Below are positions 1 through 59,130 of a stretch of 59,130 nt of DNA, one piece after another. The DNA is taken from NCBI GenBank assembly GCA_014762625.1, contig JABURQ010000133.1:1-59130 (forward strand), written 5' to 3'. This DNA comes from Planctomycetaceae bacterium (GTDB taxonomy: Bacteria; Planctomycetota; Planctomycetia; Planctomycetales; Planctomycetaceae). The notes beneath the pieces are model-generated. The model was not told the DNA's origin and made no database searches. It saw nothing but the letters and a program-made list of their open reading frames with translations. Every line of letters begins with the position of its first letter. The first letter of the stretch is position 1. The position numbers and the translations under genes were made by a program.

Positions 1-691
1 CTCCCTCCGTGCAGACTGCCGTACTCCACGTCGAATGAGAATGAAAGCGGTGGCAAGCCACCGCACTCCAAATTCTCGATGCGCGCCCGTGTTTTGAAAA
101 AAGAGCCACGGATAACACGGTTGAAAACGGATTCTCACGGAAGAAAGAAGTCTCACGCAGCGGCGCGGCGACGCAGAGGAAAAGGAAGCGACGAAACCAG
201 AATCCTGAACACTCTACACCTCTTTGCGTTTTTCTCTGCGGCTTTCCGTCTTTGCGTCCCACACCAATCCCCAATCCAAAATCAGAAATCAAAAATCCCA
301 AATTGAAAGACCACCGATCACGCGGATTTCTCGGATAGAAATTGAAGTATCACCGACCACCATTCAGCGACGAGCAGACTGTGGAGATCACGCTAAGGGA
401 AGCAGTAAGAACACGGATGAGACGGAAGAAAACGGAGACCCACGGATTGGGAAAAGAAGACCCGCGCAGCGGCGGAAAAAAGAGAAGGAACACTGATCTT
501 CGCTCATCAACACTCATCAGACGAGCTCATCCCGAATAGTGGACATCAGTGTTTGTTAGTGTTCCTGATTTTACTGAGGAAGCGATTTAGTCGAGAACTT
601 AAAACTCAACACTTCACACTGAAGACTGTTTCTGAAAGCCGATGACGCCGATCGAACGGATGAACGCACAACTTTCTCCCGGTGTTACGTG
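1..691. other. Non-coding repeat-rich intergenic region
   Basis: I see no credible gene here. The short open frames overlap one another, lack ribosome binding sites and look like translated repeats. The text is built from degenerate recurring words: variants of 'cacggat' and 'acgcag' around 108-190 and 400-480, 'aatccaaaatc / aaatcaaaaatccc' around 272-302, and 'aacactcatca / acatcagtgtttgttagtg' around 507-565. Similar word-salad occurs in short form at 37866-37975 and 56480-56530. The region lies downstream of the minus-strand RND permease and may contain its transcript end, but I see no clear hairpin plus T-run. Confidence 0.6.
47..64. repeat. Perfect 18-nt palindrome (hairpin)
   Basis: GCGGTGGCAAGCCACCGC is a perfect inverted repeat with 8-bp arms around AA. 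It resembles in layout the palindromes at 31062, 38764 and 38813: GC-rich arms, a very short loop and an intergenic position. No T-run follows, so it is unlikely to be a simple terminator. Confidence 0.7.
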
Positions 692-3600
692 TTATTCGTC
701 AGACGATTCCGGAGCACCTGAGGGAGTCTCTTTCTTCTTCCTCCACTCGGCAACCGATTGCACGACGACGTACAACGCGGGGATGACGAACACACCGAAT
801 AATGTTGCTGCCGACATCCCGCCGAAGACGGCGGTACCCAACGCGCGGCGAGAACCGGCGCCCGCACCCGAAGCAATCACCAACGGAATCACCCCCAGGA
901 TAAACGAGAATGCGGTCATCAGGATCGCCCGAAACCGTAAGTCGGCGGCGATCTCGGCGGCTTCCTGGATCGACTTTCCTTCTTCGTGCAGTTGTTTGGC
1001 AAACTCCACGATCAGAATGGCGGTTTTCGTCGAGAGCCCGATGAGAAGCACGATGCCGATTTGCGTGTAGACGTTGATGTCGTAACCACGCATTGCCGTC
1101 AAGGCGATGCCGCCCAGAATGGCAAACGGCACGGTGAAGATCACTGCCCAGGGAGCGAACCAGGCTTCATACAAAGCACACAGGAACAGATAGACCAGGA
1201 CCACCGACAGGGCGAAAATGAAGGCTGCCGTATTGCCGGTCGCGACCTCCTGATACGCCGTCCCCGACCATTCATAATTCATCGTGTCGGGGAGTTTTTG
1301 ATCGGCGATCGAGGCGATGGTTTGAATGGCCTGTCCCGAACTGACGCCGGGAACTCCCTGTCCCGTGATGGTGGCGGAAGGGACCGTATTGAATCGATAG
1401 ATCACCTGCGGGCCCGCCACTTCATCGATGGTCAGCAGCGTACTGAGCGGGATCATACGACCGTCCTGGTTGCGTACCTGAAGTTGTTTGATATCTTCCG
1501 TTTTGGTACGGAACTGGTTGTCGGCTTGCGCCATCACCCGCCAGGTGCGAGAGTATTTGTTGTAATCGTTCACGTAGCTGGAGCCGAGATTCGTCTGCAG
1601 CGTTCCAAACACTTCGTTCAGCGGGATCCCGAGTTTTTTCGCTTTGACGCGATCGACATTCAGATACACTTGCGGCACACTGGCGGAGAAATTGCTACTC
1701 ATGCGATTCAGTCGAGGGTTTTCCATGCCCGCCAGGACCAGTTCGTCGGCAAGCGTTTGCAACTGTTCTCCACCCATATTGCCGATATCGCGGAGTTGCA
1801 TCTCGAATCCTCCGGCGGCTCCCAGTCCCTGAATGGCGGGTGGAAGAAAAGCAAAACAGAGACCTTCCTGAATCTCCTGCAACTTCGGTTGGATTTCTTG
1901 CACTGTTTTCCCGATGTGCTCGCGGTCGTCCCACGGCTTCATCACGACGAAGTACGTGCCCGCGTTGGGAGTGACGAGCGAGTCGAGTGCCGAATACCCA
2001 TTAATTTTGATGATGTCTGCCACGCCGGCAGCGTTTTCCAGAATGTCGTCGATTTGCTCGAGCGTTTTCGCCGTCCGTTGCATACTGGCTCCATCGGGAA
2101 GTTTGGCGGAAACGAGAAAATATCCTTGGTCTTCGTCGGGAATAAATCCGCCTGGAACTTTGGCAAATCCGAAAATCATCAAGCCGGTGGCAACCAGCAG
2201 TAACAAAAACGCCAGACCGCTGCGGCGAATGAGTTGTCGGGTAATCGACATGTAACCGCGACTGGTTTTTTCGTAGCCGCTGTTAAACAGCCGAAAGAAT
2301 ACTCCGCGTGTTTGTGGTGATGGCCGCAGTAACATTCCACACAACGCGGGGGCCAGGGTGAGCGCGTTGATGGATGAAAAGATGGTGGCGACCGAGATGG
2401 TCAGAGAAAACTGGCTGTAGAGCCGTCCTGTAATTCCCGCCATGAAGGCCGTCGGTACGAAGACCGCCAGGAGGACCATCGTGGTGGCGACGACCGGTCC
2501 GGAAACCTCCGTCATCGCTTTTTTGGCGGCTTCTTTTGCGGAGAGTTTCTCGTCGTCGATGAGACGAACCGTATTTTCGACGACCACAATCGAGTCGTCG
2601 ACCACAATCCCAATCGCCAGAACCAGCCCGAACAAAGTCAGGGTGTTGATCGAGAATCCGATGGCCAGCATCACCGCGAAGGTACCGATCAGCGAGACGG
2701 GAATGGTGATGGAGGGAACCAGAGTCGTCCGCAAGTCCTGCAGGAAGACGTAAACCGTCAAGACAACCAGGGCGATAGCGACCAGCAATGTCACGACCAC
2801 TTCTTCAATGGAGGTTTTGACAAATGTGGTGGTGTCGTAGGCGATCCGATAATCCATGCCGGGCGGGAATTGGGTTTTGATCTCCTCCATCTTCGCGCGA
2901 ACGGCGTCGGCGACTTCCAGCGAGTTGGCACCCGGCAGCTGATAAATCGCCACAGCCACTGAAGGCTGATTGTTCAGTTCGACATCCCACCGATAGGACT
3001 GAGCGCCTTCTTCTACGCGGGCGATGTCTCCCAGACGCAGTAATTGGCCTTCCTGGCCCACGCGGAGGATTAACTCCTCAAATTCTTCCGGTTCGGAGAG
3101 ACGCCCCTTGGTGCTGATCGAATATTGAAAGTTTTGACCGGCGGGGGCCGGTTCCGCCCCTAATTGACCGGCCGCAACTTGAACGTTTTGCTCTCGGATT
3201 GCCTGCATCACCTCATTGGTGGTCAGGTTGCGGGCTTTCAGTTTTCCCGGATCGAGCCAGATTCTCATCCCGAGATCCTTCGCGCCCATGACGTTGACAT
3301 TGCCAACGCCCGGCAATCGCGACAGATCATCCTTAATGTTGGTCGCGATGAAGTTACTGAGGTCAAGTTGAGAAAACTCACCATTCGGGGAGATCAGGTT
3401 CACCATTAGAACGATGGCCGTGGATCGTTTTTCGGTTTTCACGCCTTGCCGGGTCACCTCCTCCGGAAGAGACGGCATGGCGACTGCGACGCGGTTCTGG
3501 ACGAGCACAGTCGCCATATCGATATCGGTGCCGACTTCGAACGTGACGACTAATTCGTAGGTCCCGTCATCCGTCGATTTCGAGGACATATAAATCATGT

Positions 3601-3823
3601 CTTCGACGCCGTTGACTTCCGACTCAATCGGAAGGGCGACCGTTTCGGCGACGACGCTGGCGGAGGCTCCTGGGTAACTCGTCGTGACGGTGACCGTGGG
3701 AGGAGTGATGTCAGGAGTTTGTTCGATGGGTAATAGCGGGACGGCAATCGTTCCGGCGAGGACGATCACAATCGAAATCACGGCGGAAAAAATCGGTCGA
3801 TCGATAAAGAAATGACTGAACAT
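692..3823 (-). CDS. RND efflux permease, HAE1/AcrB type
   Basis: This is a 1043-aa inner-membrane proton-driven efflux pump of the hydrophobe/amphiphile RND family, near the usual AcrB length of about 1050. The N-terminus (MFSHFFIDRPIFSAVISIVI) is the classical first transmembrane helix. The transmembrane-4 proton-relay motif is present with adjacent Asp409 and Asp410, matching AcrB D407/D408. Two periplasmic porter regions alternate with two six-helix bundles in the normal duplicated layout. The ATG start is 51 bp downstream of the adaptor gene stop on the same strand, so the two form an operon. No outer-membrane TolC-type factor is in the window; it must be elsewhere. The substrate cannot be read from sequence. 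Confidence 0.95.
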   Translation of the reverse strand: MFSHFFIDRPIFSAVISIVIVLAGTIAVPLLPIEQTPDITPPTVTVTTSYPGASASVVAETVALPIESEVNGVEDMIYMSSKSTDDGTYELVVTFEVGTDIDMATVLVQNRVAVAMPSLPEEVTRQGVKTEKRSTAIVLMVNLISPNGEFSQLDLSNFIATNIKDDLSRLPGVGNVNVMGAKDLGMRIWLDPGKLKARNLTTNEVMQAIREQNVQVAAGQLGAEPAPAGQNFQYSISTKGRLSEPEEFEELILRVGQEGQLLRLGDIARVEEGAQSYRWDVELNNQPSVAVAIYQLPGANSLEVADAVRAKMEEIKTQFPPGMDYRIAYDTTTFVKTSIEEVVVTLLVAIALVVLTVYVFLQDLRTTLVPSITIPVSLIGTFAVMLAIGFSINTLTLFGLVLAIGIVVDDSIVVVENTVRLIDDEKLSAKEAAKKAMTEVSGPVVATTMVLLAVFVPTAFMAGITGRLYSQFSLTISVATIFSSINALTLAPALCGMLLRPSPQTRGVFFRLFNSGYEKTSRGYMSITRQLIRRSGLAFLLLLVATGLMIFGFAKVPGGFIPDEDQGYFLVSAKLPDGASMQRTAKTLEQIDDILENAAGVADIIKINGYSALDSLVTPNAGTYFVVMKPWDDREHIGKTVQEIQPKLQEIQEGLCFAFLPPAIQGLGAAGGFEMQLRDIGNMGGEQLQTLADELVLAGMENPRLNRMSSNFSASVPQVYLNVDRVKAKKLGIPLNEVFGTLQTNLGSSYVNDYNKYSRTWRVMAQADNQFRTKTEDIKQLQVRNQDGRMIPLSTLLTIDEVAGPQVIYRFNTVPSATITGQGVPGVSSGQAIQTIASIADQKLPDTMNYEWSGTAYQEVATGNTAAFIFALSVVLVYLFLCALYEAWFAPWAVIFTVPFAILGGIALTAMRGYDINVYTQIGIVLLIGLSTKTAILIVEFAKQLHEEGKSIQEAAEIAADLRFRAILMTAFSFILGVIPLVIASGAGAGSRRALGTAVFGGMSAATLFGVFVIPALYVVVQSVAEWRKKKETPSGAPESSDE

Positions 3824-3874
3824 GATGGAAAGCTCTCAAGAAACCGAGGTAAGACAGGCGAGACGCAACAGAAC

Positions 3875-5257
3875 TCAGTTCTTCTCGGGTGGGCTTTCTG
3901 CGGGGGACTCCGCGTTGGAATCCGATTCACTGGGGGAAGGGGACTCGCCCTCGGTTTCTGAATCCTCGGATTGGACTTCCGGATAAGTTAAGGGGACTTG
4001 CGTGACCTTGGCATTCATTCCGGGACGCGCTTGTAAAAGTCCCGCGTGGATGTATTCAAAATTGGTTGGAACATTGTCGTCTTCCTTTGGCTCGGCCTCT
4101 CCGAATTTCCACATTGCGGTAATGTGTCGAAACCCCTCGTAGGTTTGCCCGAGTCTCACTCGATACTGTTCGATGATGTTGTCGTCATTCACAACCAACA
4201 GATATTTTCCCGAAAGGTCGGTGTTGATGGCGATCTCGCTGACCAGGACGGCGTTTTCAATGGGCTCGGTTTTGATTCGAATTCTGGCGTAGGCTCCCGG
4301 CAATATTTCGAAATCGGGGTTCGGCATCGTTCCTCGTAACAGGGAGGTTCCGGTATTCGGATCGATTTGATTATCGATCAACTGCAGTTGGCCGGAATGC
4401 GGGTATCCCGTTTCCCCTTCGAACCCGATTTCGAGTTCGACTTCCGAAATATCACGCGACTCACCGCGAGAGAGTTTCCGCAGGGTACTCAGCACCACTT
4501 GTTCGGGAGCGTCGAAGTAGATGTGGAGAGGATCCGTTTTTCGAATCGTGGTGAGCAACGTGAACTCACCCACGCCGACAATATTGCCCTCATCGACCAG
4601 TTTTTCTCCAGCGAGGCCTTGGATGGGTGAGGTGATGGTGGTGTAACTCAGATCGATCTGGGCTTGCTCCAGGGTCGCTTTTGCTTGCGAGACGGCGGCC
4701 TCTTCTTGCGAGACGACGGCTACCGCTTGTGAGGCGGTGGCCTTGGCGACGTTCAACTCTGCTTCTTTCTCGTCCAATTCGGATTGAGTGATTGCCATTT
4801 TCTCGAACAGTTTTTGTGCCCGTAGATAATTTTTATCGGCGAGGCTCAGTTGCGACTTCGCCGATTCGGCCTGCGCTTTGGCCGATTCGACTCTCGCGTT
4901 GGCGACCTCCACTTTCGCCAACGCCGCGTCGACTGCGGCGACATACGTTTCCGGTTCGATTTCAAAGAGTTTGTCTCCCCGGTCGACTTGTTTCCCTTCC
5001 GCGAACAGAGACTGCCCTGACAAGGAATCGTCTGAGTTCGTAGAGATCAACGTTCCGGGAACGCGCGCCCGAGCTTCGTAGATCGCGGAGGCTTCTGTTC
5101 GCCCCGTGACTTCCGCATACCGGGACACGGATCGGACTGCCGGTGGCGATGTCGAAACATTTGCTGTCGGCGTTTGAGAATTCTGAGGTTCGTCGGTTTT
5201 CGAACACCCCCACAGAGATGCTGTCAGCAGACTCAAAAAGATGATGTAACGGTTCAC
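3875..5257 (-). CDS. RND efflux periplasmic adaptor (membrane fusion protein)
   Basis: This 460-aa AcrA/MexA-type adaptor would bridge the RND permease encoded just downstream to an outer-membrane channel. The N-terminus carries a lipoprotein signal with lipobox LWGC at about residues 15-18, predicting lipidation at the Cys. After the beta-barrel/lipoyl segment comes a long Ala/Glu/Lys helical hairpin at about residues 105-200. It continues into the second half-lipoyl motif and a barrel and membrane-proximal domain to about residue 400. The C-terminal tail is acidic and Ser/Pro/Glu-rich and probably disordered. The start is GTG, supported by an AGGAG element about 8 nt upstream. First gene of the two-gene efflux operon. 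Confidence 0.92.
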   Translation of the reverse strand: MNRYIIFLSLLTASLWGCSKTDEPQNSQTPTANVSTSPPAVRSVSRYAEVTGRTEASAIYEARARVPGTLISTNSDDSLSGQSLFAEGKQVDRGDKLFEIEPETYVAAVDAALAKVEVANARVESAKAQAESAKSQLSLADKNYLRAQKLFEKMAITQSELDEKEAELNVAKATASQAVAVVSQEEAAVSQAKATLEQAQIDLSYTTITSPIQGLAGEKLVDEGNIVGVGEFTLLTTIRKTDPLHIYFDAPEQVVLSTLRKLSRGESRDISEVELEIGFEGETGYPHSGQLQLIDNQIDPNTGTSLLRGTMPNPDFEILPGAYARIRIKTEPIENAVLVSEIAINTDLSGKYLLVVNDDNIIEQYRVRLGQTYEGFRHITAMWKFGEAEPKEDDNVPTNFEYIHAGLLQARPGMNAKVTQVPLTYPEVQSEDSETEGESPSPSESDSNAESPAESPPEKN

Positions 5258-5600
5258 AGAAAATGCTCCTGTTCAAACAACATTTGCGGCAACGCTCTGG
5301 CAGAAATGTCGGACTGAATCGGTGGTGGTCATTATGATTGGGGGATGTGCCGCCGGATGCGGCAGAGGGGAAATCCCAGTTTATCCGGTCTCATCCCGAG
5401 TTTTCTCCTTTGAACAGAGGGATCTGAGTCATTTCCTGAAGAAATTCCAGTTGGATTTCAGGATAAGATCGCGGTTTTTCCTCAAATTCTGCTCATCACC
5501 AATGTTTTCGAGGTCAAATGCGAAATGGTTGAGGACGTGCGGTCAACCAACAATGGCGGAGCGCAAATGGAGCCTTTATCATCCCTTTGAGAGGAACCCC
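5258..5600. promoter_or_regulatory. Divergent intergenic region (efflux operon / sulfatase)
   Basis: These 343 bp separate divergently transcribed genes and must carry promoters for both. A short hairpin, TGCCGCCGGATGCGGCA, lies at 5348-5364. An open frame continues in frame upstream of the sulfatase start from 5322, but its translation lacks family similarity and I treat it as untranslated. No confident -35/-10 pair could be assigned. Confidence 0.4.
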
Positions 5601-7217
5601 ATGTCCGACTCATCGATCAACCAGCACTCCCCAGCCTGTATAAAGAAACTTTCCATGTCCTTACTCAATCGAATGACGGCGTTCGCGCTGGCGTCATTGA
5701 CGATCTGCCTCATCGGGGGATCAAAAGAGACCACACACGCAGCAGACAATACGAGCGTCCCTAATGTGGTACTGATACTCGCCGACGACATGGGGTACGG
5801 CGATATCACCGCGCTCAACAAAAACAGCCGCATCCCGACTCCTCATCTCGATCGGCTCGCCCGCCAGAGTCTGACTTTCACCGATGCCCACGCCGCAGGC
5901 TCCTACTGTGTTCCCTCCCGTTACGGCCTGTTGACGGGACGCTATATGTGGCGGACTCGACTCGGGTCGGGAGGCAACCTGGCGAATTTTGCCGGAACCC
6001 TGATTGAACCGGGCCGCCAGACCATCGCGAACCTGCTCCAGCAGGCCGGTTACCATACCGGGCTCATCGGTAAATGGCATCAGGGAATCGACTGGAAACT
6101 CCACGACGAAAGCGAGCGGGAGCAGATTCGCATTGATCCCAATTACCAGAACTTTGAAAACATTGATTTCACCTCCCCGGCGTTGAGAGGTCCTCAGGAT
6201 TATGGATTCGACGACTCGTTTGGAACCGCCGGTTCGGCGGAAATGAATCCCGCTGCCTTTATCGAGAATAACCGCGTCACCGTGATTCCTACGCTGACCT
6301 CGGCCCAGGCAAAAGCGAAACATGGCGAATGGTATGGCCGGGACGATAACATCGTCGCCGAGGGGTACAACATGGACCGCCTCGTCCCGACGCTCTCGGA
6401 CAAAGCGTGTCAATTTGTCGAAACGGCCGTTCATACGAAGCCGGATCAGCCATTCTTCCTTTACTATGCGATGACCACTCCCCACAACCCGATCGTTCCT
6501 CACCGGGAATTCCTCGGGAAAAGCCGGGCCGGCGCGTATGGTGATTTCGTCGTCGAGCTCGATCATCACGTGGGCCGACTGCTGGGTAAACTGGAAGATC
6601 TCGGGGTTGAGGAGAACACTCTGGTCATCTTCACCAGCGATAATGGACCCGTGGATCGGACTGCCGGATATCGGCAGCGCTGGGTGCGTGGCGATACGAT
6701 GATCTACGGGCACGACAGCAACGGTCCCTGTACCGGCTGGAAAGGGGGACTCGAAGAAGGGGGGCATCGCGTTCCCTTTTTCGTCCGCTGGCCTGCGAAG
6801 ATCAAACCCGGCGAGCGTTGTTCCACAACGATCGTCTTCAATGATGTGCTCCCCACCCTGGCAGAAATCTTGAAGATCGAGCTGGACGAGGAGACCGCCA
6901 CCGACGGCGAGAGTTTCTATCCAGCCTTAACGGGAGAATCGCGGCCCGTCTCCTTCCACAAGGCCATTATTCACAATCATCACAACGGCACCTTCGCCAT
7001 CCGCCAGGGGCCCTTCAAGCTCGTCGTTCAGGGGCCGAAAACCATCGCCGAGGTGCAGGCGGACAACATTCCGGTGACCTACCGACTATATGACCTCGAC
7101 CAGGATCTCGAAGAGAGCACAAATATTGCCGATAAGCATCCGGCGAAAGTGAAAGAGCTACACGTCTTGCTTAAACAATATGTTCGCGCCGAAGAGCAAA
7201 GTCCTGCCAGCCGGTAA
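5601..7217 (+). CDS. Type I (formylglycine) sulfatase, exported
   Basis: This 538-aa arylsulfatase-family enzyme hydrolyses sulfate esters, in planctomycetes usually on sulfated polysaccharides. The sulfatase signature C-V-P-S-R starts at Cys103, which would be converted to formylglycine by a maturase. The metal-binding start (LADDMGYGD) comes about 20 residues after the signal peptide. A second signature region (GLIGKWHQG) and the SDNGP motif follow. I chose the ATG at 5601 because GAGAGGAA precedes it; an in-frame ATG at 5655 would give a shorter, more conventional signal peptide (MTAFALASLTICLIGG). The C-terminal domain (LYDLDQDLEESTNIAD) is typical. The physiological substrate is unknown, and no glycoside hydrolase lies alongside. 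Confidence 0.93.
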   Translation: MSDSSINQHSPACIKKLSMSLLNRMTAFALASLTICLIGGSKETTHAADNTSVPNVVLILADDMGYGDITALNKNSRIPTPHLDRLARQSLTFTDAHAAGSYCVPSRYGLLTGRYMWRTRLGSGGNLANFAGTLIEPGRQTIANLLQQAGYHTGLIGKWHQGIDWKLHDESEREQIRIDPNYQNFENIDFTSPALRGPQDYGFDDSFGTAGSAEMNPAAFIENNRVTVIPTLTSAQAKAKHGEWYGRDDNIVAEGYNMDRLVPTLSDKACQFVETAVHTKPDQPFFLYYAMTTPHNPIVPHREFLGKSRAGAYGDFVVELDHHVGRLLGKLEDLGVEENTLVIFTSDNGPVDRTAGYRQRWVRGDTMIYGHDSNGPCTGWKGGLEEGGHRVPFFVRWPAKIKPGERCSTTIVFNDVLPTLAEILKIELDEETATDGESFYPALTGESRPVSFHKAIIHNHHNGTFAIRQGPFKLVVQGPKTIAEVQADNIPVTYRLYDLDQDLEESTNIADKHPAKVKELHVLLKQYVRAEEQSPASR

Positions 7218-7301
7218 TTTCTGAGAAAGTGAGGGAGGGAGCGGGAGCGATCTGTTCTCGTATGATGGAAAGATTCCTGGCTTGAAGGCACCCGGCCTGC
7301 G

Positions 7302-8021
7302 TCAGGGGAGGGGAGCCGTCAGTGGAGTCGCCGGTGCTCCGAGAATTTTCTGAAATTGTGACGCGTATCGCTCGGCGGCCGTCAGTTCCATCTTCTGTGC
7401 GGTCTGGAGGAGATTGGCATTCCCGTTTTGGGCGGCGATGTCGCGGATCTGTTGGGCGACCTGCATCTGATGTTGGAGCTTCCGTTCCTCGTTGAGCAAG
7501 CGATGTTGTTGTTGGAGGGCGGGATCGTTCAGTTTCTGAATCTGTCGTTCGGTGAGTGGCTGATCGAGCGGATCGGCAAACTGGTTTTGATCGAACGGTG
7601 TCTCCGTGCCCCGTTGGGCCAGTTGGTCGATTTTCGCGTTCCGTTTTTCAAAATGGTCGAGTGCGCGTTGATCCATTTTGTCGGCGACGGATTTGAGATT
7701 CTCATTGCCGTTCAGTTCGGAGAGATCGCGTAGCTTCTGGGCGGTTTGCTGACGGTGTTGGAACTTGCTGAGTTCGTTTTGGCGCTGGATCGAGACAGCC
7801 CGATCCCGTCCGGTCAGTTTATTGAGACTGTTGCCGGTCCCACGATTCAACGACTTTCCGAAGTTCCCGGCCGGTTTTTGAGAGCTGGGAGAGAACGCTC
7901 TGGACGGTCCGCGTTTGAATCCGCTTTTCCGGGGACCTCCCCCTTTGCCCGGTTTTCCCTCGAGGGGCAGGGTGAGCAGGATCAGGCTAAGTCCAAGTGG
8001 CAGAATGAATTTGAGAAACAT
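7302..8021 (-). CDS. Secreted Gln/Arg-rich protein with internal duplication
   Basis: I do not recognise a family. The 239-aa product begins with a clear signal peptide (MFLKFILPLGLSLILLTLPL), then a basic Gly/Pro/Ser linker to about residue 75. Two homologous helical segments follow: residues 86-126 (KFQHRQQTAQKLRDLSELNG...) align without gaps to 181-221 (KLQHQMQVAQQIRDIAAQNG...). Each has the pattern Q-x-x-x-A-Q-x-[IL]-R-D-[IL]-x-x-x-N-G-N-x-N-L followed by a K-M helix. A linker rich in Gln/Asp/Pro separates them, and the C-terminus is Pro/Ala-rich. It is convergent with the sulfatase and 131 bp downstream of ribBA on the same strand. An envelope-associated structural role is a guess. Confidence 0.8.
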   Translation of the reverse strand: MFLKFILPLGLSLILLTLPLEGKPGKGGGPRKSGFKRGPSRAFSPSSQKPAGNFGKSLNRGTGNSLNKLTGRDRAVSIQRQNELSKFQHRQQTAQKLRDLSELNGNENLKSVADKMDQRALDHFEKRNAKIDQLAQRGTETPFDQNQFADPLDQPLTERQIQKLNDPALQQQHRLLNEERKLQHQMQVAQQIRDIAAQNGNANLLQTAQKMELTAAERYASQFQKILGAPATPLTAPLP

Positions 8022-8152
8022 GGACGGATCTTTCTCGTCAGGTGAGATCGTGTTCTATTTGGAACCTAGCTCACAAAAAACGAGAGTCCACCGGCCTTTT
8101 GAAGAGATCGGGAAAACCACCAGTTGTGATTCAGAACCCGATACACAGGCTT

Positions 8153-9400
8153 TTACTCGCGATCGATGGGCGGTAGGAGGTGGCCCATTTTGGCGCGTTT
8201 GGTTTCCATGTAGCGTTCGCGTTCTTTTTCAGGAGGCGCGACGATGGGAACCTGTTCGACGAGTTTCAGGTCGAAGCCGGGGTAGATGAAGGCGTCCGCC
8301 TTTTTCGGATTGTTGGTCAGGAGACGGATATTAGCCAGGCCGAGATCCTTGAGAATCTGCAAGCCGATCATGTAATCCCGCATGTCGGATTTGAATCCCA
8401 GTTTGTGGTTCGCTTCGACGGTGTCGTAACCTTCGTCCTGGAGCTGGTACGCTTTGAGTTTGGCGGTCAGGCCGATGCCGCGTCCTTCCTGGGGAAGGTA
8501 GATAACGGCTCCGGTTCCTTCGCGGTGGATCATGTCCATCGCCATGTGCAATTGGTCGCCGCAATCGCAGCGGAGGGAGTCGATCAAATCTCCGGTGAAG
8601 CAGGAGGAGTGCATCCGCACGAGCGGTGCCTCGACCGCCGAGAGATCTCCCCAGACAATCGCCAGCGGTTCCTGGTCTTCGTGTTGCACGGTGTAGGCAA
8701 TGACCTTCGGCGATCCGTAGTGGGCGGTGGGAATCGTCACTTCCACTTCGCGCGAGACGAGACGTTCGCTGATGCGGCGGTGTCGAATTAGTTCTTCAAT
8801 CGAGATGATGGGGATCTCGTACTGATCGGAAATTTGTTTAAGTTCTTCGTAGCCGGCCATGCCGAGTCCGTTTTGACTGGCGATTTCGATCAACACCCCC
8901 ACGGGAGTGAGATCGGCCATTTTCATCAGATCGACGGTGGCTTCCGTATGTCCCGCGCGACGCAGCACGCCGCCGTCTTTCGCTTTGAGCGGTTTGATAT
9001 GCCCGGGACGGAGAAAATCTTCCGGTTGGGCTTTCGGATTGGCGAGTTCATTGAGCGTGGTCGCTCGGGCAATCGGGCTGACGCCGGTCCCGGCGTCGCG
9101 ATGATCGATGGGGACTTGGAACGGGGTTTTGTGCGGGGCGGTATTGTCGTCGGAGTCGACGATCGGATTGAAGCGAAGTCGCTGCGCGATTTCCGCCGTC
9201 ATCGGGGCGCAAAGCTCTCCACGTCCCACTTTCAACATAAAGTTGACCATTTCGGGGGTGATGGATTCTGCGGCGCAGACGAAGTCACCTTCGTTTTCAC
9301 GTTCTTCGGCATCGACGACGATTACCATATGTCCTTCGCGGAGCGCTTTGATGGCGTCGTTGAGAGAGGACCACTGTTTTTGATCGGAGGACTCAGGCAT
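8153..9400 (-). CDS. ribBA: Bifunctional riboflavin enzyme RibBA
   Basis: This 415-aa protein joins 3,4-dihydroxy-2-butanone-4-phosphate synthase (about residues 1-205) to GTP cyclohydrolase II (about 206-405), supplying both precursors of riboflavin. The RibB half shows the acidic metal-binding motif ([11 protein letters not shown]) and the RAGHTEA segment. The RibA half shows the zinc cluster pattern C-x10-C-x-C ([18 protein letters not shown]) and the catalytic PQEGRGIGL segment. Length and domain order match the family. The ATG is clear. I see no FMN riboswitch core in the 80 nt upstream. It stands alone, without ribE/ribH neighbours. Confidence 0.96.
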
Positions 9401-9784
9401 GGGGGGCTCGATTATTAGAACTCATCGGGAGGTGCTTCTATATTACGCCGCTGGGGGCTCTCTGACCAATCCAGCCTCTCGAATTTCGGATTGAGGCAGG
9501 CCCAGACCCCGATTTTCGCTCAGAATCGTCATATTCGTGCAGAATTGCTGTTCTTTCGTTCCTTCACAGCGAGAGTTTTCCAGGGAGGAGATTTTGACAT
9601 CCCTGAAGAAAATGTTGACATTACAGCGATTGTTGATATGTTGAAGGAAGGCTCTAAGCTATTGAATCAAGCGATTTTGGAACCTGGAGAGGCATTACGA
9701 ACGACGCCTCTCGTCCTACCTAGATAACCCACCGCGCATTTCCCGCCCGCAGTTGGACCTGCCTCACGAAGAGGAGAGATTTTG
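9401..9784. promoter_or_regulatory. Divergent intergenic region (ribBA / DUF1549 protein)
   Basis: These 384 bp lie between divergent genes and should contain both promoters. An open frame at 9491-9727 (TTG start) has no recognisable motif and no good ribosome binding site, and I reject it. TTGACA-like hexamers occur near 9594 and 9614, but no matching -10 could be fixed with confidence. Confidence 0.35.
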
Positions 9785-12274
9785 ATGCGTCACTTCCTAT
9801 ATAGTCTGTTCGCTTTCAGTTTGTTCTGGGGGCTCTCCCAGACAGGTCACGCCGTCGAACCGAAAGGGTTGGGTGATCCAGGGACACTGCAATCGATTCG
9901 AGTCGAGCCGAACCTCAACGGTGAGGGAGTGGCGATTCGCAGTAAAGACGCCCGGCAACAACTTTACGTGACCGGAGTTTTCAGTTCCGGACAGTTGCAC
10001 GACTTTACCCGCAAGACGACTTATTCCACGAAACCTGAGGGGATTGTCTCAGTCAGTTCTGACGGACTGGTGACACCTTTGGCGGACGGCGACGTGAAAG
10101 TCATCGCGCAGGCGGATGGAAAACAGGCCGAATTACCGATTCAGGTTTCCGGTTTCGCACAGCAGACACCTATTAACTTTAAGAATCAAATCGTGCCGAT
10201 CTTTACCAAGCTCGGCTGTAACAGTGGCGGCTGCCACGGAAAATCGGGCGGACAAAATGGCTTCGCGCTGTCGTTGCTCGGTTTCTATCCCGAAGATGAC
10301 TTCGAATTTCTAGTGAAGGAAGCCCGCGGACGTCGACTCTTCCCCGCTTCGCCGGGGGCGTCGTTGCTGCTCACCAAGCCGGTCGGCCAATCTCCGCACG
10401 GGGGGGGTAAGCGAACGGAAGTGGGAAGTTACGAATACCGGATGATTTACCGCTGGATCGAGCAGGGAATGCCTTACGGCAGCGAAGAGGACCCGTATGT
10501 GACGGGGATTCGCTGTATGCCGGAAGGCCGCGTCATGGATCGCGGGGCTGATCAGCAGATTACAGTCCTCGCGGAATACAGCGATGGCAGCACCGAAGAC
10601 GTGACCCGCATGGCGTTGTACGAAGCGAACGACAGCGAGATGGCGGAAGTGACCGAAGAGGGACTGGTGAAAACTCTGGACCTTGCCGGTGAAGTCGCTA
10701 TTATGGCTCGTTATCAGGGACAGGTTGCCACTTTCCGGGCGACGATTCCGCTCGGTGCTCCGACCGATAATATTCCGGCTCCGAATAATTACATCGACGA
10801 AAATGTGTTTGCGAAGTTGAAATTGCTCGGCATTCCGGCGTCCGATGTCTGCGACGATGCGACCTTTTTGCGTCGCGTGAGTATCGACATTACGGGACGC
10901 GTCCCGAACGAATCCGAGGTGAGCGCTTTTATCCAAAGCGATGACCCGAAGAAACGGGAAAAAGTGGTCGATCGATTGCTCGAATCTCCCGCGTACGCCG
11001 ACTACTTCGCCAACAAGTGGAATCTCGTGCTGCGAAACAAAAACCCCAAGAACGGCGAGGAAGAAGCAACCTTTGCTTTCTATCGCTGGATTTGGGACAG
11101 CATTTATGAAAACAAGCCGTACGACCAGTTCGTTAGTGAGTTACTGACGGCGAGTGGAAGCGTGCGGATGAATCCTCCGGTCGTCTGGTATCGTCAGGTG
11201 GCGACTCCGGAAGAACGCGTCGAAGATACGGCGCAACTCTTCCTCGGCTTGCGGATTCAGTGTGCCCGTTGTCACCATCATCCGTTCGAGAAGTGGAGTC
11301 AGAACGACTATTACAGTTTCAAAGCGTTCTTCAATCGCATCGGCACCAAAAGACAGGTCTCGCGTCAACAGTTTTTCACGCAGGCGGAACTATTCCACAA
11401 TGTCGGAACCGCCACCGACCGCAATCCGCGTTCAGGAGCGACCTTGAAGCCAGCGGGACTGGGAACGGAACCGTTCGATATTCCCGAGGAACGCGATCCT
11501 CGCGCCTATCTGGCTGACTGGATGTCGTCGCCCGAAAACCCGTTCTTTGCGAAGTCTCTGGTCAATCGTTACTGGAAACACTTCTTCTCGCGAGGCATCG
11601 TGGAGCCGGAAGACGATATGCGGGAAACGAATCCACCCGCCAACCCGGAATTGCTCAACGCCCTGGCGGACAACTTCATCGAAAGCGGCTTCGATCTGAA
11701 ACAACTGGTGCGTTCGATCTGTACCTCGAAAACGTATCAACTCAGTTCGCTGCCGAATGAATACAACCTCAAAGACAAGCAGAACTTCTCCCGTTATTAT
11801 CCGAAACGACTGACGGCGGAGGTCCTGTACGATGCGTTCCACGATGTCACCGCGACGACCCAGGGTTACAGCGGCCTGCCGACCGGAACGCGAGCGATTC
11901 AGCTTCCCGATCCGGGTAAAGGACCGTACTTCCTGAAAGTGTTCGGACAGCCTGCCGGGGATACCGCGTGCGAATGCGAACGGTCTCAGGAAGCCAATCT
12001 GGCTCAGGCGTTGCACCTGTTGAACAGCAGCGAGGTGCAAAACAAGATTTCGTCCGGCAGCGGGCGTGCGTCGTTACTCGCCAAGGATAAGGATCGCTCA
12101 GACACCGAGAAACTCAACGAGCTTTATCGCTGGGTCTTTTCGCGGAATCCGCGGGCGGAAGAACTTTCCGTCGCGTTGGCACATATTAAGAAACATGAGG
12201 ACAATCCGCAGGTCGCCTATGAAGACATCCTGTGGGCGTTGATCAACAGTAAGGAATTCCTGTTCAATCACTGA
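9785..12274 (+). CDS. Planctomycete DUF1549/DUF1553 protein with Ig-like and cytochrome-like motif
   Basis: This 829-aa exported protein is of the large planctomycete family pairing DUF1549 and DUF1553, whose biochemical role is unknown. A signal peptide (about 1-22) is followed by an Ig-like Big_2 region (about 30-125). A CX4CH motif follows (Cys145, Cys150, His151 in KLGCNSGGCHGK), resembling a haem-attachment site. A second Big_2-like segment spans about 240-320. DUF1549 follows, with CARCHHHPFEKW (Cys493, Cys496, His497), and DUF1553 runs to the end. ATG at 9785 is preferred over the adjacent TTG, with GAGGAGAG upstream. A strong terminator follows at 12307. DUF1501 partners often sit next door; here the only DUF1501 gene is 35 kb away. 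Confidence 0.92.
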   Translation: MRHFLYSLFAFSLFWGLSQTGHAVEPKGLGDPGTLQSIRVEPNLNGEGVAIRSKDARQQLYVTGVFSSGQLHDFTRKTTYSTKPEGIVSVSSDGLVTPLADGDVKVIAQADGKQAELPIQVSGFAQQTPINFKNQIVPIFTKLGCNSGGCHGKSGGQNGFALSLLGFYPEDDFEFLVKEARGRRLFPASPGASLLLTKPVGQSPHGGGKRTEVGSYEYRMIYRWIEQGMPYGSEEDPYVTGIRCMPEGRVMDRGADQQITVLAEYSDGSTEDVTRMALYEANDSEMAEVTEEGLVKTLDLAGEVAIMARYQGQVATFRATIPLGAPTDNIPAPNNYIDENVFAKLKLLGIPASDVCDDATFLRRVSIDITGRVPNESEVSAFIQSDDPKKREKVVDRLLESPAYADYFANKWNLVLRNKNPKNGEEEATFAFYRWIWDSIYENKPYDQFVSELLTASGSVRMNPPVVWYRQVATPEERVEDTAQLFLGLRIQCARCHHHPFEKWSQNDYYSFKAFFNRIGTKRQVSRQQFFTQAELFHNVGTATDRNPRSGATLKPAGLGTEPFDIPEERDPRAYLADWMSSPENPFFAKSLVNRYWKHFFSRGIVEPEDDMRETNPPANPELLNALADNFIESGFDLKQLVRSICTSKTYQLSSLPNEYNLKDKQNFSRYYPKRLTAEVLYDAFHDVTATTQGYSGLPTGTRAIQLPDPGKGPYFLKVFGQPAGDTACECERSQEANLAQALHLLNSSEVQNKISSGSGRASLLAKDKDRSDTEKLNELYRWVFSRNPRAEELSVALAHIKKHEDNPQVAYEDILWALINSKEFLFNH

Positions 12275-12306
12275 TCGAGGCCCGTTTCCTCGCAGATTAT
12301 TCAACG

Positions 12307-12338
12307 AGTCGGCCCGGTCTAACGGGCCGACTTTTTTT
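12307..12338 (+). terminator. Rho-independent terminator after the DUF1549/DUF1553 gene
   Basis: A perfect stem (AGTCGGCCCG / CGGGCCGACT) around a 6-nt loop is followed directly by seven T residues. It lies 33 bp after the stop codon and separates this gene from the following PPC-domain transcript. Confidence 0.9.
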
Positions 12339-12537
12339 GATGGAGTCGCACGACTTGACGGGATTTTTTTCGACCCAGGGCTCAAGTCACGTTAAGATAA
12401 ACAACATGCGATGAATGGAATTTTCATCGTTCCCACCTGACAGCACATACCCAAAAACACACAAATTCGCTTCCTGCCGAGTTCACTTGCTGATCCCTTC
12501 AGCGAGTACCACAAACCAACCGAAAGACGAGATCGGA

Positions 12538-15500
12538 ATGGATATGTTTTCTTACCTGCGCATTACTGCTCTCACATGCCTTGTTTCTCTCGCCGTCACC
12601 GCGAACGCCCAGGTCGCTCAGGTGGGTGTGAATGCGATTTCCCCTCCGGGAGCCCAACGCGGGAAGACGATCGATGTCACGATCAGTAGCGGTAAAGATC
12701 TCGACATGCCGCAGGCTCTCGTCTTCAGTCATCCCGGCATCACCTCCAAATACAAAACAGGAAATACGTTTGAAGTCACAATCGGCGAAAATGTGCCGGT
12801 TGGATTTCACGACGTCCGTCTGCACGGCTATTTCGGAATCAGCAATCCGCGGACGTTTGTGGTCAGCGATTCTCCGGAGATTCTTGAAAACGACGACAAC
12901 AATACACTCGAAAAAGCCCAACCGGTCGATCTCGGGACCATCGTCAACGGAGCCAGCAATCGGGCCGCTGATGTCGATTTCTACAAACTGAATCTTCCCG
13001 CCGACTACCGACTCGTCGCGGAAGTCGAAGCGCAAGTGATCGATTCACGAATGCAGGCTCAGATCGAACTGCTGGACGTGAACGGACGACGCATCGAACG
13101 CTCTCGGGGCGGGTATCGCGGCGATCCGGTTCTCGACCACACCGTGAAACAGGCGGGGGAATACTTCCTCAAGGTGACCGAGTTCAGCTATCGCGGCAGT
13201 AACGATTACTTCTACCGACTGCACGTTAACTCGCGACCGCACATCGATTTCCTCGTTCCTCCCTCCGGTCAGCCGGGATCGACCTCGGACTACACGGTCT
13301 ACGGACGAAATTTGCCGGGAGGCGTTCCTGCGGGAGTGCAACTGGATGGTGTGGAGCTGCAAAAAATCAGTGCCTCCATCACGTTGCCTGCGAACCCTGA
13401 GGAGCATCAGCTTCAACATAACCTCCAGCCCGAGGAATCCTCGGCGGACGTCATGGGGTGGCGGTTGCCATCGGAGCAGGGGACTTCCAATGCGTTGTCG
13501 ATTCATTACGCCGACGCTCCGGTGATTCTGGAGCAGGAACCGAACAACGAACCGGCTCAAGCCCAGAAGATTACCTTGCCTGCGGAAATTGGCGGTCAGT
13601 TCCAGGAAAAACTGGACGCGGACTGGTACGAATTCACCGCGAAACAGGGTGACGTTTATGCGATCGAGGCGTTCGGACAACGTCTCGGAAAACAGACCGA
13701 TCCGCGTTTCATCGTCGAACAAGTGACCGTCAACGACAAGGGCGAAGAATCGGTCAAGCGACTGACCGATCAGGATGATCAGACAAGCTCGATCGGGGGA
13801 GACGACTTCAACACCCGTCACCGGGATCCCGCCTGGATGATGACCGTTCCCGCCGACGGTCTTTATCGTATTATGATCAGCGATCGCTACCGCGAAAATC
13901 GAGGGGATGCCAGTTTGCAGTATCGACTGGTGATTCGTCCCCAGAGCCCCGATTTCCGTCTGGTCGCGTTCGCCTCAACTCCCAATCCCGCCGCCAACCA
14001 ACCCGGAACGCCGGGGGTTCTCGCCTTGCGTAAGGGAGACAACGGCTACATCGATCTTCTGGCTCATCGGAAAGACGGCTTTGACGGCATCATCGATATC
14101 AAGGTAGAAGGTCTTCCCGCCGGCGTCACCTGTCCCGGTGCCGTGATCGGCCCCGGCCAGAGTTCGTCTCGCCTCATTCTGACAGCCGCCCCGGATGCGG
14201 CGGTAGCCGCCGCCCCGATTCGTATTATCGGAGAGTCTCGTCTCGAGGATTCCCAGCTTCAGAAAGACTTGAAGGCTGCGATCGCGGCGATCAAACCCGC
14301 GGAAGACAAACTTCCCGCCCTGGAAAAGGCGGTTGCGGACGCGATGGCAAAAATCGAACCGGCTCAGAAGAAAGTGGACGCGGAAGGAGAAGCCGCCAAA
14401 GCAGAGCTGAAGAAGGTTCAGGATGCACTCAAAACCACTCAGGACAATCTGGCTACGGGCCAGAAAGCAGTTGCGGATGCGAAGCAGAAGGTCCAGACGC
14501 TGCAACAACAACTGGATCAAACAGCCAAACCAATCACTCACCGAGCGCGAACGGCATCGCTCATCTGGACCGGCAATCAAAACACCGGTGAAAACACCGA
14601 TGCCCGCCTCACACGATCGCTGATGGTCAGCGTGATGGACGACCTCGCCGAGTTTCAGGCCGTGGTTACCGCTCCGACTCCTCGGGTCGAAGTCTCCCAG
14701 AGTTCGCAGGTTCTGGTTCCAGTGAAAGTGGAACGACGGGAAGGATTTGACAACAACGTCAATCTCACCTTCGCCGGTTTCGACGCCCGATCCAGCAAAC
14801 TGCAGGTTGAGAACAAACCACTCAACAAAGGGGAGAACGAAGGGGTTCGCCGGGTTTTCGTGCCGAAAGATGCTCCGCCCGGAGCTTATACGTTGTATCT
14901 CACCTCGCAGGCCCAGGTCTCCTATGAACGAAATTCTCTGGCCATCGCGGAAGCGAAAGCCGCCGTCGACAAAGCGGAAGCGGAACGGAAGGCCAAAGAG
15001 GAAGCGAACAAAACAGCGACTGAAGCAGCTAAGAAAGCAGACGCCGATCTGAAAACTGCGGAGGCAAAACTGAAAACCGCGACGGATGCTCTGGCGAATG
15101 CTCAGAAGGCGAGACAAGCTTCTCAGGTCGCCGTCACTGCCCAGCAGAAGAAAGTCCAGGAGGCGGAAGCGACCCTGAAAACTCGCAACGAAGAGCTGAA
15201 AAAAGCTCAGGAAGCACTGGCGAAAGCCAAAGCGGACGCCGATGCGGACAAGGAGAATCAGGACAAAGCCAACGCCGTCAAAGTCGCCGAAGAACAGGTT
15301 CAGACGGCGACCAAAAATCAGCAGGAAGCGGCAAATGCCATCAAGGCGGAACAGCAAAAACTGACTCAGGCGGAAGCCGATTTGAAAGCCAAAACAGAGG
15401 CCGTCACCAAAGCCGAAACCGAGAAAAAGTCGGCTGAAACCGCCGTCGCTTCTGCCAAGGAGACCAAAACGAAAGCGGATGAAACCGCCAAGACTGCTGA

Positions 15501-15954
15501 CGCCGCGTTTAAAGCCGCCACGACGGCCAAAACCAACGCGGACAAAAACCTGCAAAACGTGACCAATGCCAACAAAGCGAAAAACGTGAATCTCACAGTC
15601 CCTTCAACGCCGGTCGTACTGATCGTGAAAGAAGCTCCGTTCGAACTGACGGTGGCCCCTCCCGACGGCGGCAATTTGAAGAAGGGGGCCGCGATTGAAG
15701 TCCCGGTCACGATCAAACGAATCCCACGCTTTGACGGTCCCGTCACGGTCACTCTTCCGTTACTACCGGGCGTCGCCGGCTTGCGGGCCGATCCGCTGAC
15801 GATTCCCGCCGATCAGACACAGGGAGTTCTCAAAATCCACGCGGACGAAAATGCCCCGGACGGCAAACCCGCGAATCTGGTGATTCGCGGAGAGGCTGAG
15901 TTTCTCGGGAAGGCTTCCGTCGATGCTCCCCTGAGTCTGAATTTGACCAAATAA
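12538..15954 (+). CDS. Exported PPC-domain protein with two long coiled coils
   Basis: The 1138-aa product has a signal peptide (MDMFSYLRITALTCLVSLAV...). Pre-peptidase C-terminal (PPC)-like beta domains can be seen at about 110-220 (EILENDDNNTLEKAQPVDLG, DVDFYKLNLP) and about 325-465 (EQEPNNEPAQAQKI, DADWYEFTAK). Two Ala/Lys/Glu/Gln-rich helical stretches interrupt the chain: about 578-664, and a much longer one at about 801-1018 made of irregular repeats such as KAEAERKAKEEANKTATEAA. Beta-rich segments separate and follow them. An upstream in-frame start at 12415 exists but would bury the signal peptide. It is followed after 55 bp by the cytochrome-WD40 gene, so the two are probably co-transcribed and both act outside the cytoplasm. 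Confidence 0.85.
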   Translation: MDMFSYLRITALTCLVSLAVTANAQVAQVGVNAISPPGAQRGKTIDVTISSGKDLDMPQALVFSHPGITSKYKTGNTFEVTIGENVPVGFHDVRLHGYFGISNPRTFVVSDSPEILENDDNNTLEKAQPVDLGTIVNGASNRAADVDFYKLNLPADYRLVAEVEAQVIDSRMQAQIELLDVNGRRIERSRGGYRGDPVLDHTVKQAGEYFLKVTEFSYRGSNDYFYRLHVNSRPHIDFLVPPSGQPGSTSDYTVYGRNLPGGVPAGVQLDGVELQKISASITLPANPEEHQLQHNLQPEESSADVMGWRLPSEQGTSNALSIHYADAPVILEQEPNNEPAQAQKITLPAEIGGQFQEKLDADWYEFTAKQGDVYAIEAFGQRLGKQTDPRFIVEQVTVNDKGEESVKRLTDQDDQTSSIGGDDFNTRHRDPAWMMTVPADGLYRIMISDRYRENRGDASLQYRLVIRPQSPDFRLVAFASTPNPAANQPGTPGVLALRKGDNGYIDLLAHRKDGFDGIIDIKVEGLPAGVTCPGAVIGPGQSSSRLILTAAPDAAVAAAPIRIIGESRLEDSQLQKDLKAAIAAIKPAEDKLPALEKAVADAMAKIEPAQKKVDAEGEAAKAELKKVQDALKTTQDNLATGQKAVADAKQKVQTLQQQLDQTAKPITHRARTASLIWTGNQNTGENTDARLTRSLMVSVMDDLAEFQAVVTAPTPRVEVSQSSQVLVPVKVERREGFDNNVNLTFAGFDARSSKLQVENKPLNKGENEGVRRVFVPKDAPPGAYTLYLTSQAQVSYERNSLAIAEAKAAVDKAEAERKAKEEANKTATEAAKKADADLKTAEAKLKTATDALANAQKARQASQVAVTAQQKKVQEAEATLKTRNEELKKAQEALAKAKADADADKENQDKANAVKVAEEQVQTATKNQQEAANAIKAEQQKLTQAEADLKAKTEAVTKAETEKKSAETAVASAKETKTKADETAKTADAAFKAATTAKTNADKNLQNVTNANKAKNVNLTVPSTPVVLIVKEAPFELTVAPPDGGNLKKGAAIEVPVTIKRIPRFDGPVTVTLPLLPGVAGLRADPLTIPADQTQGVLKIHADENAPDGKPANLVIRGEAEFLGKASVDAPLSLNLTK

Positions 15955-16009
15955 CCGTTTTCCAATTTTGTTTTCATCGAGTCCCTCGATTCCCAAACAG
16001 GTTTCCATC

Positions 16010-18889
16010 ATGACACGCGTCATCGCTCTTGTTACCACGATTGTTTTGACCTCGCTGGTTTCCGCTTCGGCGGAAGACAAACTTCCCGTCATCACACCGG
16101 AAGACCCAAATCTGGGCCGACCGGTTGATTTCGAGCGAGATGTCTATCCGATTCTCGATGCTAAATGTGTCGCCTGCCACAACGTGGCGGTCGATGAGAG
16201 CAAACTGGTGCTCGAAGACGTCGAAGGGATCCTCAAGGGAGGGAAACGTGGTCCCTCCGTGGTCGCCAAAAAGCCGGAGGAGAGCTGGCTCTTCAAGGTG
16301 GCGAGTCGTACCGAAGGACCGGCGATGCCGCCGCAACCCAACTCGGTGGAAGCTCCGCCTTTGACGCCCAAAGAGCTCGGAATCCTGAAACAATGGATTC
16401 TCGAAGGTGCCTCCGCCGGGAGCGGTGCCGCCAAGATGGTCATCAACTGGGGGCCGGTTCCGGACGAGATCCACTCCAGTTACAGTCTCGCTCTCTCACC
16501 CTACGCACAACTGGCGGCGGTCGGTCGGGCGAATCAAATCGACATTTACAACATGGCGACTCAGCAGAAGATTGCCCAGCTCAAAGATCCCGCCTTGGCG
16601 GACCTCAAAGTTCAGGACAAGCTGTTGTACCCCGACGGCGCCCCGCATCAGGACTTCGTGCATGCGTTGGCGTTTCATCCGTCCGGGAAGCTCCTCGCCA
16701 GTAGCGGCTATCGGGTGATCAAGTTGTGGCAGCAACCGCAAAATGTCCGCATTTGGGAAACGGCGCCTCTGGAAAGCGAAGTCAGCTCTTCGACCGTCTC
16801 CGCCGACGGGAAGCTGGTGGCGGTCGGGTATTCCAACGGAAAAGTCGTCACCATCAACGCCGCCGACGGAAAACTGGTGAGTGAGTTCACCGGACTGACG
16901 GCCGCCGTCACAGGCGTCTCGTTCAAGCCGGACAGCACTCAATTGATGGCGGGCAGCCAGGACAAGAAAGCGATTGCCTGGAACGTTGCTGACGGAGCGG
17001 TGGCGGGGGAGATCGTCACTCCGACCGAAATTGAATCGCTGACGTTGAACAAAGACGGAAGCCGGCTTCTGACGGGGCATCGCGACAACATCATTCGCGT
17101 CTGGGAACTGCCGGGTGTCGCGAAACCGAAAGAGGGAGAAACCGACATACAGCCGCTGGCGGAACTGAAAGGTCATAGCCAGCCGGTCACCTCGCTCCTC
17201 GCCCATCCGACCGACCCGAATCAGTGTATGTCCGGGGCCGCCGATAATACGGCACGACTCTGGCGTCTGGATAACGGTCAAAACCTGCGATCGTTCACGC
17301 ACGGCAGTCCGGTTTTAGGGACCGACATCAGTGCAGACGGGACGCTGGTCGTCACTGCCGGTCAGGATGGCTTCGCCCGCGTGTGGCGCGCCGACAACGG
17401 TCAGAAAACCGCAGAGGTCTCGGGAAGTTTGCAGGCGATTCATAACAACATCGTGAAGGCGGAAGCCGCTTCCGTCGCCAAGCAGAAAACCGGCCTGGCG
17501 GATGCTGCGGTGAAAGCAGACGAGAAATCGGTCAACGAACGGACCGAAGCTCTCAAGAAAGCCAACGAGGCAGTGACCGAAGCGGACAAAAAACTGAAAG
17601 AGGCCCAGGACAAACTCAAAACCGCGCAAGAAGCTTTCGATAAAGCGAAGGCCGAGTTTGACGCGAAAAAAGAAGACAAGGATTTAGAGAAGAAATTCAA
17701 AGACGCCGAGACAGCACTCAATAAAGAGAAGGATGAATTAAAAAAGGCCGAGGAAGCGAAGAAAGTCGCCGACAACGCGGTCAAGCTTTCCGATCAGGCT
17801 CTCAAAAAGTCGCAAGCCTCTCTCGCAGAACGTAAACAAACACTGGAAGCTGCCACGCAGCACCAGACCACGGCGGACAACGAAGCGAAAGCCGCGGCCG
17901 AAGCGATCAAAACGACCGTCAAACCCTTCCATGCAGTCGCGTTTTCTCCGGACGGCAAGACGTTCGCCACAGCGGCTGAAGACGGGGTGTGGACTCTCTG
18001 GAGCAGTGCCGACGGGCAGGGGATCGATACGTTCCAACGTTCGGCAGCTCCGCTGACCGACATTCACTTTGTCTCTGCGTCACAGGTTCTGACTGCCGGT
18101 CAGGACAAGCAACTCGCCCTCTGGAACGCGAACCCCGCGTGGGAACTGGTGGCTCGACTGGGACCTCCCGCCGACAAACCGCTCGACGTTGCTGATTCGG
18201 TTCTGGAAGACCGGGTTGTGTCTCTCGATTTCAGTCCCGACGGTAAGTTGCTGGCGTCCGGCGGAGGCGAACCGTCTCGGAACGGGGAATTGATCATCTG
18301 GGATGTTGAGAACAAGGCCGTCAGCAAAAACATCGAAGAAGCGCACAGTGACACGGTGCTGGGGGTCGAATTTTCGTACGACGGACAATATCTCGTCTCG
18401 GGGGCGGCGGACAAATTCGCCAAACTCTTCTCAGTCGAAACGGGGAAACTGATTCGTTCGTACGAAGGACATACGCATCACGTGATGGATGTGACGATCA
18501 AAAAGGACAACTCCGAAATCGCCACAGCAGGAGCCGACAACGCGATTAAAATCTGGAACGTTGAAACGGGTGAGCAAAAGCGAACCATCACCAATTATTC
18601 CAAGCAAGTCACCTCCATCCAGTACGAAGGGGATAAGGACAATATCCTCAGTTGCGGCGGTGACAAAACGGTTCGCTTTCATCAAACGGCCAACGGACGC
18701 AACTTCCGCAATTTCGGAGGGGCCACCGATTACCAGTATGCCGCCACCGTTTCGCGCGACGGGAAGTATGTGCTTTCCGCAGGGGATGATGGAGTGCTGC
18801 GAATCTGGAACGGCACGAACGGGCAGGCCATCGCCACGCTCGAGCCTCCGAAACCGGAAGAGACGCAACCCGTTTCGACCACAAATTAG
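16010..18889 (+). CDS. Exported PSCyt1-type cytochrome / WD40 protein with coiled-coil insert
   Basis: The 959-aa product starts with a signal peptide (MTRVIALVTTIVLTSLVSASA). Next comes a planctomycete PSCyt1-like cytochrome domain with haem motif C-V-A-C-H (Cys53-Cys56-His57) and a possible distal Met in the AMPPQ segment near residue 105. WD40 repeats follow in two blocks, about 150-475 and 640-950, with many G-x-D...W/I endings such as DNIIRVWEL and DGVLRIWNG. Between them lies an Ala/Lys/Glu coiled coil of about 160 residues (480-639), similar in composition to those of the upstream PPC protein. This suggests the two proteins interact; redox partners are unknown. Confidence 0.9.
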   Translation: MTRVIALVTTIVLTSLVSASAEDKLPVITPEDPNLGRPVDFERDVYPILDAKCVACHNVAVDESKLVLEDVEGILKGGKRGPSVVAKKPEESWLFKVASRTEGPAMPPQPNSVEAPPLTPKELGILKQWILEGASAGSGAAKMVINWGPVPDEIHSSYSLALSPYAQLAAVGRANQIDIYNMATQQKIAQLKDPALADLKVQDKLLYPDGAPHQDFVHALAFHPSGKLLASSGYRVIKLWQQPQNVRIWETAPLESEVSSSTVSADGKLVAVGYSNGKVVTINAADGKLVSEFTGLTAAVTGVSFKPDSTQLMAGSQDKKAIAWNVADGAVAGEIVTPTEIESLTLNKDGSRLLTGHRDNIIRVWELPGVAKPKEGETDIQPLAELKGHSQPVTSLLAHPTDPNQCMSGAADNTARLWRLDNGQNLRSFTHGSPVLGTDISADGTLVVTAGQDGFARVWRADNGQKTAEVSGSLQAIHNNIVKAEAASVAKQKTGLADAAVKADEKSVNERTEALKKANEAVTEADKKLKEAQDKLKTAQEAFDKAKAEFDAKKEDKDLEKKFKDAETALNKEKDELKKAEEAKKVADNAVKLSDQALKKSQASLAERKQTLEAATQHQTTADNEAKAAAEAIKTTVKPFHAVAFSPDGKTFATAAEDGVWTLWSSADGQGIDTFQRSAAPLTDIHFVSASQVLTAGQDKQLALWNANPAWELVARLGPPADKPLDVADSVLEDRVVSLDFSPDGKLLASGGGEPSRNGELIIWDVENKAVSKNIEEAHSDTVLGVEFSYDGQYLVSGAADKFAKLFSVETGKLIRSYEGHTHHVMDVTIKKDNSEIATAGADNAIKIWNVETGEQKRTITNYSKQVTSIQYEGDKDNILSCGGDKTVRFHQTANGRNFRNFGGATDYQYAATVSRDGKYVLSAGDDGVLRIWNGTNGQAIATLEPPKPEETQPVSTTN

Positions 18890-18994
18890 GGAGCCTGGCG
18901 GCTCTTTCCGCTGGCTTGCAGTCTGTGACTCGAATCGCGACACTTGAGCTCCGTATCTGGGCCCGCTCGTTGACTCTTATTCCGAGAAGTATCG

Positions 18995-20275
18995 ATGTCT
19001 CAAGAACTGTATCAACGCATCCTCACCGAACTCGAATCGCTCGTTCTGATCGATCCGCATACGCATATCAACCCGCATTCCGCCGCTTCGACCACGCTGG
19101 CGGACATTATGGGGTATCACTACTACACAGAGCTGGCTCATTCTACCGGCCTACCCAAAGATCAGATCGAGGAACCGGGACTCGATCCGAAGGAAAAAGT
19201 CGGGCGTCTGGTCGAGAAACTCCACACACTCGAAAACACCGCCCAGGTGAGCTGGTTGTTGGAAATCTGTCGTGAGTTTTTCGACTTCGACGGTGAGATG
19301 TTGACACCGAAGAACTGGGAACAGGTTTACGACACCGCGTCGGCTAAAATGGCGCAGCCGGACTGGGAACAACAAGTTCTCAAGCAGAGCAAACTAGAGC
19401 AGGTGTTTCTGACGAATGACTTCGACGATCCTCTCGAAGGCTTCGATACGTCGTTGTATATTCCCTGCCTGCGGACCGACGATCTTGTATTTCATCTTAC
19501 CAAACCGGAAACCCAGGAACGGTTACAGAAAGTGACCGGGGAGATTTGCGGTTCGGCGGACGAACTTCGTACGGCGATCGGGAAACTGTTCGAGCATTTC
19601 ACCGCCAATAACGTCAAAGCCTGTGCGATTTCATTGCCGCCTGATTTCGCTCCGGCTCCCGTCGATGCGGCCAGAGCCCATACGGTTGTCACGAAAGCGC
19701 ACCAGGGGAAGGAACTCTCGTGTGACGAATCTCGGGATCTCTCCTGCTTCGTCTTCTGGACATTGGCGGAATTTTGTTCGGAGTACAATCTGCCATTCGA
19801 TTTGATGATCGGCGTGAACCGTCGCGTCTACGAAGAGGGGGTGTATCAAGGGCAGGATTTGTACGATAAACGGACTTCATTGATCCAGTACTCGAAATTG
19901 TTTAATGCGTTTCCGAATGTCACATTCCCGGTTTCGGTGCTGTCCCAGACCAGTAACCAGGAACTGGTCAGTTACAGTTGGATCTTCCCGAACGTCGTGA
20001 CGAACGGTCACTGGTGGTATTCGAACATTCCCGCCTATATCGAACTCGATTGCCGCAGCCGGTTACAGGCCGTGCCGCAAACGAAGCAGATCGGATACTA
20101 CAGCGATATGTACAAGTTGGAATTCGCGTTGCCGAAATTCGCCATGTACCGTCGAATTCTCGCCAAAGTCCTCTCGGAAGACTTCGTCCAGGGGCGTGGC
20201 TGGTCGGAAGAAAAGGCGGTGTCTCTCGGCCATTTGACGCTGCGAGGCAACGTCGAGACAATCTTCCAGATGTAA
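18995..20275 (+). CDS. Glucuronate isomerase (UxaC)-like amidohydrolase-fold protein
   Basis: The 426-aa protein resembles the uronate isomerase family (TIM barrel, amidohydrolase superfamily). The first strand motif D-P-H-T-H (residues 20-24, IDPHTHINPH) supplies two metal/active-site His residues. The segment ADIMGYHYYTELAHSTGLP and the C-terminal GYYSDMYKLEFALPKFAMYRR are uronate-isomerase-like. It is shorter than classic UxaC (about 470) and no other hexuronate genes (uxaB, kdgK, uxuA) are nearby, so a true isomerase role is uncertain. It may instead be a planctomycete-specific hydrolase of unknown substrate. It lacks a signal peptide and is therefore cytoplasmic. Confidence 0.7.
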   Translation: MSQELYQRILTELESLVLIDPHTHINPHSAASTTLADIMGYHYYTELAHSTGLPKDQIEEPGLDPKEKVGRLVEKLHTLENTAQVSWLLEICREFFDFDGEMLTPKNWEQVYDTASAKMAQPDWEQQVLKQSKLEQVFLTNDFDDPLEGFDTSLYIPCLRTDDLVFHLTKPETQERLQKVTGEICGSADELRTAIGKLFEHFTANNVKACAISLPPDFAPAPVDAARAHTVVTKAHQGKELSCDESRDLSCFVFWTLAEFCSEYNLPFDLMIGVNRRVYEEGVYQGQDLYDKRTSLIQYSKLFNAFPNVTFPVSVLSQTSNQELVSYSWIFPNVVTNGHWWYSNIPAYIELDCRSRLQAVPQTKQIGYYSDMYKLEFALPKFAMYRRILAKVLSEDFVQGRGWSEEKAVSLGHLTLRGNVETIFQM

Positions 20276-20385
20276 TTGTTCGGAAATCCGCACGGTCCGC
20301 GTCGGAAAAATATTCCCGATTGCGTCACTGTAAACGGGCGTCTAGAATCGATTTCCATTTATCTTCTTGTTTGCGGAATCATTCC

Positions 20386-22038
20386 ATGTCGAAACTGGTA
20401 CTCCTCCAAGGCGGACAGGCCATCCCCTATGCACTGACGTCAGAGCAGACTGTGATCGGACGGCTGCCGGAGTGCACCATTCAATTGCAATCCAACATGG
20501 TTTCGCGCAAGCACGCAGAAGTTTTCAAAGCGGGCGATAAATTTCTGGTGAAAGATCTCGGTAGCGGCAACGGTACCTTCCTCAACGGTAAGAAAATCGA
20601 AGAACCGACCGAACTGAAGCATAACGACCGACTCAAACTCGGTCCGATGCTGTTTCGGTTTGAGCTCGACGAGGGGCCTCCTGATCCTGAGGAGATAAAC
20701 GATAACGATTTTCTGATCGACAATATCGAAGGCTCGACGATCATGGGGACCGCCTCCAACGTCGACGGCTTCGGCATGTTGGATGTCGCCCCGGAAGCCA
20801 AGCTGAAGGGCGTGCTCGAGATCAGCCGAAATCTCGCCGGCTCTGTTGAGATCGGTAACATTCTTCCTAAAATTCTGGACACTTTGTTCCGAATATTTCC
20901 GGCGTCGGATCGAGGATCGATTGTCCTGAAAGATCCCGTAACCGGTCATCTTCGTCCTGCGGCTCAGAAACATCGAAACCCCGCGGATGACGAAACCGTC
21001 AAATTAAGCCGCACGATCCTGAACAAAGTGATTCAGGAGAAAACGGGAATTCTCTCCGCCGATGCCAGTAGCGATCAGCAATTCAGTGCGGCGGAATCGA
21101 TTTCAGCATTATCGATTCGATCGATTATGTGTGTGCCGATCATCGATCTGCAGGGCGAAGCCATCGGGGCCATCAATCTCGACACTCAAAACCCGATCTC
21201 GAAATTCAAACAGCAGGATCTGGAGATCCTGCTCGCCATCGCCGGTCAGGCGGGGCTCACCATCTCCAATACGCGACTTTATGAATCCCACCTGCAGAAG
21301 CAAAAGCAGGATAACGAGATGAAGATCGCGCATAACGTGCAAATGGCGCTTCTCCCCGAGACGCTCCCGGACATCGAGGGGTATTCGTTCTTCGCGTCTT
21401 ATGAAGCGGCTCAGGCGGTCGGTGGAGATTATTACGACTGTTTTACGATCTCCGATAATCGGTTGGTCGTGTCCTTCGGTGATGTGGCGGGGAAAGGAGT
21501 ACCAGCGTCGCTGGTGATGTCCCGGATCGCGAGTGTCGTCCAGTGTACGTTGAAGCATGAAACGAACGTGGAAATCGCGATGCATACCATCAACAATCTG
21601 ATGAGTTCGAATAGCATCGACGGACGATTCGTCACCTACGTTCTGGGGGTGATCGACTTGAACACTCACGAGGTGACTTTTGCCAACGGCGGCCATATGT
21701 GCCCGCTGGTGCGGAAAGCGGACGGTTCACTTTTGGAGGTGGGGGAAGAAGAAATCGGTATCCCGGTCGGAATCATGGAAGATTATGAGTTCGGCGTCGT
21801 CTCTTACAAAATTGAGCCGGGTGAAACGATCGTCATCTATACAGACGGTGTCAGTGAGGCGATGAACGAGCAGCAAGAACTCTACAGCATTGAACGGCTC
21901 AAAGAAGTCGTCACTAAGAATAGCAGCGATCCGGAAGAACTTGGGATCGCCATAAGAGAGGATGTCCGTCAGCACGCTAACGGACATCCTCAGAATGACG
22001 ATATTACCTTAATGACTTTTGGACGCATCGGGGAGTAA
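20386..22038 (+). CDS. FHA-GAF-PP2C (SpoIIE/RsbU-type) phosphatase
   Basis: This 550-aa cytoplasmic signalling protein has three domains. The N-terminal FHA domain (about 20-90: IGRLPECTIQLQ, SRKHAEV, DLGSGNGTFLNGKKI) binds phosphothreonine. A GAF domain (about 150-305) probably senses a ligand. A PP2C-type SpoIIE/RsbU phosphatase domain (about 320-550) shows AQAVGGDYYDCF, GDVAGKGVPASLVMS, FANGGH and YTDGVSEAMNEQQ. Such proteins typically dephosphorylate anti-anti-sigma factors in partner-switching pathways; no RsbW/RsbV genes are near. The start is the ATG giving MSKLVLLQGG; longer upstream readings run into the UxaC-like gene out of frame and are rejected. The FHA domain suggests coupling to Ser/Thr kinases like the one at 44699. 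Confidence 0.92.
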   Translation: MSKLVLLQGGQAIPYALTSEQTVIGRLPECTIQLQSNMVSRKHAEVFKAGDKFLVKDLGSGNGTFLNGKKIEEPTELKHNDRLKLGPMLFRFELDEGPPDPEEINDNDFLIDNIEGSTIMGTASNVDGFGMLDVAPEAKLKGVLEISRNLAGSVEIGNILPKILDTLFRIFPASDRGSIVLKDPVTGHLRPAAQKHRNPADDETVKLSRTILNKVIQEKTGILSADASSDQQFSAAESISALSIRSIMCVPIIDLQGEAIGAINLDTQNPISKFKQQDLEILLAIAGQAGLTISNTRLYESHLQKQKQDNEMKIAHNVQMALLPETLPDIEGYSFFASYEAAQAVGGDYYDCFTISDNRLVVSFGDVAGKGVPASLVMSRIASVVQCTLKHETNVEIAMHTINNLMSSNSIDGRFVTYVLGVIDLNTHEVTFANGGHMCPLVRKADGSLLEVGEEEIGIPVGIMEDYEFGVVSYKIEPGETIVIYTDGVSEAMNEQQELYSIERLKEVVTKNSSDPEELGIAIREDVRQHANGHPQNDDITLMTFGRIGE

Positions 22039-22055
22039 CTCGCAGGCCGACGCTT

Positions 22056-22218
22056 AGAGCTTGTCTTCTAATTCGCTTTCGAGGCGAGAATGAGCAAACT
22101 GTTGCCCGATTAAGGCGGTCGAAACAGTCGAATCCTCCAGATTCGACGATGCAGACCAACGAAAAGCGGGTGACTGGCTTGCCATTCGTCGCCAAAATGG
22201 AATTTGAAGACAGGCTCT
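22056..22218. repeat. 163-bp imperfect palindrome (MITE-like or structured RNA)
   Basis: The whole interval is one long imperfect inverted repeat centred on 22137. The outer tips are AGAGCTTGTCTTCTAATTC and the complement of GAATTTGAAGACAGGCTCT (17 of 19 match). The innermost part is a perfect hairpin, GTCGAATC-CTCCA-GATTCGAC, at 22127-22147. By hand alignment of the two 79-nt arms without gaps, roughly 45 positions pair, clustered in blocks. It sits between the convergent ends of the PP2C gene and a small minus-strand gene, and its right tip touches that gene's stop codon. No transposase is encoded. Confidence 0.75.
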
Positions 22219-22529
22219 CAAAAGTCTTTTCGTTTTTCGTAATTGATTTCGCTCGGTTCGGCGACTTTGCGATAGCCCATCGCATGGATGACTTCCAGCA
22301 CTTCACTCCAGGTGGGGAATTGACGATGGCTTTGGCGTTTGTAATCGTCCATGGCCTTCATAAATTCAACTTCTGCGACATCGTAATCGCGTTCGCAAGT
22401 GGTCGGATCGATCTGCTTTCGACGTTCTTGTTTGCTATCGGACGAACGGAAGTCCGATGTTTCCCCAAGCTCTTGAGACGTTTTTTTGGGGGAAGTTTTC
22501 TTCTTCGCTGATTTCACCTGAACACTCAT
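22218..22529 (-). CDS. Small conserved hypothetical protein, basic N-terminus
   Basis: The 103-aa product is one of the small planctomycete proteins without known function. Residues about 1-45 are Lys/Ser/Thr/Gln-rich and probably disordered. The C-terminal half ([36 protein letters not shown]) looks like a compact helical domain. The start chosen ([11 protein letters not shown]) has GGAGGT 9 nt upstream; the ATG nine bases further up abuts that element and cannot use it. No signal peptide. The stop codon abuts the 163-bp palindrome. A nucleic-acid-associated role would fit the basic tail but is only a guess. Confidence 0.75.
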
Positions 22530-22538
22530 TAATCTCAT

Positions 22539-22544
22539 ACCTCC
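22539..22544 (-). promoter_or_regulatory. Ribosome binding site deciding the start of the small protein
   Basis: A perfect GGAGGT on the minus strand directly abuts an ATG at 22538 and lies 9 nt from the next in-frame ATG at 22529, so the latter is the functional start. Confidence 0.75.
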
Positions 22545-22782
22545 GTTGAATCTGGAATTCCATCGCTACCGGCCAGCGTCAGGCGAGTAACGATTCCGTA
22601 GAATTTGTGGTGATTAACGACGGACGTCGCACGCGGAAGTATGACACCTAAACCTGAAGGCATCAGAGTTTTTTCTGAATTAGAGGATTCTCACCCCTAA
22701 TTCCTAGGTGATCCCTCCAGTTTGTTGGCTCTTTGCAACATTTGCAATTGTTTGAATTTTCGGATAGCGTCGATCGGAGGTA

Positions 22783-24441
22783 TTATTCCGGTTGTATCAC
22801 GGCTCCCCAGAAGAGACTCCACCCTCCCTCCCGGCACAACCAGGTGCCGTAGATGCCGTCAAAAAGTTGCAGAGTATCCGCCGTCAGCAGCAACGATTCT
22901 TTTGCTGAAGGTCGTCTTTCTTCCGGAACGTGAAACATTTCCAGCAGTTCGTCCGGCTGTTCCTCGAGGACTTCACGAGTCGTATTGAAATTGATGAACA
23001 CTCCTGCCTGGGAATCGGCGAGATCGCGATCAGTAAGGTAAGTAAGAGGACCTGTTTGGGATGAGGAGTCGCTCTCTTCCAAAACCGCCCGGCGCGCCCG
23101 ATCCTGGTTCGACGCAAGGAACAAACGCTCTTTCGTCACCACGACCGACGGTTCCAGGACTCGTCGGGAGGAATAATACGAGATTTGCGTGTTCCCGGTC
23201 AGGTCTTCGGTGGTGACGTCCGTTGCCGAGTTCCCTTCGGAGATCGCCAGAAAACGGATCGCCGAACGGAGCAGATTATGAAGAGAATGTGGTAAATTCG
23301 GGCTTTCCTCCCAGTCTCGGTCCAGCGACGCACTGACCAGCAAGTTAACGGGATGCTTCGACTGGGAGTCTTCGCGCCGGATCTCGAACGACCAGTGATT
23401 TCCCATGGAGGGCAAGAGGTCCGTATAAGGATCTTTGTCAAACAGCAAACCTTTCAATATCGTCCGGAGATATTGTTGATCCTGATTCTCGGTCGACTGA
23501 CGATCGAGAATTCTGCCGACAAGATCCAGTCCTCCGCGTCCCGTCATGGCGGCCAACGTTTCATCGGAGGCCACACCGAGAATCCCAGCTTGGCCCGGGT
23601 AGGTGGCTCGGTATCGCGAAAGAAGTTTCGGTTCTTTTCCGGGTTGGTAGTTAAAATGAACGCCGGCATGGAGTCCTTTTTCGGTATCCACTTCCAGGAC
23701 CACACTCGCGGCTGACTTCAACTGCTTTAATAAGATCCCCTGAGGGCCATCGATCTCGGGGACCTCGACGACGCCTCCCCACAGCTTCGGGCGAAACCAG
23801 ACTCGAATCCAGCTCTGCTCGCGAATGCGCGACATCGATTGCTTCCACACGGGATCTTGCGCCAGTGGCTTCTCGACAGCCGCTTTTTTTCCCTCGGCAA
23901 TTTCACGGATGAGCGATTCTCGATCGCTCATCGCAAACAATCCCTCCCGGAGCAGATAATAAACGGTCGCCCGGTCCGTGACCCGTTTCCAATAACCTGC
24001 CTGCTGTTGAGTGACTGCGGCTTTTTCCAACACATTCCACAGATCGAGCAACCGCTCGGCATCTTTCAATTGTTTGGGAGTCGTCAACAGCAGGCCGGAA
24101 GGGCCACCTTCTGCCTGGGGATAGACCGCCAGCACGGCTTGTTTGCCGATCAGGTTGAGAATCGCTTTGGGAACAGGTTCGCCCAACAACCCCTCAATTT
24201 GAGAGGCTGTCTGTTTCAACTTGGAGACGTCGGAACTCGCCGACCAACTCTGATACAGAGTCAACGATTCCAATCGTTGCCGAAGAGGAGACTGTGCCAA
24301 CTCTTCAGCACGAGCGGGAAAGTCGTCCACCACAATGCACAAGCCGGCGTCATTCCGAACGCGATCTAACAGATCGCTCGCCGATACCGATGCAATCGGC
24401 GCGACGAGGATCACGAGAGAGGCCAGAGTGGCAAGATTCAT
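22783..24441 (-). CDS. Secreted protein of unknown function in an ECF sigma operon
   Basis: I do not recognise the family. The 552-aa product has a signal peptide (MNLATLASLVILVAPIASVSA) and no further obvious membrane helix. It contains alternating predicted strands and helices with repeated themes such as a GLFAMSDRESLIREI segment and LFLASNQDRARRAVL near the C-terminus. This 'value computed / entry stored' pattern is reminiscent of DUF3352-like bacterial proteins, but I cannot confirm this. It is 66 bp downstream of the anti-sigma gene and so the third gene of the sigma / anti-sigma operon, which suggests the sigma factor's output or sensing involves this envelope protein. The upstream 2 genes have the same orientation. 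Confidence 0.8.
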   Translation of the reverse strand: MNLATLASLVILVAPIASVSASDLLDRVRNDAGLCIVVDDFPARAEELAQSPLRQRLESLTLYQSWSASSDVSKLKQTASQIEGLLGEPVPKAILNLIGKQAVLAVYPQAEGGPSGLLLTTPKQLKDAERLLDLWNVLEKAAVTQQQAGYWKRVTDRATVYYLLREGLFAMSDRESLIREIAEGKKAAVEKPLAQDPVWKQSMSRIREQSWIRVWFRPKLWGGVVEVPEIDGPQGILLKQLKSAASVVLEVDTEKGLHAGVHFNYQPGKEPKLLSRYRATYPGQAGILGVASDETLAAMTGRGGLDLVGRILDRQSTENQDQQYLRTILKGLLFDKDPYTDLLPSMGNHWSFEIRREDSQSKHPVNLLVSASLDRDWEESPNLPHSLHNLLRSAIRFLAISEGNSATDVTTEDLTGNTQISYYSSRRVLEPSVVVTKERLFLASNQDRARRAVLEESDSSSQTGPLTYLTDRDLADSQAGVFINFNTTREVLEEQPDELLEMFHVPEERRPSAKESLLLTADTLQLFDGIYGTWLCREGGWSLFWGAVIQPE

Positions 24442-24507
24442 AGGTCTGTCTCCGAAGAGGCCGTTGTCTGAAAATCTAAAAGAAATGTTGTGAAAGCTGA
24501 GGTGGAA

Positions 24508-25149
24508 TTAGGTTCCCGTTTCGGGAAGCAGGGCTGTCAGAAAGCCGAACGATTGCGTCATTTCCGTTCGCAAGGGCTCCAATTCGCGAGGAATCAGTCG
24601 GCGTTCCGGTTTCTCAATGTTTTCTGGAGCGGGCGAAAGGTTGTTATCCGTGACGACCGCTTTTTTAAGAGGAGTGATGGTGGATTGTGCCTGCCCCAGC
24701 AAACTTTCGTAGGCACTTCGCGTTTCATCGAGAACCCTCTGCATGTCAACTTCGGGTACTTCTTCCGGGGGGGGAGTATGGATGTCCGTCTTCACCATGA
24801 CGTTCGGTTCGTCGGGAACGTCGCGATTTTGCATAACAATCACCACCAGAATGACGGCGGCGATGGTGGCAAAGAGAAAGAAGAGTCCCGCACGCTCAGG
24901 GGGGTGATGAGCGCCTGCCGGGGAGACGTTATCATGGTTTTCCAGGCTTGCCAGGACCCGATCGCTGAGATCCGGTGCCGTTTCGATTCCGGACCATTCT
25001 CCGACCGCTCGTTCCAGTAATTGGTGATCGGCGCACAATTTCCGGCACGATTCGCATCGATTGAGATGGTCGCGCCAATCGTCGAAGGGAGGAGACAACC
25101 TCCGTTCGACGGCCCGTTCCAGTTGTTGTTGTAGTTCACGGCAATTCAT
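24508..25149 (-). CDS. Anti-sigma factor, zinc-finger type, membrane-anchored
   Basis: The 213-aa product has an N-terminal zinc-binding anti-sigma motif H-x3-C-x2-C (DHLNRCESC, about residues 28-35). A single transmembrane helix (LFFLFATIAAVILVVIVMQ) lies at about 90-108, and the rest is periplasmic with a predicted helix (RVLDETRSAYESLLGQAQST). The layout is the ZAS family one: the cytoplasmic part sequesters the ECF sigma factor and the extracytoplasmic part senses signal. Its ATG overlaps the end of the sigma gene by 14 bp, with GGAG about 8 nt upstream, indicating translational coupling. The sensed signal is unknown. Confidence 0.9.
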   Translation of the reverse strand: MNCRELQQQLERAVERRLSPPFDDWRDHLNRCESCRKLCADHQLLERAVGEWSGIETAPDLSDRVLASLENHDNVSPAGAHHPPERAGLFFLFATIAAVILVVIVMQNRDVPDEPNVMVKTDIHTPPPEEVPEVDMQRVLDETRSAYESLLGQAQSTITPLKKAVVTDNNLSPAPENIEKPERRLIPRELEPLRTEMTQSFGFLTALLPETGT

Positions 25150-25693
25150 AACTTATCTCCGGTACAACTCCGCGTTGTCTTAAAATTTCCGCCAGCTTTT
25201 TGCGAGTGCGATGCAACCAGGTTTTGATCGTCCCTTCGGGATGACCGAGAACTTCCCCCACTTCCGCACAGTTCAAGTCGTGCTCGTGAAACAGCAGAAA
25301 ACATTCCCGGTGATCGGGTTGAAGTTCCTGCAGCGCTCGATCCAGCTCTTCCGCCAGATCGAGGCGGCCGGGATTCTGGTCGATGGCTCCCGGTTCCCGT
25401 GGATAGTGGGAGGGAGGCGGTTTTTTCGTTCGTTTCATCAAAGCGGTCCGGCAGCGGTTCGCGGTGATCGTCAACAGCCAGGGCTTCATCGGGCGGGTCG
25501 GATCCCATCGGTCGAGTGCGCGAATCGCGCGAACCAGTGACTCCTGGGCCACGTCTTCCGCATCCTCGTAATTTCCCAGCATTCGATAAGACAGAGCGAA
25601 CATCATTTGCTGGTAGCGTTGTACAAACTGACGCTGCGCATCTCGATCTCCTCTCAGGCATCGATTTACAAGTTCAGCGTCTGTCGGAGTCAC
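25136..25693 (-). CDS. ECF RNA polymerase sigma factor
   Basis: The 185-aa product has the two conserved sigma-70 regions of ECF factors. Region 2 spans about 20-95 (FVQRYQQMMFALSYRMLGNY, DAEDVAQESLVRAIRALDRW, PWLLTITANRCR). Region 4 spans about 125-180 (LQPDHRECFLLFHEHDLNCA, EVGEVLGHPEGTIKTWLHRT). No C-terminal extension is present, so control should come from the overlapping zinc-finger anti-sigma gene. The start is GTG with AGGA 8 nt upstream; an overlapping ATG is out of frame. First gene of a three-gene operon ending at 22783. Target promoters cannot be deduced. Confidence 0.95.
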   Translation of the reverse strand: MTPTDAELVNRCLRGDRDAQRQFVQRYQQMMFALSYRMLGNYEDAEDVAQESLVRAIRALDRWDPTRPMKPWLLTITANRCRTALMKRTKKPPPSHYPREPGAIDQNPGRLDLAEELDRALQELQPDHRECFLLFHEHDLNCAEVGEVLGHPEGTIKTWLHRTRKKLAEILRQRGVVPEISYELP

Positions 25694-25792
25694 GCCATGT
25701 TCCTACCGAAAACCAGATCAAGTCCGTGATGGCTGTGTCTGACTTCACTTACCCGGATGGTCGGAGAAGGGTTTCAAGAGTTCATCCAGAAA

Positions 25793-25830
25793 CAAAAAAA
25801 CGCCACTTTTCCAGAAGAAAAGAGGCGTTT
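25793..25830 (-). terminator. Rho-independent terminator on the minus strand
   Basis: An inverted repeat (AAACGCC-a-CTTTTC / GAAAAG-a-GGCGTTT) with one internal mismatch and a 5-nt loop ends, on the minus strand, in a run of T residues. It terminates the small gene at 25856-26062 and separates it from the sigma operon. Confidence 0.85.
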
Positions 25831-25855
25831 GAGAATTCGCAAGGAATCGTAGCGG

Positions 25856-26062
25856 CTATTTCTGGATACATTCCCGGGCAACCTGACGAGCCGCTTTCCA
25901 GGCATGCTTGATCGTAAACGCCCGAGCTTCGATTTGCTCTTCCGTGTAAGGGCGCGTGCCCTCACTGGTTGGTAAACCGGCCAAGCTCAATGTGAGGGGC
26001 ATTAAATCCAGAAATTCCCGGTATCGCCGCTGAGCGTCATCCGGTTTTTTTTCTTCAGCCAT
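25856..26062 (-). CDS. Small conserved hypothetical protein
   Basis: The 68-aa soluble product is probably a helical protein (RRYREFLDLMPLTLSLAGLP then EQIEARAFTIKHAWKAARQV). No signal peptide, metal motif or membrane segment is visible. The ATG giving MAEEKKPDD is supported by GGAAG about 7 nt upstream; the longer TTG reading (26074) is less likely. It is followed by a strong terminator and preceded, after 62 bp, by the FHA gene on the same strand. Its function is unknown to me. The pattern of conserved-looking hydrophobic positions and its good ribosome site argue that it is real. Confidence 0.75.
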   Translation of the reverse strand: MAEEKKPDDAQRRYREFLDLMPLTLSLAGLPTSEGTRPYTEEQIEARAFTIKHAWKAARQVARECIQK

Positions 26063-26124
26063 AGCATCTTCCAATCATCAATCTCAGGGAGAGTCTGATC
26101 GTCACGGTCATTGATTTTGGGTGA

Positions 26125-26994
26125 CTAACGACGTTGACGCATCTTATTCAGTAAGTCAGCGGCAGTATTCGAAGGATTGGCGTCGTCGGGTTCTTTGTTT
26201 TTCGAGGCACCGCCTCCCGAACCAATGACCACATCATCCTTGGCACCCGTTTCCGAGGGATCAGGCAAACTCACTTTCGGCATATTTGCAGGTGGCTCGG
26301 GAGCCTCCTCGGAAGATTGTTGGGGCTGGGGTTGTGGCTGTTGCGGCATCGGTTGCTGCGGATAATAGGGATAGCCGGGAGGAGGGTACGGCATGCCCTG
26401 CGGAGGATAATATCCCGGCGGGAATTGGGGATAGTAGCCTTGCTGCGGCATATTGGGCCACGGCTGTTGAGGCTGCTGTGGTGCCTGATTCGGATCGAAC
26501 GTCGGAATGGTTCCGGTGTCGCCGGTATTTTGTTCGCTGAACTCCTCCGTGGGAGAATCGGCCTGTGGGTCATCACCGAGAGGAAGCGAGACATCCACCA
26601 GAGTTTCCGAAGAAGATACTTTCTCGCTTTCATCCTTGAGGATTCGAGAATCATCATCGAGCTGGAATTCATCGGCAGGTTCGATCGAGGAGTCGTCAGT
26701 TTGTTTGAGGACGACCTCAAAATCCAGGTTGCCGATTCGCACGCGATCTCCGGACTCCAGCACGCGCTGTCCTTCGAGCCGCTCGTCGTTGACCAACGTG
26801 CCATTGGTGCTGCCGAGATCCCGCAGGCGGAGCGTGTAATCATCCAATGTAAAGACACAATGGTGACGACTGACCATATCGCTGTTCGGTCGCAGGTGGC
26901 AGTCGCGTTCCCGACCCACCAGAAATTTCTTGTTCAATGCAATGGACTTGCCCGCTTGCTTGCCTCCGAGCACTTTTAATTCCGCTTGTAGCAT
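26125..26994 (-). CDS. FHA-domain protein with Pro/Gln/Tyr-rich tail
   Basis: The 289-aa product has one N-terminal FHA domain (about 22-95: VGRERDCHLRPNSDMVSRHH, LRDLGSTNGTLVNDERLEGQ) that would bind phosphothreonine. A long acidic and then Pro/Gln/Tyr/Gly-rich low-complexity stretch follows (about 165-240, with repeated YYP, PQQP and PPGYP motifs), then a short basic C-terminus (ADLLNKMRQRR). No enzymatic domain is present, so it is probably an adaptor or scaffold for Ser/Thr-kinase signalling. The low-complexity tract resembles regions that bind SH3-like or WW-like partners or promote condensation, but that is inference. The ATG is clear. Confidence 0.88.
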   Translation of the reverse strand: MLQAELKVLGGKQAGKSIALNKKFLVGRERDCHLRPNSDMVSRHHCVFTLDDYTLRLRDLGSTNGTLVNDERLEGQRVLESGDRVRIGNLDFEVVLKQTDDSSIEPADEFQLDDDSRILKDESEKVSSSETLVDVSLPLGDDPQADSPTEEFSEQNTGDTGTIPTFDPNQAPQQPQQPWPNMPQQGYYPQFPPGYYPPQGMPYPPPGYPYYPQQPMPQQPQPQPQQSSEEAPEPPANMPKVSLPDPSETGAKDDVVIGSGGGASKNKEPDDANPSNTAADLLNKMRQRR

Positions 26995-27326
26995 TCTTGT
27001 GACCCCGCGTTTTCAGAATAATGGAATCGTACTCGTCGAGCACGATGCTCCCATGACTCAGGAAATCTCCCTGTCATCGGGAAATGAAGTGGTGTGCGTC
27101 CCAGTAGGTTGGAATGATCAATAACGCGAAAGGAAAATCAATGAAAAGAATGAATGAAGAGAGATCGGATTCTCTCAGATTACTCATCCCGTCAAAAAAA
27201 TGGGTAAAACCCTCACTCGTGAAGGTTCGAGGCCGTAATCAATAAATAACTAACGACTTATGTCACGTTATCACCGCTTTGGAAACTTGTCAACGAAATT
27301 TCGCAGCGGTCGGATGGGGAAAGTCC
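26995..27326. other. Intergenic region without visible gene
   Basis: These 332 bp lie between the start of the minus-strand FHA gene and the end of the lipoate-ligase-like gene. They should contain the FHA promoter and the end of the gcv-region transcript. A short hairpin (GAGAGA-TCGGAT-TCTCTC) lies near 27157-27174 but has no T-run. The region is AT-richer than its neighbours. Nothing else can be supported. Confidence 0.4.
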
Positions 27327-28115
27327 CTATTTTTGAAGGGTTTGGTCCGATTTTCTTGACCGCCCAAATCTCTTGTCGGGATAGCGGTATTTCTCTTCTA
27401 TCAAAAGGCGGCTTCTCTCCAGAATTTCCTCTGGTAGGCGCCCAGAATTCCGGGGATTATTCCAGAGTCTTCGTACTCCGGACACGAACTCTTCACACAA
27501 CAAAGGTTGGCTGAGGGAAGCTGTCTTTTCTGTCAGGTTTGTGATTCCGGGAAACTGGGGCGCGTATTCCGACTGTGTCCAAAGGATGCTCCCGTGTTGC
27601 AGAATCGCTCCTTTCCGGCGTCGTTGCGCGCTGCCGACAATTTTGTGCGCGCCGCAGACGAGGTCTCGTTCGTCTCCTCGCGAGTAACACAAAAAGGGTT
27701 CTCCTTGCGGGAATGATTTAGGGGTGCCGCGAAACTCGACTTGGAAAGATTGATGCGCCAACGCTGCCTGAATGAGGCGATGGATGTCCTGATAGAGTTG
27801 TGCAGGGTCGTCTTTCCAGCGGCTTCCCGCCGGAATCGAGCAGGAATATGTGATCTCATGGTGATGCAGGATGGCGCCACCGCCGGAGAGACGCCTGACG
27901 ACGTCGAGCGATTGCATCTCTTCCGGAATCGCTTCCGGCTCGTAGTCCTGAAAATATCCCAGAGAGATTGTCGGAGAAGACCAGCGGTACAGGCGGAAGT
28001 GACCGAGACCCTCTTCGATCGCGCGTTCGAGGAGGGCTTCATCGATGGCCATGTTGGCCATGCCCGACGCGGTTTCACATTCGCTGAAAATTTCACAGCG
28101 GACCGAGTCGGACAT
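27327..28115 (-). CDS. Lipoate-protein ligase A / octanoyltransferase-like protein
   Basis: This 262-aa protein of the biotin/lipoate A/B ligase (BPL_LplA_LipB) family transfers lipoate or octanoate to a conserved Lys of carrier proteins. Visible features are the GGGAILHHHEITYS segment (RRLSGGGAILHHHE, about 80-90) and the invariant Lys in GAHKIVGSAQRRRKGAILQH (about 160-180). The length fits LipM/LplA-type enzymes lacking the accessory C-terminal domain. It lies 23 bp downstream of gcvPB on the same strand, so its likely substrate is the neighbouring GcvH. Whether it uses free lipoate or octanoyl-ACP cannot be told by reading. Confidence 0.88.
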   Translation of the reverse strand: MSDSVRCEIFSECETASGMANMAIDEALLERAIEEGLGHFRLYRWSSPTISLGYFQDYEPEAIPEEMQSLDVVRRLSGGGAILHHHEITYSCSIPAGSRWKDDPAQLYQDIHRLIQAALAHQSFQVEFRGTPKSFPQGEPFLCYSRGDERDLVCGAHKIVGSAQRRRKGAILQHGSILWTQSEYAPQFPGITNLTEKTASLSQPLLCEEFVSGVRRLWNNPRNSGRLPEEILERSRLLIEEKYRYPDKRFGRSRKSDQTLQK

Positions 28116-28138
28116 CGTTCACTTCCTTCGGGATCGCA

Positions 28139-29597
<1,459 letters not shown>

Positions 29598-29605
<8 letters not shown>

Positions 29606-30980
29606 GTTGCGCGAGCATCCTTTCCGAAATTCCGTTGGCCAACACTTCCGCGAGGCTATCGATTTCTTCCCGCGTTCGCTTTTCGGTGACGGCCACCAAA
29701 AGCAGGTTCTCGGTTTCGCTTCCGATTTCCTCTTCGAATTGAGAGAGCTTCGGTCCGAGCCCCAGACCCGATTCAGCCGCTCGATCGATGACGTCTTTCG
29801 CCGAGACAGGGCAGCGCAGAACGAACTCTTTGAAGAAGGGACGATCGAAGGCGAGTTCGTAACCGTCTACCGCCGTCAACTTCTCGGCCGCGTAGTGGGC
29901 TTTCTGGCAGCAGAGTTCGCCGACTTCCTTGAGCCCCTGAGGGCCGATCGACGTCATATAGATCGTCGCTCGCAGCGCGAGGAGCCCTTGGTTTGTGCAA
30001 ATGTTGCTGGTCGCTTTGTCTCGGCGAATATGCTGCTCTCGTGCCTGAAGATTCAGAACGAAGCAGGGAGCGCCGAGTCGGTCGTTTGTCGTTCCGATGA
30101 CGCGTCCCGGCATCTTTCGCATATATTCCTGGCGACAGGCGAGAATTCCCAGAAAGGGACCGCCGTACTGCATCGGAATTCCCAACGGCTGACCTTCGGC
30201 AGTCACGATATCAACGCCCATATCACCGGGGCGCTTGAGGACGCCGAGACTCAAGGGATCCACCGAACAGATCAATAACGCTTCCTTCTCGTGAGCCGCT
30301 TCAGCGAGTTCGTGGACCTGTTCCAGATTGCCGTAGAAATTGGGATTCTGGATGACCAACGCCGCGGTCTCCTCGTCGAGCGCCGCTTTGACGTCTTCCA
30401 GGTCGGCGGTTCCGTCAGCCGTTCCGATCTCGACCAGCTCCGCTCCCTGCAATTTCAGGTAGGTCTTCAGCACCTCCCGATATTCGGGATGAACGGATTT
30501 CAGGACGGCCACTTTCTTCGACCGTCGCGTGACGCGCATCGCCATGAGAGCGGCTTCGGTAATCGCGGTACCTCCCTCGTAGAGTGAGGCGTTCGAGACA
30601 TCCATGCCGGTCAGTTGGCAGATCAATGTCTGATACTCGAAGAAGACTTGCAGACTTCCTTGCGACGCTTCCGCCTGATAGGGGGTGTAGGCGGTGTAAT
30701 ATTCTCCGCGGGAACTGATTTCATCGACTACGGAGGGGATAAAATGGTCGTAAACCCCGCCTCCCAGGAAACAGGTGAGGCCGCTTCCCGCCTGATTCTG
30801 CTTCGCGCGACCGGCGATTTCCTGTTCGAGTTCGAGTTCGCACTTGGCCGGTTGAAGGTCCAGTTCTCCCTGGAATCGAAGTTCGGGAGGGATCGACGCG
30901 AACAGTTCCTCGATGGAATTGACGCCGATCTCCTGCAACATTTCCTGCTGTTGCTCGGGAGTGGTGAAGATATAACTCAC
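29598..30980 (-). CDS. gcvPA: Glycine dehydrogenase (decarboxylating) subunit 1
   Basis: The 460-aa product is the alpha subunit of the split glycine cleavage P-protein and pairs with GcvPB. The N-terminus (YIFTTPEQQQEMLQEIGVNS) and the segment FLGGGVYDHFIPSVVDEIS are characteristic, as are YTPYQAEASQGSLQ and GMDVSNASLYEG. It starts with GTG, preceded by AGGA at about 8-11 nt. It is separated from gcvH by 99 bp containing two short hairpins, so its expression may differ from that of gcvH. The downstream end overlaps gcvPB. Confidence 0.96.
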
Positions 30981-31061
30981 AATGAATTCCTAACGGTGAC
31001 GATTCATTCTCATCTGTTATTCGGTTTGCGCATCGGCGCACGCCGAAAATATGCGAAGACC

Positions 31062-31077
31062 GACGCCTCCAGGCGTC
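31062..31077. repeat. Palindrome between gcvH and gcvPA
   Basis: GACGCCTCCAGGCGTC is a perfect inverted repeat (6-bp arms, 4-nt loop) 3 bp beyond the gcvH stop on the minus strand. A second hairpin, CGGCGCACGCCG, lies at 31034-31045. Without a T-run they are more likely repeat elements or RNA-processing/stability hairpins than terminators. Confidence 0.6.
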
Positions 31078-31079
31078 AA

Positions 31080-31466
31080 CTAATGGTCTTCCGTCTCGCA
31101 GTGGGCTTGGTAGGCCTGCAGGTCGAGGAGCGACTCGACGTCCGCAGCATCATCAACTTTCAGTTTCATGATCCAGCCGTCACCAACCGGTTCGTTGGTG
31201 AGCAGATCGTAGTCTTCTTCGAGCGTCGAGTTGACTTCCGTGACCTCTCCGGCGACGGGGGCGTACAAATCACTGGCGGCTTTCACGGTTTCCACCACAC
31301 CACAATCCTCACCGGCGGAGAGCTTTCGGCCCACGTCGGGTAATTCAATATAGGAGAGATCGGTGAGTTGACCAGCGGCGAACTCAGTGATGCCGACTGT
31401 TGCGATATCACCGTCCAAAGCGACCCATTCGTGGGTTTTGGTATATTTCAGGTTGGCAGGATCCAT
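31080..31466 (-). CDS. gcvH: Glycine cleavage system H protein
   Basis: The 128-aa lipoyl carrier protein shuttles the aminomethyl intermediate between P- and T-proteins and is oxidised by the L-protein. The lipoyl attachment site is Lys62 in the motif VETVKAASDLYAPVAGEV. The family N-terminus KYTKTHEWV and the C-terminal DGWIMKLK are present, and the length is normal. It lies 133 bp downstream of rpiB and upstream of gcvPA on the same strand. The co-located ligase at 27327 could lipoylate it. Confidence 0.97.
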   Translation of the reverse strand: MDPANLKYTKTHEWVALDGDIATVGITEFAAGQLTDLSYIELPDVGRKLSAGEDCGVVETVKAASDLYAPVAGEVTEVNSTLEEDYDLLTNEPVGDGWIMKLKVDDAADVESLLDLQAYQAHCETEDH

Positions 31467-31599
31467 TCCCGCGTTCTCCGTCGTCTAGAAGGCAAAATAC
31501 CGGCCCGGTCCAGTACCGTAAGCCGCGAATCAGTGCTTCTCACGATAACGGGAGACACCCTGAGATTAAAGGATCCGCGCAGAGATTTCCGACAGTTCC

Positions 31600-32052
31600 T
31601 CAGGATCGATTCTCGGCTTCGATCTGCTTGATTTTCTCGACGCGACGAGCGTGGCGACCCCCTTCAAACTCGGTCTTGGCCCAGATCTCGACCATTCGAT
31701 TCACCACATTATCCGACAGCAAATCGGCGGAAAGGCACATAATGTTCGCGTTGTTGTGGCGTCGGCTCATTTCCGCCGTCAGATCGTCGTGGCAATCCGC
31801 AGCGCGAACTCCGGGAAACTTATTCGCCGTGATACACATCCCGATTCCCGTACCGCAAATCAGAATGCCGCGATCGATGGTTCCATTGGAGACATCTTTC
31901 GCAACTTTCGCGGCGTAATCGGGGTAATCGACGCTGGCATCGGCGTCTTCGGGGCCGTAATCGTGAACTTCGTATCCCATGCGGGTCAACAAGTCTTTCA
32001 GACGAGACTTGACTTGCACTCCACGATGGTCACTGGCGATCGCAAATTTCAT
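31600..32052 (-). CDS. rpiB: Ribose-5-phosphate isomerase B
   Basis: The 150-aa product is a RpiB/LacAB-family sugar-phosphate isomerase, interconverting ribose-5-phosphate and ribulose-5-phosphate in the pentose phosphate pathway. Characteristic features are the N-terminal ASDHRGVQVKSRL, the DYPDYAAKVA segment and the catalytic loop CGTGIGMCITANK. Near the C-terminus it has the expected NNANIMCLSA and RHARRVEKI segments. The 110-bp gap to the upstream Sua5-like/phosphatase gene leaves room for its own promoter. Together with gnd at 53379 it covers part of the pentose phosphate pathway. Confidence 0.96.
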   Translation of the reverse strand: MKFAIASDHRGVQVKSRLKDLLTRMGYEVHDYGPEDADASVDYPDYAAKVAKDVSNGTIDRGILICGTGIGMCITANKFPGVRAADCHDDLTAEMSRRHNNANIMCLSADLLSDNVVNRMVEIWAKTEFEGGRHARRVEKIKQIEAENRS

Positions 32053-32162
32053 TCGTGTTTCACTTCTGCAGAATGGTTCGAGAATTCGGAGCTTGTCCGC
32101 TCGTTCGCTTCTGCGATTTCAGATTTCGGAAATGTATATATTCTTCAGAAGAATCGCCCGAC

Positions 32163-33272
32163 TTATTCGATCTCGTCGAGCAGTAACTTCAGGTAGGACT
32201 CAATTTCGGATTTACACGCTTCGTATTCGGCAAGTCCGCCTCCGATCGGGTCGGAGACATCCCGTCCCTCAGGAGAGAGCAAGCGGATTTTTCCCTCCAG
32301 GTCCGGACGGCTCATCAAAATGGCCTGACGATGGCTGTTCGTCAACGTCAGAATGTGATCCGTTTGATCCAGCAACTCTTCCGAAAGTTGCCGGCTAGTA
32401 TGATCACCGATATTGACGCCCTCGTCCAGTAACAGTTGAACGGCTTCCGGCGAGGCGGGATAACCGTTTCCGGCAGAAACGCCCGCCGAACCAACGAGAT
32501 ATCCTTTCTCGGGTAGGTCAGATGTTTCACATTGTAACTTCTCCGCCAGCATTTTACGAAACAATCCCTCCGCCATAGGGCTTCGGCAGGTGTTACCAGT
32601 GCAGACGAATAAATAGGAGGTTCCGGTCATTTGTTTCAAAAAGGCGCGGGTGAGCATTCCGGGTTGCACAACCGACCAATCATCTTTCTTAAGTTCAACG
32701 ATTGTTGGGCCTTGCGTTGAGTGGCAGGGGCCTGTCTCAACACAAAAATCACACCCGGCGGGGAGTTCTTCGTCTCCGCTGGGGGGGGATGTGGCTGATA
32801 CCTTAGCAACCGGCACCGGTGAGGTCAAAACTAACGGCCCCGATAACAATTTTTGTAAGTCTCTAATGAATTGTGATTTGGGACTCAGCAGACGCAATCG
32901 ACGCCCCATCGATAAACGCTGTTGCGTCGAGGACGGAAGTCCCTCCAATAACCCGAAAGGCAGATCGACCGGAACCTCCAGCTGGAGTCCCCCCGGCCAA
33001 CAACGCGTCATCAGCCGTCGCCCCATGTCCGAAATTTCTTCGAGGTAATCGAGGGCCTGATGATATCCCGCCACGCAGAGACACAGGTGCTGTCCTGCTT
33101 TGAGGTTCCCCGCCATACGCTCAATCGCGGCTGGACGCTGCGACCAACCGACCTGAACGACTCCGGTATCGATCGTGGTCTGCATCACTTCGCCTTCGGC
33201 CAAGCGTGAAATGACATCCACAACGACATCGCGCTGGTCTTCGGCGGATTGATAATCGATATGAGAATTCAT
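32163..33272 (-). CDS. Fusion: degenerate Sua5/YrdC-like domain + low-molecular-weight protein phosphatase
   Basis: The 369-aa protein has two domains. Residues about 1-215 follow the Sua5/YrdC plan, with a WPGGLQLEVP segment and a GPCHSTQGPTIVELK-type C-terminal motif ending in VVQPG. The N-terminal substrate motifs are altered, though: the usual PTDTVYGL position reads TTIDTGVVQVG and the K-x-R-P segment is missing. Residues about 225-369 are a low-molecular-weight tyrosine phosphatase/arsenate reductase fold, with the P-loop CTGNTCRS (C-x5-R) and general-acid Asp in VSDPIGGG. The phosphatase half looks intact and the Sua5 half looks non-catalytic. In Bacillus ywlC and ywlE are neighbours, so the pairing has a precedent. 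Confidence 0.85.
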   Translation of the reverse strand: MNSHIDYQSAEDQRDVVVDVISRLAEGEVMQTTIDTGVVQVGWSQRPAAIERMAGNLKAGQHLCLCVAGYHQALDYLEEISDMGRRLMTRCWPGGLQLEVPVDLPFGLLEGLPSSTQQRLSMGRRLRLLSPKSQFIRDLQKLLSGPLVLTSPVPVAKVSATSPPSGDEELPAGCDFCVETGPCHSTQGPTIVELKKDDWSVVQPGMLTRAFLKQMTGTSYLFVCTGNTCRSPMAEGLFRKMLAEKLQCETSDLPEKGYLVGSAGVSAGNGYPASPEAVQLLLDEGVNIGDHTSRQLSEELLDQTDHILTLTNSHRQAILMSRPDLEGKIRLLSPEGRDVSDPIGGGLAEYEACKSEIESYLKLLLDEIE

Positions 33273-33385
33273 AGACGATGGGAAATGAGTGACGGGATTG
33301 CCTGAATCTTCGCGACTCCGGGAGCACCGTACAACCCCTCACTTGGATTTTCCGGCGAACGACAACTTTCCCGAACAGGACATTT

Positions 33386-34318
33386 TTAATCCTGATAGCG
33401 GACCTGGCTCCAATCCCTGGCATGTTCGCACATCAACTTCAGCTTCTCAGGATCGTGACTGCACGCCACAATTCCCGGCAACCGGAGCATATCGGCCCGA
33501 TCGTCCAGCCAGAGTTCTTTGAAATGGACCGGTTCGCCGTTATGCACCCAGAGCGCGTCCCCTCCCAGAATTCTTGCAATTTGTAAAGAAACCGGAAAAT
33601 CGTACACATTCGGGGAGTGAATCAGCGAACCGCCAAATTCCCCCGTCGCAAATAACGCAAAGATACAGCCCGGCATCGTATCGGCGGTATAGCCTTCCAG
33701 CCCAATCTCCGCTAATCCCGCCGCTCGCTCGGCATCCGCCTGTTGAAAACCGATCATGTAGATCTTGTTGGAGTCGGGACGGTTCTCCGCCGTGATCGGC
33801 GTCATTTGATCGAGTGCCTCCCTCGCTGGCATCGACCAGTCGTCTTCGCCGCAGCGGATCGTCTCCCCGGAGACTTCGACCCAGGTTCCCATTTCTCCCG
33901 TTTCGGGAATATAGACGAGCGAATAATGCAACGTGTCCACGGTTCGCAGGCTGAGCATGACGGCGTACCCGTTGCCGGTCTTGTCGCGATATTGCTTCGT
34001 GCCGTCGATCGGATCGAGGCAGATTGTATAAGGGCTCTCTGCCGGGAAGCGTCCCAGATCGCCGGTCGTCTCTTCCGCTTCGATGCGACACTCTTTGAGA
34101 ATCGGGTCGGCATCGCGGAGCGCGGCAATCAACAATTCCTGCACCGTCAGGTCGGCGAGAGTCAGGGCGTCGGTCATCGGACTGCCGGACTCTTTTTTGC
34201 CTTCCAGAGAAATATTGTGATAGCGCAACTGCTTGGCGACCGCACCGCTCCAGCGAAGGGCAGCGGGCATCTGTTTTCCGAGAGCGGCAACAATTTGCTG
34301 TAATTTTTGATCTGTCAT
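33386..34318 (-). CDS. 3'(2'),5'-bisphosphate nucleotidase / CysQ-like inositol monophosphatase family
   Basis: The 310-aa protein of the lithium-sensitive phosphatase superfamily has metal-binding motifs I (EAEETTGDL), II (LDPIDGTKQY) and the later IHSPNVYDFPVSL segment in place of the usual WDxAA. The similarity is closest to CysQ/HAL2-like nucleotidases, which hydrolyse 3'-phosphoadenosine 5'-phosphate, but inositol or histidinol phosphate cannot be excluded. ATG at 34318 is preferred; an in-frame GTG two codons earlier is possible. It lies 26 bp downstream of the ATP-grasp ligase gene, apparently in one operon with mch. Confidence 0.88.
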   Translation of the reverse strand: MTDQKLQQIVAALGKQMPAALRWSGAVAKQLRYHNISLEGKKESGSPMTDALTLADLTVQELLIAALRDADPILKECRIEAEETTGDLGRFPAESPYTICLDPIDGTKQYRDKTGNGYAVMLSLRTVDTLHYSLVYIPETGEMGTWVEVSGETIRCGEDDWSMPAREALDQMTPITAENRPDSNKIYMIGFQQADAERAAGLAEIGLEGYTADTMPGCIFALFATGEFGGSLIHSPNVYDFPVSLQIARILGGDALWVHNGEPVHFKELWLDDRADMLRLPGIVACSHDPEKLKLMCEHARDWSQVRYQD

Positions 34319-34344
34319 ATTCACTCACTAATGATTCAATGAAA

Positions 34345-35244
34345 TTAAGATACCTGGAAAGATTCTTTCGAGATATCGGCTTGTAAACTTTCCAGAAACC
34401 GTTTGGCGACATCAATTCCCGTCGCTTTTTGAAACGCCCGCCATCCGGGAACCGCATTCAGTTCGATGACGAACGTCTCACCCGATTGAGACTCGAGTAG
34501 ATCGACGCCGGCGATACGCGTGCCGATTACCTCAGATGCGCGGAGGGCCAACTCGACCTGCTGTTGTGTCGGTTCGACCTGTGTTGCGGAGCCGTTGCGG
34601 GCGACGTTGGTCCGAAAGTCATCCGCCGATTCACGCTTCATCGCTCCGACGATCTCGCCATCCAGAATCAACAGACGCGTATCGTAGCCGGCGTGAGGCA
34701 CAAACTTCTGGAGATAGAGGACCGCATCGATCCGTTCCAGTGTCCGGAACGTCCGAAACGCCAAATCGGGATCGCTGACGCGAACGATTCCCCGACCCTC
34801 GGCTCCAAACACCGGTTTAACGACCACATCGCCGCCCAGTTGTTCGAATGCCTCCAGCGCCGCATCGGAAGACTCCCCGATCCAGGTCGGTGGAACGGGA
34901 AGCCCGGCAGCGGCAAGTTTCGCCGTCGTGAGTGACTTATCGACGGCACATTCGACCGCACGCGGAGAATTCACGACGATTTTTCCAGCCGCCTGCAATT
35001 GGCCGAGAACATCCATTCGCGTGACCACTTCTTCCAGCGATCCCGGAGGCATCGTCCTCACAATGAAGGCCTCAAAGTCGTCGAGAGCCACTTCATCGCA
35101 CGAAAATCGCGTCCCCGCTGAAGTCACACTCATTGAGAGCCGACGGAAATCGAGTCGCACCGCGTCGCTTCCCAGTTCCCGAGCGGCGCGCTGTAAATCC
35201 TCGACGTACCAGCTCCCCTCATTTCCGAAGATGCCGATCTTCAC
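34345..35244 (-). CDS. RimK-type ATP-grasp ligase (H4MPT-associated, MptN-like)
   Basis: The 299-aa product is an ATP-grasp ligase of the RimK family, which adds alpha- or gamma-linked amino acids (usually glutamate) to a carboxylate. ATP-grasp elements are visible in DVVVKPVFGAEGRGIVRVS (Lys and Gly-rich loop) and FVIELNAVPGW (metal-binding Glu/Asn). Its GTG start overlaps the mch stop by 4 bp (GTGA), so it is translationally coupled to an H4MPT enzyme. That context favours tetrahydromethanopterin:glutamate ligase activity (MptN) over ribosomal protein S6 modification. The start could also be later, but the N-terminus MKIGIFGNEGSW fits a Rossmann-like beta strand. Confidence 0.85.
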   Translation of the reverse strand: MKIGIFGNEGSWYVEDLQRAARELGSDAVRLDFRRLSMSVTSAGTRFSCDEVALDDFEAFIVRTMPPGSLEEVVTRMDVLGQLQAAGKIVVNSPRAVECAVDKSLTTAKLAAAGLPVPPTWIGESSDAALEAFEQLGGDVVVKPVFGAEGRGIVRVSDPDLAFRTFRTLERIDAVLYLQKFVPHAGYDTRLLILDGEIVGAMKRESADDFRTNVARNGSATQVEPTQQQVELALRASEVIGTRIAGVDLLESQSGETFVIELNAVPGWRAFQKATGIDVAKRFLESLQADISKESFQVS

Positions 35245-36224
35245 GCGGAGGCCTCCGGCGTTTCCGAGGGATCGACGATCTGGAACGATTCCACCAGGAC
35301 GTCAGGATTCAGTTTGCCGTAGCGAAAGACGCGACCCGTATCGAGATTCTGAATCATGATCTCGGCGGGAGAGAAGAGGTGGGGATCGATTTTATAGAAA
35401 TCGCGACCGGCGTTTTCAAAAATCTCCAGAAACGGGCGTCCATAATCGGGACTCGCTTCCGCAGGAATTCGATCGCCGATCGCTTCAATCTCTGAATCTT
35501 CGCCGGTCACCCAAAGTGAAACGTTCGCCCCGTACAGGACCGCATCGTTCGTTCGACCGATTCCCTCCAGATCATTCGCAGCGACGGGAGGGAGGGGAGC
35601 GACGCCGAATCCACATTCGATGTTGGAGACGTCATACCCGAGTTCGTGCATTTTATGGAGTGCGGTTTCCACCGAACGAGCCACCACTTGGAGCGTTCCC
35701 GCTGAAGAAGCGGTCGGTGCCACCAGTAAGGCGAGATTTTCCGGAGGAACGCCGCATTTCTGAGCAATATCGAGAGCGACGTCATCGGTCGGCAATTGAG
35801 AAGATTCGATCACACCCACCGCATGCTCGGGCGATTCGGTGAATCCGATCTCCTGGAAAAGATCTTCCCGAGCCGCCGCCGCTCGCATTGGCCCCGAACC
35901 CATGCCGAAATAATTGTCGTATCCCAATTGCCAGCCAGCGTACTGACTGGCAAGACACGCCGCCACCGGGTGATCGGTCCAGGTGCAGATCACCGGCCAG
36001 TTCCAGTCTCCCAGAAGTCCATTGGTCAGGGAAACCCTCCCCAGGCCGGCAAGGCAGATCTCGGCCAGCCGTAATCCGGCATCGATTCCGCCGCGAACGT
36101 TCACCCCAAAATCAAACACCTCGGTGCCGCAGTTTAATTTCTGCTGCGAGGTTTTCAGTTCGAATTCATCTCGGCGGACGTTTTCGAGTTGTTTCCAGGC
36201 ACGTTCGTTCAGTCCCAGAGGCAT
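35241..36224 (-). CDS. mch: Methenyltetrahydromethanopterin cyclohydrolase
   Basis: The 327-aa enzyme converts methenyl-H4MPT to formyl-H4MPT in the archaeal-type C1 carrier pathway, which is also present in some methylotrophs and planctomycetes. Recognisable segments are LNERAWKQLE, FGVNVRGGIDAGLRLAEICL, SQYAGWQLGYDNYFGMGSGP and GADVSLWV-type 'YGANVSLWVTG'. I prefer ATG at 36224; a TTG 7 codons upstream is possible. It is the first gene of the minus-strand run and overlaps the ATP-grasp gene by 4 bp. Other H4MPT genes (fae, mtdB, ftr, fhc) are not in the window. Confidence 0.94.
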   Translation of the reverse strand: MPLGLNERAWKQLENVRRDEFELKTSQQKLNCGTEVFDFGVNVRGGIDAGLRLAEICLAGLGRVSLTNGLLGDWNWPVICTWTDHPVAACLASQYAGWQLGYDNYFGMGSGPMRAAAAREDLFQEIGFTESPEHAVGVIESSQLPTDDVALDIAQKCGVPPENLALLVAPTASSAGTLQVVARSVETALHKMHELGYDVSNIECGFGVAPLPPVAANDLEGIGRTNDAVLYGANVSLWVTGEDSEIEAIGDRIPAEASPDYGRPFLEIFENAGRDFYKIDPHLFSPAEIMIQNLDTGRVFRYGKLNPDVLVESFQIVDPSETPEASA

Positions 36225-36459
36225 GGATTTACTTTCGTCTAACAAACGTCGTTTCGGGAGTGAATGCTGAGAGGGGTCTGATTGTCGCGAGCGGGAGGCC
36301 GGAAATCAAACCCGGAACAGCGGGGAGGTCGAGGATCGACAGGATCCGCGAGCGAGCCGGTTCTGTCTGAGGGTATTTTATATAAAACCAGACGACCTCG
36401 GTGGTTTTGAAAAGCCCCCGTCGATTCATTATGATCACCGGGCAGGGTCATTCACACAA

Positions 36460-36487
36460 TTGACGACCTCGTTCACACTGATAGATT
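36460..36487 (+). promoter_or_regulatory. Predicted sigma-70-like promoter of the phosphofructokinase gene
   Basis: TTGACG and TAGATT are separated by 16 bp, with transcription expected to begin about 45 bp before the GTG at 36540. It lies in the divergent region shared with mch (36225-36539), which otherwise shows an AT-rich patch (ttttatataaaa) near 36375-36386. Assigned by eye only. Confidence 0.4.
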
Positions 36488-36497
36488 CCACAGTTTC

Positions 36498-36514
36498 GTC
36501 AGGTTGAACCTGAC
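36498..36514. promoter_or_regulatory. Palindromic operator-like site in the phosphofructokinase leader
   Basis: GTCAGGTTGAACCTGAC is a perfect 17-nt palindrome (8-bp arms, central G) between the predicted promoter and the GTG start. Its position would suit repressor binding or a leader hairpin. The outer six bases of each arm match the repeat at 38764-38780. Confidence 0.5.
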
Positions 36515-36539
36515 CGACACAGACACCAAGGACAACACC

Positions 36540-37865
36540 GTGGCTGAACCGAAAAACATGATCGTGGCCCAATCCGGCGGGCCGTCTCCCGTCATCAACA
36601 ATACCGTTCGCGGCATCGTCGAAACCGCTCGCGAGATGTCCGAAATCGGCACGGTCTACGGCGGATTCCACGGGATCGAAGGTGTCCTGAAGGAAGAACT
36701 GATCGACCTGACGGCCCAATGTCCGGAAGAAATTGCCTTGCTGCGTACGACGCCCGCCGCCGGTTCGATCGGAACCTGTCGCTATAAACTCAAGGATTGG
36801 CAGAACGAGGACTTCGACCGCATCATCGAAGTCTTCAAAGCTCACAACATCGGTTACTTCGTCTATGTCGGCGGTAACGACTCCATGGATACCGCCAACA
36901 AAGTCGCCAACCTCGCCCGCGAACGCGGACTCGACGTCTGCGGCATCGGTGGACCGAAAACGATCGACAACGATGTCGGCGATAGTGAATTCAAGCTCAT
37001 CGACCATACACCCGGTTACGGTTCGACGGCGCGTTACTGGTCGAATTTCATTCAGATGTCGAATGAAGAGAACAACGGCAGTTGCCCCGCCGACCCTGTG
37101 CTCGTCTGTCAGGCGATGGGCCGCAAGATCGGTTACATTCCCGCCGCCGCACGTCTCGCGGACCCGAATCGCGAAATGCCGCTGCAAATCTATCTGGCGG
37201 AACGCAAAGTGACGCTCGAACAAATCCGTCACAACATCAACGAATGCCTGAAAGAACATGGCCGCGCGATTGTCGTCGTCAGCGAAGGACTCGAAATCGA
37301 AGGTCTGGAAATTCCGGAAGAGTTCGTCGTCCGCGATTCCTTCGGACACGCGATGCTCTCTTCCAGCAAGATCACCATCGCCCAGATGCTGGTGAACGCT
37401 CTCAACGATAAAGAGAAATTCAAACTCGCCGTCAAGGGAGCCGCCCGTTGTAATGTGCCGGGAACGCACCAGCGCAACGACATTATCCACGCCTCCAACG
37501 TTGACCTGACCGAGAGTTATTATGTCGGACAGAAAGCGGCGCTGCTCGCCGCTCATGGCGAACACGGTTACATGGCGTCGATTCTGCGAGCCGACCGCGA
37601 TAACTACACCGTCGAATATGGCAAAGCGCCACTCTCCGAGGTGGCCAACAGCGAACGTCACTTCCCATCTGATTGGATTTCGGAAGACGGCACCGACGTG
37701 ACGGATGACTTCATCAAGTATGCCCGTCCGCTCATCGGCGATAACTGGGTCAGCGTGCCGATTATCGACGGACGCATCCGCCTGGCTCAATTGAAACCGA
37801 TTCACGCCGATCAGAAGCTGGATTCGTACGTTCCGCAAGCGGACCGCATGGAAGCACCGAAGTAG
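36540..37865 (+). CDS. 6-phosphofructokinase, probably pyrophosphate-dependent
   Basis: The 441-aa glycolytic enzyme phosphorylates fructose-6-phosphate. Key motifs are AQSGGPSPVINNT, GGNDSMDTA (Asp114), GPKTIDNDV (Lys140) and DHTPGYGSTARY. In this family an Asp at the GG-x-D-S position and a Lys in PKTIDND favour pyrophosphate over ATP as phosphoryl donor, so the reaction may be reversible. The GTG start is supported by AAGGA about 9 nt upstream; an in-frame TTG 12 codons earlier overlaps the palindromic leader site. It stands alone as a plus-strand transcript divergent from mch. Substrate choice should be checked biochemically; the ATP alternative is not fully excluded. Confidence 0.9.
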   Translation: MAEPKNMIVAQSGGPSPVINNTVRGIVETAREMSEIGTVYGGFHGIEGVLKEELIDLTAQCPEEIALLRTTPAAGSIGTCRYKLKDWQNEDFDRIIEVFKAHNIGYFVYVGGNDSMDTANKVANLARERGLDVCGIGGPKTIDNDVGDSEFKLIDHTPGYGSTARYWSNFIQMSNEENNGSCPADPVLVCQAMGRKIGYIPAAARLADPNREMPLQIYLAERKVTLEQIRHNINECLKEHGRAIVVVSEGLEIEGLEIPEEFVVRDSFGHAMLSSSKITIAQMLVNALNDKEKFKLAVKGAARCNVPGTHQRNDIIHASNVDLTESYYVGQKAALLAAHGEHGYMASILRADRDNYTVEYGKAPLSEVANSERHFPSDWISEDGTDVTDDFIKYARPLIGDNWVSVPIIDGRIRLAQLKPIHADQKLDSYVPQADRMEAPK

Positions 37866-37975
37866 GGATTAGGATTCAGGAAACAGGAGTCAGGATTTAG
37901 TAGGGCCGGTTCCACCAACCATGATGATTGACGCAAAGACGCGGAGATTCAGAGCATCGCAAAGGATAATCCCAA

Positions 37976-38779
37976 ATGAGATTGAATCAATCTGATCTTT
38001 TGCAGGTCTTCGGGGAGGTCACCCGATCGCACTTATCTCCAGCCACTCGCTTACGAGAAGTGTTTGTCGATCAGGATCAATCTCACCTCGACCCTCTACT
38101 TTTTGCCCAGTTCATTTATTTAAAAACCACTTTTGCTTTACCGGATGATGAATGGGGAAAAATTTTATCGAAGGGCAACTCATCGAAACAATACTGGGAC
38201 CTATTGGAATTCACCTGGGACGATGTTTCGGAGTCGGTAACGTTCGGAGAGATCGCTGATGCATTCCTGAAACGAATTCCCGGCCTTCAATTTCAACCGC
38301 TCAACATTTGCGGAGTGGATTGCCTGCCTGCAGGAGTTTTTTACGACTTGAAGAGCATAGTGAGCCCCTGGGAACATCAACGTCACATTTCAGTAATGCC
38401 AAGCACAAAACTGGAAGACGCAATTGGTCGCAGATCGCTCTGGTATTTCTGGACACGACTAGAGTTCTTGTCAAAAAGAAAATTACCTCAGGTCAAAAAC
38501 TTATTCCATTCCATACTGTTTTCTTTGACCTGTTTTTTGGGGTTAATCTTTCTCATCGCATGCCTGTTTCACTTAATCTCTTCAGCAGCTTTGTTGAGCC
38601 TGCCGGTTACTGGCATATCTCTCACGATCCTGGCTTACATCTTGATCGGACTCAGAGTTTCTGATTATTACTGGTCACCAAAATCGATTCAGACCTTTCG
38701 TGATCTTGCAGAATTTATCGCTCAATCGCGAGACGAGACGAATCTTGATACTTACACTGGAGTGTCAGGCACAGCCTGA
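37976..38779 (+). CDS. Hypothetical protein with C-terminal membrane hairpin
   Basis: I do not recognise the family. The 267-aa product has a soluble N-terminal half (about 1-170) with acidic and aromatic residues. Two closely spaced hydrophobic helices (SILFSLTCFLGLIFLIACLF and LPVTGISLTILAYILIGL, about 177-225) follow, then a short hydrophilic tail. AAAGGA about 9 nt upstream supports the ATG. The base composition is AT-richer than in neighbouring genes, hinting at a separate history. The last codons and the stop lie inside a palindromic repeat (38764-38780), so the C-terminus is formed by that repeat. The preceding 110 bp are repeat-like non-coding DNA. Confidence 0.7.
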   Translation: MRLNQSDLLQVFGEVTRSHLSPATRLREVFVDQDQSHLDPLLFAQFIYLKTTFALPDDEWGKILSKGNSSKQYWDLLEFTWDDVSESVTFGEIADAFLKRIPGLQFQPLNICGVDCLPAGVFYDLKSIVSPWEHQRHISVMPSTKLEDAIGRRSLWYFWTRLEFLSKRKLPQVKNLFHSILFSLTCFLGLIFLIACLFHLISSAALLSLPVTGISLTILAYILIGLRVSDYYWSPKSIQTFRDLAEFIAQSRDETNLDTYTGVSGTA

Positions 38780-38841
38780 CCTACAACAAATAACATTCGA
38801 CGTCCACCGTAGGCCGACACTCCGTGTCGGCACCTTGGACG
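38764..38841. repeat. Pair of palindromic repeats in opposite orientation
   Basis: Two palindromes lie back to back: GTCAGGCACAGCCTGAC (38764-38780) and GCCGACAC-TCC-GTGTCGGC (38813-38831). Each is flanked on its inner side by CTAC/GTAG, so the two units point at each other. Outer matches CGTCCA (38801-38806) and TGGACG (38836-38841) extend the second stem. The first overlaps the stop codon of the membrane-protein gene. Confidence 0.75.
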
Positions 38842-38920
38842 CGGAATAATAAAGAATGCCCCTGCGTGCTTGCACGAGGCTCAAAACAAACCATAACCAT
38901 TAACCAAGAACAAACCGACC

Positions 38921-39799
38921 ATGTCACACCCACTCGACAACTTCGAAAAGAAACACGACTTCTTCATCGGCATCGATTCCGACGGCTGTGCCTTCGACGC
39001 CATGGAAATCAAACACAAGGAATGTTTCATTCCCAACTTCATCAAATACTTCAACCTGCAACCGGTTTCGAAGTATGCCCGTGAAGCGGCCGAGTTCACG
39101 AATCTCTATTCCAAAAGCCGGGGAGCGAATCGTTTCCTCTCCTATATCGAAGCGCTCGATTTGCTGGAAGAACGCGACGAAGTCAAAGCCCGCAACGCGA
39201 AGATTCCGCGACTGCAAGCCGTCCGCGACTGGACACAGAAGGAAACCAAACTCGGCAACCCGGCTCTCAAAGCCGCTGTCGAAGAAAGTAACGATCCCGA
39301 ATTAAAACAGGCACTCGAATGGTCGTTGGCTGTGAACGAAACGGTTGCGGACATCGTCCACGGCGTTCCGCCGTTTCCGCTGGTTCGCGAATCCCTGGAA
39401 AAACTTTCCGACAAAGCCGACATGATTGTCTGTTCGTCAACACCGTCCGCCGCTCTGCAATCCGAGTGGACCGAACACGGCCTGATCGATTACGTGCAGG
39501 CGATCTGCGGTCAGGAATCGGGAAACAAGAAACAGAATCTCACCAAAGGGCTCGAATTCGGCTACGAAAAGGAAAAGTGCCTGATGATGGGAGACGCCCC
39601 CGGCGATATGAACGCCGCTACGGCTGTCGGGATTTTGTACTTCCCGATCAATCCGGGTCACGAAGACGCAAGTTGGGAGAAGTTCTACAACGAAGGGATG
39701 CAGAAGTTCCTCGACGGCACCTTCGCCGGAGCGTATCAGGACGAACTGATCGCCGAGTTCAACACCTACCTGCCGGAAGTTCCCCCCTGGAAGAAGTAG
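38921..39799 (+). CDS. HAD-superfamily hydrolase
   Basis: The 292-aa phosphatase-like protein carries HAD motif I near the N-terminus (IGIDSDGCAFDAM, with D-x-D-G), motif II in VCSSTPSAAL, and motif III/IV in KCLMMGDAPGDMNAA. A large helical cap of about 120 residues lies between motifs I and II, matching C1-type HAD enzymes. The substrate is unknown; such proteins often dephosphorylate small metabolites. It has no signal peptide and stands as a single gene between the repeat pair and a strong terminator at 39825. The usual Lys is found in the stretch GNKKQNLTKGLEFGYEK. Confidence 0.88.
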   Translation: MSHPLDNFEKKHDFFIGIDSDGCAFDAMEIKHKECFIPNFIKYFNLQPVSKYAREAAEFTNLYSKSRGANRFLSYIEALDLLEERDEVKARNAKIPRLQAVRDWTQKETKLGNPALKAAVEESNDPELKQALEWSLAVNETVADIVHGVPPFPLVRESLEKLSDKADMIVCSSTPSAALQSEWTEHGLIDYVQAICGQESGNKKQNLTKGLEFGYEKEKCLMMGDAPGDMNAATAVGILYFPINPGHEDASWEKFYNEGMQKFLDGTFAGAYQDELIAEFNTYLPEVPPWKK

Positions 39800-39824
39800 G
39801 CTTGGATGTCTCACAAAAAAACCG

Positions 39825-39858
39825 ACGGGAGTCTCGTTCATCGAGTCTCCCGTTTTTT
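39825..39858 (+). terminator. Rho-independent terminator after the HAD hydrolase gene
   Basis: Stem ACGGGAG...CTCCCGT, extended by CTCG/CGAG with one internal mismatch and a 5-nt loop, is followed by TTTTTT. An A-run precedes the left arm, so it may also work on the opposite strand. Confidence 0.9.
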
Positions 39859-39925
39859 ATTGAGCTGCAGGCTCAGAGATTTATTCAGTTTGAATCGTTC
39901 TTCATTGCCAGAGTATGATGAGATC

Positions 39926-40891
39926 ATGAATACACGATTAATCGCCATTGCATTGCTGACTTTTCTCCCCTTTTCAAATTGTGCAGGTGAAGAAAACTCC
40001 ATCCTCGGCGATTGGGCCATCATCACACCTACCGGCGAAGCAGCCTGGTTGAGTGTTTCTATGGAGAATGGTAAGCCTCATGCTGAGCTCATGTGGGCCG
40101 TGGGGGGAGTGCGAGTAATCTCAGATTTTTTACTCGAAGGCAGTCGACTCGCGTTCGACCGAAAACGGAAAGGAAATCCGCAGACGTTCGAGTTCTCGGC
40201 GGAAGGGGAGCAACTTTCGGGTGTCCTCACCTCGTTCGACAAATTACGCCTTTCCAATCTGTCCCGCCAGAAATTCACCGGCAAACGGATGCCGCCTCTG
40301 CCACCGAAACCTGATCTCTCCAAGATCAAATTTGGACCGAAACAAGTTCTGTTCAATGGGGAAGATCTCACTGGTTGGAAGGTGACAGATAAGTCCAAAA
40401 AGAACGGCTGGTCGGTCAAAAATGGGGTCATGGTCAACGATACGCCGAAGACAGACTTTTCAGCGTACGGCGATCACGCCAATCTACGGACCGAAAAAGA
40501 GTTCGAAGACTTTCGGCTGCACATCGAATTTCAACCTCCGTCGGGCGGCAATAGTGGCGTCTATTTACGCGGGATGTACGAAGTGCAGGTTGTTGACCGG
40601 GATTCCAAAATGCAAGGTCTTCAGGGAGTCGGCTCCATCTTCGGTCGGATCAAAGCGATCGAAAATGCGGGTAAGCCGGGTGGAGAATGGAACGTCTATG
40701 ACATTACGCTCGTCGATCGACATGTGACAGTCGTTTTGAATGGCGAAACCGTGATCGACAACCAACCCGTCGCGGGACCGACAGGCGGTGCGATTCAAAG
40801 TGACGTCACCAAGCCGGGACCGATTTATCTGCAGGGCGATCATACGTCGGTCAAGTACCGCAACATCTGGATCGAACCGGTGGTGAAGTAA
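39926..40891 (+). CDS. Exported DUF1080 (3-keto-disaccharide hydrolase-like) protein
   Basis: The 321-aa product has a signal peptide (MNTRLIAIALLTFLPFSNC). The Cys lies near a lipobox-like FSNC, so lipidation is possible but weakly supported. A small N-terminal beta domain spans about 25-125. The C-terminal DUF1080 jelly-roll (about 135-321) begins with FNGEDLTGWKV and shows EFQPPSGGNSGVYLRGMYEV and VVDRDSK. DUF1080 proteins are numerous in planctomycetes and belong to the concanavalin-like glucanase fold; some act on 3-keto-glycosides. A longer upstream reading from 39806 runs through the terminator stem and is rejected. No paired oxidoreductase gene is adjacent. Confidence 0.9.
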   Translation: MNTRLIAIALLTFLPFSNCAGEENSILGDWAIITPTGEAAWLSVSMENGKPHAELMWAVGGVRVISDFLLEGSRLAFDRKRKGNPQTFEFSAEGEQLSGVLTSFDKLRLSNLSRQKFTGKRMPPLPPKPDLSKIKFGPKQVLFNGEDLTGWKVTDKSKKNGWSVKNGVMVNDTPKTDFSAYGDHANLRTEKEFEDFRLHIEFQPPSGGNSGVYLRGMYEVQVVDRDSKMQGLQGVGSIFGRIKAIENAGKPGGEWNVYDITLVDRHVTVVLNGETVIDNQPVAGPTGGAIQSDVTKPGPIYLQGDHTSVKYRNIWIEPVVK

Positions 40892-40970
40892 CGGTCGGTA
40901 TCTTTGAAAAATTTGTTCCGGTTGTGGAAACGTGTTGATAGGATAGCTGCGTCCACTTTCTGAAAACGCG

Positions 40971-41999
40971 ATGACCATGCCCGACAACGACACCTCTGCT
41001 CCCGAGCCGACCGAAGATCGCGCGAAAGAAGCTGCCCCTTCCCCGAAACGACGTCGTGGTTGTTTACGGTGGCTGGTGTTGATCGGGTTGATTCTGATCG
41101 GCGGAGCGGCGTTTTACGTCAATTTCTGGTTGTATCACCCGATGGGAGAAGGGCCGGCGGGACCGCCGGTCGCGGCGGCGCCGTTCGAGGAAACCTGGAG
41201 CGAACGTCCCGTCGTGTTGCTCGGTTTTGGAGACAGCGTCATCGCCGGCTACGGCGCGACGAGCGGTAAAGGGGTTTACGACCGGCTCGTCAAAAACCCG
41301 GACGATGAATTCACCGACATGCAAGGCATTTCGCTCTCCGCAGTGTTACCGAACCTGTCCGAGAATAATTTGGCCCTCTCCGGTTCCACCTCACTCGAAC
41401 ATCTCGAAATTCTGATCCCGAAGATTCCCAAATACTCAGACGAAACGTTCGGGATCGTCGTCGCCACCATCGGCGGAAACGACATCATCCATATGTACGG
41501 CAGAACGCCGCCGCGAGAAGGGGCGATGTACGGAGCGACCTTGAAACAGGCGCAACCCTGGATTCGGAATTTAGAAGAACGTCTCAACACGATTTTGGAT
41601 GAAATCGCGGAGCGTTTCCCGGGCGGGTATCACGTCTTTCTGGCGAATATTTACGACCCGACTGACGGCATCGGCGATACGGTGAACGCCGGTCTGCCCG
41701 CGTGGCCAGAGGGATTGAAAGTCCTGAATGCTTATAACGACATCATCCAACAGACATGCACCCAGCGAGACGACGCCACGCTGGTCGACATGCACAGTGC
41801 CTTCCAGGGACATGGGATTCATTCGCGTCAATTCTGGCGATCGTTTTACGATGCCGACGACCCCGGTTACTGGTATTGGGATAACCTCGAAGATCCGAAC
41901 GACCGCGGGTACGACGCCTTACGGCGACTCTTTCTGAACCAGATGGCTGAGGTGTTGCCGGAACGGCTGCAGGAATTGAGGAGCGTCAAAAAAAATTAA
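40971..41999 (+). CDS. Membrane-anchored SGNH/GDSL-type hydrolase with altered catalytic His
   Basis: The 342-aa product has a cytoplasmic basic N-terminus, a signal anchor (about 30-52, WLVLIGLILIGGAAFYVNFW) and an external SGNH fold. Block I reads LLGFGDSVIAGYG with nucleophile Ser89, and block III ATIGGNDI has Asn170. The block V position, usually (D-x-x)-H-P-N-x-x-G-Y, here reads EDPNDRGYDAL, with Asp308 where the catalytic His is expected. It may therefore be a non-canonical or inactive esterase. A 3' copy of this gene lies in the pseudogene at 44228-44510 and keeps the same Asp. Two starts six bases apart are possible; the upstream is used. Confidence 0.85.
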   Translation: MTMPDNDTSAPEPTEDRAKEAAPSPKRRRGCLRWLVLIGLILIGGAAFYVNFWLYHPMGEGPAGPPVAAAPFEETWSERPVVLLGFGDSVIAGYGATSGKGVYDRLVKNPDDEFTDMQGISLSAVLPNLSENNLALSGSTSLEHLEILIPKIPKYSDETFGIVVATIGGNDIIHMYGRTPPREGAMYGATLKQAQPWIRNLEERLNTILDEIAERFPGGYHVFLANIYDPTDGIGDTVNAGLPAWPEGLKVLNAYNDIIQQTCTQRDDATLVDMHSAFQGHGIHSRQFWRSFYDADDPGYWYWDNLEDPNDRGYDALRRLFLNQMAEVLPERLQELRSVKKN

Positions 42000-42163
42000 C
42001 GCCTCTCGTTCTTACGATGATTTTTTACCAGGCCTTGAATCTTTGTGAGTAACGCATCAGACTCAAATGAGGCGACCATTCAGCCGGAGAATTGCTGCAA
42101 TCAGCGTCTCGATCTCTGTCTTGTGCTGTTCCCAGCACCATTTTCCATAACAATGACCAGTCC

Positions 42164-42658
42164 ATGGAGAACGCGTTCAACAATCAGTCTCCTCGAAAAC
42201 GATCGCGAAAGAAATATCTTCTCGTTGTCTTGATGCCGGTCCTGACGGGAGCCTTTGTCGGCACCGGAAGCTACACATTCATGTATGCGAACGGGGCATC
42301 CTATCTCAGTAATGACCCGAACGCCTGCGCGAACTGTCACGTGATGAACGATCATCTCTCCGCCTGGCAAAAATCATCTCATCACGCGGTGGCAACCTGT
42401 AACGACTGTCACGCTCCACATGGATCGCTGGCTGGTAAGTATTTTGTGAAAGCCGTGAATGGTTGGAATCACTCACTCGCTTTCACGACAGGTAACTTTC
42501 CTGACGAGATGAGAATCACCGATTTCAATCGATCCGTGACGGAGGGGGCCTGTCGGCACTGCCACTCTGAACTGACCGGTTCGATGCACGCCACCGTCAC
42601 CGCGACCGAAGAGATTTCCTGCCTGCATTGCCACGATCAGGTAGGCCATTTGGAATAA
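42164..42658 (+). CDS. nrfH: Cytochrome c nitrite reductase small subunit (NapC/NirT type)
   Basis: The 164-aa membrane tetrahaem quinol dehydrogenase feeds electrons from menaquinol to NrfA. An N-terminal transmembrane anchor (YLLVVLMPVLTGAFVGTGSY) lies at about 18-40. Four haem motifs follow in order: CANCH, CNDCH, CRHCH and CLHCH. The basic N-terminus faces the cytoplasm. It lies 5 bp upstream of nrfA on the same strand, a two-gene nrfHA operon typical of menaquinone-based ammonification. I see no clear FNR-like site in the 160 bp upstream. No maturation genes are nearby. Confidence 0.95.
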   Translation: MENAFNNQSPRKRSRKKYLLVVLMPVLTGAFVGTGSYTFMYANGASYLSNDPNACANCHVMNDHLSAWQKSSHHAVATCNDCHAPHGSLAGKYFVKAVNGWNHSLAFTTGNFPDEMRITDFNRSVTEGACRHCHSELTGSMHATVTATEEISCLHCHDQVGHLE

Positions 42659-42663
42659 TTGAT

Positions 42664-44052
42664 ATGAACGAGACCCCCCCTTCCGGAATCAACTACCGCA
42701 CCGTACTTATCACAACGATTGTGTCCGCGGCTGCGACCTTTGGCGTGATTGCGCTGCTGATCGATATTTTTGAGAAAAAGCAGGAAGCGAAAGAAACGAC
42801 CTTCCGCGTTGTCGAGCTGGACGACACGACGACGGATCCCGCCATCTGGGGGAAGAATTTCCCTCAACAGTACGACGATTATTCAAAAACGGTCGATATG
42901 GTTCGCACGCGCTACGGCGGTAGCGAAGCGATCCCTCGCGATCCCGGCAGCGAGGATCCGAGAGAGGTGGTCGCGCAAAGCAAACTCGACCATCTGCCTG
43001 AATTGAAACGCCTATGGGCGGGTTATTCGTTCGCGCAGGACTTTCGCGAAGATCGCGGACATGCCTATATGTTATCCGATCAGATTCACACCGAACGCCA
43101 AGAGGTCGCCTCGCAACCGGGAACCTGCCTGCAGTGTCATGCCTCGGTTTACGTTCCCATGATGGAATTGGGAGAGGGCGACTTAATGGCCGGATTTGAA
43201 GCGTTAAACCAGATGACGTATGACAAGGCCGTCGATCACGTGTCGCATCCCGTTAGCTGCATCGATTGTCACGATCCGGACTCGATGGAATTGCGCGTCA
43301 CGCGGCCGGCGTTCATGGAAGGAATCCAGACTCTCAAAGAGCAGGCCGGAGTCTCTGATTATGAGGTCAACCGTGACGCCACACATCAGGAACTGCGAAC
43401 GTACGTCTGTGCGCAATGTCACGTCGAATATTACTTCCAGGGAGACAAGAAGCGTCTCACTTTCCCCTGGTCCAAAGGACTGAAAGCGGACCAGATCCTC
43501 GCTTACTTCGACGAGATTGAATTCAAAGACTGGACTCATGCCGAGACGGAGGCGCCGATGTTGAAAGCACAGCACCCGGAATATGAACTCTGGTCACAAG
43601 GAACCCACGCCAAAGCGGGGGTGACGTGCTCCGACTGTCACATGCCTTACAAACGAATTGGAGCGAAAAAAGTCAGTGACCATCATGTGCGCAGTCCGCT
43701 GCTCAACATTAATCGTGCGTGTCAAACGTGTCATAAAGGGAGTGAAGAGGAATTGTTGTCCCGAGCTGAGTCCATCCAAACTCGCCATACGGAGCTCCGT
43801 GATCTCGCGCTCGATGCAATTATCGATCTGATTGATTCCATCAACGCCGCACAAGAAGCGGGAGTTGATGAGCAAAAACTGAAAGTCGCTCGCAATTATC
43901 AGCGAAAGGCGACTTTCCTATGCGATTTCGTAGAAGCCGAAAACTCCTCCGGCTTTCATGCCGATCAAGAAGCGGCACGCGTGCTGGGACTCTCTCTCAA
44001 TTATGCGCGACTGGGAGAAAAGTCCTTGATGCAGAAAAAAGATGGGAAGTGA
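42664..44052 (+). CDS. nrfA: Cytochrome c nitrite reductase, ammonia-forming (NrfA)
   Basis: The 462-aa catalytic subunit reduces nitrite to ammonium with six electrons. The N-terminal hydrophobic helix (about 10-32) is probably a signal anchor or uncleaved signal peptide. Five haem motifs are visible: CLQCH, CIDCH, CAQCH, CSDCH and CQTCH. The first, which supplies the active-site haem and is CxxCK in E. coli, is CxxCH here. The catalytic environment is otherwise conserved, with CHVEYYF (active-site Tyr), KAQHPEYE (active-site His) and an Arg in EDRGHAYM. It may run dissimilatory nitrite reduction or detoxification. Confidence 0.96.
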   Translation: MNETPPSGINYRTVLITTIVSAAATFGVIALLIDIFEKKQEAKETTFRVVELDDTTTDPAIWGKNFPQQYDDYSKTVDMVRTRYGGSEAIPRDPGSEDPREVVAQSKLDHLPELKRLWAGYSFAQDFREDRGHAYMLSDQIHTERQEVASQPGTCLQCHASVYVPMMELGEGDLMAGFEALNQMTYDKAVDHVSHPVSCIDCHDPDSMELRVTRPAFMEGIQTLKEQAGVSDYEVNRDATHQELRTYVCAQCHVEYYFQGDKKRLTFPWSKGLKADQILAYFDEIEFKDWTHAETEAPMLKAQHPEYELWSQGTHAKAGVTCSDCHMPYKRIGAKKVSDHHVRSPLLNINRACQTCHKGSEEELLSRAESIQTRHTELRDLALDAIIDLIDSINAAQEAGVDEQKLKVARNYQRKATFLCDFVEAENSSGFHADQEAARVLGLSLNYARLGEKSLMQKKDGK

Positions 44053-44110
44053 TCTCCGGCCCGCAGCCCAATTCTATGGGTGACGGCAAGCGGTTGTTTA
44101 AATGCAATTG

Positions 44111-44190
44111 TTTCGGAGCTCAGGAAACATCTGGCAGGGGATCGCGAAGCAGTTCGAATGGAGGCGGTTTAATTTTCTGGATGCCGGGAT
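44111..44190 (+). pseudogene. Decayed 3' fragment of a Ser/Thr kinase sensor gene
   Basis: Read from 44111, the frame gives F-R-S-S-G-N-I-W-Q-G-I-A-K-Q-F-E. The intact kinase at 44699-46888 reads F-E-T-E-G-E-V-W-W-G-A-A-K-Q-F-E from residue 690. After one frame change the match continues as G-L-I-F-W-M in both. Only this tail remains; an in-frame TAA precedes it. Decay is more advanced than in the adjacent hydrolase fragment. The intact copy's matching segment is near 46766-46841. Confidence 0.65.
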
Positions 44191-44227
44191 TGGAAAACCG
44201 GTTCGCCGGATAGAGCAGGGGAGGACT

Positions 44228-44510
44228 GCAAGTTCTGCATGCTTATAACGACATCATCGCACAGACGTGCGCCGAGCGAGACGACGCCACGCTGTTCGAT
44301 AGGCACGGAACCTTCCTGGGGCACGGGATTCATTCGCGTCAATTCTGACGATCGTTTTACGATGCCGGGGATCCCGGTTACTGGTATTGGAATAATCTCG
44401 AAGATCCCAGTAACCGCCGTTACGATGCTTCGCGGCGAATCTTTCTCAATCGGATAGCGAACGTACTGCCCGAGTTGCTGAAAGAACCGATACAGGATGA
44501 TAACAACTGA
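44228..44510 (+). pseudogene. Decayed 3' fragment of the SGNH hydrolase gene
   Basis: This copy parallels 41717-41999 at a constant offset of +2511 across its best stretch: 44325-44366 equals 41814-41855 with one mismatch in 42 bases. That mismatch changes a Trp codon (TGG) to TGA at 44346-44348. The remaining frame reads L-H-A-Y-N-D-I-I-A-Q-T-C-A-E-R-D-D-A-T-L and continues to a stop at 44508-44510. The N-terminal two-thirds, including the nucleophile block, is missing. It lies directly after the kinase-tail fragment and before the intact kinase. Confidence 0.92.
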
Positions 44511-44698
44511 TGCTGGCTGAATGATCCCGCAAAGTGACAAGTACAAACGCAGTCCTCCGACGGGCTCTGAGGAAAAATCGTCTTGAATTGACTGGAATCC
44601 TTTTATTTCTTTGTTTGTTCGTTTTGAGTGAGTGATAAAGTGTAGAAGACACTCGCTTTTGAACATCTCCCCCTATTCATCGCACATGCCAATCCATC

Positions 44699-46888
44699 AT
44701 GGTGACGCCCAGCCAACAACCTCATTCCGATGATCCCGCTGAACGATCGCTGGAGGAGAACTCCCAGGACAATCAAGCTCGGGATGAGGAACATCCTTGT
44801 CCAGTTCCCCCGGACCAAGCGGTTCACGCGCCGATCACTTTGAGAGGGGGACAGAGTCACGAGACAAATCAGATCGGTTCGGAATCCAAAACGCGAGGCG
44901 CGCAAACCACCATTAACTCCAGCAAGTTGAAGTCGGGTGACGCGTATTTCGGCGATTACCAGTTGCTGGAGGAAATTGCGCGGGGCGGTATGGGAGTTGT
45001 CTACAAAGCGCGACAGACGAAATTGAATCGAGTCGTTGCCGTCAAAATGATTCTCTCGGGGCGGCTCGCTTCTGAGACTGATGTTCGTCGTTTTCTGATC
45101 GAGGCAGAGTCAGCCGCGAATCTGGATCATCCGGGCATCGTTCCGGTTTACGAATACGGCGAACACGACGAGACCCATTATTTTTCGATGGCTTATGTCG
45201 ATGGCCCGAGTCTGGCTGACGTCTCCAAACAGAAGCCGATGGATCCCGCCAGAGCTGCCTCCATTCTTCGAAAACTCGCGGAGGCGATCGCTTTCGCTCA
45301 TCGACAGGGCGTCATCCATCGCGATTTGAAGCCTGCTAACATTCTGATCGCTGATGGCGATCAACCGCGCATCACCGATTTCGGACTGGCGAAATTGATC
45401 GACGAAGACGATCAATTAACGCTGTCCGGCACCATCATGGGGTCTGTTTTCTACATGGCCCCCGAACAAGCGGCGGGTCGAACCGCGGAGATCGGTCCGG
45501 GAGCCGACATCTACTCCCTCGGGGCAATATTTTACGAATTGCTCACGGGGCGTCCGGCGTTCCTGGCTTCCACGACGATGGGGGTCTTAAATCAGGTGAT
45601 CCATCAGGAGCCCGTTCCTCCTCGTCGGTCCAACGCACAAATCCCGCCGGATCTAGAGACTATTTGTTTGAAGTGTCTGGAGAAATCGATCTCCAAACGA
45701 TTTCCCACCGCCGACGATCTTGTGGCGGAACTACAACGCTTCGAGCGAGGAGAGCCGATTCTGTCCCGTCCGATCGGGCGTGCGGAATATGCCTGGCGCT
45801 GGTGTCGAAAAAATCCTACGACTACGTTCCTGACGGCTGGACTGGCACTCGTTCTGTTGGTGGGAGTCGTTACGGCCACGACTCTCTTTAACCGGGCCGA
45901 GGCAGAGCATCAACGGTTCCAGCGGCAGCAGAAAACTGTGGACGTCCTCTCCAATCTGGTTCTCACGAAAACCATGGACCAGACGGAAGATTGGCTGAGT
46001 CTGTTTTTCGAACCGGTCGAACGTGAGTTGATCGTGATGCGAGATCGCGTCCGCAACGGCGCGATCAGTGCGGAACAACCGACACTCGCCAACCGACAGC
46101 TCATTCCGCTCATCAAGCATTATCCGCAACTCTCGTCTCTGATGATCGCCGATGACCGGGGGCGGGAATACATGTTACTCAACATGGCGCAAACCAGCGC
46201 CGAAAAGCAATCGACAGAATGGCTTCTCAGACGTATGCAGATCGATCAGTGGGAACAACAGGCCGACATCTACGAATGGTCGGGAGAGTCCGCTCCGTTA
46301 CAGCCCACCAGTTCGAAAAATCTGGATTACGATCCGCGCGAGACCGTCTGGTTTCGCGGTGCCATCGAGAAATTGGAACAGGCGAACCATCAGACGTCAG
46401 AACGCGAGACGATTCATTGGACCGAACCGTATGTCTTTTTTGTGACCAAAGATTTGGGAATTACCGGTTCGATCTCTTTCCAGCGTCCTGAGACTCCCGA
46501 CGTGACCACCATCGTAGCTTTTGATGTACTGTTGATGGACATTACGCGGTTCACGATCAACGAACGTCCCACAACTCACGGAAAGATTCTGATCCTGACG
46601 GAGAACGGAAAACTGGTCGGTTTACCCGCCGATCCGAATATCGATTCAATCGACGAGTGGAAGTCACTGTTCCTGAAACCGATGGAGGATTTTCATCAAC
46701 CTGCCGTCAGAGCGGCTGCGGAAGAGTTTCAGTTTTCACGACAGGCGAAGGCTCAAATTCAAAGTTTCGAGACTGAAGGGGAGGTGTGGTGGGGAGCCGC
46801 GAAACAATTTGAGTTAGGGGAAGGTTTGATTTTCTGGATGCTCATATTGATCCCCGAAAGTGATCTTTACGAGCGGATCGAACATTAA
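44699..46888 (+). CDS. Transmembrane Ser/Thr protein kinase with extracytoplasmic sensor domain
   Basis: The 729-aa product has an 80-residue disordered N-terminus, then a PknB-type kinase domain (about 87-348). It shows the Gly-rich loop near 94-101 (ARGGMGVV), the catalytic Lys in VAVKMI (Lys116), HRDLKPAN (Asp209), DFG (Asp227) and APE (MAPEQ). A juxtamembrane WRWCRKNP segment precedes one transmembrane helix (about 377-397). The C-terminal region (about 400-729) is outside the membrane and looks like a Cache/PDC-type ligand-binding domain, with SLMIADDRGREYMLLN and WFRGAIEKLEQANHQT. The kinase probably phosphorylates FHA-bound or other substrates. A decayed tail copy sits upstream at 44111. 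Confidence 0.93.
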   Translation: MVTPSQQPHSDDPAERSLEENSQDNQARDEEHPCPVPPDQAVHAPITLRGGQSHETNQIGSESKTRGAQTTINSSKLKSGDAYFGDYQLLEEIARGGMGVVYKARQTKLNRVVAVKMILSGRLASETDVRRFLIEAESAANLDHPGIVPVYEYGEHDETHYFSMAYVDGPSLADVSKQKPMDPARAASILRKLAEAIAFAHRQGVIHRDLKPANILIADGDQPRITDFGLAKLIDEDDQLTLSGTIMGSVFYMAPEQAAGRTAEIGPGADIYSLGAIFYELLTGRPAFLASTTMGVLNQVIHQEPVPPRRSNAQIPPDLETICLKCLEKSISKRFPTADDLVAELQRFERGEPILSRPIGRAEYAWRWCRKNPTTTFLTAGLALVLLVGVVTATTLFNRAEAEHQRFQRQQKTVDVLSNLVLTKTMDQTEDWLSLFFEPVERELIVMRDRVRNGAISAEQPTLANRQLIPLIKHYPQLSSLMIADDRGREYMLLNMAQTSAEKQSTEWLLRRMQIDQWEQQADIYEWSGESAPLQPTSSKNLDYDPRETVWFRGAIEKLEQANHQTSERETIHWTEPYVFFVTKDLGITGSISFQRPETPDVTTIVAFDVLLMDITRFTINERPTTHGKILILTENGKLVGLPADPNIDSIDEWKSLFLKPMEDFHQPAVRAAAEEFQFSRQAKAQIQSFETEGEVWWGAAKQFELGEGLIFWMLILIPESDLYERIEH

Positions 46889-46996
46889 CAGTTCGTCTCT
46901 CAAAACACTGTTAAATCCCGAGAGGCCGGTTCGACGGTTGCTTTTCACAGAATTTCACTTAGTCCCTCGCGGGCCTGTTGTTAAAATGACGACGTC

Positions 46997-48448
46997 ATGC
47001 TTGATATCCTTCTCGATCAATCTGATTCTCCAGCCGCGAGGAAGCTGCCGCTTTCTCGTCGCCAATGGTTGAGCATCGGCGGATTGGCGGGCTTGGCGGG
47101 CTTAGGAAACCTGTTCCCCGGACAGAGCAGGGGGGAAGAAACTGAGGTTCACGATATCCCCGGTTTCGGTAAAGCCAAGTCCGTGATCGTTGTTTTCGCC
47201 AGCGGGGGACAATCGCAAATCGATACCTGGGACCCGAAACCGCTGGCTCCCAAAGAAGTCCGCGGACAGTTTTCCCCCATTTCAACGTCGGTTCCCGGCA
47301 CGATGATTTGCGAACATATGCCGCGGATTGCCAAAATCGCCGACAAGTTCACAATCGTCCGCAACATGTCGCACGCGGACCTCGATCACGGCTCTGCCTG
47401 TTATCTCTCCCTGACGGGTCAATATCACAAAAGACGCTCTTCCAATCCCGAACCATCCCCCACCGATCGGCCGTCTTACGCCGCGATCTACAAACATTTA
47501 CAGCCGAATGCCGGTTTCGCCGAACCCGCAATCCACATCAACGGCCCGCTCCTGGTGCCGATCAAGGTGAGCCCTGCGATGGATGGCGGACTACTCGGAC
47601 GCGACGCCCGACCGATGGTCCTCGGCAATGTTCTGGAAGCTCCGGTGGTGCTCCCCGGCTTGACGCAACGGGACGACTTGCCGCAAGTCCGTTTGAACGC
47701 CCGCCGCTCTCTGCTCGAACAACTCGACCGGGAAACGGGACGGATGGAATCTGATGCCTCAATGCTCGACCTGGAGACGCTGTACGGTCGCGCGTTTGAA
47801 ATGCTCAAGCGTCCCGAAACGCGGAATGCGTTCAAGTTGGAGGAGGAATCCGACGAGCTTCGTCGGCGCTACGGGATGAATCGTTCGGGGCAGGCGTGTC
47901 TGTTGGCCCGTCGACTCGTCGAAGCCGGAGTGCCGATGACGACCGTGTTCTTCAACCAGTCTGTGCGAGGGCAGGACACCGCGCCGGACGAAACCGACGC
48001 CTACGGCTGGGACACTCATAACGATATTTTCATGTCGCTCGAAGATCATCTCCTGCCGAGATTCGACCTGGCGTTTTCCGCATTATTGGAGGACCTTGAT
48101 GATCGGGGCTTGCTGGACGAAACCCTGGTGCTCTGCATGGGGGAATTCGGACGCGCTCCGCTGGTCGCTTTGGAGAAGAATTTTGTCGGTTCCTCGCCGG
48201 GGCGGAAGCATTGGTCGTTCGTCTATTCAATCGTCGCCGCCGGTGCAGGTGTCGGTCGCGGTCAGGTGCTCGGAAAATCGAACCGGATCGGCGCGTATCC
48301 GCTCGACGATAAACACGCTCCGTGGGATGTGACGGCGACGATGTTTTCAGCGCTGGGTATCAATCCCGCCGGTCATTTCAAAGATGCCACCGGACGTCCG
48401 TTCCCGATTTCACAAGGGCAGGTGATGACGGGATTGTATGAGAGTTGA
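46997..48448 (+). CDS. Tat-exported DUF1501 protein
   Basis: This 483-aa protein belongs to a large planctomycete family related to sulfatase/alkaline-phosphatase-like folds. A twin-arginine signal (SRRQWLSIGGLAGLAGL, about 20-38) predicts folded export. The domain starts at KSVIVVFASGGQSQIDTWDP and includes HADLDHGSACYLSLTGQYHK and the C-terminal ALGINPAGHFKDATGRPFPI. DUF1501 genes usually follow a DUF1549/DUF1553 gene; here the nearest such partner is 35 kb upstream, so it is unpaired locally. No function is established. The following gene begins 91 bp downstream with separate function. Confidence 0.93.
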   Translation: MLDILLDQSDSPAARKLPLSRRQWLSIGGLAGLAGLGNLFPGQSRGEETEVHDIPGFGKAKSVIVVFASGGQSQIDTWDPKPLAPKEVRGQFSPISTSVPGTMICEHMPRIAKIADKFTIVRNMSHADLDHGSACYLSLTGQYHKRRSSNPEPSPTDRPSYAAIYKHLQPNAGFAEPAIHINGPLLVPIKVSPAMDGGLLGRDARPMVLGNVLEAPVVLPGLTQRDDLPQVRLNARRSLLEQLDRETGRMESDASMLDLETLYGRAFEMLKRPETRNAFKLEEESDELRRRYGMNRSGQACLLARRLVEAGVPMTTVFFNQSVRGQDTAPDETDAYGWDTHNDIFMSLEDHLLPRFDLAFSALLEDLDDRGLLDETLVLCMGEFGRAPLVALEKNFVGSSPGRKHWSFVYSIVAAGAGVGRGQVLGKSNRIGAYPLDDKHAPWDVTATMFSALGINPAGHFKDATGRPFPISQGQVMTGLYES

Positions 48449-48539
48449 GTTCGAGCGATCGTCTGCTTGAATGACGACGACCAATCATACGCCGGATTGC
48501 ACCACAGAATCCGGTTCACCGGCCTATCAGGGATCCCTC

Positions 48540-49526
48540 ATGTCATCGTGTCAAATCTGCCTCGCGTCAGAAGGAGAGACGTTTGTTGTTCAGGAAAGGA
48601 TGTTCGGCACCCGAGAGGAGTTCGAGTATTTTGAGTGCGCCGACTGCGGTTGTCTGCAACTTGAAGCGATCCCGGAGGAGATGAGCCGGTATTATCCTTC
48701 GGGCTATTATTCTTTCGGCGGTGAATCTCGTAACGACATTTCTACGTCCGGCTTCAAAACCCGGCTCAAACAGAAACGGGATCAGGCCGTTCTGATGGGA
48801 CAGACGGGAGCCTTCCGGCTGCTCGCCAACTGGTATCCCAATCCGGAACTCGAAAAAATGAGCCGGTGGTTCATCCCGACGGGAGTCCGCTCTTTGAAGT
48901 GTTCGATTCTGGATGTCGGATGCGGTGCTGGAGACTTATTGAAACGGCTGCACGCCATGGGTTTCTCGAATCTGACCGGAATTGATCCTTACCGCGAGAC
49001 ATCAGACGAAGCTCCGGGACTGAAACTACTGGCACAAAACCTGGAGGAACTGGGAGAGACGCCGTATGATCTCATTATGCTGCATCATACGTTCGAACAT
49101 CTGCCCGATCCCATCCAAGTCCTGCAGGATATCGAACGGAAATTGACGCCGAACGGCTGTTGTGTGATCCGGATTCCGGTGAAATCGGAAGGAGCCTGGA
49201 AACGGTACGGCGTTCATTGGGGAGAAATTGACGCTCCTCGTCATTTTTTTCTTCATACCGAAGAAAGTCTCTCCCGTGCCGCAAAGTCGGCAGGTCTCGA
49301 AGTCTTTGACACACTCTACGAAGATGACCCGTTTCCTTATTATTTGAGCGAATTGTACCTGCGAGACATTTCCCTGTCGGAGATTCAAAATGGAACGCAG
49401 ACGGAGTGGGAACGTATCTTTTCCGCGGAGGAGCTGGAGCAGATGAAACAGCTCGCGAGAGAAAACAATCGACCGGGATTCGCCTCCCGAGCCGCGTTTC
49501 TTCTGAAACCTTCCGAAAGCGTGTGA
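48540..49526 (+). CDS. Class I SAM-dependent methyltransferase with N-terminal zinc ribbon
   Basis: The 328-aa product has a zinc ribbon at the start (CQICLA, then CADCGCLQLE, two C-x2-C pairs about 33 residues apart). A class I methyltransferase domain with motif I ILDVGCGAGDLL (about 123-134) and a HHTFEHLPDPIQVL segment follows. This organisation occurs in methyltransferases of glycan or lipid biosynthesis loci, which fits the three glycosyltransferases next to it. I favour the ATG at 48540 because AGGG precedes it; the longer in-frame reading from 48471 adds 23 residues without visible motif. The substrate is unknown. Confidence 0.85.
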   Translation: MSSCQICLASEGETFVVQERMFGTREEFEYFECADCGCLQLEAIPEEMSRYYPSGYYSFGGESRNDISTSGFKTRLKQKRDQAVLMGQTGAFRLLANWYPNPELEKMSRWFIPTGVRSLKCSILDVGCGAGDLLKRLHAMGFSNLTGIDPYRETSDEAPGLKLLAQNLEELGETPYDLIMLHHTFEHLPDPIQVLQDIERKLTPNGCCVIRIPVKSEGAWKRYGVHWGEIDAPRHFFLHTEESLSRAAKSAGLEVFDTLYEDDPFPYYLSELYLRDISLSEIQNGTQTEWERIFSAEELEQMKQLARENNRPGFASRAAFLLKPSESV

Positions 49527-49557
49527 GTCACTTTTCCTGTTCGAAAGACGTCGTGTT

Positions 49558-50541
49558 ATGGCTCACACTCCTCTCGTTTCGATTGTCGTTCCTAACTACA
49601 ATCACTGTTCCTTTCTTCCCGAGCGGATTAAAAGCATCCGCCATCAAACTCTCACGGATTTCGAGATCATTCTGCTGGATGATGCCTCGACGGACGGCAG
49701 CCAGGATTACTTAAACGAGAGCTCCCAGGAACTCGGTGCGACACTGGTGGTGAACGAAACAAACAGCGGCGGTCCCTTCGGGCAATGGAATCGAGGTGTC
49801 GAGCTGGCACGAGGGAAATATGTTTGGATCGCGGAATCGGATGATGCTGCCGAACCAGAATTCCTGGAGACGTTGGTCTCGGTCCTCGAAGCACATCCGG
49901 AGGTCGTGCTGGCTGAATCCAACTCCTTACGCATTGACGAATCCGGCAACGTACTCGGTCCACTTGAGCGATGGGAGGGGGACGACCTACAATCGCACTG
50001 GGAAAACGATTATTTCGCCGCCGGTCAGGATGAGATTCTGTCCCATCTTTACATCCAGAATACAATCCCCAGCGCCAGCGCAGTCGTCTTTCGGAGAGCG
50101 ACCTTTCTGGAAAGTGGAGGCGCCGACCCGTCATTCAGAGTGAGCGGCGACTGGTTGATGTGGGTCTCGCTCATCCAGAACGCAGAGCGTTTCTTCTCCG
50201 CCCAGCCGCTCTCCTACAGCCGAATTCATACCGCATCGCAACGGGCCCGATCGGCGTCTGACGGTCGCTTTGAAATCGAATCGTTACGCGTTCAGCAGAT
50301 GCTGCGAGAACGAATGCCGATCGACAAGCCCCTCCGTCAACGCGGGGCGTTCCGTTATGCCGCGGTGCGACTGCATTCCATTCGCTCGGGAGAAATGACC
50401 GCATCACTTTTCAAACAGTTCCGCTTTTTCAGAGGACTGTGGCAAGCTGACGGATGTGTCGCGATCCGTTTTCTGTTGCAGTTGATGATTTGTCTTCCGA
50501 TCGGACTCATCAAGCGGCTGCTTGGTCGTACCAATTATTGA
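49558..50541 (+). CDS. Glycosyltransferase family 2
   Basis: This 327-aa inverting-type (GT2/GT-A) enzyme transfers a sugar from a nucleotide sugar. The N-terminal nucleotide-binding strand reads SIVVPNYNHCSFLPERIKSI and is followed by the DDASTDGSQDYL motif. The metal-binding D-x-D region is at WIAESDDAAE. The C-terminus has a hydrophobic stretch (LLQLMICLPIGLIKRLLG) that may associate with membrane. It lies 31 bp downstream of the methyltransferase on the same strand and converges with two GT4 genes, leaving just 19 bp. Together they form a small envelope or exopolysaccharide glycan locus. Confidence 0.92.
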   Translation: MAHTPLVSIVVPNYNHCSFLPERIKSIRHQTLTDFEIILLDDASTDGSQDYLNESSQELGATLVVNETNSGGPFGQWNRGVELARGKYVWIAESDDAAEPEFLETLVSVLEAHPEVVLAESNSLRIDESGNVLGPLERWEGDDLQSHWENDYFAAGQDEILSHLYIQNTIPSASAVVFRRATFLESGGADPSFRVSGDWLMWVSLIQNAERFFSAQPLSYSRIHTASQRARSASDGRFEIESLRVQQMLRERMPIDKPLRQRGAFRYAAVRLHSIRSGEMTASLFKQFRFFRGLWQADGCVAIRFLLQLMICLPIGLIKRLLGRTNY

Positions 50542-50560
50542 CACACTGATGCCGCTATTT

Positions 50561-51847
50561 TTAGCGCTCGCGGTTGGTGAGATTTTGTATTTGCTTCCAT
50601 AAGGAGTCACAGTACTTGCTCAGACTATGATGCTCGGCGAGATAGGCGCGTACTTCCGGGACGGTCGCCAGCGACGCCGGTCGTTTCTGCCAGAATTCCT
50701 GAATGGTCTCCGCCATCGCTGCCGTCGATTCACCACAGGCCACTCCCGCCCGTGACGACTCCAGAAAGTCATCGAAATCGTGATTCGAGACGACCGGCAC
50801 TCCGACCGCTGCCGCTTGCAGTAACACATTCGGGAACCCTTCGTGTTTGAGGGAACCTGTGCTGACAAAAACGCCCGCTTTCGCGAAGATCTGGGGCATC
50901 TGATCGAACGGGACGTACTCCCGGTGCGTCACATTCGGCGGTAAGTCGCAAAGAACCTGCCGATAGACTTCGGGATCCTGACGATTCATGACCATCAGGA
51001 ACGGTATCTCGGGGCATTGGCGTGCGATCTCCAGCAGCCTCTCCGGGCGTTTATGAAATTGATCGGACCGTCCGATCCACAACACATATTCGGGCTTTTC
51101 TTTTGTCACGGGCCACTCGGAGATCTCGATTGGAGAAGGGAGCAGTATCCCTTCCCGTCCCGTTCTTTCCCGCAGCCGCTGTTGTTGCTGGCGGTTTTGA
51201 CACACGATGGCATCGACCCCTCGGAGCACTTCCAGCATCAATTGGCGATCTTCGCCGTACTCGTTCTCCTCTCCTTCATTGCCGGGAATATCGGCATTCG
51301 ACCGGAGTAACAGAAGGACCGGCTTTCCAAGCTCTTCGGCCGTCACCGGAACCGACGAGACATCAGCATTCACTCCTAAAACGAGGAACAGGTCGGCGGG
51401 TTGCTGGAGGAGGTAGTCATCGACTTCGCGCGGTCGAATTTCTGGTGTCCAAAACGGTTTCGTCAGCAAAAGTATTGGGAGTTGCCACAATAATTCCGGT
51501 TCAAACTGTCGTACTTTGATCCAGGGGAACGCGGACGTTCTCGTCAGGCACCGGGATGCGCGACGACGCCAGCCCGGAAACCAGGAAGGCCGGCGAAAAA
51601 TGTTGACCCCTTTTACTTCCGATGTCGGCAGGCGTTTCGGGCTCCTGAGATACAAAGTCACGTGACAATCGTCGATCCGCTGCAACCCGAAAGCTATCTG
51701 CCAGGAGCGCGTTTCTTCTCCGCCGACAGACTTTCCCCCCTTCGGAAACACGGCGGTGTAAGCATTGTAAGACACCACACAGACCGACAACGACCGCTCA
51801 ATTTTTCGGTCAGTACCAGCGGAGGAAGTCTCCCGAGACTTCGACAT
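50561..51847 (-). CDS. Glycosyltransferase family 4 (paralogue A)
   Basis: This 428-aa retaining GT-B glycosyltransferase has an N-terminal acceptor domain beginning with a SLSVCVVSYNAYTAVF segment and a GGEETRSWQIA loop. The C-terminal nucleotide-sugar domain starts near EYVLWIGRSDQFHKRPERLL. The donor-site segment reads EGFPNVLLQAAAVGVPVV, in which Gln occupies the second Glu position of the E-x7-E motif. The ATG at 51847 is supported by AAGGA 8 nt upstream; a longer GTG reading would overlap the neighbouring gene. It is adjacent to and similar to the next gene, so the two look like a tandem duplication. Confidence 0.9.
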   Translation of the reverse strand: MSKSRETSSAGTDRKIERSLSVCVVSYNAYTAVFPKGGKSVGGEETRSWQIAFGLQRIDDCHVTLYLRSPKRLPTSEVKGVNIFRRPSWFPGWRRRASRCLTRTSAFPWIKVRQFEPELLWQLPILLLTKPFWTPEIRPREVDDYLLQQPADLFLVLGVNADVSSVPVTAEELGKPVLLLLRSNADIPGNEGEENEYGEDRQLMLEVLRGVDAIVCQNRQQQQRLRERTGREGILLPSPIEISEWPVTKEKPEYVLWIGRSDQFHKRPERLLEIARQCPEIPFLMVMNRQDPEVYRQVLCDLPPNVTHREYVPFDQMPQIFAKAGVFVSTGSLKHEGFPNVLLQAAAVGVPVVSNHDFDDFLESSRAGVACGESTAAMAETIQEFWQKRPASLATVPEVRAYLAEHHSLSKYCDSLWKQIQNLTNRER

Positions 51848-51876
51848 GGGATGGTCCTTTGTGGAATGGTGACTGT

Positions 51877-53187
51877 TTAATTCCCGACACACTGTCGCAG
51901 GATTTGGATTAACTTGTCGACTCTCGAATCGAGCGAATGATGTTCTTCCACGTAGGCACGGGCCTGCGGAATATTGACGTCGTCTGGAGTCTCGGGCAGT
52001 TGACGAACGAACTCGCCCAGTTGCTCCAGCGATCCTTCCGCCGTCGTTCCTGAGTGAGACGCGTGCAGGAATTCTTCGCCGACACTCAGGGAGGCGATCG
52101 GAACGCCCGAAGCGGCGGCCTGGAGAAACGTATTCGGAAATCCCTCGGAGGAGGAGGTGTTTACAAGCAGGGACGCGTTTCGATACAGAGCCGGCATTTG
52201 TGCGAAGGGAATCTTGTCGACGATGCGCAGATTCGAGGGGGCCTCGGCTCGCACCTGACGTTCCAGTTCCTCGTCACTCGAATTCATGATCATCAGGAAA
52301 GGAGTTTCCGGGCACATGCATGCCAACTCCGGCATCAACTGCGGTTGCTTTTGATTTCGCTCGGCTCGTCCCACCCATAACACATAATCAGTGAGTGAAC
52401 CGATTTCAGCAGGCACCGGGGAAGTCTCGAAGCGTTCGTCCCACTCTTTCAGATCGATCGGGTTCTCAAGGATTTCTCCCGAACGTCCGAAATTCCGCTC
52501 CAGCAATTCCAATTGCTTCGAGGTCTGCACCACGACCCGGTCCGCGTTGGTGACGGCAAAATGGCACGTTTTGGCGGGAGTGTGATAAAGATTCAGATCC
52601 TCCGAGTCTGCGGTATAACGTTCATCGAGGTCGATGTCGCTGGCGATAAACAACACCGATTTTTTGCCGCTCGCTTTCGCCGACGCAATGACGGAAGCAC
52701 TGACGGCGTTCACTCCAAAGCAGGCCAGAAGATCGGTATCAACCGTTGTGTAAATATCGAGCGGACGGAGATCGCGCGAATGTGTCCGAGGACGGGTCAA
52801 CTGGTTGACGGCGAGCAGCGGAAGCTGCCAGAGCATGCGGCACGAAAAGTGACGAATCGAAAGAAACGGAAAGTGAGATGTTCGTCGGACGTTGCGGGAG
52901 AGGTCGGTTCTGAGTTGGTAATGCCGGTCGATGACCGGCAGCAGCGTTACGCCTTCATATTCTGTTTGAGAAACGGCTTCGTGATGCCGGATGATGAACG
53001 AGACGTCAAAGGCGTCACTTTGGGCGAGTGACCGGGCCAGCATCCAGGATCGCGTCTCGATTCCGCCGATCCCACCCTCCACACGGGAATCGATGGCCGG
53101 ATAAGCGTCCAACGCCACGAAACAGACCTGAATCGGTGGCTCAGAGCTGTCTGTGGCAGTCGAATGATGGGGTTTGGTCTCAGACAT
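51877..53187 (-). CDS. Glycosyltransferase family 4 (paralogue B)
   Basis: This 436-aa GT-B enzyme is closely related in layout to the preceding gene product. It shares the GGIETRSWMLARSLAQ loop, a VLWVGRAERNQKQPQLM donor-domain start and EGFPNTFLQAAASGVPIA, again with Gln in the second E-x7-E position. It has no N-terminal signal. ATG at 53187 is preferred over an in-frame TTG six codons upstream. It lies 29 bp upstream of paralogue A, so both should be co-transcribed and perhaps add successive sugars. Acceptor and donor are unknown. Confidence 0.9.
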   Translation of the reverse strand: MSETKPHHSTATDSSEPPIQVCFVALDAYPAIDSRVEGGIGGIETRSWMLARSLAQSDAFDVSFIIRHHEAVSQTEYEGVTLLPVIDRHYQLRTDLSRNVRRTSHFPFLSIRHFSCRMLWQLPLLAVNQLTRPRTHSRDLRPLDIYTTVDTDLLACFGVNAVSASVIASAKASGKKSVLFIASDIDLDERYTADSEDLNLYHTPAKTCHFAVTNADRVVVQTSKQLELLERNFGRSGEILENPIDLKEWDERFETSPVPAEIGSLTDYVLWVGRAERNQKQPQLMPELACMCPETPFLMIMNSSDEELERQVRAEAPSNLRIVDKIPFAQMPALYRNASLLVNTSSSEGFPNTFLQAAASGVPIASLSVGEEFLHASHSGTTAEGSLEQLGEFVRQLPETPDDVNIPQARAYVEEHHSLDSRVDKLIQILRQCVGN

Positions 53188-53378
53188 TGGGGAGCTCTGT
53201 GGCAAAATAATCGCTCATCGTAGCGAATGAGGAAATACGTCGCGAGATGCAAACCGGACCTCTACGCCGTTCGCTTCAACTTTCCCACCGGGGTCTTTAT
53301 ACTTTCAACCTGAAAACAACCGGGGAATTGTCCTCCCAGCACATTATTTTCCACACTTCAGACCAACCGGAAGCTGCA

Positions 53379-54842
<1,464 letters not shown>

Positions 54843-54937
54843 GTTGAATTCGCTCAAAGGGTGGCGGTGGGCGCACCGTGAAACGGAAGCCCCCGTGACT
54901 GCCGCGGCTCGCGCCGCAGGGCTATCGAAACACAAAC

Positions 54938-54976
54938 ACCGCGAGTGGGATCGATTCCTGCTCGCGGTTTTTTTTT
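54938..54976 (+). terminator. Rho-independent terminator downstream of gnd
   Basis: ACCGCGAG and CTCGCGGT pair with an inner partly paired region (GGGATCGATTCC is nearly self-complementary) and are followed by nine T residues. It lies about 95 bp after the gnd stop codon. A GC-rich segment at 54900-54925 (gccgcggctcgcgccgc) precedes it. Confidence 0.9.
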
Positions 54977-55067
54977 GTTACAGTGACAATCCAGGAAAGG
55001 CACAAAAAACGGTCTGCCCCTATTGGGAAGAACCCACATTTTATGACCTGATTGTTACGGAGCATTC

Positions 55068-55367
55068 ATGCCTGACCGAAACCAGCTCAATGTCGGCGAC
55101 AAAATTCGTATCCTGTGCGTACCTCAAGCTGATTTGGATCAGCGAGAAGACGAGCTGAAACGCGGCCTTGACGATGCAGGCTGGACGGCGGACACAATCG
55201 AGAGAAACATTGCGGTTTGTCCAATAGTTGAGATTGAAGAAATCGAAGTCATCGAGGAGACAAGACTGGCTTGGTATTCGATCGAGTTTCCTACAGATTC
55301 AGCGGAGACCGCAGAAATCCATAGGATCGCTATCATGGACGATGATTCCTGGGAGTATGTGGAATAG
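55068..55367 (+). CDS. Small acidic hypothetical protein
   Basis: I do not recognise a family. The 99-aa product is strongly acidic, with the repeated pattern I-V-E-I-E-E-I-E-V-I-E-E at about 53-64, and no signal peptide or membrane helix. Its first half (VGDKIRILCVPQADLDQRED) looks like a beta-strand/helix fold; the second half suggests an exposed beta hairpin. GGAG about 6 nt upstream of the ATG supports translation. It sits between the gnd terminator and an antitoxin-like gene, apart from any operon. A DNA-mimic or immunity-type role would fit the charge but has no other support. Confidence 0.6.
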   Translation: MPDRNQLNVGDKIRILCVPQADLDQREDELKRGLDDAGWTADTIERNIAVCPIVEIEEIEVIEETRLAWYSIEFPTDSAETAEIHRIAIMDDDSWEYVE

Positions 55368-55453
55368 GTCATCATCCCACCAAAAACTGATCTCACATCC
55401 GGTTCGTCGTCCCGATATAATGAAAACACGTATCAAATTCGGGAATCTCGACC

Positions 55454-55672
55454 ATGTCATTCGATCTGTCTGAACTCAAAAAACTCTCGCGCGAAGAGAA
55501 ACTGCGGCTCTTTGAGGCCCTACATGACGACCTCGCGAACTCACCCGAGGCAAGCCAGCTTTCGGAAGACGCCTTGAAGGAATCGCTACGTCGGCGGGAC
55601 GAGATGATCGCCGATCCGTCCATCGCGATCGACGAGGACGAACTCTGGCGGCGAGTTGACGAGAAGAAGTAA
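55454..55672 (+). CDS. Orphan antitoxin-like protein (TIGR02574-type addiction module component)
   Basis: The 72-aa product resembles the putative addiction-module component family: an N-terminal helix (LSELKKLSREEKLRLFEALH), a linker, and a C-terminal positively and negatively charged segment (DEDELWRRVDEKK). In such modules this antitoxin normally precedes a ParE/RelE-type toxin gene. Here the next 270 bp contain only a small membrane-protein-like frame, and no toxin is visible on either strand. It is therefore either solitary or a relic. The ribosome site is weak (GGGAA). The family call is from pattern reading only. Confidence 0.55.
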   Translation: MSFDLSELKKLSREEKLRLFEALHDDLANSPEASQLSEDALKESLRRRDEMIADPSIAIDEDELWRRVDEKK

Positions 55673-55721
55673 TTTCTGATTTTCAGGGTTTCCAGGGAGA
55701 TACGAAAAGATCGGCGCATCA

Positions 55722-55904
55722 ATGAGAATCTTCGAGAAGTCATTCATTCTTATCTTTGGGCTGACTTTCCTTTTAATCGTTCCCTACCTCACCTACTCCG
55801 CATCAGGCGCTGTCGCTGCAATTCTTTGCTCCTCTCTCGGTTCTATTTATTTTGGGGAAGACTTCGTAAAATGTGGATTACCTCAGAATCGACAAGCCAG
55901 TTGA
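55722..55904 (+). CDS. Possible small membrane protein
   Basis: The 60-aa frame is strongly hydrophobic: FILIFGLTFLLIVPYLTY followed by SGAVAAILCSSLGSIYF, consistent with two closely spaced helices, and it has a positively charged N-terminus (MRIFEKS). The ribosome site is weak. The gene is AT-rich relative to neighbours. It lies 49 bp after the antitoxin-like gene, so it could be a small membrane toxin partner, but this is speculation. It could equally be non-coding. Confidence 0.35.
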   Translation: MRIFEKSFILIFGLTFLLIVPYLTYSASGAVAAILCSSLGSIYFGEDFVKCGLPQNRQAS

Positions 55905-55943
55905 TCGACGCCAATAGTAAATTCACAAACGAATAAAGCCCCC

Positions 55944-56432
55944 ATGCACCCGACGATCCTCACTCTCAATCAATTTCTCCTCGGCTATTTCGATTCGCTC
56001 GTCAAAGACCTGCCGATGGAGAAACTCGCCGAGCGGCCTGCAGGAACCGGACACTCCTGCCTCTGGCTGCTGGGACACATAGCGATCTCGGTCGACTTCG
56101 GGAACAAAGTCCTCGGGCAAGAGACCGTGTGCCCCGCACGGTGGTTTGTCGCTTTCGGTCCCGGCTCGTCGGATGACGTGAAGAACCCTGAGAAGTACGA
56201 CGCGGCGGACATGATCGACATCATCCGGACCGGCTACCCGAAGCTGCAGGAATTGGCGCTGGCCGCCGATGAGTCACTGCTGGCAGAGCCGCATCCGGTC
56301 GAGATGCTGCAAAACACAGCATTGAAGACCAAAGGCGACTTGCTTGGGCATCTGTTGACGACCCATCTATCGCTGCACCTGGGACAATTGTCCTACTGGC
56401 GTCGCTTGCAGGGCAAAGAGCCGATTGTGTGA
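55944..56432 (+). CDS. DinB-superfamily protein
   Basis: The 162-aa product has the DinB/YfiT four-helix metalloprotein fold. A first conserved His lies in HSCLWLLGHIAISVDF (about 33-48), and the last helix has THLSLHLGQLSYWRRLQGK (about 138-158) with two metal-binding His. Family members include thiol-dependent enzymes such as bacillithiol/mycothiol transferases and stress proteins; which applies is unknown. The start is the ATG after AAAGCCCCC, without a good ribosome site, but no alternative matches better. It is a single gene, not in an obvious operon. Confidence 0.88.
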   Translation: MHPTILTLNQFLLGYFDSLVKDLPMEKLAERPAGTGHSCLWLLGHIAISVDFGNKVLGQETVCPARWFVAFGPGSSDDVKNPEKYDAADMIDIIRTGYPKLQELALAADESLLAEPHPVEMLQNTALKTKGDLLGHLLTTHLSLHLGQLSYWRRLQGKEPIV

Positions 56433-57108
56433 CTTGTCAGTCGCTAACAGGTCTTGCAAAAGCCGTCGTACCAGAGTTAACGTTATCCGATTTTGGATTT
56501 TTGAATTCTGATTTTGGAAGCAGATGATTAGGTATTGAAAAACGCAATGGCTCTGCCGTGTAAGGAGAAACGCTTCTTCTCGCGCCCTTGGCCTTCATCT
56601 GAGCTGATCGCTCGGCGGCCTGCGGTTACGCGACGGCGGCTTCTTGAAAACCGTTCGAATGTCTCTCAAGGAGCCGCGATCGTAAGATCGCCGGGCTGAA
56701 GACAGATTCAAAATCGCGATCTTTGGCAATTTGGATTGACTGATAGTCGTTATTGGTCAGTGGTCCGTTGAGATTGGTGGGATTCCAGTTCAACAACTGA
56801 CAACGGTCTACAAACAACTGACCATTCCCAAACACCTGCGGAAAACAAATTTCGTCCGTAGGGGAGTCAAAACCGAGCAAAATCATCGGGTTTCGCTCGA
56901 AGATGAGAACTTGTGAAGTTGAGGTTTTGCAAAAAGCCCATCTTCCAAACTATAAAGACTTACGTCGATAACAGCCGAATGTTTTCCAGACACGAATATG
57001 AATTCCCTGCGGGGAATTGTCGCCGTTCTGCCAGCTTTCCGCTTTCGTTTGATGTATTTGCGAATTAAGATCGTGCTTGGCGGATCCTCGAAAACAGACG
57101 GTCGAATC
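56433..57108. other. Long intergenic region with only one weak open frame
   Basis: No confident gene lies in these 676 bp. The stretch 56480-56530 repeats the 'gattttgg / attttgaattctgattttgg' type words seen at 272-302. The hypothetical minus-strand frame at 56626-56886 is described separately. The promoter of the metallo-hydrolase gene should lie near 57000-57100. Confidence 0.5.
56626..56886 (-). CDS. Weak open frame, possible hypothetical protein or relic
   Basis: An 86-aa frame with an ATG start (MILLGFDSPTDEICFPQVFG) ends in FQEAAVA. It contains plausible-looking globular sequence (LLNWNPTNLNGPLTNNDYQS) but I recognise no family. It has no good ribosome site, no partner and lies in an otherwise empty interval. 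It could be the 3' remnant of a decayed gene. Low confidence. Confidence 0.25.
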   Translation of the reverse strand: MILLGFDSPTDEICFPQVFGNGQLFVDRCQLLNWNPTNLNGPLTNNDYQSIQIAKDRDFESVFSPAILRSRLLERHSNGFQEAAVA

Positions 57109-57843
57109 ATGAAACTCATCCTGCTCGGTACGGGAGGTTATCACCCCAATAACGTCCGTCATACGGCGTGCGTGATGATTCCGGAAATCGGACTGATTTT
57201 CGATGCGGGAAGCAGCTTCTTCCGAGTGCCTGCCTGTGTGCAAACTGAAGACGTTCAGATCGTCCTCTCGCACGCCCATCTCGATCACACCTGCGGGCTG
57301 ACCTTCTTTCTGCCGACGCTGCTTCGAGGGGATGTGAAATCGGCGCAGGTCTACGGCGATGACAAAACTCTAAACGCCGTCCGCGAGCATCTTTTCAGCG
57401 ATGAGATCTTTCCGATCCTGCCGGACTATCAGTTCGTCACCATTCCCGAAAGCCTTCCTGTGGGTGGAGAGGGACTGCTGACGCACATCTCCCAACCACA
57501 TCCGGGCGGATCGCTCGGATTTCGGGTCGATTGGCCGGGGCGTTCACTGGCGTATTTGACCGATACGCATTGCGACGGGAGTGCGGTGGAATTCGTACGG
57601 GAGGTGGACGTTTTGATTCACGAATGCAATTTTCCGGATGGATACGAAGAATTCGCTCAAAAAACCGGGCATAGCACCCCGAGTCCCGTTGTGAAAATGG
57701 CTCGTGAAGCGGGGGTGGGACGCTTGATTCTCACACACCTCGATCCGACACTGGAGGGCGACGATCCGTTCTATCTGTCGGCGATGCGGGACATCTTCCC
57801 GCAGACCGACGTCGCGACGGATCTGCTGGAACTCGATTTCTGA
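57109..57843 (+). CDS. Metallo-beta-lactamase-fold hydrolase (RNase Z-like family)
   Basis: The 244-aa hydrolase has the MBL metal-binding motif SHAHLDH (H-x-H-x-D-H, in VLSHAHLDHTCGL, about 53-60). Further metal ligands are in LTDTHCDG (about 145-152) and HECNFPDGYEEFAQKTGHST, and the last in LILTHLDP. The N-terminus MKLILLGTGGYHPNN resembles RNase Z / phosphodiesterase family starts. The substrate could be tRNA 3' ends or a small phosphodiester; not determinable. An upstream in-frame ATG at 56998 adds 37 residues without similarity and is rejected. It is followed after 25 bp by the methyltransferase gene, probably one operon. Confidence 0.88.
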   Translation: MKLILLGTGGYHPNNVRHTACVMIPEIGLIFDAGSSFFRVPACVQTEDVQIVLSHAHLDHTCGLTFFLPTLLRGDVKSAQVYGDDKTLNAVREHLFSDEIFPILPDYQFVTIPESLPVGGEGLLTHISQPHPGGSLGFRVDWPGRSLAYLTDTHCDGSAVEFVREVDVLIHECNFPDGYEEFAQKTGHSTPSPVVKMAREAGVGRLILTHLDPTLEGDDPFYLSAMRDIFPQTDVATDLLELDF

Positions 57844-57868
57844 GAGACTCTCACCAAGCGCCTCCACG

Positions 57869-58816
57869 ATGACACGACTTCATAAGGATCTCATTTCCTC
57901 TCTGCGCGAGCCCGAGAACGGCAACGCCCTCTACATCGCCGAGGACAAGTTTCAGTCCTCGCGCGGCAAGATTCTCGGGAAGGTGGTGGAGGGAATCCCG
58001 CGGTTCGTCGACGACGAACATTTGAAATCGTTCGGTCTTCAGTGGAATAAATACGAAGTCGCCCACGACGACGAAGACCGCGCGACCTTCGAGGCCAAAA
58101 CCGGATTTTCTCTCAAGGAACTCAAAGGGAAACGAGTTCTCGATGCGGGCTGCGGAGGAGGGCGGTATTCCAAAATCTGCGGCGAAGCGGGCGCGATTGT
58201 GATCGGTGCCGATCATTCTTCAGCCGTCGAAAAAGCGGCGAAATTGTGCAGTCATCTGGATCGAGTTCATTTTCTGCAGGCCGATTTGAAGCATCTGCCG
58301 TTACAGAAAGAATCGTTCGATTACGTGTTTTCGATCGGTGTGATGCATCACGATGCGAAGACTAAAGAGGTGTTCGACGCCGTCGCGCAGATGGTCAAAC
58401 CGGGAGGCAAGTATGCCGTCTGGTTGTATCGCCGGAATCAGTGGTGGCAGGAAAAACTGAACGACTGGCTGCGGAAGAAAACGACGAAATGGAGTGATGA
58501 GGAGTTGGAGGAATGGGCGAAACGGGGGGCGAAACTGGGAGGCATGCCGGTGTTGAACAAGACGCTCAACAAGATCGTCAATTTCAGCGCCCACCCGAAT
58601 GAAGAGAACCGCATCTGCGACACCTACGACTGGTACGCTCCTGAGTACCAGCATCACCACACGGTCGAAGAACTCTCCTCCTGGTTTCTGGACGCGGGAT
58701 TTGAAAATCTCCAGGTCCTCTCCCCGGAAAAGAAGGGATTTTTCTATCGCTGTGCCTACGAATGGAACCTGCTGATCGGCAGCGGCGTGAACGTAATGGG
58801 GACCAAAAAGAAATAA
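57869..58816 (+). CDS. SAM-dependent methyltransferase with N-terminal Trm112-like segment
   Basis: The 315-aa product starts with a small region containing VEGIPRFVDDEH, the usual Trm112/YcaR-like signature of methyltransferase N-termini, though without visible zinc cysteines. A class I methyltransferase follows: motif I VLDAGCGGGRYSKICGE (about 90-106), then a FSIGVMHHDAKT segment and VKPGGKYAVWLYRR. The C-terminal region (about 200-315) is helical with acidic and aromatic residues. Methyl acceptor unknown; similar domains act on lipids, sugars or natural products. It overlaps no gene and may be co-transcribed with the upstream hydrolase. Confidence 0.85.
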   Translation: MTRLHKDLISSLREPENGNALYIAEDKFQSSRGKILGKVVEGIPRFVDDEHLKSFGLQWNKYEVAHDDEDRATFEAKTGFSLKELKGKRVLDAGCGGGRYSKICGEAGAIVIGADHSSAVEKAAKLCSHLDRVHFLQADLKHLPLQKESFDYVFSIGVMHHDAKTKEVFDAVAQMVKPGGKYAVWLYRRNQWWQEKLNDWLRKKTTKWSDEELEEWAKRGAKLGGMPVLNKTLNKIVNFSAHPNEENRICDTYDWYAPEYQHHHTVEELSSWFLDAGFENLQVLSPEKKGFFYRCAYEWNLLIGSGVNVMGTKKK

Positions 58817-58834
58817 TCTGATCCGTACGTCATT

Positions 58835-59130
58835 TCACTCTTTTTCAAGCACGTTGTTCTCCACGATCCCCGGCTCGCCATCAAAAGAAATTACATTCGC
58901 ATTGGCATCGGCTGATTTCGCGATATTCCCGAACAGATCGGGAGGAAGAGCTGGTTTTTGCACGACGAACGCCGTCCGGTGAAAATTCAAGACTTTGTTG
59001 TCGCTGGCGGAAACGGCGGCTTCAGAAGCCAGCAGGGCATGTCGCCAGCTTTCAAAATGATTCCCTTGGAGCGTGACGTTTGAACCGGGGAGTGCCCAGA
59101 CGCCGAAATTGGGCGGTCCAACTTTGCGGA
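58835..59130 (-). CDS. Right-handed beta-helix protein, C-terminal part (cut by window end)
   Basis: Reading the minus strand from the window edge to a TGA at 58835-58837 gives 98 codons without a stop and without a start, so the gene continues outside the window. The translation shows beta-helix-like periodicity: GVWALPGSNVTLQGNHFESW, then LLASEAAVSASDNKVLNFHR, and the end GEPGIVENNVLEKE. Such repeats, with Asn at turns (GNHF, DNKV, NNVL), are typical of NosD/pectate-lyase-like proteins. It converges with the methyltransferase gene, whose stop is 18 bp away. Confidence 0.7.
   Translation of the reverse strand, partial: RKVGPPNFGVWALPGSNVTLQGNHFESWRHALLASEAAVSASDNKVLNFHRTAFVVQKPALPPDLFGNIAKSADANANVISFDGEPGIVENNVLEKE

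What the first reader, a model, noticed from the sequence alone, without database searches (positions are those of the whole stretch)
44053..44698. Scar of a tandem duplication: kinase tail and SGNH-hydrolase tail in a decayed interval
The interval between nrfA and the intact kinase contains the 3' end of a kinase copy (44111-44190) followed by the 3' end of an SGNH copy (44228-44510). The intact genes lie in the opposite relative order around it: SGNH at 40971 and kinase at 44699. A tandem duplication of an [SGNH-kinase] unit would give SGNH1-kinase1-SGNH2-kinase2. The two fragments would be what is left of kinase1 and SGNH2. The nrfHA pair sits exactly where most of kinase1 and the SGNH1-kinase1 junction would have been. 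So nrfHA may have arrived by replacing that sequence.
Basis: partly seen in the sequence, partly recalled or inferred. Interest (0 to 1): 0.7.

Follow-up and report, generated by a model that had tools for sequence, protein, structure and literature searches.

The report
Decayed leftover of a tandem duplication
In an uncultured planctomycete bacterium, a short stretch of dead DNA holds pieces of three neighbouring genes in an order best explained by an old tandem duplication, one copy of which was later mostly lost, apparently where two nitrite-reductase genes now sit; this is ordinary genome remodelling, unusually readable here.

Summary
44223-44486 is a broken copy of the 3' part of the SGNH gene at 40971 (81% over 264 bp, E 5e-69). 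44083-44184 is a decayed kinase 3' end (score 62; best of 966 window controls 35). The scar thus reads kinase end, DUF1501 start, SGNH end, as one tandem duplication of about 2.9 kb, from inside SGNH through the kinase into DUF1501, would give. The join lies at about 44222, so the second SGNH copy was probably born truncated. Both congeners met have HAD-SGNH-DUF1501 side by side without kinase or nrfHA. The SGNH piece is sister to the local SGNH; its codon changes are relaxed and not distinguishable from neutral, while the intact gene is constrained. nrfHA lies where the first kinase copy would have been. Arrival by replacement fits, but no left edge, repeat or relative proves it. Ordinary genome evolution; low interest.

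The parts
40971..41999 (+). Intact SGNH/GDSL-like hydrolase gene, 342 aa (SGNH1)
   Evidence: Pfam PF13472 E 3.3e-14; match in 12 of 59 genomes, own included, one of them (G032) only a broken part; constrained codon changes
42164..42655 (+). nrfH-like tetrahaem cytochrome gene (four CXXCH)
   Evidence: PF03264 E 9.5e-11; motifs
42664..44052 (+). nrfA gene (cytochrome c552 nitrite reductase; five CXXCH); no match in either congener
   Evidence: PF02335 E 2.1e-131; 12 of 59 genomes match, own included, G001 and G002 not
44083..44184 (+). Fragment 1: decayed 3' end of a kinase copy (matches 46738-46841)
44182..44221 (+). Fragment 2: decayed DUF1501 codons 33-46 (matches 47094-47133); 252 bp lost between it and fragment 1
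44221..44223 (.). Inferred duplication join: DUF1501 codon ~46 to SGNH codon ~248, in frame; about 4 bp (GGGA) shared by the two parent sequences
   Evidence: read by eye from the sequences and the frame-2 translation printed
44223..44510 (+). Fragment 3: SGNH codons 248-335 plus a diverged end, one in-frame TGA
   Evidence: 81% DNA identity to 41712-41975, E 5e-69; relaxed codon changes; sister of SGNH1
44699..46888 (+). Intact serine/threonine kinase gene, 729 aa (kinase2 of the model)
   Evidence: PF00069 E 2.4e-50; no match of its C-terminal 362 aa in the two congeners
46997..48448 (+). Intact DUF1501 gene; the right end of the duplicated unit lies about 137 bp inside it
   Evidence: PF07394 E 2.5e-77; about 85% aa identity to the gene next to SGNH in both congeners

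Best explanation
The interval is the remnant of one tandem duplication. Order of events: (1) the ancestor had HAD-SGNH-DUF1501; (2) a kinase gene came in between SGNH and DUF1501; (3) about 2.9 kb, from codon ~248 of SGNH through the kinase to codon ~46 of DUF1501, was duplicated head to tail, giving SGNH1-kinase1-[DUF1501 start joined to SGNH tail]-kinase2-DUF1501; (4) copy 1 decayed: 252 bp across the end of kinase1 and the start of the DUF1501 piece went, stops and frameshifts accumulated, and nrfHA came to lie in place of the SGNH1-kinase1 spacer and about 93% of kinase1. Shown: the three fragments, their order, kinship and relaxed evolution, and SGNH-DUF1501 without duplication in the congeners. 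Inferred: the join, that steps 2 and 3 preceded nrfHA, and that nrfHA replaced kinase1 rather than entering after a deletion.
For: Three fragments in the order a tandem duplication predicts, the DUF1501 and SGNH pieces abutting. Scores above all shuffles and real-sequence controls used. SGNH piece 81% to SGNH1 but about 70% to either congener, and sister to SGNH1 in a tree of 38 rows (support 91/72). Polarised changes: 8 synonymous / 2 nonsynonymous on SGNH1, 6/16 on the fragment, the stop counted among the 16 (Fisher p 0.008; 18 of 50 differences ambiguous and left out). Codon model: fragment omega differs from background (p 2e-5; 6e-8 with equal branch lengths) and is not distinguishable from 1 (p 0.22; 0.06). 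Both congeners: HAD-SGNH-DUF1501 directly adjacent, with no kinase, nrfHA or 3-keto-disaccharide hydrolase between. One copy of nrfA in the genome and no trace of nrfHA after the SGNH fragment.
Against: The two short fragments are weak on their own at genome scale. The spacer after SGNH1 and the one after the SGNH fragment are not similar; replacement predicts this, but it also means the left edge of the replaced stretch is not seen. Fragment omega estimates of 0.37-0.53 leave room for an early constrained phase. No relative in an intermediate state was found; the congeners lack the kinase, so they do not show the order just before the duplication. Tree support for own plus fragment is moderate, and the codon model's inner branch is saturated.
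Confidence: 0.82

Rival explanations
1. One reading: a whole SGNH-kinase unit was duplicated, SGNH2 was complete and worked for a time, and later lost its first 247 codons by deletion.
For: Fragment omega point estimates of 0.37-0.53 are below 1, and with equal branch lengths omega 1 is only just kept (p 0.06). The 264-bp match has no gap although it has 50 substitutions.
Against: The DUF1501 piece lies directly against codon 248 of SGNH; one event explains this, whereas here a second deletion is needed. Neutrality of the fragment is not rejected.
Confidence: 0.1
2. The SGNH tail is the native gene, cut off by an incoming block carrying SGNH1, nrfHA, a kinase end and a DUF1501 start from a sister lineage (xenologous insertion instead of self-duplication).
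For: Synonymous distance between the SGNH copies is about 0.58, like that between the two congeners (0.52), so the donor could be another species.
Against: SGNH1 and the fragment are sisters and far closer to each other (81%) than to the congeners (fragment about 70% to both; SGNH1 70% to G001 and 76% to G002). The block would have needed the same SGNH-kinase-DUF1501 order as the host, seen in none of the 80 loci.
Confidence: 0.06
3. nrfHA entered before the duplication and was lost from the second copy, while kinase1 was lost from the first copy by deletion.
For: It would need no replacement.
Against: No nrfHA trace between 44511 and 44698, and no likeness between the spacers after the two SGNH ends; it needs an extra loss.
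Confidence: 0.08

Closest known systems
Spontaneous tandem duplications in bacteria (PMC3411829, abstract read)
   Same: Head-to-tail duplication with a unique join sequence
   Different: The abstract's confirmed joins had more than 10 bp of shared sequence; here only about 4 bp are shared, and the join is old and decayed
Tandem duplication that activates horizontally acquired genes (PMC11111574, abstract read)
   Same: A gene that looks acquired (the kinase) lies inside a tandem duplication
   Different: No evidence of activation or selection here; the duplication has since been largely erased
Gene remnants and pseudogenes in intergenic DNA of bacteria (general knowledge, recalled)
   Same: Truncated copies with stops, frameshifts and relaxed codon changes
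   Different: Pieces of three different genes survive in an order that lets the event be reconstructed

Membership tests
Tandem duplication remnant | Pieces of two genes joined in the reverse of their normal order | tested here: met
   DUF1501 piece then SGNH piece at 44182-44486, against SGNH ... DUF1501 in the intact order
Tandem duplication remnant | Pieces are closest to the neighbouring intact copies | tested here: met
   SGNH. DUF1501 piece: score 53 with the own gene, 16 and 14 with the congeners' genes. Kinase piece: 62 with own, 24 with the G107 kinase
Tandem duplication remnant | A relative shows the unduplicated order | tested here: inconclusive
   Both congeners have SGNH-DUF1501 without duplication, but also without the kinase
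Pseudogene | Disrupted frame and relaxed selection | tested here: met
   In-frame TGA and TAG, frameshifts in the kinase piece; omega tests
Replacement of kinase1 by nrfHA | Both edges of the replaced stretch recognisable | tested here: not met
   Right edge: 30 bp between the nrfA stop and the first recognisable kinase base. Left edge not recognisable; no direct repeat of 8-14 bp between 41961-42170 and 44041-44200

The most novel reading that the evidence does not exclude
The duplication was selected: it put the newly acquired kinase behind the leader of DUF1501 through an in-frame DUF1501-start/SGNH-tail fusion (new expression of an acquired gene), and the spare first copy then served as a landing place that was swapped almost length for length (2083 for about 2.2 kb) for nrfHA.
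Probability: 0.06. Interest if true: 0.4.

Novelty: new member of a known kind. Interest (0 to 1): 0.2.

Why it matters
It is a small but clearly readable case in which an old bacterial tandem duplication can still be reconstructed after one copy has been almost erased. It suggests that a duplicated spare copy can be the place where foreign genes such as nrfHA settle without harm. It changes no known rule.

Tried and rejected
Spacer comparisons: the stretch after SGNH1, the one after the SGNH fragment and the one before DUF1501 show no likeness to each other above shuffles. Against the two congeners' SGNH-DUF1501 spacers, five of six comparisons lay below the 95% point of the shuffles; the sixth (after SGNH1 against G002, score 23) lay just above it (22) and below the maximum (31). 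Of two further comparisons around the left neighbour genes with G001's HAD-SGNH spacer, one (score 25; 95% point 23, maximum 32) was slightly above the 95% point; I take both as chance. The spacer after SGNH1 has no convincing match in the five genomes G000, G001, G002, G107 and G023 (best other E 0.049). No nrfHA remnant after the SGNH fragment. No direct repeat of 8-14 bp between the nrfHA flanks examined; two 8-bp inverted matches, taken as chance. Mismatches do not cluster in a way that would point to gene conversion (longest run p 0.29). A kinase homologue at 58% over the C-terminal region in G107 has no SGNH, nrfHA or DUF1501 match in the 19 kb around it, so it does not help to order events. 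The two better BLAST matches elsewhere in the genome (C148, C100) show no DUF1501 or kinase match; their ORFs look by eye like a xylose isomerase and an ABC permease (names recalled). Literature searches gave general background; of two papers the outline with abstract was read.

In one search the printed G005 translation, and the printed 'kin end' translation, were out of frame and were not used. L009 was left out of alignment A1 because of a stop in its frame.

Full report
What is there. The window lies in a genome of 6.23 Mb in 208 contigs; that it is a planctomycete is inferred from the names of the related records. Around the finding the gene order is HAD hydrolase, 3-keto-disaccharide hydrolase, SGNH hydrolase, nrfH, nrfA, the decayed interval, kinase, DUF1501, methyltransferase. 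The SGNH tail in the interval is beyond doubt: 264 ungapped bp at 81.1%, found again by a protein search of the whole genome as a second SGNH match with one TGA. The kinase tail is short and decayed, but scores 62 against a maximum of 44 in 200 shuffles and of 35 in 966 real-sequence controls.

A third fragment. It scores 54 against a maximum of 32 in 1000 shuffles, and 53 against a maximum of 35 in 1950 window controls. It does not match the congeners' DUF1501 starts (scores 16 and 14). In reading order the scar is thus kinase end, DUF1501 start, SGNH end. This is the order expected if the right end of a duplicated unit (inside DUF1501) is joined to its left end (inside SGNH). The 252 bp between the kinase and DUF1501 pieces are lost. 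At the join both parent sequences share about four bases, GGGA, and the join is in frame (read by eye). In-frame has a one in three chance, so nothing is built on it.

A caution. Against the whole genome the two short pieces are not significant by BLAST alone: the kinase piece has E 0.14, and two unrelated places have E 0.02 and 0.04. These two score 46 and 38 by the local aligner, less than DUF1501 (54) and kinase (62), and show no DUF1501 or kinase homology. One search did not list the DUF1501 place. The claim rests on score plus position plus order.

Relatives. Only two other genomes of the genus were met, G001 and G002. Their contig lengths equal those of JAURQH010000048.1 and JAQWSQ010000060.1, so I take them to be the same records. 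In both, HAD, SGNH and DUF1501 follow one another directly, at about 85%, 74-75% and about 85% amino-acid identity, within a longer collinear stretch. Neither has a match to the kinase's C-terminal 362 residues or to nrfA. Eighty SGNH loci were fetched from named genomes (the best 80 of 126 confirmed). Among them only the two congeners have the 85% DUF1501 beside SGNH. Four others (L066, L070, L093, L121) have a DUF1501 at 31-35% somewhere in the locus. None has this kinase; three (L068, L074, L127) have only a match to the kinase domain at 35-42%. Many of the 80 are short contigs, so absence of a neighbour is often not informative. nrfA matches occur in 12 of 59 genomes, own included, one of them very weak (E 2e-4); the best other is 66% in another genus of the family. 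Arrival of both nrfHA and the kinase in this lineage is therefore likely; loss in the congeners cannot be excluded.

Age and decay. SGNH1 and the fragment are sisters (support 91/72; branch 0.026 against 0.38; 38 rows, made of these two and 36 of the 80 loci). Their synonymous distance is 0.58, similar to that between the two congeners, 0.52, while synonymous distances to the congeners are saturated. The duplication is thus younger than the split from the congeners. Of 50 differences, 32 can be polarised: 8 synonymous and 2 nonsynonymous on SGNH1, 6 and 16 on the fragment, the stop included (Fisher p 0.008). The 18 ambiguous ones are probably mostly synonymous, which would lower the fragment's ratio. 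The codon model gives omega 0.37 (free) or 0.53 (equal branch lengths) for the fragment against 0.04 for the background. Equality with the background is rejected, equality with 1 is not (p 0.22 and 0.06). This suits a piece that was dead from birth or soon after, without proving it.

nrfHA. There are 30 bp between the nrfA stop and the first recognisable kinase base. From the SGNH1 stop to there is 2083 bp; the spacer and kinase sequence expected there and missing is about 2225 bp (counting the spacer from 44513). The spacer after SGNH1 does not resemble the one after the SGNH fragment, as expected if the former came with nrfHA. No direct repeats were found in the flanks. Replacement, or insertion into a deletion, cannot be told apart.

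Verdict. The find is ordinary genome evolution with an unusually legible record.

Noticed in passing
39806-40888: A 3-keto-disaccharide hydrolase gene sits between HAD and SGNH here, but not at this place in either congener: another lineage-specific gain (or congener loss) at the same locus. The congeners' whole genomes were not searched for it.
   Followed up: partly
L014:1501-1773 (G032:C200): Another broken SGNH tail (query residues 234-326, 58%, one TAG) in a different genus of the family; it is the only SGNH match listed for that genome (sequence read).
   Followed up: partly
42664-44049: nrfA has five CXXCH and no CXXCK motif; that classical NrfA has CXXCK at the catalytic haem, and that CXXCH variants are known, is recalled.
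   Followed up: no
50534-53214 and 28241-30989, - strand: Two places where neighbouring minus-strand frames are alike: about 33% over some 440 aa, and about 27% over some 350 aa; perhaps older tandem pairs.
   Followed up: no
44161-44486: The last codons of the kinase piece, the DUF1501 piece and the SGNH piece read in one frame (broken by TAG and TGA), because both the join and the 252-bp loss kept phase; chance for both about one in nine.
   Followed up: partly
44169-44666, - strand: A 165-aa open frame runs antisense to the scar; an antisense frame (41571-41831) also exists over intact SGNH, so it is taken as a by-product.
   Followed up: no
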